A DNA stretch of 64,000 nucleotides, from the NCBI GenBank assembly GCA_900473205.1, contig UCLB01000003.1:30115-94114 (forward strand), written 5' to 3'. The notes under the pieces are model-generated. The model did not search any database and was not told where the DNA came from. It saw only the letters and a program-made list of their open reading frames with translations. Position numbers and translations under genes: made by a program. This stretch comes from Hyphomicrobiales bacterium (GTDB lineage: Bacteria; Pseudomonadota; Alphaproteobacteria; Rhizobiales; Rhizobiaceae). This document shows, piece after piece, positions 1 to 64,000 of the stretch (positions are counted from its first letter, which is position 1; each line of letters begins with the position of its first letter).

Positions 1-129
1 CCCTCAGGTGGGGAGATCGACTCGTGGTGATCTTATCGGCCATCTTGGAGGCTGTGGATTGGGTGACGAGCAGGCGCCCAGCCAATCTCCCCCCTTGAGG
101 GGGAGATGTCCGGCAGGACAGAGGGGGGT
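1..129. repeat. Truncated copy of a MITE-like palindromic intergenic repeat
   Basis: The right end (about 84-129) matches the right terminal inverted repeat of the complete element at 45340-45495, including the terminal string GACAGAGGGGGGT. The left part shares the inner segment GAGATCGACTCGTGGT with it. The outer left end is cut by the window edge. It carries no coding sequence that I can support and lies downstream of the DUF1491 gene. Confidence 0.8.
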
Positions 130-164
130 GAAGCCACACCCGCAGAGCCCTCGACCACCAACCC

Positions 165-506
165 TCAAGCAACAACCGTAAACAACCCCTCCACACTCTC
201 CGTTTCCAGCTCCACCACCCACACATCACTATCGAACCGCCGTTCCTTCTCCAGCAACGCCTCCACATCCTGTGCCTCAGCACTGGTCAAGCGGCGCTCG
301 AAGCGGCGCTCGGCTCTTTCCTCTTCGTCGTCGGAGAAGCTTTGCGGTGCGGGGCCGTAGAGATGTTCCAGCCCGCCACGCAGGCGCTGGCGGATGAAGA
401 TGGCGCCTGCGGCATCTGCGCCCTTGCGCTCGATGGCGGCGAAATCACCGGCGGAGAAGACGCGGCGTATCAGGGCGGAGACAAATATCTCAGATTTTAA
501 GCGCAT
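165..506 (-). CDS. DUF1491 family protein
   Basis: A 113-residue soluble protein opening MRLKSEIFVSALIRR, followed by a segment with FIRQRLRGGLEHLYGPAP; this is the usual length and pattern of the alphaproteobacterial DUF1491 family, whose function is unknown. It lies 12 bp downstream of the peptidoglycan-binding-like gene on the same strand and is probably the last gene of the kinase operon. No signal peptide or membrane segment is visible. The start is the only good ATG, but no strong ribosome binding site precedes it. The family call is from recognition. Confidence 0.75.
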   Translation of the reverse strand: MRLKSEIFVSALIRRVFSAGDFAAIERKGADAAGAIFIRQRLRGGLEHLYGPAPQSFSDDEEERAERRFERRLTSAEAQDVEALLEKERRFDSDVWVVELETESVEGLFTVVA

Positions 507-518
507 ACCGACGCAGTA

Positions 519-1469
519 TCACAAAGCGCCGATGGATTTCAGCTTTTTCAGCACGGCTTCATTCGGCTCGCCGGTTTCCGGCAGGCGGTAGTGCTTTTCG
601 AAATTGCGAATGGCTGTGCGGGTCTGTTCGCCTGCCATGCCATCCACCTTCACATCGGCATAGGCGATGTTGACGAGGCCCTGCTGGATTTTGGCCACCA
701 GATCCTTTGTCACCGGCTTGGCCGATCCGCCGGAGGTCAGCGAGATGGATTGCGGCTTGGGCGCGTTGGCTTCGGCATTGCGGATGGCGGCGGCCACGGG
801 ATCGATGGCCACGCCGCCGGTATTGGCGCTGGCAGGCCGATCCTTCGGCAAGGCCTTGGGAATGGCGGCAACCGTGGTGGCGCTGTCGATTTTCAGCGCG
901 GAGAGAATGCGGCTCGTCGGCTCGCCGGTCTGCTCCATGCCGACGGTTTCTTCGAAGAACAGAATGGCCGCCGTGGTGCGCGGCCCTGTCATACCATCCG
1001 CCGGGCCCTCATAGAGACCACGACGGGCAAGCTCACGCTGGATTTCAGCCACCAGTTCGGAGGGAGGATGCGGCGTGGCCTGTGCGATGGCATTCGCCAC
1101 CGGGTCCGCTGGCTGGGCAGCGGGTGCTGCCGCCGGTGCCTGCGGTTGCGGCGTATCGGTCTGGCGTTCTATGCGGAAGGTGGTGACGTTGCCGTGTTCT
1201 CCCAGGCCCGAGGCCAAACGATAACCGGGAATACCGTTGGGGTTTTCCTCATCGCGCGTGCGCAGGAAAGGCGACGGGTGGTGGCCTGGCTGGTACCAGA
1301 GTGCATTGGCGGCAACGAAGCCGAAGACGACGAAAAAGGCCGTGCAGCCGCCAACCAGTTTGGGATGGCGTAGAATTTCCTGTCCTATGGCGAGTGCGGC
1401 CACAGAAACGAAGCCGGGCTCCTTGCGGGCAGGTGTTTTCCTAGGCGATTTTCGCTTTGGCGCGGCCAT
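519..1469 (-). CDS. Membrane-anchored peptidoglycan-binding-domain protein
   Basis: About 316 residues. A basic N-terminus (KRKSPRKTPARK) precedes one membrane span around residues 38-57 (GGCTAFFVVFGFVAANALW). A Pro/Ala-rich linker leads to two PG_binding_1-like repeats: one near residues 140-195 (VAEIQRELARRGLYEGPADG) and one at the C-terminus (VAKIQQGLVNIAYADVKVDG). This predicts an inner-membrane protein with a periplasmic wall-binding part. The gene starts inside the 3' end of the sensor kinase gene (about 29 bp overlap), so the two are probably translationally coupled. A start three codons upstream (1478) is possible. It may link envelope state to the kinase, but that is inference from position only. 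Confidence 0.8.
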   Translation of the reverse strand: MAAPKRKSPRKTPARKEPGFVSVAALAIGQEILRHPKLVGGCTAFFVVFGFVAANALWYQPGHHPSPFLRTRDEENPNGIPGYRLASGLGEHGNVTTFRIERQTDTPQPQAPAAAPAAQPADPVANAIAQATPHPPSELVAEIQRELARRGLYEGPADGMTGPRTTAAILFFEETVGMEQTGEPTSRILSALKIDSATTVAAIPKALPKDRPASANTGGVAIDPVAAAIRNAEANAPKPQSISLTSGGSAKPVTKDLVAKIQQGLVNIAYADVKVDGMAGEQTRTAIRNFEKHYRLPETGEPNEAVLKKLKSIGAL

Positions 1470-3138
1470 CCGCAACATCCTCCTTCATCATTTTTACCGC
1501 ACCGGCAGCCTGCTGCTTGAGGCGCGGCGGAAACTCCACCGGACCTCTGCCATCGTCACCATCCGTACCATTCGTCTGGCCGGAGCCATCCGCAGGCAAC
1601 AGGATTGTCACGACAGTTCCTTCACCGGCGCGGCTGGAAATAGCAAAGCTGCCGCCATGCAATTCCACCAGTCCCTTGACCAGCGAAAGACCCAGACCCG
1701 TGCCCTCATAGCGGCGGGTATATTCATTCTGCACCTGCATGAAAGGCTGGCCCAGAAACGCAATCTTGTCCGCTTCGATGCCGATGCCGGTATCGCTGAC
1801 GGTGAGTTTCAGCATGCGGCCTTCCAGCGATGCGTCCATGGAGACCACACCACCCGATTCGGTAAACTTGATGGCGTTGCCAGCCAGATTGATGAGAACC
1901 TGCTGGATGGCGCGCTGATCTGCCACCACTTCGCCGATATCGCGCTGAATGCGGCTGGTCAGCGTCAGGCCCTTCTGGCGGGCCTGAAGACCGAGCATGC
2001 CTTCGCAGGTGGCGATGGCATCTGCAATGCGGAAAGGCTCCATCAGCAGCTCGTAACGGCCCGCTTCCAGCTTGCTCATATCCAGCATGGTGTTGACCAC
2101 AGACAGAAGATGCGCGCCGGACTGGCGAATGAGCGAGACATATTCGCGCTGGCGATCATTTTCCAGCTTGCCGAAATATTCGCCAGCCAGAATATCCGAA
2201 AAGCCCAGCACGGCATTGAGCGGGGTGCGCAATTCATGGCTGACGGCGGCGAGAAAGCGCGACTTGGCATCGTTGGCCGATTCCGCTTCCGCAGCCTTGC
2301 GGGCAACCTCGTTGCGCAGCAGTTCCTTTTCGGTCACATCCCGCAGCTGGCCGATAACGCTGGTCAGCCTGCCGAAGCGATCACGCTCGGCAGTGATATC
2401 CATGCGCGCATGAATGAACTGCGTCTGGCGCGCGGCAATGGCATTTTCAAAGCGCAGATCGGCAATGGCGTTATCGTTGCCCTGCCGAAGCGCATCGAAA
2501 GCCTGCATCAGGCCGATCCGGTCGGAGACATGCACCAGTTCGGCAAAGAGATGGCCGGTGCAGCTCTGGAAATGGGCGGGAAACTGCTTGAGATCGCGGC
2601 CAGAAACGCTTTTGACGACGCCATGCTCATCGAACACCAGCAGCAGGCCGGGGACTTGGCTTGCGGGCACCATGTTCTGTGCAGGCGCAGCAGCGACCTC
2701 TTCCAGCTTCAGCGGTTTGCGAAAAGCGATGAGCGAGGCGGCGGCGGCAAGAAAGACGGCGATGACGGTGGCGACGCCCAGCGGCAGCGCAACAGAGACG
2801 GAAAAGGCAAGGCAGAAAACGGCAGGAACGACGAACAGCGCGGTGAGACCGAATGCCACCAGACGGCGCAGGGCATGGACCGTGGCGGTCCGCACGCTGG
2901 CGTCTTCTTCCATGCGCGAAAGCCACATGCCGGTGGCATGATCGATCAACGCAATCGCTTTTTCCGTTATATTACGCAATACCTGAACACCGAATTCCAA
3001 AGGGGCGAGAGCGCCCTTAACCATGCCCGACAATAGGGGCCTGCGACTTAAGGAAAGGCTAAAAGCAGGCACCGCAACCCGGCTTAAAGCAGGGCCGAAT
3101 CCCATTTCGGGGCATTTGAGGCAGACTTTGTGTTTCAT
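1441..3138 (-). CDS. Membrane PAS-domain sensor histidine kinase (DivJ/PleC-like)
   Basis: A 565-residue hybrid-free kinase. Two hydrophobic spans lie at about residues 92-138, a PAS-like region at about 160-275, a HisKA domain with the phospho-acceptor in VSHELRTPLNAVLGFSDIL (His301), and a HATPase_c domain with N box (NLAGNAIKF), G1 (DTGIGIE) and G2 (GTGLGLSLVK). The H-box resembles kinases that act on the single-domain regulator DivK in alphaproteobacteria, so a cell-cycle role is plausible but not shown. No receiver domain or cognate regulator is adjacent. Start is uncertain: Met39 (position 3024) would give 527 residues; neither start has a clear ribosome binding site. It is first in a three-gene operon. 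Confidence 0.88.
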   Translation of the reverse strand: MKHKVCLKCPEMGFGPALSRVAVPAFSLSLSRRPLLSGMVKGALAPLEFGVQVLRNITEKAIALIDHATGMWLSRMEEDASVRTATVHALRRLVAFGLTALFVVPAVFCLAFSVSVALPLGVATVIAVFLAAAASLIAFRKPLKLEEVAAAPAQNMVPASQVPGLLLVFDEHGVVKSVSGRDLKQFPAHFQSCTGHLFAELVHVSDRIGLMQAFDALRQGNDNAIADLRFENAIAARQTQFIHARMDITAERDRFGRLTSVIGQLRDVTEKELLRNEVARKAAEAESANDAKSRFLAAVSHELRTPLNAVLGFSDILAGEYFGKLENDRQREYVSLIRQSGAHLLSVVNTMLDMSKLEAGRYELLMEPFRIADAIATCEGMLGLQARQKGLTLTSRIQRDIGEVVADQRAIQQVLINLAGNAIKFTESGGVVSMDASLEGRMLKLTVSDTGIGIEADKIAFLGQPFMQVQNEYTRRYEGTGLGLSLVKGLVELHGGSFAISSRAGEGTVVTILLPADGSGQTNGTDGDDGRGPVEFPPRLKQQAAGAVKMMKEDVADGRAKAKIA

Positions 3139-3450
3139 GGTTAACGACAGGTAAGCGAAGGATTTCGTTATATTTTTCCCATTGCGTTAATCTTTGTGGC
3201 AGCGGCATGTGCCGCTATCCCCTGCTTTTGTGGGCCACCGCCGCAATTATGCTTAACATGGACCGTTAAAGTTTGAGCGAAACGTCATTCTTAGTCCTGT
3301 CACGGAACAAATAGATACAATTTGAATTAAATCCTGCCGGTTTTCGCAAATGGCTGTTGGTCTCTTGGTTCTAGGGTGATTCCAAGCCCGGACAACAGGG
3401 CAAACACGGACGACCCGAAAAGGGCGACGTTTGAACAGGGTAGTTTCGCA
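3139..3450. other. Intergenic region between divergent genes, no gene seen
   Basis: About 310 bp between the kinase operon and the DUF5330 gene. It must hold both divergent promoters. TTAA-containing motifs occur (for example near 3142 and 3251), but none fits the CtrA consensus TTAA-N7-TTAA exactly. I see no convincing RNA structure. Confidence 0.5.
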
Positions 3451-3891
3451 ATGTGGTTTTTGATCAAGTCATCGATCTTCTTTTCGCTGGTTCTGGTGGC
3501 GCTGTCCTACTTCGGTGGGTCGAGCGACAACACTTCGCAGCCGTCGCAGATGAACGTGGCCGGCGCCGTTTCGGCTGCCAGCGAAGCCTACCGCTATGTC
3601 AGCGCCATCTGCGTGGAAAAGCCTGATGTCTGCGTCAAGGGCGCCGAAACCTTTCATGCGCTGGGTGAAAGAGCCCGCGAAGGCGCAAAAGTCGCCTATC
3701 AGCTGATCGACGCCCAACTGGCTGGCAACAACGAACCTGCCGTCAAACTGGCCGACACCACCCCCGCCGCACCCGCCGTCACTGTGCCTGCCGCAACCAT
3801 CGACGTGGCGCAGGAAAGCGACGACATCAAAACCGGCACCATCAAATCCCAGCCCTACGTGCCCCTGCCGCTGCGCCGCCCGGCACCTTGA
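3451..3891 (+). CDS. DUF5330-type membrane-anchored hypothetical protein
   Basis: About 146 residues starting MWFLIKSSIFFSLVLVALSY, a single N-terminal membrane span or uncleaved signal, followed by a conserved region with two cysteines (SAICVEKPDVCVKGAE) and a Pro/Ala-rich tail ending LPLRRPAP. This fits the small alphaproteobacterial DUF5330 family of unknown function. An upstream in-frame ATG at 3376 exists, but the hydrophobic start at 3451 is preceded by CAGGG and fits an export signal. Transcription probably ends at the hairpin at 3985-4022. Confidence 0.65.
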   Translation: MWFLIKSSIFFSLVLVALSYFGGSSDNTSQPSQMNVAGAVSAASEAYRYVSAICVEKPDVCVKGAETFHALGERAREGAKVAYQLIDAQLAGNNEPAVKLADTTPAAPAVTVPAATIDVAQESDDIKTGTIKSQPYVPLPLRRPAP

Positions 3892-3984
3892 GCAGCACGA
3901 ACCATTCCGATTTCAAGCGAGGCCACCCGCCTCCTGCCCGCCCTTGCGGCTCGTGATTGAGCCGCCTGACTGCCCGACTCCTGA

Positions 3985-4022
3985 GCCCTGCACGAATTTC
4001 CCTTCGTCGCAGGGCTTTTTTT
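3985..4022 (+). terminator. Rho-independent terminator after DUF5330 gene
   Basis: Stem GCCCTGC (3985-3991) pairs with GCAGGGC (4009-4015) around a 17-nt loop and is followed by a run of seven T. Confidence 0.8.
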
Positions 4023-4082
4023 CGCTTGTATGGCGGTTCAATTCGGGGCTGGTTTGACCTATATGCTGACGAGGCACCCCTG

Positions 4083-4111
4083 CTCATTCCTGTGCTCGTG
4101 ACAGGAATGAG
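4083..4111. repeat. Short palindromic repeat upstream of sufE
   Basis: Perfect 11-bp arms CTCATTCCTGT and ACAGGAATGAG with a 7-bp spacer. A diverged relative with the same core (CCTCATTCCTGTG...CACGGGGATGAGG) is at 31646-31676, which suggests a dispersed repeat rather than a gene-specific operator. Confidence 0.6.
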
Positions 4112-4144
4112 GGAGCTGTGGTTCGAACAACGGATAATGGACAG

Positions 4145-4561
4145 ATGGCCTCTCTCGACAAGATCATGGACGACTTTGCCTTTCTCGATGATTGGGAGGA
4201 TCGCTACCGCTACGTGATCGAGCTTGGCAAAGATTTGCCCGATCTGTCCGAGGACAAGAAGACCGCCGAGAACAAGGTGCAAGGCTGCGCAAGCCAGGTC
4301 TGGCTCGTCAGCCATAGCGATGGTTCCGCCGACCCGATCCTCACCTTCGAGGGCGATTCCGACGCCCACATCGTGCGCGGCCTCGTCGCCATCGTCATGG
4401 CCGTCTATTCCGGCAAACACGCCTCCGAAATCGCCGGGCTCGACGCCATCGAAGTCTTCGGCAAGATTGGCCTTGTCGAACACCTCTCCTCCCAACGCGC
4501 CAACGGCCTGCGCTCCATGGTCAACCGCATTAGATCAGAGGCGCAGCTGCTGGCAGCGTGA
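4145..4561 (+). CDS. sufE: SufE family cysteine desulfuration protein
   Basis: About 138 residues. SufE accepts persulfide sulfur from the cysteine desulfurase SufS on a conserved cysteine and passes it to the Suf Fe-S assembly scaffold in the cytoplasm. That cysteine is visible in KVQGCASQVW (Cys48 from the chosen start). The rest (LGKDLP, IVRGLVAIVMAVYSGK, GLVEHLSSQRANGL) matches the family along its length. Start MASLDK is preferred over the upstream ATG at 4118 because it matches the usual N-terminus. No suf operon genes are adjacent, as is common for a stand-alone sufE. Confidence 0.92.
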   Translation: MASLDKIMDDFAFLDDWEDRYRYVIELGKDLPDLSEDKKTAENKVQGCASQVWLVSHSDGSADPILTFEGDSDAHIVRGLVAIVMAVYSGKHASEIAGLDAIEVFGKIGLVEHLSSQRANGLRSMVNRIRSEAQLLAA

Positions 4562-4572
4562 GCATATCCGCA

Positions 4573-4601
4573 TTGACAAAGTAAGGAATTTTCCTTACTT
4601 T
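4573..4601 (+). promoter_or_regulatory. prlF-yhaV promoter with operator palindrome in the spacer
   Basis: A perfect -35 TTGACA (4573-4578) is followed 17 bp later by a -10-like TACTTT (4596-4601). Between and over them is a perfect inverted repeat, AAGTAAGGAA (4579-4588) and TTCCTTACTT (4591-4600). A site here would block RNA polymerase, as expected for autorepression by the antitoxin. Confidence 0.75.
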
Positions 4602-4624
4602 TTGGGCTCGCAATGGAGTTCGAG

Positions 4625-4954
4625 ATGCCCGCATTGTTGAAAAAAGTCAGCACGATTACGGAAAAGGGCCAGGTCACTGTGCCGAAATCCGTGCGGGATG
4701 CGCTTGGCCTGGGATATGGCGGGCGCATAGCCTTCTACATCGATGAAAACAGACATGTCTCGATAGAGAAGGAAGTGGACGAGGAAGACGATCCCGTCAT
4801 CGACGGCTTCCTTGCCTTCCTCTCCCAAGACATGGCAAAGCATCCCGAACATATTCAGGAGTTTCCCGAGGCGCTGCGCCAGCGAATGATGGAACTGACG
4901 AAGGGTGTCGAAGTCGATCTGGATGCGCCGATCGATGGCGATGTGACGATCTGA
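4625..4954 (+). CDS. prlF: PrlF-type antitoxin (AbrB/SpoVT swapped-hairpin fold)
   Basis: About 109 residues. The N-terminal AbrB-like DNA-binding signature is clear (STITEKGQVTVPKSVRDALG) with the following GRIAFYIDEN, and the C-terminal part is acidic, as expected for binding a basic toxin. The PrlF (SohA) family neutralises the YhaV ribonuclease and represses its own operon. ATG at 4625 has GGAG seven bases upstream (inside the ORF opened by ATG 4613), so the shorter start is preferred. Its stop is one base before the yhaV start. Confidence 0.85.
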   Translation: MPALLKKVSTITEKGQVTVPKSVRDALGLGYGGRIAFYIDENRHVSIEKEVDEEDDPVIDGFLAFLSQDMAKHPEHIQEFPEALRQRMMELTKGVEVDLDAPIDGDVTI

Positions 4955-4955
4955 C

Positions 4956-5459
4956 ATGCCTGTCATTAATGGCTGGACCGTCCGCGCGCATCCGCTTCTG
5001 CTCGACCAGCTTGAAAAGCTGACGACAACCGTAGAGCATCTGGCTCGCAAAGACCCCGAAACCTATCGCAACAATGCCAACACCAAGTTGCTGGCAGCAC
5101 TTCAGTCCCTCTTGTTCGACAAAATTCCGCAAGACCCAACCGCCACATCCTATGTTCAGGGCAACACACTCGGCACGACCCGCCGCCACTGGTTTCGAGC
5201 CAAATTCGGCGGCGGGCGGTTTCGTCTGTTTTTTCGCTACAGCACCAAAGCGAAAGTCATCATCATCGCGTGGGTGAATGATGAAAACACGCTGCGAACA
5301 TATGGTGCCAAAACCGATGCCTACGCCGTGTTCAAAGATATGCTCAATGATGGCAACCCGCCGGATGAATGGGAAAGGCTTCTCAAGGCTACATCTGGCA
5401 GCAGTGTGGAAAAGCGTCTCGATACAGCCTTCGGTTCCGCAAAAGGGAAAAAGGCGTAA
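4956..5459 (+). CDS. yhaV: YhaV family toxin (mRNA interferase)
   Basis: A 167-residue protein whose central part is typical of YhaV: YRFG-like core TRRHWFRAKFGGGRFRLFFR and IIAWVNDENTLRTYGAKTDA. The family folds like RelE and cuts mRNA, in a ribosome-dependent way for the E. coli member. The gene starts one base after the antitoxin stop (TGACATG), so toxin synthesis is probably coupled to antitoxin translation. Nothing looks truncated. Function in this organism is inferred from the family and the gene order. Confidence 0.87.
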   Translation: MPVINGWTVRAHPLLLDQLEKLTTTVEHLARKDPETYRNNANTKLLAALQSLLFDKIPQDPTATSYVQGNTLGTTRRHWFRAKFGGGRFRLFFRYSTKAKVIIIAWVNDENTLRTYGAKTDAYAVFKDMLNDGNPPDEWERLLKATSGSSVEKRLDTAFGSAKGKKA

Positions 5460-5486
5460 AGACTATCGCTCCACCCACCGGCTACC

Positions 5487-6308
5487 TCACACACGCGGTC
5501 GATACCCCTCCGCACCCCAGTGGTGGCTCTCGCGTTTGCGTGCTGTGGGCTGTGGCGGGTTATAGTGTCGGGCAAGGGCCAGCAGGGCGGTGCGCAGCAT
5601 GAGTTTGGCGGAGCGGACGGGCCACTGGCGTTCGCGTTCCACCAGTTCCAGCCCTTTTTCGAAACAGCAGACATCGATAGCCACGCCTGACAGTTCCGGG
5701 CCCATCGCGTCTGCTGCCGTGGAGAAGCGGTTGCGCGCGGCCATGGCGGTGTCGGTGAGGTCTTGGGCGCCGTTGGCTTGGCCTTTGACGCGTTTCGACA
5801 GGCGCGGCTCCCAGGAGGCGGTGATGCGGGGGCTGAGTTGGCCGCGGTGGAAATCGCTGGCCAGTCTTTCGCCTGCGTCCAGTGCTTCTGCGGGGAAGAA
5901 GGAGTGGCCGTCACGATCTTTCAGCCGCAAGAGGGCCAGAAGCGGCGAGGACAGTTCGTTGCGCCGGGCGGTCTGGCGCGCGCCTTCAATTTCCACCGAG
6001 ACCAGGTCGCAGAGACGGTGCTGCTCCTGAAAAATCTCGTCGCGTTCCTTGACCATGGCGCGTTTGAGGAAGGCGCTGGCGGTGTCGCAGGGGGTGAGCC
6101 TGTTGTCCTCCATGCGCAGCAAGCCGGAGGCAAGCCCTTGCTCCAGCACATGTTTTTCCATGCTCCGAGGCTCCGGCGCATGATCGACGTTGATTTCGAC
6201 CTGCGCGCCGCAATCCTTCACCTGCGCCGGGCCGCGCCCGATGAAACGCAACAGGCGCACCAACGCGCGTTCGGTGTGCTTCTCTTGCTTGCTTTTGCCC
6301 TCAGTCAT
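5487..6308 (-). CDS. DUF6456 domain protein
   Basis: About 273 residues. The C-terminal half carries the DUF6456 pattern (LDAGERLASDFHRGQLSPRI, then SWEPRLSKRVKG and WPVRSAKLMLRTALLALARHY). The N-terminal region is rich in charged helices (TERALVRLLRFIG) and may be a degenerate winged helix. The family is restricted to Alphaproteobacteria and has no assigned role that I know of. The start ATG lies within the last bases of the preceding DnaA-like gene (ATGACTGA), so the two are coupled. A GTG two codons earlier is possible. Likely DNA or replication related, by association only. Confidence 0.75.
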   Translation of the reverse strand: MTEGKSKQEKHTERALVRLLRFIGRGPAQVKDCGAQVEINVDHAPEPRSMEKHVLEQGLASGLLRMEDNRLTPCDTASAFLKRAMVKERDEIFQEQHRLCDLVSVEIEGARQTARRNELSSPLLALLRLKDRDGHSFFPAEALDAGERLASDFHRGQLSPRITASWEPRLSKRVKGQANGAQDLTDTAMAARNRFSTAADAMGPELSGVAIDVCCFEKGLELVERERQWPVRSAKLMLRTALLALARHYNPPQPTARKRESHHWGAEGYRPRV

Positions 6309-6714
6309 GGTCACCTGCCTGAAGCGTTGCGAGAAGCGGCTTTGCCTGCTCCTCGACAGCCGTCACGAATTCATCGAAACCCGGATCGTCACGGCGGTCT
6401 TCCACCCGCTGGCAGGCGATGCTGACCGTGGAGCGGTCCCGCCCGAAGCAGACGGCGACATTTGGGAGGGGCAGAGACAGCGTGACATGGCAGACATAAA
6501 GCGCGATCTGGCGGATATGCAGCATGGCATGCCGACGATCCCGCCGCATCATGTCGCGGTCCACGATCTGCGCAAATGTCTCATAGGTGATTTCGCGCAC
6601 CCGCTGGCAGGCAGCGCGATGCTCCATGGGAACCGCTGGTGGCGGGCTGAGGCTGGCGGAATAAACCGTGCCAAAGGCCGGTTCCGCGCTGGAGGTTTCA
6701 AGTTGGAAGGGCAT
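6301..6714 (-). CDS. Stand-alone DnaA domain-IV-like DNA-binding protein
   Basis: A 137-residue protein. Residues about 65-115 resemble the DnaA C-terminal DNA-binding domain: RQIALYVCHVTLSLPLPNV followed by the signature-like GRDRSTVSIACQRVED (compare DnaA GRDHTTV...). It has no AAA+ ATPase region, so it is not an initiator. It could bind DnaA boxes and compete with or modulate DnaA, or use the fold for another site. It is translationally coupled to the DUF6456 gene. The domain call comes from motif recognition; function is unknown. Confidence 0.75.
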   Translation of the reverse strand: MPFQLETSSAEPAFGTVYSASLSPPPAVPMEHRAACQRVREITYETFAQIVDRDMMRRDRRHAMLHIRQIALYVCHVTLSLPLPNVAVCFGRDRSTVSIACQRVEDRRDDPGFDEFVTAVEEQAKPLLATLQAGDHD

Positions 6715-7099
6715 GATGCAACTCCTGACTAAATAGGAATTAATTCATACACCATCAAATCGGCAGCATCAATCTCAGAAATAGGCTCGAAAAATGACGG
6801 ATTAAAATTTCTCTATATAAGAAATGAGGATTATTTTCTTATTTAAATGAGCAATCCAAGATAACTACTGGCCGGACAACGTTTTCGACAAGGCGTTTCA
6901 AACCCACTTGACAGTTTTTCGATTCGAGCGCATCTAGCTACACATGATCAACGCACGCGCACCCATTTCCTGCACGTATTTTTGGGCCTTCCTTTAAGGG
7001 CGGCTCGACAGATCACTTTGTCAACAAGCCGCCGTCAGGCGGCTTTGTTGTTTTCAAACGTCCTGACGGCACTACACCAAGAAACCGAAGGACGAGACA
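6715..7099. other. Intergenic region holding divergent promoters and a candidate RNA
   Basis: The left half (6720-6860) is strikingly AT-rich and probably contains the promoter of the leftward DnaA-like gene. The right half contains a CTTGACA -35, a weak -10, and paired hairpins described separately at 6940-7055. No protein gene is supported. Confidence 0.5.
6940..7055 (+). ncRNA. Candidate small RNA or attenuated leader
   Basis: A promoter-like CTTGACA (6907-6913) with a -10-like CATCTA (6931-6936) would start transcription near 6943. The transcript ends in a strong terminator: AAGCCGCC (7026-7033), GTCA loop, GGCGGCTT (7038-7045), then TTTGTTGTTTT. The left terminator arm AGCCGCC can also pair with GGCGGCT at 6999-7005, giving a mutually exclusive hairpin. 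This could be a roughly 110-nt small RNA, or a leader controlling the acetyltransferase gene at 7100. Ends are estimates. Confidence 0.45.
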
Positions 7100-7588
7100 A
7101 TGACCGAAGACAGCCTTCTGACCCTGCCGAGACCGCCCGTCGTGACCATTCGTGGTGCGCGCAAGACGGATTTGCCTGAGCTGAACGAGATGATCACCCT
7201 GCTGGCCGCCCACCATGGCGATGCGGCGGCGATTACGCCGGAGAAGCTGGAGCGCGATCTTTTCGCACAGATGCCGTGGATCACCGCGCTGGTGGCCGAG
7301 GCCGATGGCGAGTTGATCGGCTACGCCATTCTCGTGCCTCAGTACCGCGCGCAGGAAGGCCGCCGCGGCATGGATTTGCATCATTTGTTCGTGCGAGACG
7401 GACATCGCGGCCATGGCACCGGCCAGCATCTGGTGGCCCGCGCACGCGATGTCGCCAAGCGTTGCGGCTGTGACTACCTCTCCGTGGGTGCTGCGACCGG
7501 AAACTTCGCTGCCCATAAGTTCTACGAGAATATGGACTTCGTTCCGCGTCCCGTCACCGGCATGCGCTTCATGCAGGCGCTGGCTTAA
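7100..7588 (+). CDS. GNAT family N-acetyltransferase
   Basis: A 162-residue single-domain acetyltransferase. The fold markers are visible: N-terminal VVTIRGARKTDLPELNEM, the beta strand DLHHLFVRDGHRGHGTGQHL with the acetyl-CoA pyrophosphate loop (RGHGTG), and the C-terminal NFAAHKFYENMDFVP. The substrate cannot be told; small-molecule or amine acetylation is likely. GAAGGACGAGACA precedes the ATG as ribosome binding site. It lies downstream of the terminator-like hairpin at 7026-7055, so it may be controlled by read-through. Confidence 0.85.
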   Translation: MTEDSLLTLPRPPVVTIRGARKTDLPELNEMITLLAAHHGDAAAITPEKLERDLFAQMPWITALVAEADGELIGYAILVPQYRAQEGRRGMDLHHLFVRDGHRGHGTGQHLVARARDVAKRCGCDYLSVGAATGNFAAHKFYENMDFVPRPVTGMRFMQALA

Positions 7589-7689
7589 AGCACCCGAAGA
7601 GACGGAACCGACACCGCCGTTTTCAGGTTTTGCTTGACGGCTGGACATCCGTTCGCTGATCTTGATGTCTTTGATTGCAGGAGAAGACA

Positions 7690-8256
7690 ATGCCTCGTAT
7701 CGCCTTGGCTCTGACCGAGGACTTTGCCGACTGGGAACCCGCTTTGCTGGCAGCCGCAGCACGCGGTTATCTGGGCGTCGATATCATCACCGCGTCGCCG
7801 GATGGCGCACCCGTGACCTCCATGGGTGGGCTCAACGTGACGCCTGACATGGCCTATGACGAACTCGACCCGGAGACGATCCATGCGCTGGTCATTCCCG
7901 GTGGTCTGATCTGGGAAAAGGGTGCCGCGCCTGACTTTACCGATCTCGTCCACCGCTTTCGCGCCCAGCACCGCGTGGTGGCAGGCATTTGCGCCGCAGC
8001 AAGCGCGCTGGCCGGAACTGGCGTGCTGAACCATGTGGCCCATACCGGCAACTCGCTGGAATCGCACGGAAAATACGAGACCTATCAGGGCGCGGACCAC
8101 TACCGCGACCAGCCACAGGCGGTGAGCCACGAAGGCATCGTCACCGCCCCCGGCAGCGCACCGGTAACATTCGCCGCCGAAGTGCTGAAGGCACTTGACC
8201 TCTGGGGGCCGGAAGCGGAAGCCGAGATTGCAGTGTTTTCAGCAGAGCATCGGTGA
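7690..8256 (+). CDS. DJ-1/PfpI family protein
   Basis: 188 residues. The class I glutamine-amidotransferase-like fold is shown by MPRIALALTEDFADWEPALL, the strand IHALVIPGGLIWEKG and the nucleophile elbow VAGICAAASAL with Cys101. Members act as glyoxalases, deglycases, chaperones or proteases, and the substrate cannot be assigned. ATG at 7690 has AGGAG eight bases upstream; the upstream TTG at 7675 is unlikely. It follows the GNAT gene by about 100 bp and converges on the FAD oxidoreductase gene. Confidence 0.85.
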   Translation: MPRIALALTEDFADWEPALLAAAARGYLGVDIITASPDGAPVTSMGGLNVTPDMAYDELDPETIHALVIPGGLIWEKGAAPDFTDLVHRFRAQHRVVAGICAAASALAGTGVLNHVAHTGNSLESHGKYETYQGADHYRDQPQAVSHEGIVTAPGSAPVTFAAEVLKALDLWGPEAEAEIAVFSAEHR

Positions 8257-8267
8257 CGCGGAGCCAC

Positions 8268-9194
8268 TTACCTGTGAGCGATCACCCCTGACATCAGCGA
8301 CCTGTGGGCGCTGACGCCCGCTAGGTTTCCATCCGCGACAGCCAGCGCCACGGAGGCCATGGCGCGGGCAGCATCGCCGCAGGCAAAGACGCCGGATATG
8401 CTGGTTTCCTTCATCGCGTCCGTCTTGATGATGGAGCCAAGCGACCCGGGCTCCAGATCAAGGCCGAGTTGGTTCGGGATTGTTGCGGCGATTTCGAAGG
8501 GCGCAAGGGCGAAGAGCCCGGCAAAGGAGAGTGTTTGGCCATTGGCAAGCTGCACATCGGCATGACCTTTGAGTGCTTGCACGGCGCTGCGCTCAAGCGT
8601 GACACCACGGGCGGCAAGTGCTGCGAGTTGATCCTCGCTGGGCTCGAAGGCATCATTGAGAAGAAGCGTCGTTGGCCCCCAATCGGGAAGCATCAGGGCA
8701 TGGTGCATGGATAGTTCCGATCCGGCAATCACGCCGATCTGCCCCTGATTCAGCTCATAGCCATGGCAATAGGGGCAGTGGAACACGCTTTTCCCCCAGC
8801 GTTCGGCCAGACCTTCGATGCCCGGTAAAATGTCCCTCACGCCGACAGCAAGGATTAGTGTTTTCGAGAGAATTCGCGTCTCTGCGACCATGACTTCGAA
8901 CAAGGCTGCTGCCTTGTCACCCTCCTGCGATATCCGTCGAGCCGCATCCGCCCGGCCAGACAACCATTGCACAGTTGGATATTGCGCCACCTGCGAGCGT
9001 GCCGTTGCGGCAATGACCGCCGGATCGACACCATCCTGCGTGATGAAGCCGTGGGAATGTGACGCGAAGCGGTTGCGCCTCAGGCCTTCATCGATGACGA
9101 GTACCCTTCTGCGGGCGCGGCCCAGTTGCAGCGCCGCCGATAGCCCCGCATAGCTGCCTCCGATGATGATGACGTCGTAGATGGTCTCGTTCAT
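8268..9194 (-). CDS. Thioredoxin-reductase-like FAD/NAD(P) oxidoreductase
   Basis: About 308 residues. FAD-binding GGSYAG near residues 12-17, a redox pair FHCPYCHGYE (Cys140 and Cys143), and the C-terminal FAD contact GVFACGDAARAMASVALAVA. The arrangement is that of low-molecular-weight thioredoxin reductases, but no thioredoxin gene is nearby. ATG 9194 has AAGGAG upstream. It is transcribed away from the Rrf2-type regulator gene, with a 39-bp palindrome between them, so it is probably repressed by that regulator under non-stress conditions. Confidence 0.87.
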   Translation of the reverse strand: MNETIYDVIIIGGSYAGLSAALQLGRARRRVLVIDEGLRRNRFASHSHGFITQDGVDPAVIAATARSQVAQYPTVQWLSGRADAARRISQEGDKAAALFEVMVAETRILSKTLILAVGVRDILPGIEGLAERWGKSVFHCPYCHGYELNQGQIGVIAGSELSMHHALMLPDWGPTTLLLNDAFEPSEDQLAALAARGVTLERSAVQALKGHADVQLANGQTLSFAGLFALAPFEIAATIPNQLGLDLEPGSLGSIIKTDAMKETSISGVFACGDAARAMASVALAVADGNLAGVSAHRSLMSGVIAHR

Positions 9195-9221
9195 GGCTGG
9201 CTCCTTTTCTCGCAACAACAT

Positions 9222-9260
9222 AAGTGTCGTGATTATACAGAGTCAATAGTCATGACACTT
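9222..9260. promoter_or_regulatory. Palindromic operator between oxidoreductase and Rrf2 regulator
   Basis: Arms AAGTGTCGTGATTAT and, on the other strand, AAGTGTCATGACTAT match at 13 of 15 positions around a 9-bp centre. It lies in the 126-bp divergent intergenic region, where a bound regulator would cover both promoters. Confidence 0.75.
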
Positions 9261-9320
9261 CATTTGTATCATGAGGCAATCGTGCTATAGATCGGCGCGG
9301 TTTGCAGAAGGAATTTGAGG

Positions 9321-9734
9321 ATGAGGCAGGACAGTCGGCTTTCGCGGATGCTGCATGTTTTGATCCACATGGATAAGCACGATGGGGCGATGACATCGGA
9401 GATAATCGCGCAGATGCTGGACGCCAACCCCGTGGTGATCCGCCGCACGATGGCGGGCCTGCGCGATGAGGGTTTTGTGCTGTCGGAAAAAGGCCATGGC
9501 GGCGGCTGGAGGCTGGCCCGCCCTCTCGATCAGCTGACGCTTCTCGATATTTATTGCGCCGTTGGCGAGCCATCCATCTTCGCTGTTGGACCTGCCTATG
9601 ACATGCCGGGATGCCAGATCGAGCAGGCGGTCAACGCGACACTGAAGGGCGTGTTCGATGAGGCTGAGCAACTGTTGCGCAGCCGGTTTTCACAGGTCAC
9701 TCTGGCCGATGTGGCGAAGGGGCTTGCAGGATAG
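9321..9734 (+). CDS. Rrf2 family transcriptional regulator
   Basis: 137 residues. Winged-helix DNA-binding region at about residues 8-65 (MTSEIIAQMLDANPVVIRRT, GHGGGWRLARPLDQLTLLDI) typical of Rrf2 proteins. Only one cysteine (MPGCQ) is present, so it lacks the three-cysteine Fe-S ligand set of IscR/NsrR and resembles the YwnA-like branch, often linked to a divergent oxidoreductase. ATG at 9321 is preferred to the TTG at 9315; AAGGAA precedes it. It probably represses itself and the oxidoreductase through the 9222-9260 palindrome. Confidence 0.85.
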   Translation: MRQDSRLSRMLHVLIHMDKHDGAMTSEIIAQMLDANPVVIRRTMAGLRDEGFVLSEKGHGGGWRLARPLDQLTLLDIYCAVGEPSIFAVGPAYDMPGCQIEQAVNATLKGVFDEAEQLLRSRFSQVTLADVAKGLAG

Positions 9735-9748
9735 CGATGGTATCAGCC

Positions 9749-10075
9749 TCAGCCCCGATCGATCACGCGGCAGGAGCGCACCGGACCTTCGGGAAGCGCA
9801 TTCGTTAATGCTCGTCTGAGATCGCGGCTGTTGATATGCAGGCTTCGGTCGGAAGGTAGCGACAGCCGGGTGATCTTGGCAGTGGCTGCGCTGAGAAAGG
9901 CTTGCTGGTTTTCCACGAAGAATGTCAGGCAGGCCTCCCTGCCCGGCTCTTGCGACAGAAGCGCCTTGAAGGCCAGCCGATGCATGGCGCAGAGCGCGCC
10001 ATGACCGGGGACGGAAAAACGCAGGGAATCGAGTTCATCACTCCATTCCACCGCGTTTTCCCCAGTTTGCGTCAT
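9749..10075 (-). CDS. Hypothetical third gene of the cobalt transport operon
   Basis: A 108-residue protein that I do not recognise. It is soluble, with no signal or membrane span, and contains HGALCAMHRLAFKALL, a cysteine at EACLTFFVEN and LPSDRSLHINSRDLRRAL. The ATG begins one base after the cbtA stop, so it is co-transcribed with and coupled to cbtB-cbtA behind the cobalamin riboswitch. A role in cobalt handling or in the use of imported cobalt is possible from context only. Confidence 0.6.
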   Translation of the reverse strand: MTQTGENAVEWSDELDSLRFSVPGHGALCAMHRLAFKALLSQEPGREACLTFFVENQQAFLSAATAKITRLSLPSDRSLHINSRDLRRALTNALPEGPVRSCRVIDRG

Positions 10076-10076
10076 G

Positions 10077-10790
10077 TTACTTGACTGTCTCGAAACGCTT
10101 GAGGAACAGGCCGCTCAGAGAGCCAAGGATGAGCCAGAAGACGAAGCTGGTAACGGTGGCGAGAACTACGAAACGGCGTTCCAGCGGCAGAGGTGCTAGC
10201 GCATGTTCGCCTTCCGGCGGCAGAGGCGCACCGATGACATGCGGCGCGACGATAAGCACCAGGGCAAGGATGATCGCCCATGGCTCAGCGCGTTTGAAGG
10301 CCAGCAGCGCAATGCCGCCAGCCGTTGCGGCAACGGTTGCGATCCACCAGATCTGCCTTGCTTCAAGCGCAGCAGCCGGGCTGCCTGGCAGTTCCGGCGG
10401 CAGGCCGATCATGGGGGCCAGCATGACGGCGGCAAAACCGGCGAGACCCCAGAACAGGCCCTCACGCCAACCGCCCTGCGTGCTGCGCAGCGAGATAAGC
10501 GCTGTCAGCACCAGCGCGTAACCGATAGCGGTCAGCACATTGGCGGCGATGGTATAGGCGTTGCGCTCGAAACCATCGGCGGGCGCCCATGCTTCGGCAT
10601 CATGGTGATGGTCGGCAGGTGTTGCCGCATCATGGCTGTGGGCGGGGGCCACTTCGCCACCGGCGCTTTCGAAGGTTTCCGCCTGAAGGATGAGCGGCGT
10701 GGTGCCGATGGCCTGCATGGCGCTGACGGCGAGACCGGCGATCAGCCCCACCAGAACGGCGGTAAAGACGATATTACGGAAAAATGGCAT
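10077..10790 (-). CDS. cbtA: CbtA family cobalt transporter
   Basis: 237 residues with about five to six membrane spans; the first is FRNIVFTAVLVGLIAGLAVS. A periplasmic-type loop after span one is rich in histidine (PAHSHDAATPADHHHDAEAW), suited to metal capture. The pattern matches CbtA, the large subunit of a cobalt uptake system found behind cobalamin riboswitches. It follows cbtB by 13 bp, with GAGGGGAGATGAGCG as ribosome binding site, and precedes the unknown gene. Metal specificity is inferred from the riboswitch and family. Confidence 0.9.
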   Translation of the reverse strand: MPFFRNIVFTAVLVGLIAGLAVSAMQAIGTTPLILQAETFESAGGEVAPAHSHDAATPADHHHDAEAWAPADGFERNAYTIAANVLTAIGYALVLTALISLRSTQGGWREGLFWGLAGFAAVMLAPMIGLPPELPGSPAAALEARQIWWIATVAATAGGIALLAFKRAEPWAIILALVLIVAPHVIGAPLPPEGEHALAPLPLERRFVVLATVTSFVFWLILGSLSGLFLKRFETVK

Positions 10791-10803
10791 CGCTCATCTC
10801 CCC

Positions 10804-10986
10804 TCAATGGCAAGGGAAAGCGTTGGCATGACGCGTATCATGCGCCGCATTGTGCACGGCCTCGATATGCGAAAAGCCCACGAAGCCGACGATGAACAGA
10901 CCGAGTGCGGCTGCCGTCAGCGATTGCGCGATTTTCGATGTTTTGGATGAGACGGCAGATGACGCCGTATTCTGCTGGATAGACAT
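10804..10986 (-). CDS. cbtB: CbtB small cobalt transport subunit
   Basis: A 60-residue protein with one membrane span (LTAAALGLFIVGFVGFSHIE) and the typical C-terminal histidine motif HNAAHDTRHANAFPCH, expected to bind metal. CbtB acts with CbtA in cobalt import. The ribosome binding site is AGGAAAGGGTCACC. It is the first gene after the cobalamin riboswitch. Length and motif fit the family fully. Confidence 0.92.
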   Translation of the reverse strand: MSIQQNTASSAVSSKTSKIAQSLTAAALGLFIVGFVGFSHIEAVHNAAHDTRHANAFPCH

Positions 10987-11076
10987 GGTGACCCTTTCCT
11001 GTGCGGATGGGCGCTGTTCTGATCAAACGCCGCACGACCGCATTCAACATTCACCACGGGGAAAGAGACACATGGT

Positions 11077-11103
11077 TTTAAAGGCGGGAGGACCCGACCT
11101 GCC
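11077..11103 (-). terminator. Probable riboswitch-controlled terminator hairpin
   Basis: On the minus strand AGGTCGGG-TCCT-CCCGCCT forms a hairpin with one bulge, followed by a weak TTTAAAA. Its 5' arm GGCAGGTC is a perfect complement of GACCTGCC in the riboswitch B12 box (11154-11161), so the two pairings exclude each other. Confidence 0.55.
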
Positions 11104-11153
11104 AACCGTGCTTGCCCGGACACCCCGCCGGTATTGACGACACTTCACGCAAT

Positions 11154-11345
11154 GGCAGGTCTCCTGGCTCACGGGTCGTTACCTTGAAAACACCTTCCCG
11201 ATCCGGGCTTGCCAGATCAGTGGTCTTTGTTTTCAGGCTCTCCGTTCACAGTTGCGGGGGCAGCCACGAATGAGAGCGAATGCTCGCTCCTATCGTATTC
11301 CCTTTTCACTTTCCGAGCGAACCCGGAAAGACCATCACACTCCTG
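11154..11345 (-). ncRNA. Cobalamin (B12) riboswitch
   Basis: The minus strand carries the two most conserved blocks of the family: CTGCCCCCGCAACTGTGA (around 11245-11262) and the B12 box GAGCCAGGAGACCTGCC (11154-11170). The 5' limit is estimated. Adenosylcobalamin binding would shut down the cbtB-cbtA operation, so that cobalt is imported only when coenzyme B12 is short. The downstream complement at 11096-11103 suggests control by transcription termination. Confidence 0.9.
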
Positions 11346-11465
11346 TTATCAGGCCTTTGGCTATGCAGAGTCAATATCCGCAAAAAACGCAATAATTGTT
11401 TTCTAAAAATTAAGAAACTTTAGATTGTATTTGCATGTGAACAACAACTTAAAAGGACGTGTCAG

Positions 11466-11900
11466 ATGGTGGACTTTGTATCAGTAAATCCTAGTTCCGG
11501 CGGTTTCCGGGTCGGACGAAATCTCAACGAAAAGATGGAAATTGGATCTAATCATATTTCCGTCGGAACCGGTCTGTTGGCGACTTTTGTGAGTAACGAG
11601 CTACGTGCAAACGGAAAGTATGACCGACTCGGAAACAAAGGCGACTTCGAAATTAGCGTTTCACCAAGTGGCGAGCTTTTTGAGGTTAAGGTCGTGCTAA
11701 CTGGTAATCTTGCTGACCGATCAAGACAATTTATTGCATCCGCAAAGCAAGTAAGCGCGCACTGCGTAGGACTCTTTCAGCAGTCTGGCGACCTCTCGAT
11801 GAAACTCACCCAAAACAATGGATGGGGTCCTTTCCATTCCAAGATCGATATCGACATAAGCTGGGCACCGGTAAGCCTTTATGTGATGCCCACGGACTAA
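11466..11900 (+). CDS. Orphan hypothetical protein, AT-richer than neighbours
   Basis: A 144-residue protein (MVDFVSVNPSSGGFRVGRNL...) that I do not recognise. It is soluble, with a strand-rich pattern (FEISVSPSGELFEVKVVL, KIDIDISWAPVSLYVMP). AAAAGGACGTGTCAG is a good ribosome binding site. Codon use is less GC-biased than in flanking genes, and the gene sits alone between the riboswitch region and the cytochrome genes, which suggests recent acquisition. No partner gene is visible. Confidence 0.6.
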   Translation: MVDFVSVNPSSGGFRVGRNLNEKMEIGSNHISVGTGLLATFVSNELRANGKYDRLGNKGDFEISVSPSGELFEVKVVLTGNLADRSRQFIASAKQVSAHCVGLFQQSGDLSMKLTQNNGWGPFHSKIDIDISWAPVSLYVMPTD

Positions 11901-11910
11901 GAGCAGATAG

Positions 11911-12828
11911 TTACCGCGACGGTACCGCCTTGAGATAGGCCGCAATGGCGTTGCGGTCTTCGGCTGTCAGGTGTGCCATGTTCTGCTGGACCTTGACCAT
12001 GGAGCCGCCCGCGCTGTCGAAGTCCGGGGTGAAGCCGGTTTCGAGATAGTTGGCGATATCGGCTTTCGTCCATGAGCCGATAGCTTGCGAGCCGGGCGTG
12101 ATATCGGGAATGCGCCCCTCGCCTTCAGGGTTCGGGCCACCGGCCAGCCATTGGTCTTTCAGGAAGCCGCCCAGCGCATCGCGCGGGGTGTGACATTCGC
12201 CGCAATGGCCGGGACCTTCGACCAGATATTGGCCGCGTACGACCTCTGCATCCGCATTGGCAAGCTCCACGCGTGGCTGACCCTTGTCGAAATAGAGGAA
12301 CTTCCAGCCGCCGAGGCTGAGGCGGATGTTGAAGGGGAATGGCAGATCGTGGCCAAGCGCATCATTGCTACTGGCGGGCAGTGTTTTCAGATAGGCGAAG
12401 AGATCGTTGATGTCCTGCGGCGTCATCCGCGCATAGGATGCGTAGGGAAACGACGGATAGAGATGTTCGCCGTTCTTGCCGACGCCGCGCGTCATGGCAT
12501 CGCCGAACTGCGCCACCGTCCAGCTGCCGATGCCATGCTGCGGATCGGGCGAGATGTTGGGCATGTGGAAGGTGCCGAAGGGGCTGGGGAGCGCCTGCCC
12601 GCCGGACAGCGTTTTCAGCGCATCACCCGTGGCATCCGGGGCGGCGTGACAGCTGGCGCAGCCGCCTGCCCAGAAGAGGGTTTCACCATTGGCGAGATTG
12701 GGCTCGCCCAAATTGGCCCAATGGCTTGGCGACTGGCGCTGAGGCGCTGTGACCCACATGAAAATGCCGAACCCGGCAACGCCCACAACAACGGCGCCAC
12801 CCGCCAGCTTCGCCCAGATGGAAGCCAT
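11911..12828 (-). CDS. Di-haem cytochrome c, membrane anchored
   Basis: About 305 residues. An N-terminal span (LAGGAVVVGVAGFGIFMWVT) is followed by two cytochrome c domains with haem sites CASCH (Cys57 to His61) and CGECH near residue 200. Methionines in FHMPNISPD and near the C-terminus could be axial ligands. It resembles the cytochrome subunits of quinoprotein or flavoprotein alcohol dehydrogenases, but no dehydrogenase gene is adjacent. Start MASIWAK has GGAGAAGGCG upstream. The upstream cytochrome c' gene is separated from it by a terminator. Confidence 0.88.
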   Translation of the reverse strand: MASIWAKLAGGAVVVGVAGFGIFMWVTAPQRQSPSHWANLGEPNLANGETLFWAGGCASCHAAPDATGDALKTLSGGQALPSPFGTFHMPNISPDPQHGIGSWTVAQFGDAMTRGVGKNGEHLYPSFPYASYARMTPQDINDLFAYLKTLPASSNDALGHDLPFPFNIRLSLGGWKFLYFDKGQPRVELANADAEVVRGQYLVEGPGHCGECHTPRDALGGFLKDQWLAGGPNPEGEGRIPDITPGSQAIGSWTKADIANYLETGFTPDFDSAGGSMVKVQQNMAHLTAEDRNAIAAYLKAVPSR

Positions 12829-12864
12829 CGCCTTCTCCGATTCAATCAAAATTCAAAATGCAAA

Positions 12865-12892
12865 AAGGCCCGCCGGTTGAATGGCGGACCTT
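12865..12892 (-). terminator. Rho-independent terminator after cytochrome c' gene
   Basis: Minus strand AAGGTCCGCC pairs with GGCGGGCCTT (one G-T pair) around an 8-nt loop and is followed by TTTTTGCATTTT. It lies between the cytochrome c' stop and the di-haem cytochrome start. Confidence 0.75.
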
Positions 12893-12904
12893 GGCGATGA
12901 CAGA

Positions 12905-13339
12905 TTACTTCTTCAGACGGTATGTCTGGTGGCAGCTGCTGCAATCGGCACCCAGCGTCTTGAGGGCTGCGCCCACGCTGGCCTGATCCGTTGGCAATTG
13001 CGCCAGAACCGCATCTGCATCCGTGCCGAGCTTTTCGGACTTCGTCTTGAAGTCAGCAAAGTTCTGCCAGATGGCAGGTGCGGCAGCACCGCCTTCAGAA
13101 CCGGCAGGGAACTGGTCCGGGAATGCCTTGGCATTGGTGCTGATGGTGGTGACGGCGGTTTTGACCACGTCCGCATCATAGGGCTTTTCACCCTTGGCGA
13201 TGGAACCCAGCGCGCCCATGGCACCGCCGATACCCTTCATCAAGCCTTCGCGCTTTTCGACCTCGCCGGCTGCGGAAACCGCACCGGCGCACAGACAGCC
13301 TATCATTATGGACGCGGCAATGGTTCTAAGCTTCATCAT
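12905..13339 (-). CDS. Cytochrome c' / c556 family protein
   Basis: About 144 residues with a signal peptide (MMKLRTIAASIMIGCLCAGAVSA). The haem site CSSCHQTYR is at the C-terminus, as in the four-helix cytochrome c' family, so it is periplasmic. These proteins bind NO or carry electrons; the physiological partner is unknown here. ATCAGGAGAGAG precedes the double ATG at 13339/13336. It is followed by a terminator and then the di-haem cytochrome gene. Confidence 0.88.
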   Translation of the reverse strand: MMKLRTIAASIMIGCLCAGAVSAAGEVEKREGLMKGIGGAMGALGSIAKGEKPYDADVVKTAVTTISTNAKAFPDQFPAGSEGGAAAPAIWQNFADFKTKSEKLGTDADAVLAQLPTDQASVGAALKTLGADCSSCHQTYRLKK

Positions 13340-13511
13340 CTCTCTCCTGATCCGCATGCTGGCGGGGTGTATGCTTCGTATCGCTTCATGCCTATCGCAA
13401 ATTCACTGCACAGCTTTGCGACAGGCGCGACGAACGCACAAGAAGATGCCCGCTTCCCATGGCAAAAAGAAGTCACATTCCGGTGATTTCTGGAGCGAAA
13501 TCAGGTGCATA

Positions 13512-14147
13512 TCAGCGATGCGTGATACCTTCCCACAGCGTGAAACCGGCAACCACGACCAGCAGCAAACCGGCGGCGCGACCGATGAAAATCGTCACAT
13601 GCGGTGAAGACACCAGCAAATCCCGGCTTTTACCCGCTGTCAGCGCCAGCGTGCCATAGACCGCAAGCTGCGTTGCCGCCGTCATCAGCCCCATGATGAT
13701 GCCCTGAATCCAGACCGGGCCGTATATCGGCTTTAAAAATTGCGGGTAGACGGCCATCATGAAAAGATAGGCCTTGGGGTTGGACAGGCATGTCACGATG
13801 CCGCGCCGGAACGCCCGGCGGGCCGACGCGCTGGCACTCACCTCATCCCCCTCCACCACGATGGAACTGCGCATGAGGCCGATGCCGACCCAGATCATAT
13901 AGGCCGCGCCGAAGATCATCAGCGGCGTGAACAGCTTGGGCATGAGGCTGGCAAGAAGCCCGACACCGATGGCACCGTAAAGCGAATGCACGACCCCGCC
14001 CGCCATGATGCCGGATGTGGCGGCAAGTCCTGCCTTTCGGCCTCCGGTCAGCGAGCTTGCCAGAACGAGAAGCATGTCGATGCCCGGCAAGATGATGATG
14101 CCAAACAGAAGCGAGAAATAAAGCCAGAGATTTTCGGTGTAAGTCAT
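13512..14147 (-). CDS. LysE/RhtB family amino-acid exporter
   Basis: About 211 residues and six predicted spans. N-terminal MTYTENLWLYFSLLFGIIIL and PGIDMLLVLASSL fit the LysE superfamily (usual PGP motif here PGI), with SNPKAYLFMMAVYPQF in the middle. It probably exports an amino acid or related metabolite. The start with AGGAAT upstream is preferred to the long ORF start at 14231. No divergent regulator is adjacent, so the substrate is open. Confidence 0.8.
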   Translation of the reverse strand: MTYTENLWLYFSLLFGIIILPGIDMLLVLASSLTGGRKAGLAATSGIMAGGVVHSLYGAIGVGLLASLMPKLFTPLMIFGAAYMIWVGIGLMRSSIVVEGDEVSASASARRAFRRGIVTCLSNPKAYLFMMAVYPQFLKPIYGPVWIQGIIMGLMTAATQLAVYGTLALTAGKSRDLLVSSPHVTIFIGRAAGLLLVVVAGFTLWEGITHR

Positions 14148-14333
14148 CTTGAGTATTCCTGAAAATATAACAGTCGCAAAAATGGTGTCGCCATATCGCG
14201 CCAAGTCATCCGTTTTTCCGGGGAATATCAAATGAATATGTGTGGTGATTTCATCTCGCTGGCGATGCGTTTCACCAGCCCGCGCAATGGCGTGTTGCGC
14301 CGGACATGTCGTGAGATCAGCTGAATTAGGTGT

Positions 14334-15179
14334 TCACAGTGTCAGCGTGCGGCTGTCTTCGCGGCCAAATCCGCGAATCTCGATGCGATCTGCATAGAGA
14401 TCGGCAATCGCGAAAGTGTTTTCGCTCAGTGTATCCACCATGCCCTTGAAGTTGAGAAAATGCGTATGGCCCAGCTGCCCGTAATTGCCGGTGTGGTTGT
14501 GGCCGCAGAACCAGGCTCTGGCGCTTGGATGCGCGGCCAGCAGGTTCAGCACATCAGGCGCGTCCCACATATTGTGCGAATTTTCGGGATAGAGCGGATA
14601 GTGGCAAAACAGAATGGCACGCTCGCCCGCCGCATCGGCTGCATCCAGCGTTTTTGCCAGCCAATGCAATTGCTCGTCGCTGAAAGAGGCGTTCCAGTCC
14701 TGCGCATTGATGGCACCGGCTTCCTGCAGACCGGCCAGTCTCTTCTCGGCCAGCGCCCGGCGCGGGTCGCCGGGTGGCGGGGCAAACAGGCTGACGTCAT
14801 TGCCATCCAGCACCACGAAGCGGAAATGGCCGATGGAAAAATCATACCATGGTGACGGCATGCCGAGGCGTGCGTGAACTTGACTCAGATATTCCGGCGC
14901 GACGGCAAAGTCATGATTGCCAGGCAACAGAACTGAGCGGTGTTTAAGACTGTCATAACAGCCCAAAATCGCATCGAAATTCTCCCAGCCCCGATCGATG
15001 ATATCGCCCAGCGTGACGACGAAGGCGAGGTCGTGGGCGTTGAACACATCGATGGCTTCCGCCAGCTTGCGCGGGCTTTCCGCATAATAACGGCCCATGT
15101 CCGGGCGCGGCGCGATATCGGCATATTGGGGATCGGCGACGATGCCGAAGGAGAAGAGCGGTGCGGATGTGTCTGTCAT
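14334..15179 (-). CDS. Metallophosphoesterase, ADP-ribose/CDP-alcohol diphosphatase-like
   Basis: About 281 residues with all calcineurin-like metal motifs: FGIVADPQYAD, TLGDIIDRG, LPGNHDF, FCHYPLYP and GHNHTGNYG. The DPQYAD opening is characteristic of Mn-dependent ADP-ribose/CDP-alcohol diphosphatases. It is cytoplasmic. The open frame continues upstream to 15440, but that stretch is repeat DNA; the start MTDTSAPLFSFG at 15179 is the conserved N-terminus. Confidence 0.82.
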   Translation of the reverse strand: MTDTSAPLFSFGIVADPQYADIAPRPDMGRYYAESPRKLAEAIDVFNAHDLAFVVTLGDIIDRGWENFDAILGCYDSLKHRSVLLPGNHDFAVAPEYLSQVHARLGMPSPWYDFSIGHFRFVVLDGNDVSLFAPPPGDPRRALAEKRLAGLQEAGAINAQDWNASFSDEQLHWLAKTLDAADAAGERAILFCHYPLYPENSHNMWDAPDVLNLLAAHPSARAWFCGHNHTGNYGQLGHTHFLNFKGMVDTLSENTFAIADLYADRIEIRGFGREDSRTLTL

Positions 15180-15253
15180 GATGCCCCCGCATAGGCCGGG
15201 TGAATGACAGGTGTGTGACAACGGATGGAAAGCTGACAATGCCTCCCCACCGC

Positions 15254-15366
15254 CGTCACCCCGGACTTGATCCGGGTACCAGTAGACGCGCGTCTGCGCG
15301 GCGGGAAAAGTTCTTTCAGCCCAAGGACTTGGGCTGACTGGATACCGCATCAAGTGCGGTATGACG
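15254..15366. repeat. Intergenic palindromic repeat with imperfect 30-bp ends
   Basis: The left end CGTCACCCCGGACTTGATCC and the complement of the right end CGTCATACCGCACTTGATGC are related inverted ends of a 113-bp unit. It sits upstream of the metallophosphoesterase gene. No gene is inside. Confidence 0.65.
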
Positions 15367-15382
15367 GAGGCAAAACGAAAAC

Positions 15383-15402
15383 ACCCGGCACTGAGGCCGG
15401 GT
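15383..15402 (-). terminator. Candidate terminator downstream of sodB
   Basis: Minus strand ACCCGGC-CTCAGT-GCCGGGT hairpin followed by GTTTTCGTTTTG. It is about 145 bp past the sodB stop, with a repeat between. Confidence 0.55.
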
Positions 15403-15434
15403 CTTAATGTCTCTCTATCCACACATTTCCCTTT

Positions 15435-15518
15435 CGTCATCCTTGGGCTTGTCCCAAGGATCTAACCACGTTCAATCGAGTGGTTCGTTAGATCCTCGGG
15501 ACAAGCCCGAGGATGACG
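15435..15518. repeat. Palindromic repeat, same family as 22440-22526
   Basis: Ends CGTCATCCTTGGGCTTGTCC and GGGACAAGCCCGAGGATGACG are inverted copies of each other with small changes. The same ends recur at 22440-22526, so this is a dispersed intergenic element. Confidence 0.8.
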
Positions 15519-15547
15519 TTGGGGCGATGTTTAAAGGGATTGATGGC

Positions 15548-16150
15548 TTACTTGGAAGCGGCTTCGTAACGCTCCAGAACGTAATCCCAGTTGATGAGAT
15601 TATCGACGAAGGCTTCGAGGTACTTCGGACGCAGGTTGCGGTAGTCGATGTAATAGGAGTGTTCCCATACGTCGACGCCGAGGATCGGGTCTGCGCCGTG
15701 AACCAGCGGGTTTTCGCCGTTCGGTGTCTTGGAAATCTCAAGCTTGCCGTTCTTGACGGACAGCCATGCCCAGCCGGAGCCGAACTGCGTGGTACCGGCA
15801 GCGATGAAATCTGCCTTGAACTTGTCGTAGCCGCCGAGGTCAGACGCAAACGCCTGCTCCAGCTTGCCGGGCAGCTTGTTTCCGCCGCCATCCTTTTTCA
15901 TCCACTTCCAGAAATGGACGTGGTTGTAGTGCTGGGCAGCATTGTTGAACAGGCCGGCATTGGTGCCGAAGGACTTCTTGACCACTTCTTCCAGCGAAAG
16001 ATCTGCAAGGCCAGCTTCAGCAGCAAGCTTGTTGCCGTTGTCTACATAGGCCTTGTGGTGCTTGTCGTGGTGAAACTCGAGCGTTTCGCGCGACATGTAA
16101 GGCGCCAGCGCATCGTAATCGTAAGGCAGTTCGGGAAGTTCAAAGGCCAT
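15548..16150 (-). CDS. sodB: Fe/Mn superoxide dismutase
   Basis: 200 residues. It converts superoxide to hydrogen peroxide and oxygen. Metal-ligand motifs are present: FHHDKHHKAYV, NHVHFW and DVWEHSYYIDY. The length and the AQHYNH segment fit alphaproteobacterial Fe or cambialistic enzymes; the metal cannot be told from sequence alone. There is no signal peptide, so it is cytoplasmic. Ribosome binding site AAGGAGTAAAACC. It stands alone, with repeats downstream. Confidence 0.96.
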   Translation of the reverse strand: MAFELPELPYDYDALAPYMSRETLEFHHDKHHKAYVDNGNKLAAEAGLADLSLEEVVKKSFGTNAGLFNNAAQHYNHVHFWKWMKKDGGGNKLPGKLEQAFASDLGGYDKFKADFIAAGTTQFGSGWAWLSVKNGKLEISKTPNGENPLVHGADPILGVDVWEHSYYIDYRNLRPKYLEAFVDNLINWDYVLERYEAASK

Positions 16151-16369
16151 GGTTTTACTCCTTGTTGCAGCGGCGTGACCGCTCCTTGAAACCTTGTGCG
16201 CGGACCATAAGAGCGGACGTCATCGGAGGCAACCTGTGAAATATCAAAATGTTCCGGCAAAAGAGAAAATTCCACTCATGCCCCTCGAAAAACACTTTTC
16301 CCCTCAAGGTTGGCGTACCGATCAAAGAAAATCCGTTCGCTTTGCGGACCATAGACCAAGGATATCGCC

Positions 16370-16702
16370 ATGAGACGACAGTTCCTCGCCGCAGCTTTCG
16401 CCAGCCTCATCGCCCTGCCCGCCGCGGCATCCTCCGGTGATGCCTGGCAGGAATTCGCAGCCGATGTTCAGGCCAAGTGCCTTGCCGCATCGAAAGACGC
16501 GATCGTGGACGCAAAGGCAGTGGTCGATCCAACCGGCAGCGAACATTACGGCCTCGCCATCCTGACCGGCAAGGCCAAGGGCACCGAAACTGTTATCAGT
16601 CATATCTGCGTTTACGACAAGAAAACCAAGGCCGTAGAACTCGGCAGCGAACTCTCGAGCGACTCCGTGAAGGTGGAACTGCCGGGCTCCACCAAGCCCT
16701 GA
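16370..16702 (+). CDS. Small secreted hypothetical protein
   Basis: 110 residues with a clear signal peptide (MRRQFLAAAFASLIALPAAA, cleavage near AAASSG). The mature part has two cysteines (QAKCLAAS and SHICVYD) that could form a disulfide, and ends KVELPGSTKP. No family name is offered. It is divergent from sodB with about 220 bp between, and is probably periplasmic. Confidence 0.65.
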   Translation: MRRQFLAAAFASLIALPAAASSGDAWQEFAADVQAKCLAASKDAIVDAKAVVDPTGSEHYGLAILTGKAKGTETVISHICVYDKKTKAVELGSELSSDSVKVELPGSTKP

Positions 16703-16845
16703 CAAACAATGCTAGACGTCAAGGTTACTCTGCGGAACTAACGCGCAAAAATAAAAGGGGCGGCGTCGGAAGGCCTGTCCCATTTTTGTAAGAGTAGGTA
16801 GAACCGAGAGCAGTCATCTGTTCCGCAGCCCAGCTGCCTCGCTAT

Positions 16846-17145
16846 TTATCCCTTACGATGGATGGATTTGCTAATCTCTGCAAGAATTCCCAGCGCTATG
16901 GCGCACACCATAACAATCGTCGTTCTATCAATTATTTCGCCGATTTGCCTTGATCCCAGGTACCGCGCTTTCAGCATCGCGGCTTGAGCCACATCATCCA
17001 ACGAGGCGACATAAAACGCCATCGCCAACCGCAATCCGCCCGAGATCAAAACCAGCCAAGCCCCTGCGAGACCAATCCTAGTCAGTATCATTATTACCCC
17101 CAGCTTTAATACTGATGAGTAACGCGCTGAAAATTCTTCAGTCAA
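16846..17145 (-). CDS. Small membrane hypothetical protein
   Basis: 99 residues (or 81 from the internal start MILTRIGLAG at 17091) with two hydrophobic spans: GLAGAWLVLISGGLRLAMAF and TTIVMVCAIALGILAEI. No family is recognised. Codon use is a little less GC-biased than in the neighbours. It is isolated between an export protein and an acetyltransferase. Confidence 0.45.
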   Translation of the reverse strand: MTEEFSARYSSVLKLGVIMILTRIGLAGAWLVLISGGLRLAMAFYVASLDDVAQAAMLKARYLGSRQIGEIIDRTTIVMVCAIALGILAEISKSIHRKG

Positions 17146-17190
17146 GTGCCACCGTATGACGCTAGCGTCTCGTATCCGAATTGATGGAGT

Positions 17191-17733
17191 CTAGAACCGC
17201 GGCGTCGCATCCGCCTCACCGAGCGGGCGCTGCATCAGCACGATGTCCAGCCAGCGGCCGTGCTTCCAGCCGACGGATTTCAGGGTGCCGACCATCTCGA
17301 AGCCGGTGGCGCGGTGGACGCCGATGGAGGCGGCGTTGTCGGCATCTCCGACGACGGCGACCATCTGGCGGAAACCGCGTGTAGCGGCTTCATCGATCAA
17401 GGCCAGAAGCAACGTCTTGCCGATGCCGAGGCCTTTGCGTGCAGGATCGACGTAGATGGAATCCTCCACCGTCGCGCCATAGGCCGGGCGTGCGCGGTGG
17501 GGCCCGGCATAGGCGTAGCCTGCAACCGCACCTTCCACTTCTGCGACAATATAAGGAAAGTTGCCCGCAACCAGCACCCGCCTGCGCTCGACCATGGTCT
17601 CTGCGGATGGCGGCTCGATTTCGAAGCTGGCCGTGCCGTGCAGCACTGCATGGCGGTAGATTTCGGTAATGGTTTCGATATCGCCCTCTTCGCAGGGGCG
17701 GATGGTAACGGCGTGTTTTGGGTGGGACAGCAT
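17191..17733 (-). CDS. GNAT acetyltransferase, phosphinothricin-acetyltransferase-like
   Basis: 180 residues. VTIRPCEEGDIETITEIYRH, TASFEIEPPS and the acetyl-CoA loop RKGLGIGKTL, with NAASIGVHRATGFEMVGTLK near the end, match the Pat/YwnH subgroup that acetylates phosphinothricin, methionine sulfone or similar amino acids. It diverges from a LysR gene 98 bp away, which may control it. The true substrate is unknown. Confidence 0.85.
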   Translation of the reverse strand: MLSHPKHAVTIRPCEEGDIETITEIYRHAVLHGTASFEIEPPSAETMVERRRVLVAGNFPYIVAEVEGAVAGYAYAGPHRARPAYGATVEDSIYVDPARKGLGIGKTLLLALIDEAATRGFRQMVAVVGDADNAASIGVHRATGFEMVGTLKSVGWKHGRWLDIVLMQRPLGEADATPRF

Positions 17734-17831
17734 TTCAATATCCTGGGAAATTCTCTGCGCGCAGTTTGCACCAGACGGAAACCAAAATAAAGGTTATCCA
17801 TCTTATGCAAACCATAAGGAATTCTTTTGTC

Positions 17832-18716
17832 ATGGATTTCGACTTCAAGCAGCTGCGCAGCTTCATGGATGTGGCCGATCTCGGCAGTTTTTCCGCCGCT
17901 GCGCAAAAGGCGGGTGTAACCCAGCCAGCCATCAGCCTGCATATTCGTCTGCTGGAGAAACAGTTGGGCACCCGGCTGGTGGAGCGCGTGGGGCGGCGGG
18001 CGCAGCCGACATCGGCGGGTCGCGATCTGCTGGTCCATGCCCGGCGAATTGCGGAAGATGTCGCGCAGGCCATGGAGGCGGTAGCCCCGCACCGCAGCGG
18101 TGCTGCCGGTCGGTTGCGGATCGGCACCGGTGCGACGGCACTGATCTATTTTCTGCCTGCCATTCTGGGCCAAATCCGCCATGCCATGGCCGATATCGAG
18201 ATCAAGGTTCAGACCGGCAACACGCCGGATATTCTGCGGCTTCTGGAAAACAATATGATCGATGCGGCCATCGTGACCCTGCCCGCCAGCGGGCGCAGCA
18301 TCGAATTGCGCGACATCCACTGTGAAGAGCTGGTGGCGATCTTTCCGCCGGATGCCACGCTGCCAGCAGGCGAGATCACCGCCGATTTTCTCTCCGGCCA
18401 GCCGCTGTTGCTTTATGAAGGCGGCAACACCAGACGATTGGTGGATGACTGGCTGAAGGCGGGCGGCAAACGGGTTCAGCCGGTGATGGAGCTTGGCAGC
18501 GTCGAAGCCTTGAAGAAGCTGTCGCAAGCGGGGCTGGGCGTCGCTATCGTCCCGGCGATGGCCATGCGGGATGAGGCGGCATCGTCGCCGCTGACGATCC
18601 GCTCTTTATCTCCCAGGCTCGAACGCAGGCTGGCGCTTGGCCTGCGCCGCGACAAGCACATGACCGCGCCCTTGCGGGCGCTTTCCGCCATCCTCAACCA
18701 CCCGTCAAAAGCTTGA
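17832..18716 (+). CDS. LysR family transcriptional regulator
   Basis: About 294 residues. N-terminal winged helix (FKQLRSFMDVADLGSFSAAA, TQPAISLHIRLLEKQLGTRL) and a substrate-binding domain ending near VPAMAMRDEAA. ATG 17832 gives the usual LysR N-terminus and has AAGGA 12 bases upstream; ATG 17805 is an alternative. It diverges from the acetyltransferase gene and overlaps the end of the convergent exporter gene by 23 bp. Target unknown. Confidence 0.88.
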   Translation: MDFDFKQLRSFMDVADLGSFSAAAQKAGVTQPAISLHIRLLEKQLGTRLVERVGRRAQPTSAGRDLLVHARRIAEDVAQAMEAVAPHRSGAAGRLRIGTGATALIYFLPAILGQIRHAMADIEIKVQTGNTPDILRLLENNMIDAAIVTLPASGRSIELRDIHCEELVAIFPPDATLPAGEITADFLSGQPLLLYEGGNTRRLVDDWLKAGGKRVQPVMELGSVEALKKLSQAGLGVAIVPAMAMRDEAASSPLTIRSLSPRLERRLALGLRRDKHMTAPLRALSAILNHPSKA

Positions 18717-19302
18717 TGGCGATCAACCACATGGTAAGCGCGATGACGCCTTCCAGTACGCGCCACGCCTGCGGATTGGCGAAGATGGGCCGCAGCCAGC
18801 GGGCGCCGTAACCGAGGGAAAAGAAGAAGACGAAGGACGAGGTGACGGCACCGGCCCAGAATGCCTTTTCCGAACCCGGAAACTGCGTGGAGATGGTCCC
18901 GAGCAGAACCACCGTATCCAGATAGACATGCGGGTTGAGCCATGTCAGCGCAAGGCAGGTGGCGAGTGTCGAGCCAAGCGAGGTGGCTGTGCCGGATGCG
19001 GCGACGAGCACATTCGATGCGCCGAGCGCCGATTGCAGACTTTTTGCGCCATACCAGAAGAGAAAAGCCGCACCGGCGTAACGCATGGCGGGCTCGAGCG
19101 CTGGCATGACGGCGGCGATCTGGCGAAAGGCAGTAATGCCGACGGTAATCAGGATCGCATCCGACACGGCGCAGGCGAGAACCACGGCAAACACATGCTC
19201 ACCGCGCAGCCCCTGCCGCAGCACGAAGGCGTTTTGCGCGCCGATGGCGACGATCAGCGTCAGCCCCATCGTCAAGCCCGTCATATAGGTCGAAAAATCC
19301 AT
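18694..19302 (-). CDS. LysE/ArgO-type basic amino-acid exporter
   Basis: 202 residues, six predicted spans, with IVAIGAQNAFVLRQGLRG near the N-terminus, the hallmark of LysE/ArgO, and LTWLNPHVYLDTVVLLG in the middle. It is likely to export arginine and/or lysine. It diverges from an ArgP/LysG-type regulator 91 bp away, the arrangement in which the regulator activates the exporter when basic amino acids accumulate. Confidence 0.9.
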   Translation of the reverse strand: MDFSTYMTGLTMGLTLIVAIGAQNAFVLRQGLRGEHVFAVVLACAVSDAILITVGITAFRQIAAVMPALEPAMRYAGAAFLFWYGAKSLQSALGASNVLVAASGTATSLGSTLATCLALTWLNPHVYLDTVVLLGTISTQFPGSEKAFWAGAVTSSFVFFFSLGYGARWLRPIFANPQAWRVLEGVIALTMWLIAIKLLTGG

Positions 19303-19347
19303 GTACCCTGCCCTCTTTTCGGGCTTTGAATAGGTGGCGCGGCCAAG

Positions 19348-19379
19348 TTAATCCAGTTAAGCTTTCTTATCTGGATTAA
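19348..19379. promoter_or_regulatory. Operator palindrome between exporter and ArgP-like regulator
   Basis: Perfect 9-bp arms TTAATCCAG (19348-19356) and CTGGATTAA (19371-19379) with a 14-bp AT-rich spacer, 15 bp before the regulator start. The size and place suit a LysR-type binding site. Confidence 0.7.
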
Positions 19380-19393
19380 GTCAGGCTAATGTC

Positions 19394-20296
19394 ATGTTGG
19401 ATTATGCAGCGCTGCGCGCGGTCTCGATGGTCGTGCAGACGGGTAGCTTTGAAAAGGCAGCGCTCGCCTTGCACGTCACGCCCTCTGCAATCTCCCAGCG
19501 GGTGAAGCAGTTGGAAGAACGGCTTGGAGCTGTCCTGATCCTGCGCGGCAACCCCTGCACGGCGACGGAAAAGGGCGAATGGGTCTGCCGCCACATGGAG
19601 CATGTGGGCATGCTGGAAACCGAGCTGTTCGGGCAACTGCCTGCCCTGCTCTCGCCCGACCAGCCGGGGCAACAGGTCACACTCCACATCGCAACCAATG
19701 CCGATAGCCTCGGCACGTGGTTTCTCAACGCCATCTCCGGCTTTGCCACCGAGCAGCACTACCTGCTGAACATTGCGGTCGATGATCAGGATCACACGGC
19801 GGAATGGCTGCAACGCGGGCGGGTTCTGGCCGCGGTGACTAGCCTTGAAAAGCCGGTTCAGGGCTGCCGCGTCACGCCGCTAGGGTCCTTGCGCTACCAC
19901 GCAACCGCCAGCCCGCAATTTATGGCGCGATATTTCGCAGGCGGCGTGACGGAAGCACGGCTTTCGCAAGCGCCCGCACTGACCTTCAACCAGAAAGACC
20001 GGCTGCAACACCAGTGGGTATCAAATGTCTTCGGCGCTCCCGTCGTTCACCCCACCCACTGGCTGCCCTCAACGCAAAGCTTCGTGGATGCAGCGCTTCT
20101 GGGCATGGGCTGGGGCATGAACCCGCACGCGCTCGTGGCCCAGCATCTGGCCTCGGGTCGTTTGCTGGAACTGGTGGCCGATACGCCGCTGGATATTCCG
20201 CTCTATTGGCAGGTGAACAGGCTGGCGGCGGAACGGTTGAAGCCGCTGACGCAGGCGGTGGTGGATGTGGCGCGGGGAGTGTTGGTGCAGGGGTGA
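19394..20296 (+). CDS. ArgP/LysG-type LysR regulator of amino-acid export
   Basis: 300 residues. LDYAALRAVSMVVQTGSFEKAA and TPSAISQRVKQLEERLGAVL form the winged helix; the ligand domain contains TNADSLGTWFLNAISGF, typical of the ArgP/IciA group that senses lysine and arginine. It is divergently paired with the LysE/ArgO exporter gene. The gene is complete and is followed by a repeat block. Confidence 0.88.
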   Translation: MLDYAALRAVSMVVQTGSFEKAALALHVTPSAISQRVKQLEERLGAVLILRGNPCTATEKGEWVCRHMEHVGMLETELFGQLPALLSPDQPGQQVTLHIATNADSLGTWFLNAISGFATEQHYLLNIAVDDQDHTAEWLQRGRVLAAVTSLEKPVQGCRVTPLGSLRYHATASPQFMARYFAGGVTEARLSQAPALTFNQKDRLQHQWVSNVFGAPVVHPTHWLPSTQSFVDAALLGMGWGMNPHALVAQHLASGRLLELVADTPLDIPLYWQVNRLAAERLKPLTQAVVDVARGVLVQG

Positions 20297-20328
20297 GAGG
20301 TTGGAGCGAGGGGCGGAACCCCTCACTT

Positions 20329-20498
20329 GCGATTTCTAACACTTAGCCTTTGACTAAGATGTTGAAATCGCTTTCTCTCCCACAGGGGGAGAGATAACAC
20401 GCGCTGCCGCAGGTTACCTCTCCCCTTGTGGGAGAGGAAAGAAAATCACGATCTTAGCGTCAGCTAAGTCGTAGATTTTCTAGGTGAGGGGTGCAGCC
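20329..20498. repeat. Nested palindromic intergenic element
   Basis: Contains CTCTCCCACAGGGGGAGAG and CTCTCCCCTTGTGGGAGAG as separate hairpins, and an outer pair in which the left ACTTAGC...GACTAAG unit mirrors the right GATCTTAGCGTCAGCTAAG unit next to AAAATC/GATTTT. It fills the gap between the ArgP-like and aminotransferase genes (20297-20528). No coding potential is seen. Confidence 0.7.
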
Positions 20499-20528
20499 AC
20501 GGGCTCAACGCAGATAGCTCCCTCCACC

Positions 20529-21416
20529 TCACTCCGCCTCGACATTCGCAGAGGCCGCCCATTCCATATACAAATCCAGCGCCTTGCGCGCCACCGGACC
20601 AGCCTGCAGCTCCCGCTCATCCAGCTTCGTTACCGGCGAGACCTTGGAATAGTTGCCGGAGCAGAAGATTTCGTCTGCCTCGCGGAAATCCTGTACCGAA
20701 AGCGTTGCCTCCCGCACGTCGAAACCGGCCTGACGCAGCAGGACCATGACGCGGGCGCGGGTGATGCCGGCGAGGAAGGTGCGGTTGGGAACGGGCGTGA
20801 AGACGACACCGTCCTTGACCATGAAGACATTGGCAGAGGATGTCTCGGCAACATTGCCGTTCATATCCAGCATCAGTGCGCCACCGAAGCCGCGCGAGCG
20901 GGCTTCCAGAATGGCGCGGCCGCTGTTGGGATAAAGGCTACCGGCCTTGGCATCCGTCATGGCTGTTTCCGGCGATGGGCGGCGAAGGGGGGAGACGGTG
21001 AGCGTGATTGGCGCACCGGCATCCATCGGCGCTTCGAACAGGCAAAGCGCAAAGCGGGTGGAGGCCGCGTCCGGGGCGACGATGCTGCCCGGCGTGCCGT
21101 GTTCTGCCCAATACATCGGCTTGATGTAGATGGCCGTATTGCCACCGAATTTCGTGACACCTTCCAGCGCCAGTTGCTCAATCTCTTCTGCCGTCATGGT
21201 CGGCTTCATGCCCATGTTGATGGCGGAGCGGTTGACGCGCTGGCAGTGCAAATCCAGATCCGGCGCCAGCCCGTTGAACCAGCGTGCGCCGTCAAACACC
21301 GTGGATGCCAGCCACATGGCGTGCGAGGTCGGCCCGATCAGCGGCGGGTTGCCGGGAAGCCACTGGCCATCGACATAGGTCCAGGTGGGGGAGCGGGGCG
21401 CGGTATCGACGGACAT
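20529..21416 (-). CDS. Class IV branched-chain amino-acid aminotransferase
   Basis: About 295 residues. A PLP enzyme that transfers the amino group between branched-chain amino acids and 2-oxoglutarate, or a close relative. TDAKAGSLYPNS holds the PLP lysine and NVAETSSANVFMV the conserved glutamate of fold type IV; GITRARVMVLLR is the phosphate-binding stretch. ATG 21416 has AAGGAG upstream; the frame is open to 21479. D-amino-acid aminotransferase or 4-amino-4-deoxychorismate lyase activity is a less likely alternative. Confidence 0.88.
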   Translation of the reverse strand: MSVDTAPRSPTWTYVDGQWLPGNPPLIGPTSHAMWLASTVFDGARWFNGLAPDLDLHCQRVNRSAINMGMKPTMTAEEIEQLALEGVTKFGGNTAIYIKPMYWAEHGTPGSIVAPDAASTRFALCLFEAPMDAGAPITLTVSPLRRPSPETAMTDAKAGSLYPNSGRAILEARSRGFGGALMLDMNGNVAETSSANVFMVKDGVVFTPVPNRTFLAGITRARVMVLLRQAGFDVREATLSVQDFREADEIFCSGNYSKVSPVTKLDERELQAGPVARKALDLYMEWAASANVEAE

Positions 21417-21650
21417 GACATTCTCCTTGGTAGATGTGCCGGGGAATGAATGCCTCTCGACCTTGAGCGTCAAGGCCAAATTCCGCCGATTTCCGAAATT
21501 GATGGAAAGTTACGGAAAAACGGCCCTTCGCTTGGATTTTATTGCGCCATCCGCAAGCGGCATCGATACATCCATCACGCTTTTTGATGAATAAGTGGCT
21601 GGTCCACCTGCTTTCGCCATGCGATGTTCAGACCAATCGAGGAGTGCATC

Positions 21651-22421
21651 ATGGTGTGGTCGGCGCAGCAATATCTGAAATTCGAGAACGAACGCACCCG
21701 CCCTGCCAGCGATCTCCTGGCGCAGGTGCCGCTGGAGCGTCTGACGGCGGGCTACGATCTGGGTTGCGGGCCCGGCAATTCCACAGAACTTCTGGCCGAG
21801 CGTTATGGTGTCAACGTCATCACCGGTGTCGATAGCGACCAGGACATGCTGGAGAAAGCGCGGCTTCGGCTGCCCAACACCACCTTCCAGAGGGCTGATC
21901 TCACCACATGGAAACCGCAACAGAAGGCCGATCTGCTCTATGCCAACGCCGTTTTTCAATGGCTGCCGAACCACTTGGATGTTCTTGTTGCGCTGATGGA
22001 TCACCTGAAGCCCGGCGGAGTGCTGGCCGTGCAGATGCCGGACAATCTGGGTGAACCCACCCATCTTGCCATGGAAGAAACCGGCGCTGCGGGACCATGG
22101 AGCGCGGCCTTCGAAGGCAACCGATTGCGCCGCCGCGCCCTGCCCTCTCCCGCCACCTATTTTGACCGGCTCTCACCGAAATCGGCACGGGTCGATGTCT
22201 GGCACACGATCTATAACCACCCGATGCAGAATGCCCAAGCCATCGTGGAATGGGTCAGAGGCACCGGCCTTCGACCCTATCTGGAAGCCGCAGGCGCAGA
22301 AAACCGCGAGGCGTTTCTGGCCGATTATCTGGCCCGCATCGACGCCGCCTATCCACCCATGGCAGACGGGCGGCGGTTGCTGCGGTTCCCACGACTGTTC
22401 ATCGTGGCGGTGAAGAAGTAA
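21651..22421 (+). CDS. tam: Trans-aconitate 2-methyltransferase
   Basis: 256 residues. The SAM-binding motif [11 protein letters not shown], the opening [20 protein letters not shown] and [10 protein letters not shown] are diagnostic of Tam, which methylates trans-aconitate, an inhibitor of aconitase, in the cytoplasm. ATG 21651 has GAGGAG upstream and gives the family N-terminus. It diverges from the aminotransferase gene; a palindromic repeat follows. Confidence 0.92.
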
Positions 22422-22439
22422 CTGCTGAACTCCCACTTT

Positions 22440-22526
22440 CGTCATCCTCGGGCTTGTCCCGAGGATCCACTACCCTCTCGGCTGTCTCGAGGTGGTTAGA
22501 TGCCCGGGACAAGCCCGAGCATGACG
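22440..22526. repeat. Palindromic repeat, same family as 15435-15518
   Basis: Ends CGTCATCCTCGGGCTTGTCC and GGGACAAGCCCGAGCATGACG are inverted copies; the inner part differs from the copy at 15435-15518. Confidence 0.8.
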
Positions 22527-22574
22527 GAAGAGGAGCAGTTTGTGGGCTACTCCGAACCCTTGCAAATCTGGTAA

Positions 22575-22943
22575 TCAACCGTTGAAAGCGTAAACACGCA
22601 GACGGTGCCCGTCGGGATCGACGGCGGTGAATGTATAGCCGAAATCCATGGCTGTCGGCTCTTGAAGAATGCTCAGGCCTTTGGCCTTCCAGTCCCGGTG
22701 GCGTGCATCGACATCGCTATCTGCCGCCACCTGAAAGACGACTTCCATTCCGCCGCCGGTTACGGTGACGGCGGGTTCTGCCGTGTGGCGTGACCAGAGG
22801 CCGAATTTCAGGCCGCCTTGCAGAATGAACAGGGCGAAAGTCTCGGACGCTTCCACAGGTGCCGTGCCGAACAGATCCTTATAGAATTCGGTGCTTTTCA
22901 CCGGGTTTTCCACGAACAGGATGGTGAAGTTTGGGTGGGTCAT
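22575..22943 (-). CDS. VOC (glyoxalase/bleomycin-resistance) family protein
   Basis: 122 residues, a single VOC module pair: FTILFVENPVKSTEFYKDLF and FGYTFTAVDPDGHRLRVYAF. It resembles the PhnB-like or glyoxalase-like members whose substrate is unknown. CAAGGAGACAGAGCG precedes the ATG. It is 48 bp upstream of, and on the same strand as, nothing but shares orientation with the WYL regulator gene behind it, so the two may form an operon with the regulator first. Confidence 0.82.
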   Translation of the reverse strand: MTHPNFTILFVENPVKSTEFYKDLFGTAPVEASETFALFILQGGLKFGLWSRHTAEPAVTVTGGGMEVVFQVAADSDVDARHRDWKAKGLSILQEPTAMDFGYTFTAVDPDGHRLRVYAFNG

Positions 22944-22991
22944 CGCTCTGTCTCCTTGTTGACGATGGAGTGAGCCTAGACCTTGCTACTG

Positions 22992-23687
22992 TCAGTTTTT
23001 GTCAGCAGTGATTGCCTGACGCGCGCGCCATTCCTTCAAAAGCGATTGGCGATTGCGGGGGTATCGTGTCGAAAGCGGCTGAAACGCCGTAATCCGATCG
23101 GCGCGAAAGCTGCGAAAATCCTGCCGCAGCTCGCACCATGCCAGGACGACACGGACCTGATCGAAAAAAGCCAGCGCAAAAGGCCAAATAGTGCGTTGCG
23201 TGCCCTGCCCGCTCTCATCACCATAATCGATCTGCGCCTTCAACTGGCTGCGAATGGTCGCCCGCACACTGCCCAGATCGATATGGGCCATATCCAGCAC
23301 CTTGCCGGGGCCGATGAGAAGCGTGGAATTTTCAAGCTCCTCGCTCAGTTCTTCCGGCAAGACAGCGGCGATCTTTGTCAGGGCAGCGCGCGCAGCATTC
23401 GCCATCGGCCCATCCGCCCTGCCCGCCACCCAGCGCGAGCCCAGCACCAGTGCCTCGATTTCCGCTTCGCTGAACATCAGCGGCGGTAGCAAAAAACCGG
23501 GCCGCAGAACATAACCCACGCCCGCCTCGCCTTCGATATTGGCACCCTGCGACTGCAAGGTTGCGATATCGCGGTAGAGCGTGCGCAGGCTGATGCCCGT
23601 CGCCTGCGCCAGTTCCGCGCCGCTGACGGGTCTGCGATGCGAGCGCAGGAGTTGAAGAAGGTCTAGAAGACGCTGGGAGCGTGACAC
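22992..23687 (-). CDS. YafY-type HTH-WYL transcriptional regulator
   Basis: About 231 residues. N-terminal HTH_11 (SRSQRLLDLLQLLRSHRRPV, SLRTLYRDIATLQSQGANIE) and a C-terminal WYL domain (VRVVLAWCELRQDFRSFRAD). GTG at 23687 has AAGGAA at good spacing and gives the family start; ATG at 23720 is the alternative. It probably regulates the downstream VOC gene. WYL domains sense ligands, often nucleic acid or nucleotide derived, but no ligand is known here. Confidence 0.85.
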   Translation of the reverse strand: MSRSQRLLDLLQLLRSHRRPVSGAELAQATGISLRTLYRDIATLQSQGANIEGEAGVGYVLRPGFLLPPLMFSEAEIEALVLGSRWVAGRADGPMANAARAALTKIAAVLPEELSEELENSTLLIGPGKVLDMAHIDLGSVRATIRSQLKAQIDYGDESGQGTQRTIWPFALAFFDQVRVVLAWCELRQDFRSFRADRITAFQPLSTRYPRNRQSLLKEWRARQAITADKN

Positions 23688-23859
23688 GATGTTTCCTTGC
23701 GCCGCGTTTGCTATTGCCACAAAACTTTAAAAGCATCAGATAATACATCAATATCAATATATTAATGCAATATTTTCACCAGCCATTAGTTATTTTAAGA
23801 AACCAGTTTTCAATCCTACACGGCTATTCTTGCGAAAAATTCGAACGCTGGGGTAGAAC

Positions 23860-25149
23860 GTGCGAAATTTCCGGCAAGATAAATCAGGTAACTTCGGTAT
23901 TCTTACCGCACTCATGGTTGTGCCCATTTTTGGCGCTGCCGGGGCTGCTCTGGATATCAGCCAGGCCATGGCGGTCAAGGCCGATTTGCAGCAGGCAGCC
24001 GATGCCGCCGTGCTGTCTGCGGTGGCAAAAATGTCCGCGCATGTGGAAGCGGCCCGAAAAATGTCTGGCGATGGCGCAATCGTTCTTCCCGATGACGAAG
24101 CCATGAACTTTTTCAAAAGCGATGCGGTGGGCCGCGACGACTTCCAGGTCGAATCCGTCGATGTGTCGGTGGAAAAGGTCGGCAATGTGGTGCAGGCCGC
24201 CGTCGCCTTTCAGGCCACCGTCAACACCTCGTTGACGCGCATTCTGGGCAAACAGTTCGTCACCGTTTCCGGCAAGGCGACGGCGAAATACGAAACGGAA
24301 ATGTTCAGCGATTTCTATCTGCTGCTGGACAACACCCCTTCCATGGGCGTGGGCGCAACGCCATCAGACGTTTCCAAACTGGTGGCCAACACCAGCGACA
24401 AATGCGCCTTTGCCTGTCACATCGTCAAAGACGGCGTTGCTGACCAGAACAGCTATTACTTCAAAGCCAAGAAACTGGGCGTGACGACGCGCATCAACGT
24501 CGTGGCCAAGGCAACGGCGAGCCTGATGGACACAGCCGTCGCCACCAGAAAGAACGTCAACCAGTATCGAATGGCGGTCTACACATTTGGTGAGAAGGCG
24601 GAAGACACCAAGCTTCTGGAAGTTTCGCCACTGAGCTCCGATCTCGCAACCGCCAAAAAGAAGGCTGCCGATATCGACCTCATGTCCATTCCCTATCAGG
24701 GCTACAACAACGATCAGCAGACGGATTTCGACCGGGCAATGACGCAGATCGCCGACAAGATCGGCAAGCCGGGTAATGGCACAAGCGCCGCCACCCCCGA
24801 CAAGGTCGTATTCTTCGTTTCCGATGGCGTCGGCGACAGCTACAAACCCTCCGGCTGCACCAAGAAGCTGACCGGCGGCCGCTGTCAGGAACCCATCGAC
24901 ACCAAGCTTTGCACGGCCCTGAAAAACAAGGGCTACCGCATCGCGGTCCTCTACACCACCTACCTGCCCCTGCCGACCAACGACTGGTACAACACCTGGA
25001 TCAGCCCTTTCCAGTCGCAGATCGGCACCAAGATGCAGGACTGCGCCTCCCCAGGCCTCTACTTCGAAGTCAGCCCCACGGAAGGCATCAGCGACGCCAT
25101 GTCCGCACTGTTCAAGCGGGTTATCACGTCGCCACGGTTGACGAGCTGA
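23860..25149 (+). CDS. TadG-like pilus assembly protein with vWA domain
   Basis: 429 residues starting at a GTG. The N-terminal segment KSGNFGILTALMVVPIFGAA is the TadE/TadG-like prepilin-type membrane anchor, followed by Ala-rich ADAAVLSAVAKMS. A von Willebrand A region follows with the metal-site start FYLLLDNTPSMGVG (DxTxS rather than DxSxS) and a cysteine-containing C-terminal part. TadG helps assemble Flp/Tad pili at the envelope. No other tad genes are present, so this is a stand-alone paralogue. Confidence 0.85.
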   Translation: MRNFRQDKSGNFGILTALMVVPIFGAAGAALDISQAMAVKADLQQAADAAVLSAVAKMSAHVEAARKMSGDGAIVLPDDEAMNFFKSDAVGRDDFQVESVDVSVEKVGNVVQAAVAFQATVNTSLTRILGKQFVTVSGKATAKYETEMFSDFYLLLDNTPSMGVGATPSDVSKLVANTSDKCAFACHIVKDGVADQNSYYFKAKKLGVTTRINVVAKATASLMDTAVATRKNVNQYRMAVYTFGEKAEDTKLLEVSPLSSDLATAKKKAADIDLMSIPYQGYNNDQQTDFDRAMTQIADKIGKPGNGTSAATPDKVVFFVSDGVGDSYKPSGCTKKLTGGRCQEPIDTKLCTALKNKGYRIAVLYTTYLPLPTNDWYNTWISPFQSQIGTKMQDCASPGLYFEVSPTEGISDAMSALFKRVITSPRLTS

Positions 25150-25158
25150 TTGGGCTTG

Positions 25159-25187
25159 GCATCTCCCATCCAAAGGGTGGGAGATGC
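25159..25187 (+). terminator. Rho-independent terminator after TadG-like gene
   Basis: GCATCTCCCA (25159-25168) pairs with TGGGAGATGC (25178-25187), followed by TTCATCTTTT. Confidence 0.75.
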
Positions 25188-25209
25188 TTCATCTTTTCAA
25201 ATCCAGTGA

Positions 25210-25947
25210 TTAAAGCGCCACGTCAGTGACTGTCTGTTGCGCCAGATAATCGGCCCGATCTTTTTGGACGTTCTGGAAGCTGCCGAGCATCTTAAGCAGG
25301 TCATCGGCGGCTTCGCCCAGTCCGTCCTGATACTGGACCGGGCTGTCGACGTCGAATTCGGCAATCACGTCAAAGTCTTCCTGCGTCATGGCGGCATCCG
25401 ACTTGACGACCTTGGCTCCGAATAGACCAGCAATAGCGTCTGCTCTCTTCTGCGCCAGATCAGGCCCCGCCGCCCCATCGACGCTGGGCAAAAGGTCGTT
25501 GATAGCAGCAGAATAATCGCTGAAGCTGATCACCTCTCCGCGATTATCGATTCTCGCGACCATTTTCCCGTTGGAAACGACGGTCGCATAATCCAGCTCG
25601 AAACGCCGCTCCAGCGATTCATGCGTCGTTTCAATCGTCTCTTCTGTGACGCTCATATAATCTTGGTATTTATCTTCTGGCTGTTGCGCGACGCTGAATT
25701 GAATGCGGGAAAAATCAACTCGGTGCGATTGCCCAACGAAGGTTTCGCCGTTGGCAAGCTGCAATGTGGTGACAGGACCAACGGTGACGACATCGGAGGC
25801 CGTGGCTGTATTTTTGGTCGGAGACGTATCGCCTTCTGCAACCAGTGCGCCGAACCCGTCAGAGTTTTCGGATGCTGTTTGATCCTTGTCGGCGGAGCGG
25901 GATGTCGTAACGGTGTTGTAATGTGAGTTTGCTGCAACGGATGTCAT
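25210..25947 (-). CDS. Hypothetical protein, low-complexity N-terminus
   Basis: About 245 residues, not recognised. The N-terminal 50 residues are Ser/Thr/Asp-rich and probably disordered. The remainder is acidic and helical, with LANGETFVGQSHRVDFSRI, AQKRADAIAGLFGAKVV and a C-terminal AADDLLKMLGSFQNVQ. No signal or membrane span. ATG 25947 has GGAG upstream. The composition (acidic, Ser/Thr-rich, non-exported in the classical way) is reminiscent of flagellar or type I/III substrates, but nothing proves it. Confidence 0.6.
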   Translation of the reverse strand: MTSVAANSHYNTVTTSRSADKDQTASENSDGFGALVAEGDTSPTKNTATASDVVTVGPVTTLQLANGETFVGQSHRVDFSRIQFSVAQQPEDKYQDYMSVTEETIETTHESLERRFELDYATVVSNGKMVARIDNRGEVISFSDYSAAINDLLPSVDGAAGPDLAQKRADAIAGLFGAKVVKSDAAMTQEDFDVIAEFDVDSPVQYQDGLGEAADDLLKMLGSFQNVQKDRADYLAQQTVTDVAL

Positions 25948-26201
25948 TTTCAAAACTCCAAGTGGCTATTTGCCCAAGTTGCCATCCGAAGCTTGACTCA
26001 ACCTAGAATTATATTTCTTTTTCTTTCCGTGAAATTAACAACCTTTAATCGCTGTTTTGGTGAAATCGAGGTGGCGGCCCATTTGTAGCCTATAACAAAT
26101 CTCGCCCACGCGGCTTGAACCAAACCGCTGCCGACACACTTATCCCTATACCATTCCCGCCCCGCATCTTCGCGGGGCCCCCTCCCAAAATGGAGAAAAC
26201 C

Positions 26202-27029
26202 ATGCACACAGTAAACGCCAATGGCGCCAATATCCCCGCTCTCGGCTTCGGCACATTCCGTATGCCTGATGCAGACGTCCACCGCATTTTGCCCGAAGCT
26301 CTGAAGCTCGGCTTCCGCCATGTCGATACTGCGCAGATTTACAAGAACGAGGCTTCGGTGGGTGAAGTCATCGCCAATTCCGGGATTGCGCGCGGCGATA
26401 TCTTCCTCACGACAAAGGTCTGGGTCGACCAGTACAAACACGCCGACTTCATCAAATCCGTGGATGAGAGCCTGACAAAGCTGAAGACGGATTATGTCGA
26501 TCTTCTTCTGCTGCACTGGCCAAAAAGCGATGTACCGCTGGCAGAACGCATCGGCGCGCTGAACGAAGTGCACAAAGCCGGAAAGGTCCGAAATATCGGC
26601 ATTTCCAACTTCAACGTCGCACTGACGGAAGAAGCCGTAAAGCTTTCCGACGTGCCTGTTACCAACAACCAGATCGAGTATCACCCCTATCTCGACCAGA
26701 CCAAGGTCATCGAATCCGCTCGCAAGAATGGCATCTCCATCACCGCCTATTACCTGATGGCTGACGGCAAGGTGCCTCAGGATGCGGTGCTGAAGGACAT
26801 CGGCGCAAAACACGGCAAGACCGCCGCGCAGGTCGCGCTACGCTGGGCCGTGCAGCAGCCGGATGTGATTGCGCTTTCCAAGACGGCGACGGAAAGCCGG
26901 TTGAAGGAAAATTACGACATCTTCGATTTTGAGCTGTCTGACGATGAGATGCAGGCGATTTTTGCGCTGGCGAAGGCGGATGGCAGGATCGTCAATCCGG
27001 GTCATCTGGCACCGGAATGGGATACCTAA
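26202..27029 (+). CDS. Aldo/keto reductase (2,5-diketo-gluconate-reductase-like)
   Basis: 275 residues. NADPH-dependent reductase with the catalytic tetrad visible: Asp and Tyr in HVDTAQIYKNE, Lys in LTTKVWVD, His in LLLLHWPK; GISNFNVAL and the C-terminal LSKTATESRLKEN bind cofactor. Substrate not predictable beyond small aldehydes or ketones. GGAGAAAACC precedes ATG 26202. Transcription ends at the hairpin at 27050-27074. Confidence 0.9.
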   Translation: MHTVNANGANIPALGFGTFRMPDADVHRILPEALKLGFRHVDTAQIYKNEASVGEVIANSGIARGDIFLTTKVWVDQYKHADFIKSVDESLTKLKTDYVDLLLLHWPKSDVPLAERIGALNEVHKAGKVRNIGISNFNVALTEEAVKLSDVPVTNNQIEYHPYLDQTKVIESARKNGISITAYYLMADGKVPQDAVLKDIGAKHGKTAAQVALRWAVQQPDVIALSKTATESRLKENYDIFDFELSDDEMQAIFALAKADGRIVNPGHLAPEWDT

Positions 27030-27049
27030 TTACTCACTGTTTTAAGTTC

Positions 27050-27074
27050 AAAGGCCCGACACAGCCGGGCCTTT
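27050..27074 (+). terminator. Rho-independent terminator after aldo/keto reductase
   Basis: AAAGGCCCG (27050-27058) pairs with CGGGCCTTT (27066-27074), followed by CTCCTT. Confidence 0.8.
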
Positions 27075-27114
27075 CTCCTTGATCTGTAGAAGTTATTAGT
27101 GTATTTTTCAACTT

Positions 27115-28080
27115 ATGGGTTTAAATAAAAAACGAACATTGACGTTAGGATACGTAACGAGGCGCCAACTCCTTGCCGGACTATCAGCGATAAGCATTAC
27201 GAGCGCCAGCGACGTCCGAGGAGAGAACATGCATGACCAGTGGAAGCGCATCCTTCAACAGGCAGCCATGTTCCAGCAACGAGCTCTGGATATGCATTTT
27301 ACTAGCGACTGGGAGGATGAACCGCAGCCACCTCGCTTTACGATCAAACCACCCGCAGAAGAAGATAACATCGCCCGCGTCGAACAAAGAATAGGTAGTC
27401 CCCTTCCTTCGACTTTAAGACAATTTTTTAAAGAATGTAGCAGCGGAATAAATATAGTGTGGTTTTTGCCTGCTAAAGAGGTCGTAGAAAATCACCTGTA
27501 CACCGTGGTGTTCAGCGTAGTTCCTCCAAAACCATTTTCTGACGAAAATAACGATCCACTGATAAACAAAGGCACTTTGCGCATTGATCTTGAGGACATC
27601 GCTGACCTTTGGGAGGACAGGAAGGGTTGGATTTCAGCCTTTAGAAAGAAAGCAAGTGAAAAACACGACGAGAGGGAGAAGGCACATTATACCATCCATG
27701 CGAATATGGCGGAACGGAGTTTCCCTATAGCAAGGGACGGCGGCGGGGATGTCGTTGCAATAGATATGGATTCGCCCGATCAAGAGCTTTTCATGAACTA
27801 TCACGACGGCTCTGACGCGCCCGCATCTCTATTCGGTCAAAATTTGTTAGATCATCTTGAAGAGCAGAGCCTCCTTGGATTTATAGGCTTTGGAAGTTAC
27901 GGCTTCTTAATGTTCGAGAACGATCAAAAGAGTTCTGCTGCGCGCGCTCGCTTCAACGCACGTTATAAAGACAGAGAGACGATAGAAAAATACGGTCTAG
28001 GGCCTATTGGAGCATGCGTCATCGACTGGACTTCGGATAACGGCAAGGCATGGCGTGCATGGCTGGGTCTGACGGCATAG
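27115..28080 (+). CDS. SMI1/KNR4 (SUKH) domain protein with a Tat-like N-terminus
   Basis: 321 residues. The SUKH-1 motif is visible around residues 80-105 (IARVEQRIGSPLPSTLRQFF). SUKH proteins are usually cytoplasmic immunity proteins against contact-dependent or polymorphic toxins. Residues 15-36 look like a twin-arginine signal (TRRQLLAGLSAISITSA). Start is unsettled: ATG 27115 includes that signal but has no ribosome binding site; ATG 27229 has a strong AGGAG and would give a 283-residue cytoplasmic protein. Base composition is more AT-rich than neighbours, suggesting transfer. No toxin gene is adjacent. Confidence 0.75.
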   Translation: MGLNKKRTLTLGYVTRRQLLAGLSAISITSASDVRGENMHDQWKRILQQAAMFQQRALDMHFTSDWEDEPQPPRFTIKPPAEEDNIARVEQRIGSPLPSTLRQFFKECSSGINIVWFLPAKEVVENHLYTVVFSVVPPKPFSDENNDPLINKGTLRIDLEDIADLWEDRKGWISAFRKKASEKHDEREKAHYTIHANMAERSFPIARDGGGDVVAIDMDSPDQELFMNYHDGSDAPASLFGQNLLDHLEEQSLLGFIGFGSYGFLMFENDQKSSAARARFNARYKDRETIEKYGLGPIGACVIDWTSDNGKAWRAWLGLTA

Positions 28081-28141
28081 GGATGCCGCCAGTGGCTCCA
28101 GCGACCGCACGCTCATAAGACGTGAGGCCGTTTCTTATGTC

Positions 28142-28900
28142 TCAAGAATGCAACCCATTCACCATCGCAAACACCTGGTCGATATTACCGTTTTGCGCGG
28201 CAAAACGCAGCGGCTTGCAGCGTTCTACCACCACTTCCGTTGCTTCCGGCTGGTTGGTCAGGATGTCCATGACCTCGGCAATATAGGCATCGAGCGGCAT
28301 GGCGCGTTCGTCGGTGGCCTGGTGGTCGCCTTGCAATGTCGTCTGCACATAGGGCGGGATGATTTCGATGACATCGACCGGGGTACCCTTGAGCTGTTCG
28401 CGCAGGGCCATCGAATATCCGTGGATGGCGGATTTCGTAGCGCTATAGGTGGGCGTGGCCACCATTGGCACGAAGGCAAGGCCTGAGGATACGGTCAGCA
28501 CGGCTGCCTTCGGCTTCGTCAGGAAATGTGGCAAAAGCGCTGCCGTCAGGCGAATGGGGGCCAGAAGATTGGTGGCGATGGTTTCTTCAGCGATCTCGAG
28601 ATAATCGGGTGCTACCTTGATATCCTCGTTCTTCATAATGCCGGCATTGTTGATGACGGCGTTGAGGTCTGGGTGGTCGGCGATGAGCTTGTCGGCGAAA
28701 GCCTTGATGCCCGCAGCGTCGGTCGCATCCATCGTGGCCCATGCCATGCCCGGATTGGCAGCGGAGACCTCTTTCAAAACCTCGGCACGGCGGCCGGAGA
28801 TGATGACCTTGTTGCCGAGTGCGTGGAACGCTTCTGCCAGCGCCCGGCCAATGCCGGAACCGCCGCCGGTGATGAGGATGGTGTTGCCTGTGACGTTCAT
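28142..28900 (-). CDS. Short-chain dehydrogenase/reductase
   Basis: 252 residues. NAD(P)-binding GGGSGIGRAL, structural NNAGIMK, catalytic Ser in VLTVSSGLAF and YxxxK in YSATKSAIHGYSM. It resembles the DltE/YciK-like SDRs linked to HxlR regulators. ATG 28900 with AAGGAAAGG upstream is preferred to the open frame start at 28966. It is divergent from the HxlR gene 103 bp away, which probably represses it. Substrate unknown. Confidence 0.88.
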   Translation of the reverse strand: MNVTGNTILITGGGSGIGRALAEAFHALGNKVIISGRRAEVLKEVSAANPGMAWATMDATDAAGIKAFADKLIADHPDLNAVINNAGIMKNEDIKVAPDYLEIAEETIATNLLAPIRLTAALLPHFLTKPKAAVLTVSSGLAFVPMVATPTYSATKSAIHGYSMALREQLKGTPVDVIEIIPPYVQTTLQGDHQATDERAMPLDAYIAEVMDILTNQPEATEVVVERCKPLRFAAQNGNIDQVFAMVNGLHS

Positions 28901-29003
28901 GGGAATGCCTTTCCTTGTTGTCTGGATAAAACCTAGGTAGATTGCTCTCCAATGGGTAGTAGGCACCCGAAAGATTTATACTTACTCGAAGGAGAGTGTC
29001 TGG

Positions 29004-29432
29004 ATGAAAAGACATCTGGCCGATGACATCATCGAGGAAAAGCGCAAGTCACCTCCACCCGATGAGACCGATCCGGTCATCGAGGCGCTGGTGCGTGACA
29101 TCATCGCCAAGGTGGCGGACAAGTGGACGATGCTGATTCTGGAGGTTCTGGAAGAAAACGGCACGCTGCGCTTTACGCAGATCGGCCACCATGTCAGCGG
29201 CATCAGCCAGAAGATGCTGACGAAAACGCTGCGGCAGATGGAGTGCGACGGGCTGGTAAAACGCATCATTCACCCGGTCATTCCGCCGCATGTGGATTAT
29301 AGCCTGACGGCGCTGGGCAAGAGCCTCGGCGCCGCATTTTGCGGCGTATGGATATGGGCCGAGACGCACCATTCGGACATAGAAAAGGCGCGGAAAGCGT
29401 TCAGCGAACACCCTCCGCGCCGGGCAGTCTGA
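29004..29432 (+). CDS. HxlR family transcriptional regulator
   Basis: 142 residues. Winged helix of the HxlR family: VADKWTMLILEVLEENGTLR, RFTQIGHHVSGISQKMLTKT and DGLVKRIIHPVIPPHVDYSL. Such regulators respond to aldehydes, quinones or redox stress. GGAGAG precedes the ATG. The divergent SDR gene is the likely target. Confidence 0.88.
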   Translation: MKRHLADDIIEEKRKSPPPDETDPVIEALVRDIIAKVADKWTMLILEVLEENGTLRFTQIGHHVSGISQKMLTKTLRQMECDGLVKRIIHPVIPPHVDYSLTALGKSLGAAFCGVWIWAETHHSDIEKARKAFSEHPPRRAV

Positions 29433-29825
29433 CTATGCGAACTGGCTGAGGCCGGGAACCGAGGCAATGACCTGATCGACCACTTCGTCGCCTGCATGCT
29501 GGCGCGCAATGGAAATCGTCGCCTTGGCGAGAGCGGAGATTTCGCCCATGCCGAGGCCCTGGCTCATCAACTGCTGGCCGAGACCCATGATGCCGCCGCC
29601 GCCGATGGCGCTCATCAGGCCGCCCAGCAAACCGCCGCCGCCCTGGCCTTCGCCGTTGAAACGGGCCACCAATTCTGGTGCGCCGGGAATGGATTCGATC
29701 ATCTTGGCAACCGGCGCATCATCGGCTTCGCGCTGGAGAAAACCCAGCATCATGCCAAGGGCTTTTTCCGCCACGTCCGGGGCAATGCCCACCCTGTCAG
29801 CCACCTGGGTGACGATCTCGCTCAT
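29433..29825 (-). CDS. Small Gly-rich hypothetical protein (DUF2780/DUF2267-like)
   Basis: About 130 residues. N-terminal helices (MSEIVTQVADRVGIAPDVAE, LGMMLGFLQREADD) are followed by a glycine-rich hinge (GEGQGGGGLLGGLMSAIGGGG) and an Ala-rich C-terminal helix region. It resembles small proteins of the DUF2780/DUF2267 type; the exact family is uncertain. AGGAGGAAGACT is a strong ribosome binding site for ATG 29825. A palindrome at 29849-29868 lies just upstream. Confidence 0.65.
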   Translation of the reverse strand: MSEIVTQVADRVGIAPDVAEKALGMMLGFLQREADDAPVAKMIESIPGAPELVARFNGEGQGGGGLLGGLMSAIGGGGIMGLGQQLMSQGLGMGEISALAKATISIARQHAGDEVVDQVIASVPGLSQFA

Positions 29826-29848
29826 AGTCTTCCTCCTGGAGAATAAAA

Positions 29849-29868
29849 TTACGTTCACGTCAACGTAA
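29849..29868. promoter_or_regulatory. Palindromic operator upstream of the Gly-rich protein gene
   Basis: TTACGTT (29849-29855) and AACGTAA (29862-29868) with a 6-bp spacer CACGTC. It contains the string TTACGTTCACGTCAA, similar to binding sites described for some MerR-family regulators (LiuR type). No MerR gene is in the window. Confidence 0.55.
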
Positions 29869-30040
29869 AACAATTGATGCCGTGTTTCAAGCTGGCGAAA
29901 AGCCGGAAAAAACAAGTTTCGCCGCGCTTCTTCAACATCCCTATCAAACAGTTGTTGAGGGCGGAAACAGTTCCTATAAGTATATTGCAAAGAATGGATA
30001 AAGGGCAGCCATTGCCCGCTATACCGGAGGGATCGCCACG

Positions 30041-31606
30041 ATGCTGCAGGACGGAAAGCTTTATATCGGCACGAGCCGCAATCCCGACGACACCCTCAAC
30101 AAGGGCGAATATCTGGACTTAAGATTCGGCAACCGCCACGGCCTTATCACCGGTGCCACCGGCACAGGTAAAACCGTGTCGCTTCAGGTGCTGGCAGAAG
30201 GGTTCGCCAAGGCGGGCGTGCCGGTGTTTTGCGCCGATATCAAGGGTGACCTCTCGGGCATTGCCGCCAAGGGTGAGGCCAAGGACTGGGTGACGAAACG
30301 CGCCGAACAGATCGGCTTTACCGATCTCGCCTTCGAACAGTTTCCTGTCATCTTCTGGGATCTCTACGGCGAAAAAGGCCACCGCGTCCGCGCCACCATC
30401 GCTGAAATGGGGCCGCTTCTGCTAGCGCGCCTGATGGATGCGTCGGAAGCGCAGGAAGGCGTGCTGAACATCGCCTTCAAGATTGCCGATCAGGGCGGCT
30501 TGCCGCTGCTGGATTTGAAGGATTTGCAAGCGCTGCTGAACTATATGGGCGAACATGCGTCAGAGCTTTCCAACCAGTTCGGCCTGATTTCCAAGTCCTC
30601 CGTCGGCTCGCTACAGCGCGGTCTTCTGGTGCTGGAACAGCAGGGTGCGGAGCATTTCTTCGGCGAACCAGCGCTGAAGATTTCCGACATCATGCGCACC
30701 AGCAGCGATGGTCGCGGCACGATTTCGGTTCTGGCCGCAGACAAGCTGATGATGAACCCGCGTCTTTACGGTACCTTCCTGCTGTGGATGCTCTCGGAAC
30801 TGTTCGAGGAACTGCCTGAGGTGGGCGATCCGACCAAGCCGAAGCTCGTCTTCTTCTTCGATGAGGCGCATCTTCTGTTCAACGATGCACCCCGCGTGCT
30901 GGTCGAGCGAGTGGAACAGGTGGTTCGCCTCATTCGCTCCAAGGGTGTGGGCGTTTACTTCGTCACACAGAACCCGCTGGATGTGCCGGAAACCGTGCTA
31001 GCCCAGCTGGGCAACCGTGTGCAGCATGCGCTGCGCGCCTACACCCCGCGCGAGCAGAAGGCCGTGAAAACCGCAGCCGATACATTCCGCCAAAACCCGG
31101 CCTTTAGCACGGCAGACGCCATCACCACACTCGGCACCGGTGAAGCGCTGGTCTCGACGCTGGGTGACAAGGGCGCACCTTCCATCGTGGAGCGCACACT
31201 CGTTCGCCCTCCATCAGGCCGTGTCGGCCCTGTGAGTGACGATGAACGCCGCAGCATCATGAGCACAAGCCCGGTTGCCGGTGTCTACGATACCGATCTC
31301 GACCGCGAATCCGCCTTCGAACTTCTGGCCGCCCGCGCCCAGAAGGCAGCCGAGGCGGAGGCTGCAAAGCGTGCTGCGGAAGAACAGGCAAGCCAGCAAC
31401 CCGACACTGCCGCTGGCCGCTGGAAGCTTCCGGGCTTCGGCGACGAAGAGCCGAAACAGGCCTCCACCACCGGCAGTGCCCGCAAATCCAGCGGATATCA
31501 GCGTGAAACGGTGATCGAGGCGGCTATGAAGAGTGCGGCACGGTCTGTCGCGACGTCGGTGGGGCGTGCGCTGGTGCGCGGAATTTTGGGGAGTTTGCGG
31601 CGGTAG
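30041..31606 (+). CDS. HerA-like ATPase/helicase, DUF853 family
   Basis: 521 residues. Walker A GATGTGKT at 38-45 and Walker B KLVFFFDEAHLLF near 270; the N-terminal IGTSRNPDDTLNKGEYLDLR and C-terminal Arg/Ala-rich tail are typical of the DUF853 family. These are FtsK/HerA-superfamily ATPases expected to be hexameric DNA or protein motors; the role is unproven. No NurA-type nuclease is adjacent, so a HerA-NurA repair pair is not indicated. GGAGG precedes the ATG. Confidence 0.88.
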   Translation: MLQDGKLYIGTSRNPDDTLNKGEYLDLRFGNRHGLITGATGTGKTVSLQVLAEGFAKAGVPVFCADIKGDLSGIAAKGEAKDWVTKRAEQIGFTDLAFEQFPVIFWDLYGEKGHRVRATIAEMGPLLLARLMDASEAQEGVLNIAFKIADQGGLPLLDLKDLQALLNYMGEHASELSNQFGLISKSSVGSLQRGLLVLEQQGAEHFFGEPALKISDIMRTSSDGRGTISVLAADKLMMNPRLYGTFLLWMLSELFEELPEVGDPTKPKLVFFFDEAHLLFNDAPRVLVERVEQVVRLIRSKGVGVYFVTQNPLDVPETVLAQLGNRVQHALRAYTPREQKAVKTAADTFRQNPAFSTADAITTLGTGEALVSTLGDKGAPSIVERTLVRPPSGRVGPVSDDERRSIMSTSPVAGVYDTDLDRESAFELLAARAQKAAEAEAAKRAAEEQASQQPDTAAGRWKLPGFGDEEPKQASTTGSARKSSGYQRETVIEAAMKSAARSVATSVGRALVRGILGSLRR

Positions 31607-31645
31607 GATTGCCGCCGCTCCAACTGGAAACGGAAGATCCCCTCT

Positions 31646-31676
31646 CCTCATTCCTGTGTTTGTCACGGGGATGAGG
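31646..31676. repeat. Imperfect palindrome related to 4083-4111
   Basis: CCTCATTCCTGTGTTTGTCACGGGGATGAGG shares its core with the perfect palindrome upstream of sufE. Located between the convergent HerA-like and MarR genes; could also act as a weak transcription stop. Confidence 0.45.
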
Positions 31677-31708
31677 CGTTTGGGGCGCACCGGCCTACAC
31701 CCGCGCCC

Positions 31709-32155
31709 CTACCCCAAATCCACAAGGTCGCTCCGCAACCGGTCCGCATCACCACTGCCGATCTGCGCTTCCACCTCGCCATGCGTCCGCGTCCAGATGG
31801 GAACGGCGGAGGCCAGTATCGCCAATCCTTCCGCCGTCAGCTTCAACCGTTTGCCGCGCTTGTCTTTCGGGTCGGGCTCGATGGAGAGCAGGCCGCGTTT
31901 TTCCAAAGGTTTCAGCGCTGCCGTCAGCGTCGTGCGGTCCATGGCCAGCAGGTTGGCCACCGGCCCCATGGGTGGCGGTTCGGGGCGGTTGAGGGACATG
32001 AGCAGCGAGAATTGCCCATTCGTCAGTCCCACCGGCTTTAGCGCCATGTCAAAACGGCGTGCCAAAGCACGGGCGGCGCGCTGGGCATGCAGGCACAAGC
32101 ACGTATCGCGCACCAGAAGGGTTGTCGAAAAAGGAATCACTGACGTATTTGACAT
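31709..32155 (-). CDS. MarR family transcriptional regulator
   Basis: 148 residues. Winged helix: LTNGQFSLLMSLNRPEPPPM, LLAMDRTTLTAALKPLEKRG and the wing DPKDKRGKRLKLT. An N-terminal cysteine pair (RDTCLCLHAQ) could act in redox sensing, since comparable positions do so in OhrR-like proteins, but this is a guess. It is divergent from the DUF899 operon, with the palindrome GTTGATATCAAC between. Confidence 0.87.
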   Translation of the reverse strand: MSNTSVIPFSTTLLVRDTCLCLHAQRAARALARRFDMALKPVGLTNGQFSLLMSLNRPEPPPMGPVANLLAMDRTTLTAALKPLEKRGLLSIEPDPKDKRGKRLKLTAEGLAILASAVPIWTRTHGEVEAQIGSGDADRLRSDLVDLG

Positions 32156-32166
32156 GCGGAATATAT

Positions 32167-32178
32167 GTTGATATCAAC
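32167..32178. promoter_or_regulatory. MarR-type operator palindrome
   Basis: Perfect 12-bp palindrome GTTGATATCAAC, with partly symmetric flanks (TAT and GTA), 12 bp before the MarR start and about 110 bp before the DUF899 gene. Likely autoregulatory site. Confidence 0.65.
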
Positions 32179-32287
32179 GTAAATAGTCAAGCAAAATCGT
32201 TTTGGTGGTTTAGGAGGGCATCAGCCAAACCAAAACCGCGCCATAAGTATTGTTTGTGCAGCTGTAAGATCGAAGGAGGATGAGATC

Positions 32288-33016
32288 ATGCCGCATGCTA
32301 TCGTTTCCAGAGATGAGTGGTTGGAGGCCCGCAAGGCGCTTCTGGCCCAGGAAAAAGAACTCACCCGCGCCCGTGACAAACTGAACGAAGCACGCCGCGC
32401 CTTGCCGTGGGAGCCGGTGACGAATGACTATATTTTCGATACGCCGTCCGGCCCGAAATCGCTGGGTGAGCTGTTTGGCAATTGTAGCCAGCTCATCGTC
32501 TATCACTTCATGCTGGCACCGGATTGGGAAGAGGGCTGCGTCGGCTGCTCCTTCTTTGCGGACCATGTGGATGGCGCAATCGTTCACCTGAAAGCAGGCG
32601 ATGCCGCCTTCGTTGCCGCATCCCGCGCGCCGCTGGACAAGATCGAGGCCTACAAGGCCCGCATGGGCTGGAAATTCCCCTGGGTGTCGTCTGAAGGCAG
32701 CGATTTCAATTATGATTATCAGGCCTCGTTCCGCGATGAGGACGTCGCTTCCGGCACCATCACCTATAATTACACGGACATGCCCGCCATGGGCGATCTG
32801 AAGGATCTGCACGGCACCAGCGTGTTCGCCAAGGGTGAGGACGGCAAGATTTTCCACACCTATTCCACCTATGCCCGCGGTGCCGAACAGACGCTGACAA
32901 CGCTGATGCTGCTGGATCTCGTGCCCAAGGGCCGCAACGAGGAAGGCACGATGAACTGGGTGCGCCGTCACGACCAATATGAGGATGCACCGAAGGCCGC
33001 CAGCTGCTGCCATTAA
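32288..33016 (+). CDS. DUF899 (thioredoxin-like) family protein
   Basis: 242 residues. The family opens with the pattern IVSRDEWLEARKALLAQEKE and contains APDWEEGCVGCSFFADHVDG, with a CxxC-like pair in a thioredoxin fold, and YNYTDMPAMGDLKDLHG. Biochemical role unknown; often near detoxification genes. AGGAGG is at ideal distance. First gene of an operon with the DUF1579 and VOC genes, divergent from MarR. Confidence 0.88.
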   Translation: MPHAIVSRDEWLEARKALLAQEKELTRARDKLNEARRALPWEPVTNDYIFDTPSGPKSLGELFGNCSQLIVYHFMLAPDWEEGCVGCSFFADHVDGAIVHLKAGDAAFVAASRAPLDKIEAYKARMGWKFPWVSSEGSDFNYDYQASFRDEDVASGTITYNYTDMPAMGDLKDLHGTSVFAKGEDGKIFHTYSTYARGAEQTLTTLMLLDLVPKGRNEEGTMNWVRRHDQYEDAPKAASCCH

Positions 33017-33035
33017 CACCACAGGGAGAGACGGC

Positions 33036-33521
33036 ATGGAAAGCGCAAAGCCGCAGAAGGAACACGCATTTCTGGAACGCCTGGTGGGCGAGTGGGAAAT
33101 GGTGTCCAGCACGGGCTATGAGGGTTACGATCCCGATGATTCCGAGCAGCGTTTCACCGAAAGCATCCGCTCTGTCGGCGGGCTCTGGATTGTCAGCGAT
33201 GGCAAGGGAAAGATGCCGGATGGATCGCCGATGGAGGCGATCATCACGCTTGGGTTCGACCCCGCCAAGGGCCACTATGTCGGCTCATGGATCGGCTCGA
33301 TGATGACGACGCTCTGGGTCTACAAGGGCTGGCTGGAGGCCGATGGAAAGACGCTTGTACTGGAGGCGCAAGGCCCGAAATTCGACGGCAGCGGCGAATT
33401 CGCCACCTATCATGATATCATGACATTGCATGATGATAATGGCCGCACTTTCTCCGGCAGCGTGCTGCAGCCGGATGGAAGCTTCAAACAATTCATGTCG
33501 TCGGAATTCCGCCGCGTATAA
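33036..33521 (+). CDS. DUF1579 family protein
   Basis: 161 residues, pattern LERLVGEWEMVSSTGYEGYD, then ITLGFDPAKGHYVGSWIGSM and FSGSVLQPDGSFKQFM, typical of DUF1579, a predicted calycin-like beta barrel that may bind a small ligand. GGGAGAGACGGC precedes the ATG. It starts 19 bp after DUF899 and 15 bp before the VOC gene, so the three are one operon. Confidence 0.85.
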   Translation: MESAKPQKEHAFLERLVGEWEMVSSTGYEGYDPDDSEQRFTESIRSVGGLWIVSDGKGKMPDGSPMEAIITLGFDPAKGHYVGSWIGSMMTTLWVYKGWLEADGKTLVLEAQGPKFDGSGEFATYHDIMTLHDDNGRTFSGSVLQPDGSFKQFMSSEFRRV

Positions 33522-33536
33522 AGAGGGAGAGAAGCG

Positions 33537-34316
33537 ATGTCTGATACCCATGGGAAATTCATCTGGGCGGAATTGATGACGCCGGACAAGGACGCTGCAG
33601 GCCGCTTTTACAGCCACGTCGTCGGCTGGGAGTTGAAGGATTTCGGCTCGCCGGAAATGGGCTATAAAATCTTCGAAGCCAATGGCGTCGGCGTTGGCGG
33701 CATGATGGAACTAACCGATCAGCATAAAAGCGAGGGCATTCACCCCAACTGGACGCGTTACGTGGCGGTGGATGATGTGGATGCCACGGCAAAACGCTTT
33801 GAGGAAAAAGGCGGCAAGATCATGCGTCCGCCGAGCGACATCCCCGAAGTCGGCCGCTTCGCCGTGGTGACGGACCCCTCCGGCGCTGTGCTCTGCATCA
33901 TGAAACCCTTGCCGATGGATACGGGCAGTTTTCCCGAAGAGCCGCAGCACCTCACCGGCCATGTCGGCTGGAACGAACTTTTCACCGATGATGTCGATAG
34001 TGCCATGGCCTTTTACGGCGATCTCTTCGGCTGGACCAAGGATCATGATTTCGACATGGGCGAAATGGGGCCATACCGCATCTTCGCCTATGGCGGAAAA
34101 CAGCTCGGCGGCATCATGAAACGCCCTCCGCAAGTGCCCGTGTGCCACTGGGGCTATTACTTCAACGTCGATGGCATCGACGACGCCATCACCCGCGTCA
34201 GCACCGGCGGCGGTAAGGTCGTGAACGGCCCGATGTCCGTGCCGGGCGACGCCTGGATCGTCAACTGCCAGGACCCGCAGGGCGCGTATTTCTCACTGGT
34301 CTCACCGCGGAAGTAA
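33537..34316 (+). CDS. Two-domain VOC family (glyoxalase-like) protein
   Basis: 259 residues made of two VOC units: GKFIWAELMTPDKDAAGRFY...FAVVTDPSGAVLCIM and GHVGWNELFTDDVDSAMAFY...WIVNCQDPQGAYFSLV. Similar to the Streptomyces hydroxylase-like or CFP30B-type VOC proteins found with DUF899 and DUF1579. Substrate unknown. Last gene of the operon; it stops 1 bp before the end of the convergent LysR gene. Confidence 0.87.
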   Translation: MSDTHGKFIWAELMTPDKDAAGRFYSHVVGWELKDFGSPEMGYKIFEANGVGVGGMMELTDQHKSEGIHPNWTRYVAVDDVDATAKRFEEKGGKIMRPPSDIPEVGRFAVVTDPSGAVLCIMKPLPMDTGSFPEEPQHLTGHVGWNELFTDDVDSAMAFYGDLFGWTKDHDFDMGEMGPYRIFAYGGKQLGGIMKRPPQVPVCHWGYYFNVDGIDDAITRVSTGGGKVVNGPMSVPGDAWIVNCQDPQGAYFSLVSPRK

Positions 34317-35213
34317 TCACCCACCCCTCGGCAGCCGCACATGATCGATAAACGCCCGCAGCTTCGGGGCAAGATTGCGGCGGCTGGGGTAGTAGAGGTA
34401 GAAGCCTGCGAAGCTGGGGCAGTAGTCTTCCAGCATGGACAGCAGTTCGCCGCGCTCGATAAAAGGGCGGAACGATTCTTCCATGCCGAAGGTGATGCCG
34501 GCACCGGCGCAGGCCAGCTTGATCATCAGTTGCATGTCATTGGTGGTGAATTCCGGCTGGACGGCGACGGCGAATTCGCGGTGGTTTTCTGCAAATTCCC
34601 AGCGGTAGGGTGCCACGCCGGGGCTGGGACGCCAGCCAATGCAGCTGTGGTCGATCAACTCCGCCGGATGTGATGGCAGGCCGTTCTGGTCCCTGTAGGC
34701 CGGTGAGCAGACGGGAAGCTGCCGCTGCTCGACCGACACGGGAACGGCGATCATGTCCTGCGCAATCAATTCGCCCAGCCGCACGCCCGCATCATATTGC
34801 TCGGCCACGATATCGAATTCCTCATCGGTCACGACAATATCCAGCTGAACCTCGGGATAGGCAGCCGCAAAACTGGCCAGCAGCGGGCCGGAGAGGAAGC
34901 GTTCGGCGATGGATGACACGGCCAGCCGCAACTGCCCGCGCACAGCGCCACCGAGCGAGGAGGTGGCAAGGGCTGCCTGCTCCAGATTGGCGATGGAGGG
35001 CGACACATCGGCATAGAGCCGCTGGCCTGCTTCGGTCAGGCTGACGCTACGCGTCGTGCGCTGCACCAGCGCAATCCCCATCATCTCCTCCAGCTTGCGA
35101 ATGGTCTGGCTGACGGCGGAACGGGTTACGCCCAGACGGTCGGCAGTGGCGCGGAAATTCCGCTCCTCCGCCACCATGCAGAAAATCGAGAGCGCGTTGA
35201 GATCGATATTCAT
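34317..35213 (-). CDS. LysR family transcriptional regulator
   Basis: 298 residues. DLNALSIFCMVAEERNFRAT and VTRSAVSQTIRKLEEMMGIA form the winged helix; the rest is a substrate-binding domain of the CrgA/PecT-like type (QYDAGVRLGELIAQDMIAVP). It is divergent from an SDR-CMD-Atu4866 operon, which is the likely target. Confidence 0.88.
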   Translation of the reverse strand: MNIDLNALSIFCMVAEERNFRATADRLGVTRSAVSQTIRKLEEMMGIALVQRTTRSVSLTEAGQRLYADVSPSIANLEQAALATSSLGGAVRGQLRLAVSSIAERFLSGPLLASFAAAYPEVQLDIVVTDEEFDIVAEQYDAGVRLGELIAQDMIAVPVSVEQRQLPVCSPAYRDQNGLPSHPAELIDHSCIGWRPSPGVAPYRWEFAENHREFAVAVQPEFTTNDMQLMIKLACAGAGITFGMEESFRPFIERGELLSMLEDYCPSFAGFYLYYPSRRNLAPKLRAFIDHVRLPRGG

Positions 35214-35336
35214 TGGTTATATTTTCTATCCACTGAAGTAAGAATTGAGGCAGTTATCACGACAATGCCATCGAACTATCTTGCTTGCAACAGCACCGCT
35301 CCAACAGGGGCGGGCTGGGAAACAAGGAGATACATC

Positions 35337-36068
35337 ATGGCATTGAACAAAGTTGTTCTCATAACAGGTGCATCAAGCGGTATTGGTGAAGGCATCGCCC
35401 GCGAACTCGCCACCGCTGGCGCAAAACTGGTTCTCGGCGCTCGCCGCCTGGACCGTCTGGAAGCGTTGGCGCAAGAGCTTCGCCAGTCCGGTACGGAGGT
35501 CGTTGCCCAGCAGCTCGATGTGACGGACCGGGAAAGCGTCGCGGCTTTTGCCGAGGCTGGCCGCAAGGCCTTCGGGCCAATCGACGTCATCGTCAACAAT
35601 GCGGGCATCATGCCGCTGTCGCTCATGTCGTCGCTCAAGGTCGATGAGTGGGACCGCATGATCGACGTCAACATCAAGGGCGTGCTGTACGGCGTTGCCG
35701 CCGTTTTGCCCGAGATGACCAGCCGCAAGTCCGGCCAGATCATCAACATCGCCTCCATCGGCGCACTCGCCGTTTCACCGACGGCGGCGGTCTATTGCGC
35801 GACGAAATTCGCGGTGCGCGCCATTTCGGATGGTCTGCGGCAGGAAAACACGGACATCCGCGTGACCTGCATCCACCCCGGCGTGGTGGAAAGTGAACTG
35901 GCAGGCACCATCACCGATCCCGTCGCTGCGGAGCTGATGAAGGGTTATCGCTCCATCGCGCTGAAACCCGAAGCCATTGGCCGCGCCGTGCGCTTCGCCA
36001 TCGAGCAACCTGATGATGTCGATGTCAATGAGATTGTCGTTCGCCCAACTGCAAACCATGGAGGCTAA
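35337..36068 (+). CDS. Short-chain dehydrogenase/reductase
   Basis: 243 residues. ITGASSGIGEGIAREL, NNAGIMPLSLM, INIASIGALAV and YCATKFAVRAISD give the classical cofactor, structural and catalytic (Ser, Tyr, Lys) motifs. AAGGAGATACATC precedes ATG 35337. First gene of a three-gene operon; the next start is one base after its stop. NADP-dependent oxidoreductase of unknown substrate. Confidence 0.9.
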   Translation: MALNKVVLITGASSGIGEGIARELATAGAKLVLGARRLDRLEALAQELRQSGTEVVAQQLDVTDRESVAAFAEAGRKAFGPIDVIVNNAGIMPLSLMSSLKVDEWDRMIDVNIKGVLYGVAAVLPEMTSRKSGQIINIASIGALAVSPTAAVYCATKFAVRAISDGLRQENTDIRVTCIHPGVVESELAGTITDPVAAELMKGYRSIALKPEAIGRAVRFAIEQPDDVDVNEIVVRPTANHGG

Positions 36069-36069
36069 A

Positions 36070-36543
36070 ATGAAAATCATCTTTCCATTCGCCCTTGCCG
36101 TCGTAACATTGGTGGCCGCCACTGCGGCCTTTGCCAACCCCGAGCAGCTGGAAGACCGGCTGCAACGCGGGGATCAGGTCATCCGCACGCTCAACAACGG
36201 CGAGCCGCAGCAGACTCTCGAACGCATGCGGCAGGAATTTCCATTCCTTGCTGAAGCGACCGAAGGTTATGCGCTGGGCGAAGTCTGGTCCCGTCCGGGG
36301 CTGGACAACCGCACTCGCCAGCTCGCCACCGTCGCCGTCATGGCGGCATTGGGTGAGCGGGATTTGATGAAGGTCCATGCCGGATACGCGCTGAATGTCG
36401 GCGCGACCGATGATGAGCTGAAAGAGATAATCTACCTCGTCACGGTCCCGGCAGGCTTCCCGAAGGCAATTGCGGCCTCGCAGACGCTTTCCGAGCTTTT
36501 CGAAGAACGCCGCAATGCGGCAACCAGAGGAGCAGGCGAATGA
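36070..36543 (+). CDS. Exported carboxymuconolactone-decarboxylase-like protein
   Basis: 157 residues with a signal peptide (MKIIFPFALAVVTLVAATAA). The CMD core is visible as EFPFLAEATEGYALGEVWSR, LATVAVMAALGERDLMKVHA and ALNVGATDDELKEIIYLVTV. It has no cysteine, so it is not an AhpD-type peroxidase. Export of a CMD protein is unusual; family members next to SDR genes are often linked with cupins or aldo/keto reductases. The ATG is preceded by GGAGG within the SDR end. Confidence 0.82.
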   Translation: MKIIFPFALAVVTLVAATAAFANPEQLEDRLQRGDQVIRTLNNGEPQQTLERMRQEFPFLAEATEGYALGEVWSRPGLDNRTRQLATVAVMAALGERDLMKVHAGYALNVGATDDELKEIIYLVTVPAGFPKAIAASQTLSELFEERRNAATRGAGE

Positions 36544-36893
36544 CCATCCTCTCCACATCCATCGCTGTCGCCCTGGCGGCAGCATCCATCGAAGCCGACC
36601 CGCAGCGGTCGGCTCCAGCCCTGAAAACCAGCGCGGCGGACCAAACCGCCCAAGCGCAAAGCCACCCCTATATCGGCATGTGGGTAACGGGCGATGGCCG
36701 CATCCGGCAGGAGCTTTTGACAAACGGGCGCTATGACGAAGCGCGCGGAAACCGCAAGAGTGCCTATCAGGGCCGTTACGAGGTGAAGGGCAACCGCATC
36801 GAGTATTGGGACGATACGGGCTTTACCGCGGACGGCGAGTTCCGTGACGACGTGTTGTACCACGGCGGGATGGTGTTTTACCGGGAGAGATGA
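36540..36893 (+). CDS. Atu4866-domain protein
   Basis: 117 residues. The N-terminal 40 residues look like a hydrophobic export signal and Ala-rich linker (ILSTSIAVALAAASIEA); the C-terminal part HPYIGMWVTGDGRIRQELL...GRYDEARGNRKSAYQGRYEV...LYHGGMVFYRE is the compact beta domain known from the Agrobacterium protein Atu4866. Function unknown. Its ATG overlaps the stop of the CMD gene (ATGA). It overlaps the end of the convergent RES toxin gene by 16 bp. Confidence 0.85.
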   Translation: MTILSTSIAVALAAASIEADPQRSAPALKTSAADQTAQAQSHPYIGMWVTGDGRIRQELLTNGRYDEARGNRKSAYQGRYEVKGNRIEYWDDTGFTADGEFRDDVLYHGGMVFYRER

Positions 36894-37660
36894 GTTCCCA
36901 CCTTCAACAACCCCGCAATACGCGGGTCTCCGGCAAAATCCTCCACCGCAAAACCAATGCGCCGCATGGGAAAATCGCACAGCGCCTGAATGCCGGTCTT
37001 CGCCAGCCGGATGCGCCAGCTTACCCGCTCCACCGGCTGTTTCTTCCTGAAGGCAAGCGGCGTCAGAAGCGCGATATTCAGCCCAGCCTGCGGATCGCGA
37101 ACGGACTGGTAGAGAATGGCTTCGACGTCCGCAGCGCGTGCCGTGTCTGCCATCGCCTGGCACGGTTCGTAATCCGTCGGGTGTGTCCACAGCGCCTTGT
37201 CATCTGACAGATGCGGCGTGGTCAGATCGATGGCCGCAGGCGTGGCGATTTCGGCGGAAAAAGCGGTGTATTCGGCGGCATTGGCGGGCAGCGGTGTGGC
37301 GGGGGATTCGGCGTAGAACAGCAGGCGGTAGAATGCCATTTCGGCCAGCGCCGTTTCCACCGTGGCTGCCGCATAATAAACGCCCTTGGTCCAGCCCGCC
37401 CGGCGGAAGCGGGAGCCATAGGGATAGGCGGCATCGTAGCGAAAGGGCGTCGCCAGGAGGTAATCAAGTCCTGCGCATTCCGGCGGAAAGCGGCGCTTGC
37501 TGCCTTCCAGAATATCTTCCAGCAGGGATTGCTCATCCACCGTATCGACAAGCTTCATGGTGGAGACGTGGTGTTGCGCCTCCACCAGCCGCCACCAGTG
37601 GCCCGAGGTTGCGCGCTTTTCAGATTGGAGCGCGTCTGGCGTCCAAATAGGCAAGGACAT
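36878..37660 (-). CDS. RES domain toxin
   Basis: 260 residues. The RES fold signature is present: GSRFRRAGWTKGVYYAAATV with ETALAEMAFYR, and conserved Arg, Tyr and Ser in the second half (AILYQSVRDPQ). RES toxins such as MbcT and Xre-RES partners destroy or modify NAD+. The gene begins 41 bp inside the end of the Xre-type antitoxin gene. Length is near the longer end for the family. Toxicity is inferred from family and gene order. Confidence 0.85.
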   Translation of the reverse strand: MSLPIWTPDALQSEKRATSGHWWRLVEAQHHVSTMKLVDTVDEQSLLEDILEGSKRRFPPECAGLDYLLATPFRYDAAYPYGSRFRRAGWTKGVYYAAATVETALAEMAFYRLLFYAESPATPLPANAAEYTAFSAEIATPAAIDLTTPHLSDDKALWTHPTDYEPCQAMADTARAADVEAILYQSVRDPQAGLNIALLTPLAFRKKQPVERVSWRIRLAKTGIQALCDFPMRRIGFAVEDFAGDPRIAGLLKVGTHLSR

Positions 37661-38009
37661 CGAGCAATCCGGTTATGGTTGTGAGTTTTTCGGCCGGCAC
37701 GGCGCCCAGCGCATCATTGTGGTTTCTAAGCCACGCGCGGGCTACCGCCTCATCCCCGCCAACGATGGCATCGAGCGAACGGAAAACGCGGATCAGCAAG
37801 ACGGCCAGCTCGAAGGACTTGGCGCCCGGCTCCAGTACGAAATCGAGCCGCTTCATGCGCGAGACGGTGGGGGCGGAAACGCCGAGCACATCGGCCACGC
37901 GGGCCGCATTGATGCCTAGGCGCTCTGCGGCTGATACCACCGCCTTGGTGACGACCCTGCCCTGCTCCGATGGATCGGCTGCTGGTCTAACCTGGATATT
38001 CATGATCAT
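37620..38009 (-). CDS. Xre/MbcA/ParS-type antitoxin (DUF2384)
   Basis: About 129 residues. An HTH segment (VVSAAERLGINAARVADVLG, SAPTVSRMKRL) is followed by the DUF2384 toxin-binding part (SFELAVLLIRVFRSLDAIVG, ARAWLRNHNDALG). This is the partner of RES toxins; it probably represses the pair. ATG 38009 has AAGGAAAGG close upstream; ATG 38003 is possible. The palindrome CTTTCCTTGGAAAG covers the ribosome binding site region. Confidence 0.85.
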   Translation of the reverse strand: MIMNIQVRPAADPSEQGRVVTKAVVSAAERLGINAARVADVLGVSAPTVSRMKRLDFVLEPGAKSFELAVLLIRVFRSLDAIVGGDEAVARAWLRNHNDALGAVPAEKLTTITGLLDVLAYLDARRAPI

Positions 38010-38012
38010 ACC

Positions 38013-38026
38013 CTTTCCTTGGAAAG
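38013..38026. promoter_or_regulatory. Palindrome over the Xre-RES ribosome binding site
   Basis: CTTTCC-TT-GGAAAG (38013-38026), directly upstream of the antitoxin start and adjoining a -10-like TATATT on the minus strand. Likely autoregulatory operator. Confidence 0.6.
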
Positions 38027-38055
38027 AATATAGCAAATTTCTTTCTGAAAACAAG

Positions 38056-38081
38056 AAGGGCTGGCGGTGAAGCCAGCCCTT
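38056..38081 (-). terminator. Rho-independent terminator after ohr
   Basis: AAGGGCTGGC and GCCAGCCCTT form a perfect 10-bp stem with a 6-nt loop, followed on the minus strand by CTTGTTTTC. Confidence 0.8.
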
Positions 38082-38108
38082 GCTGTGTCGTTAATCACGG
38101 GGACGAGA

Positions 38109-38531
38109 TTAGGCGACAGAAACAGGAACCTCAGTGGAGGTGCGCAGCGCGTGGGAGTAAGGGCAAACGATATGCGCCTTCTTGACCAGATCCTCTGCTG
38201 TGGCCTTGTCGAGGCCGGGAATGTTGACCTTCAGCGATACGTCGATGCCGAAACCGCCACCGTCTTCACGCGGGCCAACGCCAACGCTTGCCGTCACGGT
38301 CGTGTCTTCAGGGATCTTTACCTTCTCCTTGCCAGCGACGTTCTTCAACGCGCCGAGGAAGCAGGCGGAATAGCCAGCGGCAAAGAGCTGCTCAGGGTTG
38401 GTGCCAGTTGCACCATCGCCGCCAAGCTCCTTGGGAACGGTCAGCGTTACGTCGAGAACGCCGTCTGCGGACTTGGCGTTGCCTGCACGGCCGCCTGTTG
38501 CGGTTGCCTGGGTGGTGTAGAGAATAGCCAT
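38109..38531 (-). CDS. ohr: Organic hydroperoxide resistance protein Ohr
   Basis: 140 residues. Both redox cysteines are in place: AAGYSACFLGALKN and HIVCPYSHALR. Ohr reduces organic hydroperoxides in the cytoplasm using lipoylated proteins. ATG 38531 gives the usual N-terminus MAILYTTQATATGGRAG. It is divergent from the ohrR gene, with a palindrome at 38573-38587 close upstream. Confidence 0.95.
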   Translation of the reverse strand: MAILYTTQATATGGRAGNAKSADGVLDVTLTVPKELGGDGATGTNPEQLFAAGYSACFLGALKNVAGKEKVKIPEDTTVTASVGVGPREDGGGFGIDVSLKVNIPGLDKATAEDLVKKAHIVCPYSHALRTSTEVPVSVA

Positions 38532-38572
38532 GTCATTCACTTCCTTCGGTTGATGTTGAATATCATATAGCT

Positions 38573-38587
38573 CACAATTAAATTGTG
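38573..38587. promoter_or_regulatory. OhrR operator palindrome
   Basis: CACAATT-A-AATTGTG is a perfect 15-bp palindrome 42 bp upstream of ohr; a second imperfect GTGCGCAA...TTTTGCAC unit follows. AT-rich palindromes with AATT halves are the known type of OhrR site. Confidence 0.75.
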
Positions 38588-38726
38588 CGCAATACAATTT
38601 TGCACATTGAGAAATTTTTCAATTTCTGCAATAGATATTGAGGAGATTGCGTTGCCTTGTGCATGGGGCAGGAACCGAGTGACGGGATAAATTGTTCCCT
38701 CTCCAGCCGCATTTGGAGCTCACATT

Positions 38727-39173
38727 ATGGACGACGGGACGATGGAAGGCCTTTTGAGGCTCGACCTGCAAATATGCTTCGCGCTGTATGGCGCCGCGCA
38801 CGCCTTCAACCGCGCCTATAAACCGCTGCTGGAACCGCTGGGTCTGACCTATCCGCAATATCTGGTCATGATGGCGCTGTGGGAAAAGGAAACCGCAACC
38901 GTCAAAACACTGGGCGAAATGCTGGGGCTGGACTCAGGCACCCTCTCCCCGCTTCTTAAGCGGCTGGAACAAGCAGGCCTGATTACCCGCAAGCGCGGCA
39001 CGGTGGATGAGCGTCAGGTGTTGATTGCGCTGACGCCTGAAGGTGCGGATCTAAAAAAGAAAGCCGCCAACGTCATGCGCTCGATTGGCGAGGCGACGGG
39101 CTGCAGCCTGGAGGAGTTGGGCCAGTTGCGGGATCGGTTGAACGCGCTGAAGGAGAATTTGGTGAAGGATTAG
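38727..39173 (+). CDS. ohrR: MarR-type hydroperoxide sensor OhrR
   Basis: 148 residues. The peroxide-sensing cysteine lies in the N-terminal LQICFALYGA (Cys17), as in all OhrR proteins, with YPQYLVMMALWEKETATVKT and LDSGTLSPLLKRLEQAGLIT forming the winged helix. The oxidised protein leaves DNA and ohr is induced. GGAG precedes the ATG. It is divergently arranged with ohr. Confidence 0.93.
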   Translation: MDDGTMEGLLRLDLQICFALYGAAHAFNRAYKPLLEPLGLTYPQYLVMMALWEKETATVKTLGEMLGLDSGTLSPLLKRLEQAGLITRKRGTVDERQVLIALTPEGADLKKKAANVMRSIGEATGCSLEELGQLRDRLNALKENLVKD

Positions 39174-39240
39174 GCTTGAGACCTTGGGATGTTCCGATAC
39201 TGTCCAGCGCACGCCCAATCCAGCCTCATGGAACGCACCA

Positions 39241-40083
39241 ATGTTTGCTCAATGTATCAGGGTCGTTTTATTCATCGCGATTCCGGGCTTCCTCGCAATC
39301 GACAAGGCGCAGGCCGAAGATGGTCCGAGTTGCGGTGGCAGGGCCGGAATCATAGTCCGCAACGCTTATCCGGACGCTACGAAGACTAGCGAGGAAACAT
39401 TCCAGTTCGATGGATCGACAATCGCGATCAACGATGGCGAAACCGCTAACAGCACGCCCCACACGATGAAATGCCGTGTCTGGCCGGCCAATCCTCAGCT
39501 CATGCTCGTCGCAGTGCCGCTGATCAAGTCCACAAATGAAGATGGGACCGTGGGCAACTTGGATCTTCTGGTAATCGATACAGCCAGTTCAGCGGTAAAA
39601 TATCGCCTCCTTCTTGCAGACAAAATGAATGACGATGCGATAAGCATCAGCGCAGTGGAATTCGACACGGCGCGCTACAGGCTGACACAAAACCAGACGG
39701 CCTTCGGCTTGCGCATATCGACTTCAGGCAGCTCAAGACCAAACCCTTACGATGGCGTGGGCTTATGGCTCTATGTCATCGAAAACGGTTCGCTCCGCCC
39801 CGTGCTGGATGGATTGGTCGTCTCACAGAATGGAGGCGAATGGGACACGAATTGCGCCGGTGAGTTTCAGTCGAGTGAGAGCACGCTTACGATGAGTGCG
39901 AACAGAACCAACGGTTACGCAGACATAACCGTGGTTGAAACGAGATCCACAAAGACCAGCTTCGTTGAAAAAGACAATGAATGCAAAGACACGACCGTCA
40001 CCGGTAAGCCGCAGACATTGCGTCTGATCTATGACGGAGAGCGATATCCGATACCGGAAGATAGACGCGCTTTGAGCGAGTGA
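39241..40083 (+). CDS. Exported hypothetical protein
   Basis: About 280 residues with a signal peptide (CIRVVLFIAIPGFLAIDKAQ, cleavage near AQAED). Four cysteines (GPSCGGRAG, TMKCRVW, DTNCAGEF, DNECKDT) could form two disulfides in the periplasm. Strand-rich, not recognised. The start at 39241 is preferred to 39184 because it directly precedes the signal. Base composition is less GC-rich than ohrR. Confidence 0.65.
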   Translation: MFAQCIRVVLFIAIPGFLAIDKAQAEDGPSCGGRAGIIVRNAYPDATKTSEETFQFDGSTIAINDGETANSTPHTMKCRVWPANPQLMLVAVPLIKSTNEDGTVGNLDLLVIDTASSAVKYRLLLADKMNDDAISISAVEFDTARYRLTQNQTAFGLRISTSGSSRPNPYDGVGLWLYVIENGSLRPVLDGLVVSQNGGEWDTNCAGEFQSSESTLTMSANRTNGYADITVVETRSTKTSFVEKDNECKDTTVTGKPQTLRLIYDGERYPIPEDRRALSE

Positions 40084-40232
40084 AATCAAAAAGTCTTGGG
40101 CGAAACGTGATCATCTGCGACGTAGAGACGTGAGGTTCGCTCGTACGGCTACCCTGCAACCTGCGCCTTGTGTGCTAAGCGGTTGCAGAAGATGTCAGGC
40201 GCTTTCTAAAGCCTGACTATAAATCGCTGGCG

Positions 40233-40586
40233 TCAGCGATCATCCATAATCAGAGTGCCATTGGCCTCGCGCACCATCTTCGGTATCAAAAAGATGTCCA
40301 CGAAATACCAAACGAGTGCGACGTGATAAAGGACCTCAAGAACAAGATTCCAGCCAGTGAGGAACGGCAGGAACAGGACGCTCACGCCTAGCGCGAGCTG
40401 TATTTTTGCAGATTTCTTGTAACCCAGATAAAAGCGGTGAAATCCCAGACAACCACCACCGCCCATTAAGAAAAGAAGGTAGGCGACCCATGTGATCTTA
40501 CGATCAGGAAGCTTTGTCCAGTAAGGCGCTTGATCGGACGAGTTAGCGGCACTGCCGGAAATTTTAGGCACCTTGACGAATGACAC
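40233..40586 (-). CDS. TM2 domain membrane protein
   Basis: About 117 residues. The TM2 pattern is visible: KITWVAYLLFLMGGGGCLGF, HRFYLGYKKSAKIQLALGV and WYFVDIFLIPKMVREAN, giving two to three membrane spans with the short polar turn typical of the family. Function unknown. The start is uncertain: no ATG is available; a GTG at 40586 or a TTG at 40595 (with GGAG between) would serve. Confidence 0.75.
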   Translation of the reverse strand: MSFVKVPKISGSAANSSDQAPYWTKLPDRKITWVAYLLFLMGGGGCLGFHRFYLGYKKSAKIQLALGVSVLFLPFLTGWNLVLEVLYHVALVWYFVDIFLIPKMVREANGTLIMDDR

Positions 40587-40672
40587 ATTCTCCAAATGGA
40601 TTCACCAGAGAATTATCGCGTCAATAGCGAGAATATCAATCAAAAATTGAATTTAGACAATTTCTAAAACGA

Positions 40673-40707
40673 AAAGCCCAGATGGCTCGGTGAGCCGTCT
40701 GGGCTTT
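40673..40707 (-). terminator. Terminator after the first L,D-transpeptidase gene
   Basis: AAAGCCCAGATGGCTC pairs with GAGCCGTCTGGGCTTT around GGT (one mismatch). Strong 16-bp stem, T-rich on both sides, 22 bp after the stop. Confidence 0.85.
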
Positions 40708-40728
40708 GGTTTAGATTATGTGATCAGC

Positions 40729-41466
40729 TTACTGCCAGACCACAACCCGCGCCTTGTTCGGCACGCGGTCGTAGAGGTCGATGATGTCCTGGTTCATCAG
40801 GCGGACGCAGCCGGACGAGACGGCTTTGCCGATGGAGTTCCATTCCGGCGAACCGTGCAGACGGTAGAGCGTGTCCTTGCCGTTCTGGAAGATGTAGAGC
40901 GCGCGGGCTCCGAGCGGGTTTTTCAGGCCTGGTGGCATGCCGCCGTTCTTGGAGGAGAACTTGACCAGTTCTGGCTGGCGGGCCACCATTTCGTCTGGTG
41001 GCGTCCACTTGGGCCACTTCTGACGCCACTGGATAACGCCCTCACCCGACCATGCGAAACCTTCGCGGCCGATGCCGACGCCGTAGCGCATGGCGGAGCC
41101 GCCGGGCTCGACAACATAGAGGAAGCGCGAGCGCGTATCGACAACGATGGTGCCGGCGGGTTCGCCCGTCGGGTCCACGACACGCTGGCGATAGTAGCGG
41201 CGGTCGATTTTCTGGTAAGGCACGGCGGGAATGACGTAACCGCCATCCTCTACGGTGCCGTACATCACGGCAAGCTCGGCGTCGGAAATGCCACCAGCAA
41301 ACATCGAGCGGAAATCGCCCGCAAAGTTGCTGGCAATGCTGCCCGGCTGCACGCTGTTGTAGGGACGAACGCCGGAAGAGGCGCAGCCCGCTAGAAGCGA
41401 TGCAGAGGAAAGGCCGAGAAGGGAAAGGAAAGTGCGTCTGGAAAGATCTGTGTCGGTGCTCATCAT
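40729..41466 (-). CDS. L,D-transpeptidase lipoprotein (YkuD)
   Basis: 245 residues. A Tat-type signal (SRRTFLSLLGLSSASLLAGC) with a lipobox cysteine suggests an exported lipoprotein. The YkuD domain carries GTIVVDTRSRFLYVV and the catalytic HGSPEWNSIGKAVSSGCVRL (His, Ser, Cys). Such enzymes make 3-3 crosslinks in peptidoglycan or attach proteins to it, which matters for Rhizobiales growing from the pole. A second copy follows downstream at 41656-42552 on the same strand, 189 bp upstream in transcription order. Confidence 0.92.
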   Translation of the reverse strand: MMSTDTDLSRRTFLSLLGLSSASLLAGCASSGVRPYNSVQPGSIASNFAGDFRSMFAGGISDAELAVMYGTVEDGGYVIPAVPYQKIDRRYYRQRVVDPTGEPAGTIVVDTRSRFLYVVEPGGSAMRYGVGIGREGFAWSGEGVIQWRQKWPKWTPPDEMVARQPELVKFSSKNGGMPPGLKNPLGARALYIFQNGKDTLYRLHGSPEWNSIGKAVSSGCVRLMNQDIIDLYDRVPNKARVVVWQ

Positions 41467-41655
41467 AAGGCCGTTTTTCTCACATCGAAGCGACTAGGCG
41501 GATGTTAGCGGGGTTGCAGAACCATCCTTCAATCTCGCTGTACGTCATTTGTTCCACAGCAGATCACGTAGTGGTATAGTAGTTAATACATAACTAAAGG
41601 CCAGTTGCCGATCTGCAACATGGCCCGTTTGTGCAAGCTTTCCTGCCCTGCGTGA

Positions 41656-42552
41656 TCAGATAACCACAATCGGCGCGCCCTGTGGCACGCGGTCGTACAA
41701 ATCGATGACATCCTGATTGAGCATGCGCACGCAGCCGGACGATGTTGCCTTGCCCACCGACTGCCAGTCCGGCGTACCGTGAACGCGGTACAACGTGTCC
41801 TTGCCGTCCTTGAAAATGTAAAGCGCCCGGGCACCGAGCGGATTGTTGAGACCGGGAACCATGCCGCCATTGGCAGCCGATATCGACGCCAATTCCGGCT
41901 GTCGCTGCACCATCTCGTCCGGCGGCGTCCAGCGCGGCCATTTGGCCTTCCACTGTATCTTGCCGCGACCGGCCCAGGCATACCCATCTCGACCGAGGCC
42001 CACGCCGTAACGCACGGCCTTGCCGCCCGGCTGAACCAGATAGAGAAAATGCTGCTTGGTATCGACCACGATCGTGCCCGGCGCTTCTGCCGTCTGGTAG
42101 TTCACGTCCTGCCGCAGAAAACGCGGATCGACCCGCGAATAGGGAATGGCTGGCAGCGTATGGCCGTCATCGCTCAGCTGATCATACATCACGCGGTGCA
42201 GCGGGTTTGACACCGGCAGGCCATAACCCAGCGTCTGATTGTTGCTGTAAGCGGGCGAAAGGCCAGACCCCGTTGGTCGCGCCGTGGATGGCGGGCCGTA
42301 ATGCTGCTGGAACTGCGAACGGAAGAGATCCGGCGGACGGCTGTTGATCGACCCCGGCGTCGGTGGCAGCGGCTGGCGCGGAATGGAGCCGACATTGTTG
42401 TAATTGAAGACGGGCGCCGTTTCCTGCACGAACACATCCGGGTTCATGCGGCTCGTATCCGTCACGAACAGGCACCCACTCAACATCGGCATGAGCGAGA
42501 GCACCGCGAGGGAGACAAGGCGACGGCAGTGTTTCAGGGATAGAACTGTCAT
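41656..42552 (-). CDS. L,D-transpeptidase lipoprotein (YkuD), longer paralogue
   Basis: 298 residues. Signal with lipobox (AVLSLMPMLSGC), then a Pro/Asn-rich linker, then a YkuD domain nearly colinear with the neighbour: GTIVVDTKQHFLYLVQPGGK and the catalytic HGTPDWQSVGKATSSGCVRM. The two genes are tandem duplicates that differ mainly in the N-terminal linker (absent in the shorter copy). Periplasmic peptidoglycan crosslinking enzyme; the start is the ATG after which the export signal begins. Confidence 0.92.
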   Translation of the reverse strand: MTVLSLKHCRRLVSLAVLSLMPMLSGCLFVTDTSRMNPDVFVQETAPVFNYNNVGSIPRQPLPPTPGSINSRPPDLFRSQFQQHYGPPSTARPTGSGLSPAYSNNQTLGYGLPVSNPLHRVMYDQLSDDGHTLPAIPYSRVDPRFLRQDVNYQTAEAPGTIVVDTKQHFLYLVQPGGKAVRYGVGLGRDGYAWAGRGKIQWKAKWPRWTPPDEMVQRQPELASISAANGGMVPGLNNPLGARALYIFKDGKDTLYRVHGTPDWQSVGKATSSGCVRMLNQDVIDLYDRVPQGAPIVVI

Positions 42553-42640
42553 TGAACCGCTTCACAGGGAGTCATCTTTGCGATGACAATGCCCTGCCCG
42601 GCTGGCGCGAAGCTGGAGGAATGGTCAGTTCGAAGCGACG

Positions 42641-43582
42641 TCAGGCAAACTGATTGAAGAAACGAATGCTTTCCACCACCGCCCCCGGCACCACGCCATT
42701 ATGCGTGCCCTTCAGCAGCATGTTGTCGATGGGCATGCCAGCGGAGCGTACGCGCTCCATCAACAGCTTGTGGTCATCATCGAAGGGCCGCTCTTCCGTT
42801 CCGCGCAGCAGCAGTGTCGGGCATTTCAGGCTGGGCCCGAAGCAGACAGAGGAGCGCATGATGAACTCCTGCGGATTGCTGCCATCGAAACATAGCTCGT
42901 CCGAATAGCGGTTGAAATAGCGCCAGGAATTCACACCCGCCGAAATCGGCACCGCAGCCCGGAATTTCCGCGTCATGGACGCCAGCAGAGACAGCGTGCC
43001 GCCATTGGAATGGCCCGCGAGGTAGAGGCGATCCTTATCGATACCCGGCAGGTTTTCCAGATAGGAAGCCGCCGCCAGCGCATCGGATGTTTCATCGTAA
43101 AAGCCGGAATAATTGCCCTTCTGGCCGTTTTCACCCCGGAAAGATGGCAGGAGAACCACGAAGCCCGCGTCCCAATAAGGCTTCATCAAAGCCCAATGCC
43201 CGTCCCCCGTGGCATTGCCGCCATGGAGAAAAAGCACTGCCGGTTTCAGCGTGCTGGACGGCGTGTAATCAGATAGCCACGCAACAAGCTCGATAGAACC
43301 ATTAGGCCCACCGGGATACGTCACCCGCGTCCCGCCATCCGGCGTACCAAGCGGCGATGATTTTTCCGGTGCCGAAATCTTGCGCAGCAGATGCGTGTGA
43401 AACCGCTTGCGCGCATCGGCATAATCCACGGCCTCCAGCGGCATGAATTCCGGCATCGTCAGGCTGGCGCGCGCATGCGGCGCAAGCAGCGCAGCAGCAG
43501 ACAGCCCCGCTGCCCCCGCCAGCAAAGTGCGACGCGTCAGGCGTTTGGAAACGGTGTCGGTGGAGGAGAGTTTATCGAGCAT
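42641..43582 (-). CDS. Tat-exported alpha/beta hydrolase
   Basis: About 313 residues. A Tat signal (RRTLLAGAAGLSAAALLAPH, ending ARA) is followed by an alpha/beta fold with oxyanion loop LFLHGGNATGDGHWA, nucleophile elbow AGHSNGGTLSL and acid/His near the end (GTHNGVVPG). This resembles dipeptidyl-peptidase/acyl-aminoacyl hydrolases. The frame opens at 43651; the start at 43582 fits the signal. It follows no recognisable operon. Substrate unknown. Confidence 0.85.
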   Translation of the reverse strand: MLDKLSSTDTVSKRLTRRTLLAGAAGLSAAALLAPHARASLTMPEFMPLEAVDYADARKRFHTHLLRKISAPEKSSPLGTPDGGTRVTYPGGPNGSIELVAWLSDYTPSSTLKPAVLFLHGGNATGDGHWALMKPYWDAGFVVLLPSFRGENGQKGNYSGFYDETSDALAAASYLENLPGIDKDRLYLAGHSNGGTLSLLASMTRKFRAAVPISAGVNSWRYFNRYSDELCFDGSNPQEFIMRSSVCFGPSLKCPTLLLRGTEERPFDDDHKLLMERVRSAGMPIDNMLLKGTHNGVVPGAVVESIRFFNQFA

Positions 43583-43675
43583 ATGCGATGACCCTAAACA
43601 GCGTTGCGCACATTTCAATTTCACCATCGACCCATTCGGTTGTCCACTCACTGTTTTGAGAAACCAATGATATCA

Positions 43676-45298
43676 TCACTCTTTTTCCTCAATCATCGCC
43701 ATCAGCGTCGATAATCTGTCCGCCTCCGATGGCAGCTTGTCTGCGCGGAGGCGGGCTATCCTTGGAAAGCGCATGGCTACGCCGGATTTGTGGCGGTTGG
43801 AGCGGTTTATGCCTTCGAAGGCGACTTCCAGTACGAAACCGAAACTGGGCGTGGCGCGAACGGCGCGGACAGGGCCGAAACGTTCGACGGTGTTGTCACG
43901 TACGAACTTGTCCAGCACTTCCAACTCGGCATCAGTAAAGCCAAAATAGGCCTTGCCGACGGGCACCAGTTGCTCGCCATCCTCGTTTTCGGACCAGACG
44001 CCGAAGGTGAAGTCGGAATAATAGCTGGAGCGTTTGCCGTGGCCGCGCTGGGCATACATCATCACGGCATCGATATTGAAGGGATCACGCTTCCACTTGA
44101 ACCACGGGCCCTTGGCGCGACCGGCCTGATAGATGCTGTCCTTGCGCTTGATCATCACGCCTTCGATGACCGGATCAGGCGGCGCTTTTCGCAGGGTTTC
44201 CAGCTCATCCCAGCTCTGAAAGGGCACCAACGGAGATATGTCGAACCGGTCATGCGGGGCGTTTTCGATGAGATGGGTCAGCTTTTCCCGGCGCTTGAGA
44301 AAAACCTCGCCGCGAATATCGTCATCGCCCTCGAACAGAAGGTCGTAGGCGCGGATGAAGGCGGGGTATTCCTCCAGCATCTTGCCGGTCACGGTCTTGC
44401 GGTTCAGGCGCTGTTGCAGATCGGAAAAGGTGCGGGTGGAATTGTTGGAACGGGCGGTGCCGCCGATCAGCAATTCACCATCGATGACGCCTTCGAAATT
44501 GATTCTGTCGAGAACGTCTGGAAAGGCGCCGGAAATATCATCGCCTGAACGGGAATAGAGCTTTCTGGTCTCGCCGGAGCGCGACAGCTGCACACGAATG
44601 CCATCCCATTTCCACTCGGCGACGAAGTCCTTGGGATCTAGGTTTTGCAAATCGTTATCGCCGACCGGCGTCGATAGCATGACCGAATGAAAAATCGCAG
44701 GCGTTGCCAGCACTGGGCGCTCGGCCTTGCCCTCCAGCCATGCAAAAAGCGGCTCATAGGGCGGCGTCAGACCGTGCCACAGTGTCTCGATTTCCGTGAT
44801 ATCTCTGCCGCCAAAATCCGCCAGCGCCTGTCGGGCTAGCCGGGCGGACACGCCAATGCGCAGGCCACCCGTGACGAGTTTGAGGAACGCAAAACGCGAC
44901 GACGTTTCCAGCCGATCCAGGAGATCGCGCACCGCTGAGCGAACCTCCGTGCGGCCCAGCGAATTCATCAGATCGACGATTTCGCCAAGGCCGGGGTCTT
45001 GGATGTCCGGCGGGTTGGTATTCTGACTGGTATCCCAGACAAGAGAGATGGTCTCGGCCAGATCGCCAACGTAATCATAGGAATAGCGAAACAGCACATC
45101 GTCCATCCGCTCCAGCACCAGTTCGCGCAGCATGGCTGGTTTGACGCTTTTCAGGTCCAGCTTGCCTGCAATGGCGGCAAGGCCATAGCCCCGGTCTGGG
45201 TCGGGCGTATCGCGGAAGTAGTCGGTCAACAGTTTGAGTTTGCCGTTGCGGGACGGCGTTAGGACGAGGCGGTCAAGGAGGGTTGCGAAGGATTTCAT
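43676..45298 (-). CDS. ATP-dependent DNA ligase (ligase-associated DNA damage response type)
   Basis: 540 residues. N-terminal helical domain to about residue 200, then the nucleotidyltransferase with adenylated lysine in EWKWDGIRVQ (Lys230), motif III-like YPAFIRAYDLLFEG, motif IV EGVMIKRKDS and motif V WFKWKRDP, then an OB fold. It seals nicked DNA using ATP. The family travels with a beta-lactamase-fold exonuclease, a DEXH helicase and a phosphoesterase; here only the exonuclease lies next to it. Confidence 0.93.
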   Translation of the reverse strand: MKSFATLLDRLVLTPSRNGKLKLLTDYFRDTPDPDRGYGLAAIAGKLDLKSVKPAMLRELVLERMDDVLFRYSYDYVGDLAETISLVWDTSQNTNPPDIQDPGLGEIVDLMNSLGRTEVRSAVRDLLDRLETSSRFAFLKLVTGGLRIGVSARLARQALADFGGRDITEIETLWHGLTPPYEPLFAWLEGKAERPVLATPAIFHSVMLSTPVGDNDLQNLDPKDFVAEWKWDGIRVQLSRSGETRKLYSRSGDDISGAFPDVLDRINFEGVIDGELLIGGTARSNNSTRTFSDLQQRLNRKTVTGKMLEEYPAFIRAYDLLFEGDDDIRGEVFLKRREKLTHLIENAPHDRFDISPLVPFQSWDELETLRKAPPDPVIEGVMIKRKDSIYQAGRAKGPWFKWKRDPFNIDAVMMYAQRGHGKRSSYYSDFTFGVWSENEDGEQLVPVGKAYFGFTDAELEVLDKFVRDNTVERFGPVRAVRATPSFGFVLEVAFEGINRSNRHKSGVAMRFPRIARLRADKLPSEADRLSTLMAMIEEKE

Positions 45299-45339
45299 GG
45301 GTGGGGATGCTCCCTGCGTTGGGGAACTGCGGGTGGGAC

Positions 45340-45495
45340 ACCCCCCTCTGTCCTGCCGGACATCTCCCCCTCAAGGGGGGAGATCGACTCGTGGTTGGCT
45401 CTCGGCCATATCGAAGGCTGCGGATGGAGTGGGGGGCACGCGTCTGGCCGATCTCCCCCCTTGAGGGGGAGATGTCCGGCAGGACAGAGGGGGGT
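45340..45495. repeat. Complete MITE-like element with perfect 47-bp terminal inverted repeats
   Basis: 156 bp. The ends 45340-45386 and 45449-45495 are perfect inverted copies (47 bp), beginning ACCCCCCTCTGTCCTGCCGG. The terminal repeats are themselves partly palindromic (CCCCCTCAAGGGGGG). The inner 62 bp differ. No transposase is encoded. It is inserted between the ligase and exonuclease genes. A truncated relative lies at 1-129. Confidence 0.9.
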
Positions 45496-45515
45496 AAGCC
45501 GCAAACTCCGCACCA

Positions 45516-46526
45516 TCAATCCCCCTCATCCTCATAGCCCACCAGATGCAGCGGCCGGGCCGGAATGCCCTGCAACTCACACCAGCGCACCAATGCTTCC
45601 TCTCGCCCATGGGTCACCCAGACCTGAGACGGCGCAACTTCCTTGATGGTCTCAAGCAATTCCGGCCAGTCACAATGGTCGGAGATAACAAGCGGCAGTT
45701 CCACGCCACCCTGCTTGGCGCGCTGGCGCACCATCATCCAGCCGGAGGCGAAGGAGATCAGCGGTTCGTTGAAGCGGCGGGCCCATTTTTCTTGAAAGGC
45801 GGAAGGTGGGCCGACGACGATGGCGCCTTTGAACTGGGCGGGGTTGCTTTTTTCCAGCGTTGCGGGGCGCAGATCGCCAAGGTCGATGCCTTGCGACACA
45901 TAGTAGTCGCAGAGCTTTGCCAGCGCCCCGTGAATATAGACGGGCTCACGGTAGCCGTTGTCACGCAGCAGACGCAGCACGCGCTGCGCCTTACCCAGCG
46001 AATAGGCGCCGACCAGATGGGTGCGTTCGGGGAACTGCTTGATGGAGGTCAGCAGTTTGCCGATTTCCACGCTGGGTTTTGGGTGGTGGAACACAGGCAG
46101 GCCGAAAGTGGCTTCGGTAATGAAGACATCGCATTTCACCGGCTCGAAGGGCGCGCAGGTTGGATCGACGCCGCGCTTGTAATCGCCAGATGCGACGATG
46201 CGCGTGCCGCCATGTTCGATGGAAATCTGCGCTGAACCGAGAACGTGACCGGCGGGATAGAATCCGACCGTGACACCATTGATCTCCACCGTTTCGCCGA
46301 AGCCGACGGCCTGTTCGCTGCCGGTGAAATCCTCGCCGTAGCGGATGCGCATGATATCCAGCGTCTGGCGGGTGGCGAGAACCTTCTCGTGCCCTGCGCG
46401 GGCGTGGTCGGAATGGCCGTGGGTAATCAGCGCCCGTGGCACGGGGCGCACGGGATCGACGTAGAAATCGCCGACGGAGCAATAGAGCCCCTTTGGCGTG
46501 GGATAGAGCAATTTCTCTGGTTTCAT
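45516..46526 (-). CDS. Ligase-associated exonuclease (metallo-beta-lactamase fold)
   Basis: 336 residues. Metal ligands ITHGHSDHARAG, VLGSAQISIEHGG, and VASGDYKRGVDP; C-terminal beta-CASP-like region with VISDHCDWPELLE and VWVTHGRE. It matches the bacterial exonuclease encoded with ATP-dependent DNA ligase in a predicted DNA-damage response module; nuclease activity is inferred from relatives of the CPSF/SNM1 fold. The ligase gene is 217 bp downstream, separated by a repeat, so they may still be one transcript. Confidence 0.9.
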   Translation of the reverse strand: MKPEKLLYPTPKGLYCSVGDFYVDPVRPVPRALITHGHSDHARAGHEKVLATRQTLDIMRIRYGEDFTGSEQAVGFGETVEINGVTVGFYPAGHVLGSAQISIEHGGTRIVASGDYKRGVDPTCAPFEPVKCDVFITEATFGLPVFHHPKPSVEIGKLLTSIKQFPERTHLVGAYSLGKAQRVLRLLRDNGYREPVYIHGALAKLCDYYVSQGIDLGDLRPATLEKSNPAQFKGAIVVGPPSAFQEKWARRFNEPLISFASGWMMVRQRAKQGGVELPLVISDHCDWPELLETIKEVAPSQVWVTHGREEALVRWCELQGIPARPLHLVGYEDEGD

Positions 46527-46610
46527 AAGCGCTATCGATTGCGGTGTGGATGGAAGAAACGTTTGTCAAAGCAACACGTTCCTCCCGCCACAACTTTTCA
46601 GCGCCTGGCC

Positions 46611-48137
46611 TTATTCCACTGCCGCAACCGGTTTTTCGACGACTGCTGCGGGCAGTCTGACGTTCTTCAAGGCAAGTGCTGCAACGAGGCCGATGACTGC
46701 GGTGACTGCCGCTGCGTAAAACAGCGGCGTGAAGGCACCGGCATAGAGATTGGCGACTGCGCTTTGCGATGCGGCAGGCAGTTCTGCCAGCATCTTGGGT
46801 GTCAGTTCCTGTATCTTGCCGACACCGGGAATATCCACACCGACGCCCTTGAGATTGGCCGAAATGATCGCGCCATAGATCGAGATCGCAATCGCCGCCC
46901 CACCCATGCGGGTCAGCGAAACCGCTCCGCTGGCTGCACCGATATCTGCCTTCGGCGCTGAATTCTGCACGCCGATGATGGGTGCCTGCTGGCCAAGGCC
47001 AACGCCGAGCCCCTGTGCGAACAGAATGATGGCAATGACGAAGAGCGGCGTTCCCGCATGCATTTGCGAGAGCGAAAGCATAGCCAACACTGCGATGGAC
47101 AGGCTTATGACGGAAAATATCTTGTAGCTGCCCGTTTTAGAAATCAGCCGCCCCGCCGTCAGAGAGCCCATAACGATACCGCCAGTGACGGCAATAAAGA
47201 AAAGACCGGCAGACGAGGGAGAAAGCCCGGTCGTCGTTTGCAGGAACAGCGCGTAGTAGTTGACCATGCCGATGCCGAGACCGCCGCTGACCAGCGAAAT
47301 GATCATGAACAGCGGAAAGGTGCTGTCCTTGAACAGCCGCAGCGGCACGACAGGTTCCGGCGCCCGGCGCTCCACCTGCACCCACAGATAGGCTGTGATA
47401 GCGGCAAAGGCGACGATGCAGAGGCTTTTCCAGGCAAAGATCGAACCGAAGAGTTGCGAACTATCGGCCCAAAGCACGACGCTGGAAATCGTCAGCGCCA
47501 GAAGGATCGCGCCGAGATAGTCGATCTTGGGCTGACGTTCCGGGCGACGATAGGGCAGGAGAAAAGCAAGGCCTGTCAGCACGATGATGCCGATGGGCAG
47601 GTTGATGAGGAAGATTGAGCGCCAACCGAAGAGATCGCTCATCGTGCCGCCGAGGATTGGCCCGACGCTGCCCGATGCCATGATGACGAGGCTGGAATAG
47701 CTCTGGTAACGCGCCCTCTCCCGTGCCTCGAACAGATCGGCATTGACGGAGAAGATTGACACCATGATACCGCCGCCGCCGAGGCCTTGCAGCACGCGCG
47801 CGGCAATCAGCGAATCCATCGACCATGCCAGACCGCAGGCGAGCGAGCCCAGCGTGAAAATGACGATGGCGGCCATCATGACGTATTTGCGCCCGAAGAG
47901 ATCGCCCAGCTTGCCATAAACAGGCATGACGGCGCTGGTTGCCAGGAGATAGGCAGAGCCGATCCAGCCGAAACGTTCCAGCGCGCCGAACTCACCCACG
48001 ATCGTCGGCAGGGCCGTCGATACGATCTGGTTGTCGAGCGTCGCCATGAACATGGCAAACATCAGAAAGAAGAAAACAACAAGCCTGCGACGGCGATCCG
48101 CGACGAGGGGCGCCACAGGCGTAACGGACATATCCAT
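46611..48137 (-). CDS. DHA2-type MFS multidrug efflux transporter
   Basis: 508 residues with 14 predicted spans, typical of the EmrB/QacA group. Motif A-like YGKLGDLFGRKYVM, motif C region and MFMATLDNQIVSTALPTIVG near the N-terminus. It should export hydrophobic toxic compounds using proton motive force; no membrane-fusion partner is adjacent. It is divergent from a MarR gene, with a palindrome at 48167-48200 between, and is probably induced by its substrates. Confidence 0.9.
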   Translation of the reverse strand: MDMSVTPVAPLVADRRRRLVVFFFLMFAMFMATLDNQIVSTALPTIVGEFGALERFGWIGSAYLLATSAVMPVYGKLGDLFGRKYVMMAAIVIFTLGSLACGLAWSMDSLIAARVLQGLGGGGIMVSIFSVNADLFEARERARYQSYSSLVIMASGSVGPILGGTMSDLFGWRSIFLINLPIGIIVLTGLAFLLPYRRPERQPKIDYLGAILLALTISSVVLWADSSQLFGSIFAWKSLCIVAFAAITAYLWVQVERRAPEPVVPLRLFKDSTFPLFMIISLVSGGLGIGMVNYYALFLQTTTGLSPSSAGLFFIAVTGGIVMGSLTAGRLISKTGSYKIFSVISLSIAVLAMLSLSQMHAGTPLFVIAIILFAQGLGVGLGQQAPIIGVQNSAPKADIGAASGAVSLTRMGGAAIAISIYGAIISANLKGVGVDIPGVGKIQELTPKMLAELPAASQSAVANLYAGAFTPLFYAAAVTAVIGLVAALALKNVRLPAAVVEKPVAAVE

Positions 48138-48166
48138 GGGAGGGTCTCACGCTTGATGGGTAATTT

Positions 48167-48200
48167 ATGTGCCTTTCGCACATATATGTCAATGGCACAT
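48167..48200. promoter_or_regulatory. Operator between efflux pump and MarR gene
   Basis: ATGTGCC (48167-48173) and GGCACAT (48194-48200) flank an inner ACATATATGT palindrome (48180-48189). A further TGTGC-type half site follows at 48205-48215. Likely MarR site. Confidence 0.65.
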
Positions 48201-48247
48201 TTCTGTGTCTGTGCTATATTGCGTGAAACTATCGGGGAATCGCAGAT

Positions 48248-48781
48248 ATGAACGAGCACGCATCACTGTCGAAAGAGTGTGAAAACACCGATCGCGATGA
48301 CGTGCTGGATATCAGCCACACCATGACGCGCATGCGCCTGATGATCGGGCGGCGTGTGATTGGCCGCATGGCCATTGCCAAGCTGGCACCGGGGCTGGAG
48401 CTCTCTCACATCGATGTACTCGATATCGTCAACCGCGCCGAAGGCTCGGCCACTGTGGGTGCCATTGCAGATGCCATGCGTCTCGACCCTTCACGCGGCA
48501 GCCGCGTGGTGGCGGAAATGGTGAGCAGAGGTCTGTTGAAACGGGAAGCGTCACAAGAAGACGGACGCCGCAGCGTCATCGACATCACGCCGCTCGGCCA
48601 CAGCATTCTGGCGGAAATGCGCAGCGCCAAGATCAGCATCATCCGCGAAGTCGTCAGCGACTGGCCAGAGCAGGACGTGGCGGATTTCGCGCGGCTGTTC
48701 GACCGGTTCATCGGTCGGTTCGAAAAGCGCCTCGCACCGGATGCCCTGGCTTTGACGGCAAAGGCGCTGGAGAGCCGTTAG
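48248..48781 (+). CDS. MarR family transcriptional regulator
   Basis: 177 residues. Winged helix with LELSHIDVLDIVNRAEGSAT, AIADAMRLDPSRGSRVVAEM and DGRRSVIDITPLGHSILAEM. It is divergently arranged with the DHA2 efflux gene and likely represses it until a ligand binds. GGGGAATCGC precedes the ATG. Confidence 0.87.
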   Translation: MNEHASLSKECENTDRDDVLDISHTMTRMRLMIGRRVIGRMAIAKLAPGLELSHIDVLDIVNRAEGSATVGAIADAMRLDPSRGSRVVAEMVSRGLLKREASQEDGRRSVIDITPLGHSILAEMRSAKISIIREVVSDWPEQDVADFARLFDRFIGRFEKRLAPDALALTAKALESR

Positions 48782-48804
48782 GCGGGAGAAACTCCACGCA
48801 ATAT

Positions 48805-49005
48805 TCAGAACGCCGACGCTTTTCGGCTTTGCGCCGCCCGCAGAACTCTGACTGGCCCATCCCGACGCGCCGCATCCGGCTCCACATGGTGACCGCGCTT
48901 AGCCCTCCAGCTTTCCATCTGCCGGACAGATAGCAGCAGCACAATAGCCGCGCCCGCATAGACCGGAGTCGAGATTGCATCGAAAATGGTGTCGGTATTG
49001 GTCAT
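48805..49005 (-). CDS. Small membrane hypothetical protein
   Basis: 66 residues: one membrane span (PVYAGAAIVLLLSV) followed by a charged tail (MESWRAKRGHHVEPDAARRD). The ATG at 49005 has an excellent GGAGG at 5-bp spacing, the main support for it being real. No family recognised. Convergent with the MarR gene, 23 bp away. Confidence 0.5.
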   Translation of the reverse strand: MTNTDTIFDAISTPVYAGAAIVLLLSVRQMESWRAKRGHHVEPDAARRDGPVRVLRAAQSRKASAF

Positions 49006-49180
49006 CTGAACCTCCATCGGTTGATGGAGGCAGATTAGAACGGGCCAGGATTGCTCGATTTGCGCAAGATCAAATCCGCAGCGCGACGCAAACCTCGGTT
49101 ATTTCGAGAGTAGATTAAATCATTTAAATTTCAGTAACTTGCGCTATTTCTCTGAACTTTGAGGCAATGTGCCGCAGGCG

Positions 49181-50647
49181 TCAGATGCCATCGCCAAACG
49201 TCTGCTCGAAGACCCGCACACTGTTGCGGCCCTGCTTCTTGGCCTCGTACATGGCAGCATCTGCCTTGGCCAAAAGGGCTTCCGGCGTTTCACCATCGCC
49301 GGGGTAAAAGGCCGTGCCGGAGGAACAGGTAACGCTGATTGAACCGCTTTCCAGCGCAATCGGCTCTGCCGCGCGCTGACGAATGGCTTCCAGCCGCCGC
49401 AAGATGCCGGGCTCGTCATGTTTGGGGTTGCTGAAGATGATGGCGAATTCATCGCCACCCAACCGCACGGCAATGTCGGACGCGCGAATGCAGCTGGTGA
49501 TGCGCTCTGCCAGGCTGCGCAGAACCTCATCCCCCACGGCATGGCCGTGGACATCGTTGATCTGCTTGAAATTGTCGAGATCGATATAGGTGATGGCCAC
49601 CAGCCGGTCTTCGCGTCTGGCCTCATGAATGGCGCGGCGGAACTGGCTCCAGAACAGGTTTCTGTTGGAAAGCCCCGTCAGCGGATCATGGTGGGCCATG
49701 AAATTCACGCGCTCTTCGGCGCGGCGGCGGTCGATGGCGATACCGGCGATGTTGGTCGCCATATCGATGATTTCTTTTTCGATATCGGTCGGCATGCGCA
49801 CCGTACCGGAATAGAGCGCGAAGGTGCCCAGCAACACGCCGCCATTGCCCAGGATAGGCGTGGACCAACAGGAACGAAGATTATGGCGCATGACGACATC
49901 GACCGATTCCGTCCAGCGCGGGTCCTGAAACGTATCGCTGACATAGACGGCTTCACGATGCCACGCCGCCGCCCCGCACGAACCGATGCCCGGACCGATT
50001 TCGACGCCGTTGATCAGCGACGTGTAGCTATCGGGAAGAGAGGGAGCAGCACCATTCCATAGCCGGTTCTGCTCCAGCAGCAGAATAGAGCCGGTGAGAT
50101 TGTGCAGCATGTTCTCCACCGTCTTGACCACGGCTTCCAGTATGGACGTCAACGGCTGGCCGTGTACGATCATTTCCAGAAGTGCTGCATGACTGTGGCG
50201 AAGCGTTTCCTGCCATTTGGCGGCGGTGATATCGCGGGAAATACCGGCAAGACCAACGATCTCGCCCTTGTCGTCCCGAACGGGAATGCGTGTGCCTGAG
50301 TACCAGCGCACATGGCCGTCCATCGCCACACGTTCTTCGGCCTCATAAAGACCCTCGCCCGTGGTCATGATGTGACGATCCATGATGTCGATCCGGCGTG
50401 CGACATCGGGTGGTGCCATGTCATAAATGGAAAGGCGGCGTCCCTGCATGAAATCGGCAGGGCGCCCAAGACAGGCGAGTGCTGCCGCATTCATATACGT
50501 GTAGTAACCATCTATGTCTTTGAGAAAGACCATTTCAGGAATATTGTTGAGCAGATAGGCCAGCCTTGCATCCGCAAGGCCGTTCGTCAGAAAATCCGTT
50601 GCCAATGCTTGCACGCCAAACGAACGAGCGCCATTTTCTTCACGCAT
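49181..50647 (-). CDS. PAS-GAF-GGDEF diguanylate cyclase
   Basis: About 488 residues. PAS domain roughly at residues 25-145 (PEMVFLKDIDGYYTYMNAAA), GAF-like domain at about 165-300 (VEIGPGIGSCGAAAWHREAV) and a full GGDEF domain with RLGGDEFAIIF. The product-inhibition I-site RASD lies five residues before GGDEF, so allosteric c-di-GMP feedback is expected. It makes cyclic di-GMP in the cytoplasm in response to a PAS/GAF signal. GTG 50719 is an alternative start. Confidence 0.92.
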   Translation of the reverse strand: MREENGARSFGVQALATDFLTNGLADARLAYLLNNIPEMVFLKDIDGYYTYMNAAALACLGRPADFMQGRRLSIYDMAPPDVARRIDIMDRHIMTTGEGLYEAEERVAMDGHVRWYSGTRIPVRDDKGEIVGLAGISRDITAAKWQETLRHSHAALLEMIVHGQPLTSILEAVVKTVENMLHNLTGSILLLEQNRLWNGAAPSLPDSYTSLINGVEIGPGIGSCGAAAWHREAVYVSDTFQDPRWTESVDVVMRHNLRSCWSTPILGNGGVLLGTFALYSGTVRMPTDIEKEIIDMATNIAGIAIDRRRAEERVNFMAHHDPLTGLSNRNLFWSQFRRAIHEARREDRLVAITYIDLDNFKQINDVHGHAVGDEVLRSLAERITSCIRASDIAVRLGGDEFAIIFSNPKHDEPGILRRLEAIRQRAAEPIALESGSISVTCSSGTAFYPGDGETPEALLAKADAAMYEAKKQGRNSVRVFEQTFGDGI

Positions 50648-50982
50648 CGCGCAACAACCCCTACCGAACCCAGTCTTTCCTGCTTGCAATTGCTCTTGCG
50701 ACTGAACGCCATACTTCACGGTAACAGCTCAGCTTGCACGACCATGGAGCAAAAATACTTATGCCCCATTAAAATGAGTCGTAACACTGTCTGTAACGGG
50801 AAATATATTTATGCGTGAACAATATTGGTGCAATATAGCCGCAGATAGCTCTAATTCGATTTAAATGCAATCGAAAGATGCACAGAGCTTTAAGAAAAAA
50901 TCGGCTATCCCATCACTATTCCGGCTTCCGTTTTGCAAGCGGCAGCAATAGGTTGCCCTCCAGCAATTGAAGGGGATCTGGA

Positions 50983-51642
50983 ATGCTGACGATTTATGGG
51001 GTTTATCGCTCTCGCGCCACGCGCACACTTTGGCTGGCGGGAGAACTCGGGCTGGAGTTCCGCCATGTGCCTGTCATTCAGGCCAGACGCGTGACCGATC
51101 CGCTCGCCGCGGACGCTCCGATCAACACGCTGACGCCGTCCTTTCTGGCAATCAACCCCATGGGCACCATTCCATGCATCGAAGATGACGGCATGGTTCT
51201 CTACGAATCCATGGCCATCAACATGTATCTCGCCCGCAAGCATGGCACGGCGCTTGCGCCTGCCGATCTGGCCGAAGACGCGCTGATGATGCAGTGGTCC
51301 TTCTTTGCCGCGACCGAAATCGAAACCAATGCGCTGAAGATTTCCTCCACCGTGGCCGAGGGGCTGGCAGGCACCGATGCCGGCCAAGCCGTGATCGAGG
51401 TTGCGGCCCGTATGCTGCGCCGCCCGTTCAAGGTTCTCGAACAGCATCTGTCCGGCAATGACTATCTGGTCGGCAACCGTTTCAGCGTCGCAGACATCAA
51501 CGCCGCCGAGGTCGTGCGTTATGCGCAGGCGCATGTGCCCTTGTTCGACGCCAATCCGGCTGTCCGGGCGTGGCTGGAACGCTGCCAGTCCCGCCCGGCC
51601 TTCAAGGCCATGTGGAGCGCCCGCGACAGCGAAGTGGCGTAA
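50983..51642 (+). CDS. Glutathione S-transferase family protein
   Basis: 219 residues. N-terminal thioredoxin fold with the GSH-binding [13 protein letters not shown] and [14 protein letters not shown], then an all-helical C-terminal domain ending [15 protein letters not shown]. Likely cytoplasmic detoxification; the substrate is unknown. The stop is one base from the end of the convergent asparaginase gene. Confidence 0.9.
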
Positions 51643-52644
51643 TCACAGCGCCGACGTCACCCTGATATCGCCGACATGGATGCCGTTCCAGTTCTTCATG
51701 GAACGGTTTGCCATGCCCAACAGCGCCTGCTGCCGGGCGCTGTCGTTTTCGGAATAGCGGGCCAGAAGCGCGGCAATCATCGCTTCGGCAGCGCGCGTGG
51801 TGCCGTCTTCGCATTTCACCGCCATGGCGATGCCCTGTTCCGGCAGGACCGCGACGAACACGCCTTCTGCACCCGTTTTGGCAAAGATTTGGCCGGGCGC
51901 GAGTTCCATCAGCCGCGTGCAGGTGCGGCCTGTTCCAGCCACGTAAAAGGGCTCCGCCATGCAGGCATCGATCAGGCGGCGGGATGCTTTGGCCCGACCT
52001 GCCTCCAGCCCCTGCCCCGTCGCCATCTTCGCAAAGCCGTGCGCCAGGTTTTTCAGCGGCACGGCGTAATTGGGAATGGAGCAGCCATCCGTGCCGCAAT
52101 TATCATGGCCAAGCGCCGTGCCCGTCAGGCTTTCCATGGTAGCGCGGATGTCCTGCTGCAGCGGGTGGTCATAACCGACATAGCCCTTCGGGTCAGTGCC
52201 CGTGTGGACACAGGTGCAAACGAAGCCGGAATGCTTGCCGGAGCAGTTGTTGTGCAGGGCCGTTGGCTTATCCAGCGTGCGGGCCTGATGGATGATGGTT
52301 TTCTGGTCGGATGACCAATGCGCGCCACATTCCAGCGTCTCGACATCCCGGCCCGCCTTGGCCAGCATGGCGGAAGCGAGTTGCACATGCGCATCTTCGC
52401 CAGAATGCGAGGAGCAGGCGAGCGCCAGTTCCCGGTTGCCAAAGCCGTAAGCATCCGCAGCCCCGCTTTCCATCAGCGGCAGTGCTTGCATGGCCTTGCA
52501 GGCGGAGCGTGGAAACACGCCGCTTTCGATATCGCCAGCGGAAAACAGGACAGCGCCATCCCCATCGACCACCACGGCCATGCCGCGATGGCGGCTTTCG
52601 ACGAGATTTCCTCTGGTGACTTCGACGGTAACGGGGTTGTGCAT
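51643..52644 (-). CDS. Rhizobium-type (class 3) L-asparaginase
   Basis: 333 residues, asparagine to aspartate and ammonia. The family, typified by the R. etli enzymes, is unrelated to the E. coli type. Active-site elements are present: FPRSACKAMQ (Ser47, Lys50) and the metal-site NNCSGKHSG (Cys134, Lys137) with DNCGTDGCS (Cys188). These match the Ser48/Lys51 and Cys135/Lys138/Cys189 sites described for ReAV with an offset of one. No signal peptide, so cytoplasmic. Complete. Confidence 0.9.
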   Translation of the reverse strand: MHNPVTVEVTRGNLVESRHRGMAVVVDGDGAVLFSAGDIESGVFPRSACKAMQALPLMESGAADAYGFGNRELALACSSHSGEDAHVQLASAMLAKAGRDVETLECGAHWSSDQKTIIHQARTLDKPTALHNNCSGKHSGFVCTCVHTGTDPKGYVGYDHPLQQDIRATMESLTGTALGHDNCGTDGCSIPNYAVPLKNLAHGFAKMATGQGLEAGRAKASRRLIDACMAEPFYVAGTGRTCTRLMELAPGQIFAKTGAEGVFVAVLPEQGIAMAVKCEDGTTRAAEAMIAALLARYSENDSARQQALLGMANRSMKNWNGIHVGDIRVTSAL

Positions 52645-52717
52645 GGGTACGGCCTCAAAAAATACGAAATTGAGACTGTTCTATCCAACTTCTCTTATCG
52701 ATGCACGAGGCCCACAG

Positions 52718-53473
52718 TTGAAACTTGCCAAACGTTTGCTGCTTGCCATTCTCATTATCTACCTGCTGCCTGCGCTGGCCTCGGCTGGCCTGTGGGTCAT
52801 GAAGGAGCATCCGACCGGCTATCGCAACGCGCGCTGGTCTTCCGCAGGTATTCTGCCCGAGGCACCGGCGGACAAGCCTGCGGCGATCTATGTCTATTCC
52901 GCCATGACCGGAGGCTTCAAGGGCTCGATTGCCAGCCATGCGTGGATCGTGATGAAGGAGAAAGGTGCCGACAGCTATGAGCGCTACGACAAGGTCGGCT
53001 GGGGCACGCCCATTCGCCGCAATGCCTATGCTCCGGATGCCTATTGGTACTCCAACATGCCGCGCCTTGTGGTGGAACTTCACGGCGAAGAGGCCGAAAA
53101 GCTGATCCCGAAAATGCAAAAAGCCATTGCCGATTACCCCTATGGTAAGGCGGGCGGTTACCGCATCTACCCCGGCCCCAACTCCAACACCTTCGTTGCC
53201 CATGTGCTGCGTAGCGTGCCGGAACTCGGCGTCGTGCTGCCGCCAGATGCTGTGGGTCGCGATTACCTGCCCAATGGCGAATTCATTCACGTTGCCGATG
53301 ACTGGAAGGATATCAGCCTTTCGCTGGGCGGCTTCTTCGGCGTATCAGCCGGTCAGCGCAGCGGCTTCGAGGTCAACTTCCTCGGGCTGGTCGCCGGGAT
53401 CGACGTGATGAACCCCGGGATCAAAATTCCGGGGCTGGGTTATTTCGGCACGGGCTCGCGGCTGGGTGTGTGA
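52718..53473 (+). CDS. DUF3750 domain protein, membrane anchored
   Basis: About 251 residues. One N-terminal span (AKRLLLAILIIYLLPALASA), then a conserved region with PAAIYVYSAMTGGFKGSIAS, HAWIVMKEKG, GWGTPIRRNAYAPDAYWYSN and FVAHVLRSVPELGVVLPPDA, typical of DUF3750 (unknown function, possibly papain-like). The best start is TTG 52718, with GAGG seven bases upstream, because no ATG precedes the conserved N-terminus in frame. It overlaps the end of the convergent ClC gene by 34 bp. Confidence 0.8.
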   Translation: MKLAKRLLLAILIIYLLPALASAGLWVMKEHPTGYRNARWSSAGILPEAPADKPAAIYVYSAMTGGFKGSIASHAWIVMKEKGADSYERYDKVGWGTPIRRNAYAPDAYWYSNMPRLVVELHGEEAEKLIPKMQKAIADYPYGKAGGYRIYPGPNSNTFVAHVLRSVPELGVVLPPDAVGRDYLPNGEFIHVADDWKDISLSLGGFFGVSAGQRSGFEVNFLGLVAGIDVMNPGIKIPGLGYFGTGSRLGV

Positions 53474-54813
53474 TCATCGCCGCCGCGGTGAGCGCGCTTG
53501 GCGCGAATACCCTGCGCGATGAAGACCCGTGACAGGCCGTGATAGAGCGGCTCTGCCGAGATCATGCGCGACGTTATATAGCCCAGCATGGACGCCGCCA
53601 TGATGGGAATGACGGCTTCGTGGTTGCCGGTCATTTCCAGAATGATGACGAAGGCGGTCATCGGCGCCTGCACCACACCAGCGAAATATCCGGCCATGCC
53701 CAGAATGGCGCCGAGCCCGATGCTGGTGCCGAGAATGGACGAAACCGTGCTGCCAAAACCAGCCCCGACCGAAAGCGATGGCGCGAAAATACCGCCGGGA
53801 ATGCCGGACATCATGGAGAGAAAGGTGGAAGCCAGTTTTTCGATGAAGAAGAATGTCGGCACGGCTTGCCCCTCGATGGCGGAGCGCGCCTGCTCATAAC
53901 CCGTGCCGAAAGTGGCGCCGCCCGTTGCCACACCGATGATGGCGGAGGCCAGACCGCAAGCAGCGGCCACGATCAACATCCGCTTCAGCGGCACGCTGTG
54001 GCTCCAGCGACGAATGCGCTGCGACGCTTTGAGCGCACCTGCACTGAACAAAGCACCGAACACACCGCCGCCAATGCCGCAGATCAGCACCAGTCCCCAA
54101 TCCGCCGCCGTCTCGGCCACGACGTTGCTCGTTCCGAAATAGGTGTAGGTTCCGACTAGCCCCAGCGACGCCAAGCCCGACAGGATGACGGCGGTCAGCA
54201 CCAGACCGTTGGAGCGCGACTCGTACGTCCGGCTCATTTCCTCGATGGCAAAGACGATACCGGCCAAAGGCGTGTTGAAGGCAGCGGCGATGCCTGCGGC
54301 GGAACCGGCCAGAATCAGGCCCCGCGCCTGCGCCATGCCGCCGATGCGTGCGGCCTGAAGCATGATCGAGGCGCCCACCTGCACGGTCGGCCCCTCACGC
54401 CCGATGGATGCCCCTGACAGCAGCCCGGCAATGGTCAACACGATCTTGCCCACCGCCAGCTTCAGAGACAACAGACGTGAGCGATCTTCATCGTCATGAA
54501 AGTGCCGCGCCGCAATGGCCTGCGGAATGCCGCTGCCGCCGGAATTGGGAAACACGGTAATGGCCAGCCACGCACAGAGCGCAAAGCCGAGCGGCGTGAT
54601 GATGAGCGGCAGAAGAAAGGCCCATTGCCCCGACGAGGTGACGGAAACGAACAGATGCTGCGCCCAATCCGCCATCTTCGCGAAGGCGACACTGATGACC
54701 CCAACGGCCAGAGCGCCGGTCCAGAACACCGCACGCGGCTTCCATATCCGCCACGAACCCCACATGACGCGGGAGCGGCGAAACATCTTCATTTTCTTGT
54801 ATTTGGAAGGCAT
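53440..54813 (-). CDS. ClC family chloride/proton antiporter
   Basis: 457 residues. The ion-selectivity and gating motifs are all present: GSGIPQ, GREGPTVQVGAS (gating Glu) and GGIFAPSLSVGA. The inner proton-transfer glutamate of FAIEEMSRTYE is also present, indicating a Cl-/H+ exchanger rather than a channel. Probable inner-membrane acid-response function. ATG 54813 is preferred to 54846. Convergent with DUF3750. Confidence 0.9.
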   Translation of the reverse strand: MPSKYKKMKMFRRSRVMWGSWRIWKPRAVFWTGALAVGVISVAFAKMADWAQHLFVSVTSSGQWAFLLPLIITPLGFALCAWLAITVFPNSGGSGIPQAIAARHFHDDEDRSRLLSLKLAVGKIVLTIAGLLSGASIGREGPTVQVGASIMLQAARIGGMAQARGLILAGSAAGIAAAFNTPLAGIVFAIEEMSRTYESRSNGLVLTAVILSGLASLGLVGTYTYFGTSNVVAETAADWGLVLICGIGGGVFGALFSAGALKASQRIRRWSHSVPLKRMLIVAAACGLASAIIGVATGGATFGTGYEQARSAIEGQAVPTFFFIEKLASTFLSMMSGIPGGIFAPSLSVGAGFGSTVSSILGTSIGLGAILGMAGYFAGVVQAPMTAFVIILEMTGNHEAVIPIMAASMLGYITSRMISAEPLYHGLSRVFIAQGIRAKRAHRGGDDHTPSREPVPK

Positions 54814-54945
54814 GGCAACTTTTCTGTCGTCCGGGGAAGGTCCCACTTATCGGCCTGCGACGCTGGGATTGCAACCTCACCTTTGACAATTGCCACGGAA
54901 TGGCGCAGGATTATGCATCGCAATTGCAACGCATGGAGTTGCCAA

Positions 54946-55224
54946 ATGAAAACCGCAACGATGCCTTCCATACGGGTAACACCAGATTTTCGCGAGGCAC
55001 TGGAAAGTGTTTTGAAAGACGGCGAGACGATCTCGTCTTTCATGGAAGACAGCATTCTCAGAGAGATCGAAACTCGCAAATCTCAGTCGGAATTTATTAA
55101 ACGCGGGCTTGCCGCACGTGAAGAAGCAAAGCGAACCGGTATTTATTATACGACGGACGACGTTCTCTCCATGATGCGGAGTAAACTCGAAAAAGCAAAA
55201 GCTAAGGCGGCAAAAGCGGGATGA
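54946..55224 (+). CDS. ParD/CopG-like antitoxin
   Basis: 92 residues. N-terminal ribbon-helix-helix-like segment (MKTATMPSIRVTPDFREALE, SVLKDGETISSFMEDSILRE) followed by basic helices. It overlaps the ParE-like gene by 4 bp (ATGA). GGAG at 7-bp spacing precedes the ATG. Likely neutralises the downstream toxin and represses the pair. The frame is open far upstream, but only this start makes sense. Confidence 0.8.
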   Translation: MKTATMPSIRVTPDFREALESVLKDGETISSFMEDSILREIETRKSQSEFIKRGLAAREEAKRTGIYYTTDDVLSMMRSKLEKAKAKAAKAG

Positions 55225-55526
55225 GTCGCGAACTCAAATACGCTGAAGCTTTTTTCAAGGATTTGGACCGTCATTTCGAGCATCTCGCGATGACAGACGC
55301 TCGCCTTGCCGCAGACGCATATGACGCCGTGGCAAAAGGGCTAAAACTGCTCGAAGACTTCCCCTTTATCGGCAGAAAAGTCCATGTCGAGGAAGAAGAC
55401 ATCGTCGCCCGCGAATTGCTGATCCCCTTCGGCAACTGGGGCTATGTTGTCCTTTATGAAATCGAGGACGCAAAAACGGTTACAATCCTCGCCATACGCC
55501 ACCAGCGCGAGAGCGACTACCACTGA
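55221..55526 (+). CDS. RelE/ParE family toxin
   Basis: 101 residues. The RelE/ParE fold markers are present: AEAFFKDLDRHFEHL, LKLLEDFPFIGRKV, and VARELLIPFGNWGYVVLYEI followed by VTILAIRHQRESDYH. ParE members poison DNA gyrase; RelE members cut mRNA. Which of these applies cannot be told here. Translationally coupled to the antitoxin gene. Confidence 0.85.
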   Translation: MSRELKYAEAFFKDLDRHFEHLAMTDARLAADAYDAVAKGLKLLEDFPFIGRKVHVEEEDIVARELLIPFGNWGYVVLYEIEDAKTVTILAIRHQRESDYH

Positions 55527-55529
55527 TCC

Positions 55530-57182
55530 CTATCGATCACTCACCGCCGCGCGCGGATTGACCCACGGCTCCTGATTGGAGCGCGGCAGTGGCTGTCTGC
55601 CCAGAATATGGTCCGACGCCTTCTCGCCCGTCATGATGGAGGGGCCGTTGAGGTTGCCGTAGGTGACGTGCGGGAAGATCGAGCTATCGGCGACGCGTAA
55701 TCCTTCCACGCCGATGACACGGCATTCGGGATCGACGACCGCCATCGGGTCGCTACGGTCGCCCATCTTGCAGGTGCCACAGGGGTGGTAGGCGCTTTCC
55801 AGGTGTTCCCTCAGGAATGCGTCGATGTCTTCATCCGATTGAACACTCTCGCCCGGTTGGATTTCGGGGCCGCGATAATCATCGAAGGCTTTCTGGCTGA
55901 AGATTTCCCGCGTCAGGCGCACGCAATGGCGGAATTTTTCCCAGTCTTCGGCGTGGCTCATATAGTTGAAGCGGATGACCGGATCGTCCTTCGGATCGGA
56001 CGAGCGCAGCGTGACATTGCCGCGCGATTTCGACAGGTTGAAACCGACATGGACCTGGAAACCATGGCTTTTCGCCGCCGCCTTTCCATCATAAGAAATG
56101 GCGACGGGCAGGAAGTGGAACTGGATATCCGGTTGTTTGAGGCCCGGTTCGGACCGCAGGAAGGCGCAGGCCTCGAACTGGTTGGACGCACCCAGACCAC
56201 CCTTTGTTACCAGCCATTGCGCACCGGCAACACCCTGCCAGAACCAAGGCAGCCAAGAATAAAGCGAGACGGGTTTTGTCGAAACCTGCTGGAAATAAAA
56301 TTCCATGTGGTCCTGAAGATTGGCCCCGACGCCGGGGCGATCAGCGATCACCTCGATGCCCATGTCCTGCAAATGCTGGGCAGGGCCGATGCCTGAGAGC
56401 ATCAACAGCTTGGGGGAGTTGAAGGACGAGGCCGAGACGATGACTTCGCGGTTGGCGCGGATGGTTTCCACCCCGCCCCGCCGCTCGATCTCGACACCCG
56501 TGGCGCGACCGTTTTCGATAACGATCTTGCGCGCGAAACCCTGCACCAGAGAGACGTTCGGTCGTTTCAACGCTGGCCGCAGATAGGCATTGGCGGCGGA
56601 CCAGCGGCGACCATTGTGGATTGTCTGCTCCATCAGGCCGAAGCCTTCCTGCTTGGAGCCGTTATAGTCATCCGTCAGCTCGAAACCGGCCTGTGAACCG
56701 GCCTTGACGAAGGCGTGGAACAGCGGGTTGGTGACCGGTCCGCGCTGAACATGCAGCGGCCCATCCGTGCCACGCCAGCCCTCTTCGCCACCATGGCTGG
56801 TTTCCATGCGCTTGTAATAGGGCAGCACATCGGCATAAGCCCAGCCATGCGCGCCAAGCTCTTCCCAGCGATTGAAATCCTCCGCATGGCCGCGAACATA
56901 GACGAGGCCATTGATGGACGACGACCCGCCAATGACCTTACCGCGCGGCGCGGTGATGCGGCGGTTGTTGAGGTTCGGCTCAGGCTCGGAGTGGTAGCCC
57001 CAATTGTAGCGTTTCATGCTCATCGGCCAGGCAAGGGCGGCAGGCATCTGGATGAAGGGACCGAAATCCGACCCGCCTGCCTCGATGACGATAACGGAAT
57101 ATTTGCCGTCTTCCGACAGGCGGCAAGCCATGGCAGAGCCTGCGGAACCCGAACCGACGATGACGAAATCTGCTTGTTGCAT
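55530..57182 (-). CDS. betA: Choline dehydrogenase BetA
   Basis: 550 residues, GMC oxidoreductase. FAD site [14 protein letters not shown] at the N-terminus, GMC signatures [20 protein letters not shown] and the [16 protein letters not shown] type, and the C-terminal catalytic histidine region HPCGTCKMG. Oxidises choline to betaine aldehyde at the membrane for osmoprotection and choline catabolism. It lies downstream of betB in the same direction, separated by a repeat block of about 320 bp. Confidence 0.95.
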
Positions 57183-57206
57183 TGTGGTTGCTCTTTGCTG
57201 TGGCCA

Positions 57207-57488
57207 CCTCGTCCTTCGAGGCCCGTTTAACGGGCACCTCAGGATGAGGTGGAGAGAGGTTGTGCATTTATTTCGTTGACGAACGTGCGCTGCTGAAGGG
57301 TGCCTGAGGGCAAACGCTTGCTCTCATCCTCATCCTGAGGTGCCCTTGAAACGAGCCTAAAAAAATGAGGTGGAGAGACGTTGCATTGTCTGGTTGAAAA
57401 CATGCGCTGCTGTGGAGTGCCGGAGGGCGAAACGCCCGCTCTCATCCTCATCCTGAGGTGCCCGTGAAACGGGCCTCGAAGGACGAGG
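57207..57488. repeat. Three 43-bp palindrome-ended repeats between betB and betA
   Basis: Units at 57207-57249 (inverted), 57328-57370 (diverged) and 57446-57488. Each is 43 bp and runs CCTCATCCTGAGGTGCCCGT...GGACGAGG. Spacers between them are also alike (TGGAGAGAGGTTG / TGGAGAGACGTTG), giving an about 119-bp tandem arrangement. This fills the gap from 57183 to 57506; no gene is seen. Confidence 0.85.
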
Positions 57489-57506
57489 ATGAGCCCCTGA
57501 TCTTGA

Positions 57507-58976
57507 TCAATACGGAGCATCCACCTTCCCTGTCGCCACATAAACCGTCTTCAACTCGCTATAGTGGTTAAGCGCCGCCGCCGAATTCTCCCGCCCGAAG
57601 CCGGACTGTTTCGACCCACCAAACGGCATCTCCACCGGGCACAAATTATACGTGTTGATCCACAACGTCCCCGCCTCCAGCTGGTCCACCACGCGGTGGG
57701 CGCGGTTGATATCGGCGGTAAAGACGCCGCCCGCGAGGCCGAATTCGGTGGCGTTGGCGCGGGCGATGACTTCGTCCTCATGATCGAAATCCAGCACGCA
57801 CATGACAGGCCCGAAGATTTCCTCGCGGGCGATGGTCATGCCATCGGTTACATCGGCAAACACGGTGGGCTGCACGTAAGCGCCCTCGCCCGAAACATGG
57901 TTGGGAATGCCGCCGCCGGTGATGAGGGTCGCGCCTTCGGCTTTGCCCTTCTCAATATAGGCCAGAACCTTTTCCTGCTGCGCCTTGGAGACCAGCGGGC
58001 CGATCTGGGTTGCCTCATCCATGGGATCGCCGATCACCATCGCATCGGTGCGGGCCTTGAGGTTTTCGAGGAAGCGCTGCTTTGCGCCGCGCTGAACGAA
58101 AACGCGGGTGCCGTTGGAGCAGACCTGACCGGAGGAGTAGAAATTGCCCAGCATCGCGCCGCCGACAGCACTTTCGATATCGGCATCATCAAAGACGATC
58201 AGCGGTGACTTGCCGCCGAGTTCCATAGTGACGTGTTTCAGATGACCGGCAGCGGCAGCGGCCACCTTGCGGCCTGTCGGCACCGAGCCGGTGAGCGAGA
58301 CCTTGGCGACATCCGGGTGCTCCACCAGCAGCGGGCCAGTCGTACGGTCTCCCTGAATGACGTTAAACAGCCCTTTAGGCAGACCTGCCGCAATGAGAAT
58401 TTCCGCAATCTTCAAGGCACCAAGCGGCGTGTTTTCCGATGGTTTGAAAACCATGGCGTTGCCAGCGACCAGCGCGGGGGCAGCCTTCCAGCAGGCGATC
58501 TGCTGCGGATAGTTCCACGCCCCGATGCCGACGCAGACACCCAACGGCACGCGCTTGGTATAGGCAAAATCGCCGCCCAGCGGAATATAATCGCCGTTCA
58601 GAGCCGAGGGTGCGATGCCGCCAAAGAATTCGAAAGCGTCCGCGCCGGAGGTGGAATCGGCCACGATGGTTTCCTGAATGGGTTTGCCCGTATCCAGTGT
58701 TTCCAGCTCCGACAAAGCACGATTGCGCTCGCGGATGATATCGGCAGCGCGGCGCAGAATGCGACCGCGCGCGGTGGGGCTCATCGCCGCCCATTCCTTC
58801 TGCGCCTTCTTGGCAGAAGCAATGGCGCGTTCCACGATGGCCGGCGTGGCGGCGTGCAGCCTTGCAACGACTTCGCCGGTAGCGGGATAAATGCTTTCAA
58901 AGACCGTGCCCTCGGTATCTTCGACATAATCGCCATCGATGAAATGGGAGGCTTTCGGCTGGGCTTTCAATGTCAT
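57507..58976 (-). CDS. betB: Betaine aldehyde dehydrogenase BetB
   Basis: 489 residues. NAD(P)-dependent oxidation of betaine aldehyde to glycine betaine. Aldehyde dehydrogenase motifs: catalytic Glu in [11 protein letters not shown], catalytic Cys in [13 protein letters not shown], and the NAD site [12 protein letters not shown]. Length and spacing fit BetB. It starts 10 bp after the betI stop on the same strand. Confidence 0.96.
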
Positions 58977-58986
58977 CTAAAGGTCC

Positions 58987-59613
58987 TCAGAGAATACGAA
59001 TGGACGGCTTGCCCTCTTGAGAAGGCGCGTCAGAAAAGGGTTTGAGCTGGGTGTCGAAATAGTTTTCCACCAGTGCAGGCGCGGCAGAAAGGCCGAGCGG
59101 TGCGGCCTGCAGGCTGTGGCGGATATAGAGCCCGTCGATCAGCGCGGCGGCCCCTTCGGCGATGCGGGCGGCATCATCCGGCGGGCAGAGGCGGTTGAGG
59201 CTATCCATGATGTTGGAGCGCAGGCGGCGGGTATAGGTCACCAGCAGGCGGCGCATTTCTTCAGAGCGCTGCGCTTCCACATAAAAGGCCAGCCATGCGG
59301 CCACGGTTTCATTGGTGAATTGATCGCTCTGGAACGACACGCGGACAATGGCGCTTAGCCGCGCCCGCGGGCCAGAGGCCTGGCTCAGCGCTGCAATCGC
59401 ATCCCGGCGAAGGGCACGCAGCAGGCTGCGGATGGTTTCCAGAAGAAGCTGCTGCTTGCTGCCGAAATAATGATGCGCCAGTGCCGCCGACACCCCCGCC
59501 TCGCGAGCGATATCAGACATGGTCACATTCAGCGAACCGGTCTGGCCGATGGCCCGCAGTGCGGCATCCATCAACGCCTTTTTGCGCAGAGGTTCCATTC
59601 CAAGCTTCGGCAT
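58987..59613 (-). CDS. betI: TetR-type choline-responsive repressor BetI
   Basis: 208 residues. TetR helix-turn-helix (RKKALMDAALRAIGQTGSLN, TMSDIAREAGVSAALAHHYF) and a ligand-binding C-terminal domain typical of BetI. It represses the bet genes in the absence of choline. ATG 59613 has AAGGAG at 7-bp spacing; ATG 59619 is too close to it. The operator is at 59640-59665. In many rhizobia betC (choline sulfatase) lies next to betI; it is missing here. Confidence 0.95.
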   Translation of the reverse strand: MPKLGMEPLRKKALMDAALRAIGQTGSLNVTMSDIAREAGVSAALAHHYFGSKQQLLLETIRSLLRALRRDAIAALSQASGPRARLSAIVRVSFQSDQFTNETVAAWLAFYVEAQRSEEMRRLLVTYTRRLRSNIMDSLNRLCPPDDAARIAEGAAALIDGLYIRHSLQAAPLGLSAAPALVENYFDTQLKPFSDAPSQEGKPSIRIL

Positions 59614-59639
59614 CGGCATTCTCCTTTGCGGGCAATTTA

Positions 59640-59665
59640 TTATTGATTGACTGATCAATCAATAA
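59640..59665. promoter_or_regulatory. BetI operator palindrome
   Basis: TTATTGATTGA and TCAATCAATAA are perfect 11-bp arms around CTGA, 26 bp upstream of the betI start. It closely resembles known BetI sites with ATTGATTG...CAATCAAT halves. Confidence 0.9.
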
Positions 59666-60073
59666 TAATTGCGACACGCAATCGTGTGACTTGCGCCATG
59701 TCAAACATGCCGGAAAACTTTGCCCGCTCGCCCAAATGTGCTAGGGTCGCGCCAACTGGCAAATGAAAGGTCGCAGGCATGACCGATTGCATTCGCTTGA
59801 AAAGCCTTCAGCGTCCACTAGCGCAGCTGCATGTCTGCGCCGTGACAGGCAGCCCGGTGGTTTTTGCCGCCCCTTCCCATTTTCATAAAACGACGTTTCC
59901 TTCGGAACTGAAAACGAAGGTGGGCGTTCCTTCGGGCGCGCATGACAGATGTGCTAATATAATAATCACTTAAGTCCGCTCACAACTGGCCGGGAGCGGA
60001 TGCATAAATGGCCAAGGACGGTTCAGCTTCGACATGATTGTCAGGGACAAGAAACGCCATGATAGGGAGAGAC
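59666..60073. other. Intergenic region, no gene supported
   Basis: About 400 bp between betI and the ParD-like gene. A 64-codon open frame at 59779-59973 exists, but it has no ribosome binding site and no recognisable motifs. A short CGAAGG/CCTTCG hairpin near 59917-59936 is the only structure seen. Confidence 0.5.
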
Positions 60074-60313
60074 ATGATGCCAATGGTGACCGTATCCATT
60101 TCCCCAGAGCAGGCCGAGAAGATGCGCGAGGCGGTGAATAGCGGGGATTACGCCTCGGGAAGCGAAGTTGTGCGTGCCGCCCTTCGCCTCTGGGTGGAAA
60201 CTGCTGGCCGTGACGGTACTACCAAGGGTAGCGTCGATGCACATGTAAGCGGTGAGCATCTCAATGTAGCCGAACTTTATGCTGCGCATTCGCTCAAACG
60301 GCGTCACGCCTGA
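60074..60313 (+). CDS. Orphan ParD-like antitoxin
   Basis: 79 residues. Ribbon-helix-helix: VTVSISPEQAEKMREAVNSG, DYASGSEVVRAALRLWVETA, as in ParD/CC2985-type antitoxins. ATG 60074 has AGGGAGAG upstream. No ParE-like gene follows, so it is either a solitary antitoxin or a regulator. The C-terminal tail (LNVAELYAAHSLKRRHA) is the part that would bind a toxin. Confidence 0.75.
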   Translation: MMPMVTVSISPEQAEKMREAVNSGDYASGSEVVRAALRLWVETAGRDGTTKGSVDAHVSGEHLNVAELYAAHSLKRRHA

Positions 60314-60474
60314 GCCCTCAAGGCTTGTGCATTGGAGCTATTTTAGCGCGTCGCGGTTGTGTCACAAAAACTTCAAGAAAGCTTCATCTGCCAGAAAGCT
60401 TTTGTTGAGGAGTTTCGAGCATTCTCCCACCCAAAAAGTGCCTTTAAAAATGGGCGCAATGGTGGAGAAAATTC

Positions 60475-62277
60475 ATGCAGTCGACGGCGATCGACCCTGA
60501 CGTCATACGGCGATTTGCAACCGGGCAAATGGCTTCCATGGCGAAACTCGTTCTTGAAACGGCTTTTCAGCCGATTGTCGAAGCCACGACAGGCACTGTT
60601 TTCGGATACGAATCCCTGATGCGCGGTTTCGACCGCATCGGTTTTTCCAGCCCGCTGGACCTTCTGGACCACATTGAAGCCGATGGCCAGCTGGTTGCCG
60701 TAGAGCAGATGCTGGCAGGCCGGGCGCTGGCCAAATTTTCCACCCTGCCGGAGTTCTCTTCCGCCACACTATTTCTCAACCTCGATGTTCGCCTTATTCC
60801 GCATGGCGATGCGATTCTGAACAAGCTTCTGGAGCATCTGGCCAAGGCCTCGATACCGCCCTCTTCCATCTGCTTCGAACTCTCCGAGCGTTTCGACAAT
60901 ACCAGCGTGCCGGAGTTCAGCGCACTGATTGCCCGTATGCGTAAGGAAGGCTTCAAACTGGCTATCGACGACTTCGGCGTCGGCCATGGCGAAATGAAGC
61001 TGTTGTGCGAATTCCCTGTCGATTACCTGAAGATCGACCGCTACTTCATCGATGGCATGGACCGCAATCCGCGCAAGCGCCATCTGGTGAAGAACATCGT
61101 CAACATTGCCCACACGCTGGGTGTGCGGGTGATTGCCGAAGGCATCGAGACCGAAGCGGAGTTTCTGGCCTGCCGCGAACATGGTGTGGATCTGGTGCAG
61201 GGCTGGTTTATTTCCCGGCCCACCACGTTCGTCAGTGAATTGCAAGGCGCCTTTCCGCATCTGCAGCATCTGGGCGAGACCCGTCGCAGCAGCCAGACGC
61301 TGGATGAAATCCTCATTCGCCGCCAGATCGAGCGGCTGCCGACCGTGTTTGAAAACGACACAATCGACAGCGTGTTCGAGCTGTTTCGCCGCAACCCGGC
61401 GCAGGCCTTCTTTCCGGTTCTCAACGCCAATGGCGAGCCGCGCGGCGTTATCAACGAGCATCACCTGAAAGAATATATCTACCAGCCGTTTGGCCGCGAC
61501 CTGCTGAAAAACAAGGTCTATGAGCGCACCATTTCGCATTTCGTGGATGGCGCGCCGATTGTCGGGCTGGATGCGGATGCCGACCAGTTGATGAATGTCT
61601 TTGCCAATACCGGTGGCAGCGCCTGCGTGATTTTGACCGAAAATATGCGCTATATCGGCGTGGTTTCCGCTGCATCGCTCATCAAGGTCATCAATGAAAA
61701 GCAGTTGAAGCTGGCGCAGGAACAGAACCCGCTGACCGCACTGCCCGGCAACCGGGCCATCAGCAGCTTCATTGAAGCCAGCTGCGGCGACAGCGATGAC
61801 AACCGCTTCTTCTGTTATTGCGATTTCGACAATTTCAAACCCTTCAACGATAAATACGGCTTCCATGTCGGCGACCACGCCATCACGCTGTTTTCAGCGT
61901 TGATGAAGCGTTATTTCTTCTCCGGCGATTGCTTCCTTGGCCATATTGGTGGCGACGATTTCTTCATCGGCGTTCGTGACTGGCAGCAGGATGAGGTGAC
62001 GGAAATTCTCGAGCGTCTGCTCAGCGATTTCCACGACGACGTGGTGCAGCTTTATTCGGAAGAAGACCGTGCCGCGGGGCTGATCACTGGTCATGACCGC
62101 TTTGGCAATGAACGTGAATTTGCGCTGCTGCGCTGCTCCATCGGCGTGCTGCAACTGCCCAGGGGCCTGCTTTTGGGTAATCCTGAGCGGATCGGGGGCG
62201 AGATTGCGGCCATCAAGAAGGCTGCCAAGGAAAGCGAATCCGGCCTCATCATCCGCAGTTCCGGCGACGCGCATTGA
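60475..62277 (+). CDS. EAL-CBS-GGDEF cyclic-di-GMP protein
   Basis: 600 residues. EAL domain at about 25-255 with the motifs of an active phosphodiesterase in FGYESLMR (ESL instead of EAL), AIDDFGVGHG, YLKIDRYFIDG, IAEGIETEAE and VQGWFISRP. A CBS-like pair lies at about 285-420. A C-terminal GGDEF-like domain reads GHIGGDDFFIGV (GGDDF instead of GGDEF), so it may be a weak cyclase or a GTP sensor. Likely a phosphodiesterase that lowers cyclic di-GMP. Ribosome binding site GGTGGAGAAA. Confidence 0.88.
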   Translation: MQSTAIDPDVIRRFATGQMASMAKLVLETAFQPIVEATTGTVFGYESLMRGFDRIGFSSPLDLLDHIEADGQLVAVEQMLAGRALAKFSTLPEFSSATLFLNLDVRLIPHGDAILNKLLEHLAKASIPPSSICFELSERFDNTSVPEFSALIARMRKEGFKLAIDDFGVGHGEMKLLCEFPVDYLKIDRYFIDGMDRNPRKRHLVKNIVNIAHTLGVRVIAEGIETEAEFLACREHGVDLVQGWFISRPTTFVSELQGAFPHLQHLGETRRSSQTLDEILIRRQIERLPTVFENDTIDSVFELFRRNPAQAFFPVLNANGEPRGVINEHHLKEYIYQPFGRDLLKNKVYERTISHFVDGAPIVGLDADADQLMNVFANTGGSACVILTENMRYIGVVSAASLIKVINEKQLKLAQEQNPLTALPGNRAISSFIEASCGDSDDNRFFCYCDFDNFKPFNDKYGFHVGDHAITLFSALMKRYFFSGDCFLGHIGGDDFFIGVRDWQQDEVTEILERLLSDFHDDVVQLYSEEDRAAGLITGHDRFGNEREFALLRCSIGVLQLPRGLLLGNPERIGGEIAAIKKAAKESESGLIIRSSGDAH

Positions 62278-62390
62278 GGGGCGAACGCCGCCTTATGGCC
62301 TGACTTTCGCCGTAGCGGCAAAACGCCTCCTTCCCTCCGGGCAGCATCTCGCCTAGTTTCCCTGCCATTGAAACACAATGGAGGCCCGCC

Positions 62391-63395
62391 ATGACTTTGC
62401 CCACGACGATGCGATTTGTTGATCTGCCAAGCTTCGGTGAACCGGAAGTAATGGTCTTTGCAACGGGCACTGTTCCCACGCCAAAGGCGGGTGAGATTCT
62501 GGTCAAGGTGCAGGCGGCGGGCATCAACAGGCCGGATGTGGCACAAAGGCAGGGCACCTATCCACCACCGAAAGATGCCAACCCGGTTCTGGGGCTGGAA
62601 ATTGCCGGAGAAGTCGTGGCGCTGGGCGAAGGTGTTACCGAATACAGCATCGGCGACAATGTCTGTGGGCTGGCCAATGGCGGCGGTTACGCCGAATATT
62701 GCGTCGTGCCTGCGGGCCAGACCCTGCCCTTTCCCAAGGGCTACGACGCGGTAAAGGCGGCGGCACTGCCGGAAACATTCTTCACCGTCTGGGCCAACCT
62801 GTTCCAGATGGCGGGGCTGACCGAAGGCGAAAGCGTTCTGATCCACGGCGGCACCAGCGGCATCGGCACAACCGCCATTCAGCTGGCCAAGGCGTTCGGC
62901 GCAGAGGTCTATGCCACCGCTGGTTCCAAGGAAAAATGCGATGCCTGTGTAAAGCTTGGCGCCAAGCGTGCAATCAACTACCGCGACGAGGACTTTGCCG
63001 AGGTCATCAAGGCTGAGACCGACGGCAAGGGCGTGGATGTCATCCTCGACATGATCGGCGCATCCTATTTCGCCAGGAACCTGTCGTCGCTCGCCAAGGA
63101 CGGATGTCTCTCGATCATCGCGTTTCTCGGCGGCAACATTGCCGAAAAGGTCGACCTGCGCCCCATCATGGTCAAACGCCTGACCGTCACCGGCTCCACC
63201 ATGCGCCCCCGCACCGCAGACGAAAAACGCGCGATCCGCGATGAACTGGTCGCCGAAGTCTGGCCGCTGCTGGAGGCAGGCAAGATCGCGCCGGTCATTC
63301 ACGATGTGATCGATTTCAACCATGTGGCGGATGGGCATAAACTGATGGAAAGCAGCAGCCACATTGGGAAGATTATGATGAGGGTTGCTGGATAG
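62391..63395 (+). CDS. NAD(P)H quinone oxidoreductase (zeta-crystallin/PIG3 type)
   Basis: 334 residues of the medium-chain dehydrogenase superfamily without the zinc-ligand set. [28 protein letters not shown] and the NADPH site [19 protein letters not shown] are typical. It reduces quinones by one or two electrons. The ATG is preceded by ATGGAGGCCCGCC. Monocistronic as far as can be seen. Confidence 0.9.
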
Positions 63396-63433
63396 TAAAC
63401 TGTCGAAGCGGCGTGTGAGTTCTCGGGCTGGCC

Positions 63434-63877
63434 TTATCGTTTCGTCTGCATCACACGCCGCTGTGTCATTAAATCTACCAGCCGGTCTCGCACCTGTTCA
63501 AAAAAGTCCTTTGGCATGATGCCATAATCAAAACGCGATGGGTCATCTGCGCGAGGGCGGAGATGATTTCCCGGCCAATCGAACATATTGAGTTCGTTGA
63601 CACGCACCCAGTTTACGTCCTCGTCCAAACCGATGACTTTGCAAATATCGGGTGGAATTATGATCGACATATCCTCATCACCCAGTTCGGGTGGAGAGTG
63701 GGTTATGGGCACGACGACCGCCTGTCCTTTTTTCGAGGAGTACAGAACAAGCGCACAAGGCCTGTCTTTTCCGCTGTCGGTCAGACCCTCGATGTAATCT
63801 TTATGCCATAAATAATTATAACGAACGACGAGACCTTGAGACGGAACGGGATAGATCACTCCGATACTTCGCCCCAT
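63434..63877 (-). CDS. PemK/MazF-like type II toxin
   Basis: 147 residues. The pattern VVRYNYLWHKDYIEG, CALVLYSSKKGQAVVVPITH, and VNELNMFDWPGNHLRP fits the PemK-like (DUF-type MazF) ribonuclease family. The upstream gene ends at 63856; a GTG at 63859 would give a 4-bp GTGA overlap and the family-like start, so it may be the real one. The annotated ATG at 63877 has no clear ribosome binding site. Toxicity is inferred. Confidence 0.75.
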   Translation of the reverse strand: MGRSIGVIYPVPSQGLVVRYNYLWHKDYIEGLTDSGKDRPCALVLYSSKKGQAVVVPITHSPPELGDEDMSIIIPPDICKVIGLDEDVNWVRVNELNMFDWPGNHLRPRADDPSRFDYGIMPKDFFEQVRDRLVDLMTQRRVMQTKR

Positions 63878-64000
63878 CGAGCATTTTTGATTGCCTCGAT
63901 CAATTCGTCATCGGCATCCTCTACTCGGATGACCTGTCGTTCGCGCTTTTTAAGCTCGTTGAAATGCTCAAGTTCTTTCGCGCTAATGTAAGCGCCCACG
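63856..64000 (-). CDS. Partial antitoxin gene of the PemK-like toxin
   Basis: The frame on the minus strand reads ...AYISAKELEHFNELKKRERQ...DDELIEAIKNARWGEVSE and stops at 63856. It is cut at the right edge (5' part missing). It is small, charged and helical, and stands directly upstream of the PemK-like gene, so it is probably the cognate antitoxin. No family call is possible from 48 residues. Confidence 0.6.
   Translation of the reverse strand, partial: VGAYISAKELEHFNELKKRERQVIRVEDADDELIEAIKNARWGEVSE

Follow-up and report, generated by a model that had tools for sequence, protein, structure and literature searches.

A gafY–gafZ operon of the Agrobacterium group and a palindromic operator apparently shared by the switch and the gene transfer agent promoter in Hyphomicrobiales

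Introduction

The gafYZ switch turns on gene transfer agents (GTAs), phage-like particles that carry DNA between bacteria (PMC9638019, PMC9632790). The Caulobacter orthologue was first named hdaB for a phenotype in replication, and later work reassigned it to the activation of GTAs (PMC9632790). In this bacterium, the GTA promoter is activated by GafY together with IHF and sigma-70, and GafZ is described as an antiterminator whose site lies between the -35 and -10 elements (PMC11150451). The gafYZ operon is repressed by RogA (PMC9632790, PMC11150451); the purified repressor binds a region with a GGAA-N4-TTCC repeat, and its enrichment is reported only for gafYZ and CCNA_02002 (PMC9632790). Hyphomicrobiales, among which Agrobacterium and Brucella are named, have gafA divided between two genes, a small DnaA-like one and one of DUF6456 type, and sufE lies downstream of them (PMC9638019). 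The initial annotation of the locus studied here offered no described function for such a pair, but GafA/GafYZ, including this split form beside sufE, had already been described (PMC9638019). The pair is ordinary in kind and its function is known, and the wiring of its operators is the new part.

Results

Identity and conservation of the gene pair

The window, by which we mean the whole 64,000-nt stretch of DNA analysed, contains the two genes as overlapping frames.

6301..6714, minus strand: gafY, encoding a DnaA domain-IV-like protein of 137 aa (PF08299, 41.9 bits; its model matches DnaA chains)
5487..6314, minus strand: gafZ, encoding a DUF6456 protein of 275 aa with a GTG start (ATG at 6308 possible; PF20057, 142.3 bits)

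The gafY product matched Bac_DnaA_C (PF08299) at residues 49–104 with a score above the Pfam cut-off of 31.5 bits, and at E 0.01 this was its only Pfam family, with no AAA+ domain. The HMM search thus bore out the initial description of a DnaA domain-IV-like protein lacking the AAA+ part. The DnaA equivalog model TIGR00362 gave 35.6 bits, far below its cut-off of 343.9. Only two Bac_DnaA_C matches were present in the whole genome: gafY (43.3 bits) and, in a 538-aa frame on a different contig, a DnaA gene (111.3 bits). The gafZ product exceeded the PF20057 cut-off of 26.3 bits and was the sole DUF6456 match of the genome; among 14 control genomes, this profile matched Caulobacter vibrioides and none of the others, a result at profile level. 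The two reading frames overlap by 14 nt from the GTG at 6314 or by 8 nt from the ATG at 6308, in agreement with the stop/start overlap noticed at first.

Among the best 80 of 489 relatives in named genomes, those nearest to the gafZ product were from Agrobacterium rosae (75%) and A. bohemicum (74%), which places the genome in the Agrobacterium group; Rhizobium skierniewicense (71%) was among the further named species. In the same best 80 of 489, gafY adjoined gafZ on the same strand in 79 of 80 loci, and a start codon lay within 30 nt of the gafY stop in 77 of the 78 named loci that could be measured. The conserved pairing and the DUF6456 protein as partner, both proposed from the window sequence, therefore held across relatives. 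In the 30 best-scoring loci of each wider survey, gafY was present at 27 in the order and 28 in the family, where one of the two misses (L044) stops at a contig end. It was not seen in the fetched stretch around one strong but short DUF6456 match (G187, L096) or around nine weak ones (L098–L106), which are divergent DUF6456 proteins from one genus of the same family and two other families. We consider it very probable that the two genes are a gafY–gafZ operon, the activator switch of an RcGTA-type GTA, in an Agrobacterium-group genome, and the earlier puzzle would thereby be solved, the pair being a known switch.

Two conserved neighbours lie outside the switch and give its context.

4118..4561, plus strand: sufE (PF02657), present in 78 of 81 related loci
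3376..3891, plus strand: DUF5330 gene (PF17264), present in 65 of 81 related loci, with flanks of about 3 kb

A PrlF-YhaV toxin–antitoxin pair (window 4613–5459, plus strand) is located between gafZ and sufE, a placement found in only one of the 81 related loci, that of A. rubi (L191). A repeat of about 150 nt, with copies approximately 70–90% alike at dozens of genome sites, occurs in the window at about 1–144 and at 45341–45494, and also directly before the GTA small-terminase gene.

We also considered whether phages carry the pair, and rejected this. The sole phage record with both genes (MW462191.1, L387) has the public name Bacteriophage sp., but its genes suggest a contig of a bacterial chromosome: many metabolic genes, and the usual chromosomal order of regulator, gafY, gafZ, sulfur-acceptor gene and kinase. 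Separately, the PHROG family phrog_31864 (316 positions) matched GafY near its start (E 4e-5) and GafZ weakly near its end (E 0.03), and is perhaps a phage-borne fused GafA.

Comparison with DnaA

Recognition of the DnaA box requires the base-reading histidine of DnaA. The corresponding position (E. coli His434) was Arg in 69 of 71 aligned GafY sequences, while 70 of these sequences kept Asp433 and 66 kept the residue at the Arg399 position. In the E. coli numbering used, positions 399, 435 and 437 follow PMC9638019, and 433 and 434 were obtained by counting. The signature accordingly reads GRDRSTV in the window GafY versus GRDHTTV in the DnaA of the same genome. The sequence TTATNCACA was absent from the window, where only 0.66 occurrences were expected, so this absence is uninformative.

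For the AlphaFold model of GafY (pLDDT 87.2), the nine best PDB matches were all DnaA chains (best E 3.7e-3, probability 1.00). Neither this model nor that of GafZ (pLDDT 82.1) had a PDB match at E 0.001; the GafZ model gave weak matches to sigma region-4 chains (E approximately 1 to 2, probability approximately 0.7 to 0.8).

The initial annotation had supposed that the small protein could bind DnaA boxes and restrain replication, or re-use the boxes for transcription, with the DUF6456 protein as helper, which is close to the old HdaB reading. GafY does have the DnaA domain-IV fold and signature, and over-expression in Caulobacter once suggested a replication effect (PMC9632790), but the authors of that work ascribed the effect to GTA production (PMC9632790), the base-reading position is changed from His to Arg in nearly all GafY sequences, and the pair co-occurs strongly with GTA genes (see below). 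We rejected a DnaA-box role on the His-to-Arg change, and a binder of DnaA boxes that modulates chromosome replication is very improbable. A role in transcription is what survives of the original suggestion; replication restraint and re-use of the boxes find no support.

Link with GTA genes and state of the GTA cluster

In the order (297 genomes), DUF6456 and GTA_TIM were found together in 196 genomes, DUF6456 only in 39, GTA_TIM only in 8 and neither in 54 (Fisher 2e-25), and in the family (199 genomes) the corresponding numbers were 145, 20, 5 and 29 (Fisher 7e-17), both tests being ones that ignore relatedness.

In the genome of the window strain, contig C25 carries the RcGTA-type head genes (terminase, portal, prohead protease and capsid), whereas the tail genes (DUF2460, baseplate-hub, NlpC/P60 and GTA_TIM) are on contig C54. 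This head–tail gene run is incomplete. The capsid gene match ends approximately 18 residues before the reference end, and C25 continues into unrelated genes. Neither C25 nor C54 had the six middle GTA genes that are present in the genomes G480 and G313, and when the whole assembly was searched with the G313 middle stretch, only the DUF2460 end on C54 and repeats were returned; C54 ends just past the DUF2460 gene, and the middle genes are possibly unassembled. In GTA_TIM, codon 832 is followed by an in-frame stop, whereas the frame is intact in three relatives. The cluster looks unable to make particles, and the pair may therefore have no working target in the window strain, although gafYZ itself is intact.

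The missing middle genes, the short capsid gene and the stop in GTA_TIM would suit a pair that is the functionless leftover of a dying GTA system in this strain. Against this, both gaf frames and both putative operators (below) are intact, and dN/dS was low in four pairs with the window (gafZ 0.14–0.23, gafY 0.12–0.14), values that may mostly reflect divergence predating the damage. We regard a functionless leftover as unlikely.

Carriers of the pair without GTA markers

DUF6456 was found without GTA_TIM in 55 genomes, 6 of which had DUF2460; the other 49 lacked both markers, so GTA genes are not the only context of DUF6456. In eight of these 49 every DUF6456 match was weak, and gafY was not seen in the vicinity. 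From the 20 family genomes with DUF6456 and without GTA_TIM, 14 were fetched, and gafY stood beside gafZ in all 14, including 11 without both markers.

In one pair of relatives that carry the genes without both GTA markers (L197/L198), dN/dS was 0.21 for gafZ and 0.08 for gafY, and gafYZ is thus under purifying selection in this one GTA-less pair. Six Agrobacterium-group pairs gave 0.11–0.23 for gafZ and 0.10–0.20 for gafY; of the eight relatives in them, the six that were checked showed GTA genes. Three pairs with L196 or L216, counted neither as GTA carriers nor as GTA-less, gave 0.13–0.17 and 0.07–0.12, respectively. The pairs L216/L225 (0.69 over 67 codons and 0.42, from a partial gafZ stretch) and L088/L092 (saturated) were left out.

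These carriers raise the question of a GTA-independent regulon for which the pair would be kept in strains without a working GTA, perhaps including the window strain, where gafYZ is intact beside a cluster that looks broken. Such a regulon would fit the 49 genomes without both markers, the 11 family genomes with adjacent genes, the dN/dS values of the one GTA-less pair and the binding of Caulobacter GafY to about 18 further promoters (PMC11150451). However, GTA absence was judged by two markers (GTA_TIM and DUF2460) in assemblies some of which are fragmented, the losses may be recent, and within the genus the operator described below rose beyond control level only at the gafYZ and GTA promoters, although it is the presumed site of the repressor and not of GafY. 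We hold a GTA-independent regulon to be conceivable but rather doubtful; the presence of the switch in genomes without GTA markers makes such a role directly testable.

The operator palindrome

Expectation maximization (EM) on 44 stretches upstream of family gafY genes returned a 16-nt palindrome, ATARGAANWWATTCCT, with a score of 318.6 versus 69.2 and 74.9 for shuffled sequences. It contains GGAA-N4-TTCC, the repeat of the RogA-bound region of Caulobacter. Two putative operators of this kind precede gafY in the window.

6733..6748, plus strand: putative operator 1, ATAGGAATTAATTCAT, 18 nt before the gafY start codon, one mismatch to the pattern
6827..6842, minus strand: putative operator 2, ATAAGAAAATAATCCT, 112 nt before the gafY start codon, one mismatch to the pattern

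A scan of the window with up to two mismatches gave three matches, two of which are one site, against 0.27 expected. An operator scoring at least 14 was present before gafY in 79 of 79 named loci and in 15 of 1580 shuffles, the named loci partly overlapping the genomes that trained the model. At the same threshold, 16 of the 19 family loci in which a terminase was matched had it upstream of this GTA gene (5/570 shuffles), as did 9 of 19 loci from other families of the order (2/570 shuffles). The three family misses were L076 (where the upstream stretch spans only 506 nt), L125 and L133.

In 13 genomes of the genus, a search with up to one mismatch yielded 32 operator matches, compared with eight for the backwards-pattern control. 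Fifteen matches (14 sites, 11 genomes) were before gafY and ten, in 10 genomes, before the GTA small-terminase gene, that of the window strain (L075) included; two of the 13 genomes (G488 and G497) had the operator at neither promoter. The remaining seven, six of which were fetched, lay elsewhere, and since the control gave eight, sites away from both promoters are at control level.

A factor other than a RogA-type repressor, such as an XRE protein of the PraR/Cdx type or GafZ itself, might instead bind the palindrome. RtrA, RtrB, CdxA and CdxB also bind the Caulobacter gafYZ promoter (PMC10688885), and the C-terminal part of Rhodobacter GafA binds its own promoter (PMC9638019). On the other hand, Caulobacter GafZ binds the GTA promoter only (PMC11150451), and the PraR consensus CAAC-N5-GTTG (PMC5527310) is unlike the GGAA-N4-TTCC named for the RogA-bound region; PraR was rejected as the binder because its consensus differs. 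Overall, another binder is a possibility to which we give little weight, and a RogA-type repressor remains the preferred one.

The GTA structural promoter

At the GTA structural promoter, the operator palindrome abuts the -35 box (TTGAC). We compared 18 such promoters, including that of the window strain (L075); they were selected by a TAGGAA...TTGAC pattern, and only the other columns count as evidence. The -35 box was TTGACA in 10 of 18. In the 17-nt spacer that follows TTGAC, the palindrome CGTNACG was conserved with C, G, T, C and G in 18/18 and A in 17/18 loci; it lies between -35 and -10, where GafZ binds in Caulobacter (PMC11150451). TAGNNT followed at 17 nt, with T and A in 18/18, G in 16/18 and the last T in 17/18. 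Approximately at the expected transcript start was (T/C)A(T/C)NGTC, with A, T and C in 18/18 and G in 17/18, an element that resembles a -10 hexamer.

The promoter core without the operator (20 fixed bases) was then used as a query against a viral contig collection, an arrangement in which the core was chosen and the operator and terminase were free. It replaced a 14-base core that had given at least 120 stretches, unclassified as a set. The 20-base pattern gave 41 stretches. A GTA terminase match started within 2.5 kb downstream in 40 of these; the exception (L363) had approximately 4 kb without one and an operator scoring 16.6. An operator scoring at least 14 was within 24 nt upstream of the core in 40 of 41, the exception (L406) scoring 13.3. 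The 41 stretches are most likely GTA clusters that have been called viral. In L127, a second operator–promoter module was observed inside the GTA cluster, approximately 3.3 kb past the start of the terminase match.

EM on 48 stretches upstream of GTA genes, run for a shared GafY or IHF site, gave modest motifs only (47.9 versus 38.4 and 42.5 for shuffles; 84.8 versus 51.2 and 58.5; 98.3 versus 67.8 twice), the longer of which are partly the block just before the operator, and no GafY site was recognized among them.

Discussion

The gene identity, the pairing, the joint occurrence with GTA genes, the presence of the operator at both promoters and the conserved promoter layout are direct observations. 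From the described systems we infer which protein binds which site, antitermination and the sigma contact. GafY would use its DnaA domain-IV fold on sites of its own rather than DnaA boxes and recruit sigma-70 RNA polymerase with IHF. GafZ would load between the -35 and -10 elements of the GTA master promoter and act as a processive antiterminator. A RogA-type repressor on the two palindromes that precede gafY would keep the operon silent.

In the order, both the switch and the GTA promoter appear to carry the RogA-type operator. This suggests a double lock in many Hyphomicrobiales, in which one RogA-type repressor would act on the gafYZ promoter and on the GTA -35 box, in contrast to Caulobacter, where RogA was found only at gafYZ. 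The GTA master promoter would then be read in the order operator, TTGAC, CGTNACG (for GafZ), TAGNNT at 17 nt and the -10-like (T/C)A(T/C)NGT. By our own reasoning, this last element could pause sigma-bound polymerase while GafZ loads, in the manner of lambda Q; PMC11150451 uses neither "pause" nor "pausing". We see about even prospects for the joint scheme of a double lock, a fixed promoter module, a GafZ-loading pause and a genus operator at two promoters with control level elsewhere. An operator on both the gafYZ and GTA promoters was not reported in the literature searched, which lacks most subscription papers.

What results is a map of GTA control, precise and open to test, for a large order many of whose members are associated with plants or animals. 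It predicts a direct action of the repressor on the particle genes and provides a sequence-level hypothesis for antiterminator loading. The operator and promoter module can also be used to locate GTA clusters and switches in other genomes.

Among the related systems, the DnaA initiator shares the domain-IV fold and most of the signature with GafY, but has an AAA+ domain and the base-reading His that is Arg in GafY. Contact with the omega subunit is reportedly a feature of Rhodobacter capsulatus GafA. This GafA, like the pair described here, has a DnaA-like N-terminal DNA-binding part and a DUF6456-annotated remainder and activates GTA production (PMC9638019), but it is one fused protein, whereas here there are two overlapping genes. 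The split gafA loci of Hyphomicrobiales likewise have both genes with sufE nearby; unlike them, the present locus has PrlF-YhaV between gafZ and sufE and a GNAT gene upstream instead of mucR (PMC9638019). The GTA promoter resembles the lambda system in having a conserved -10-like hexamer close to where the transcript should start.

The lambda Q system has a pause element near the transcript start. As in the lambda Q and AlpA antiterminators, the binding element here would be between -35 and -10, a comparison taken from PMC11150451, which describes GafZ as without similarity to lambda Q/AlpA; the window GafZ model had weak sigma region-4 matches only. Another close system is GafY–GafZ of Caulobacter crescentus (CCNA_01111/CCNA_01112), which also consists of a small DnaA domain-IV-like protein followed by the partner gene (PMC9632790, PMC11150451). 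Both have GGAA-N4-TTCC repeats in the operon promoter and a palindrome between the GTA -35 and -10 elements, whose sequence differs between the two. The Caulobacter GTA -35 element is called degenerate (PMC11150451), whereas here the operator palindrome abuts the TTGAC of the GTA promoter.
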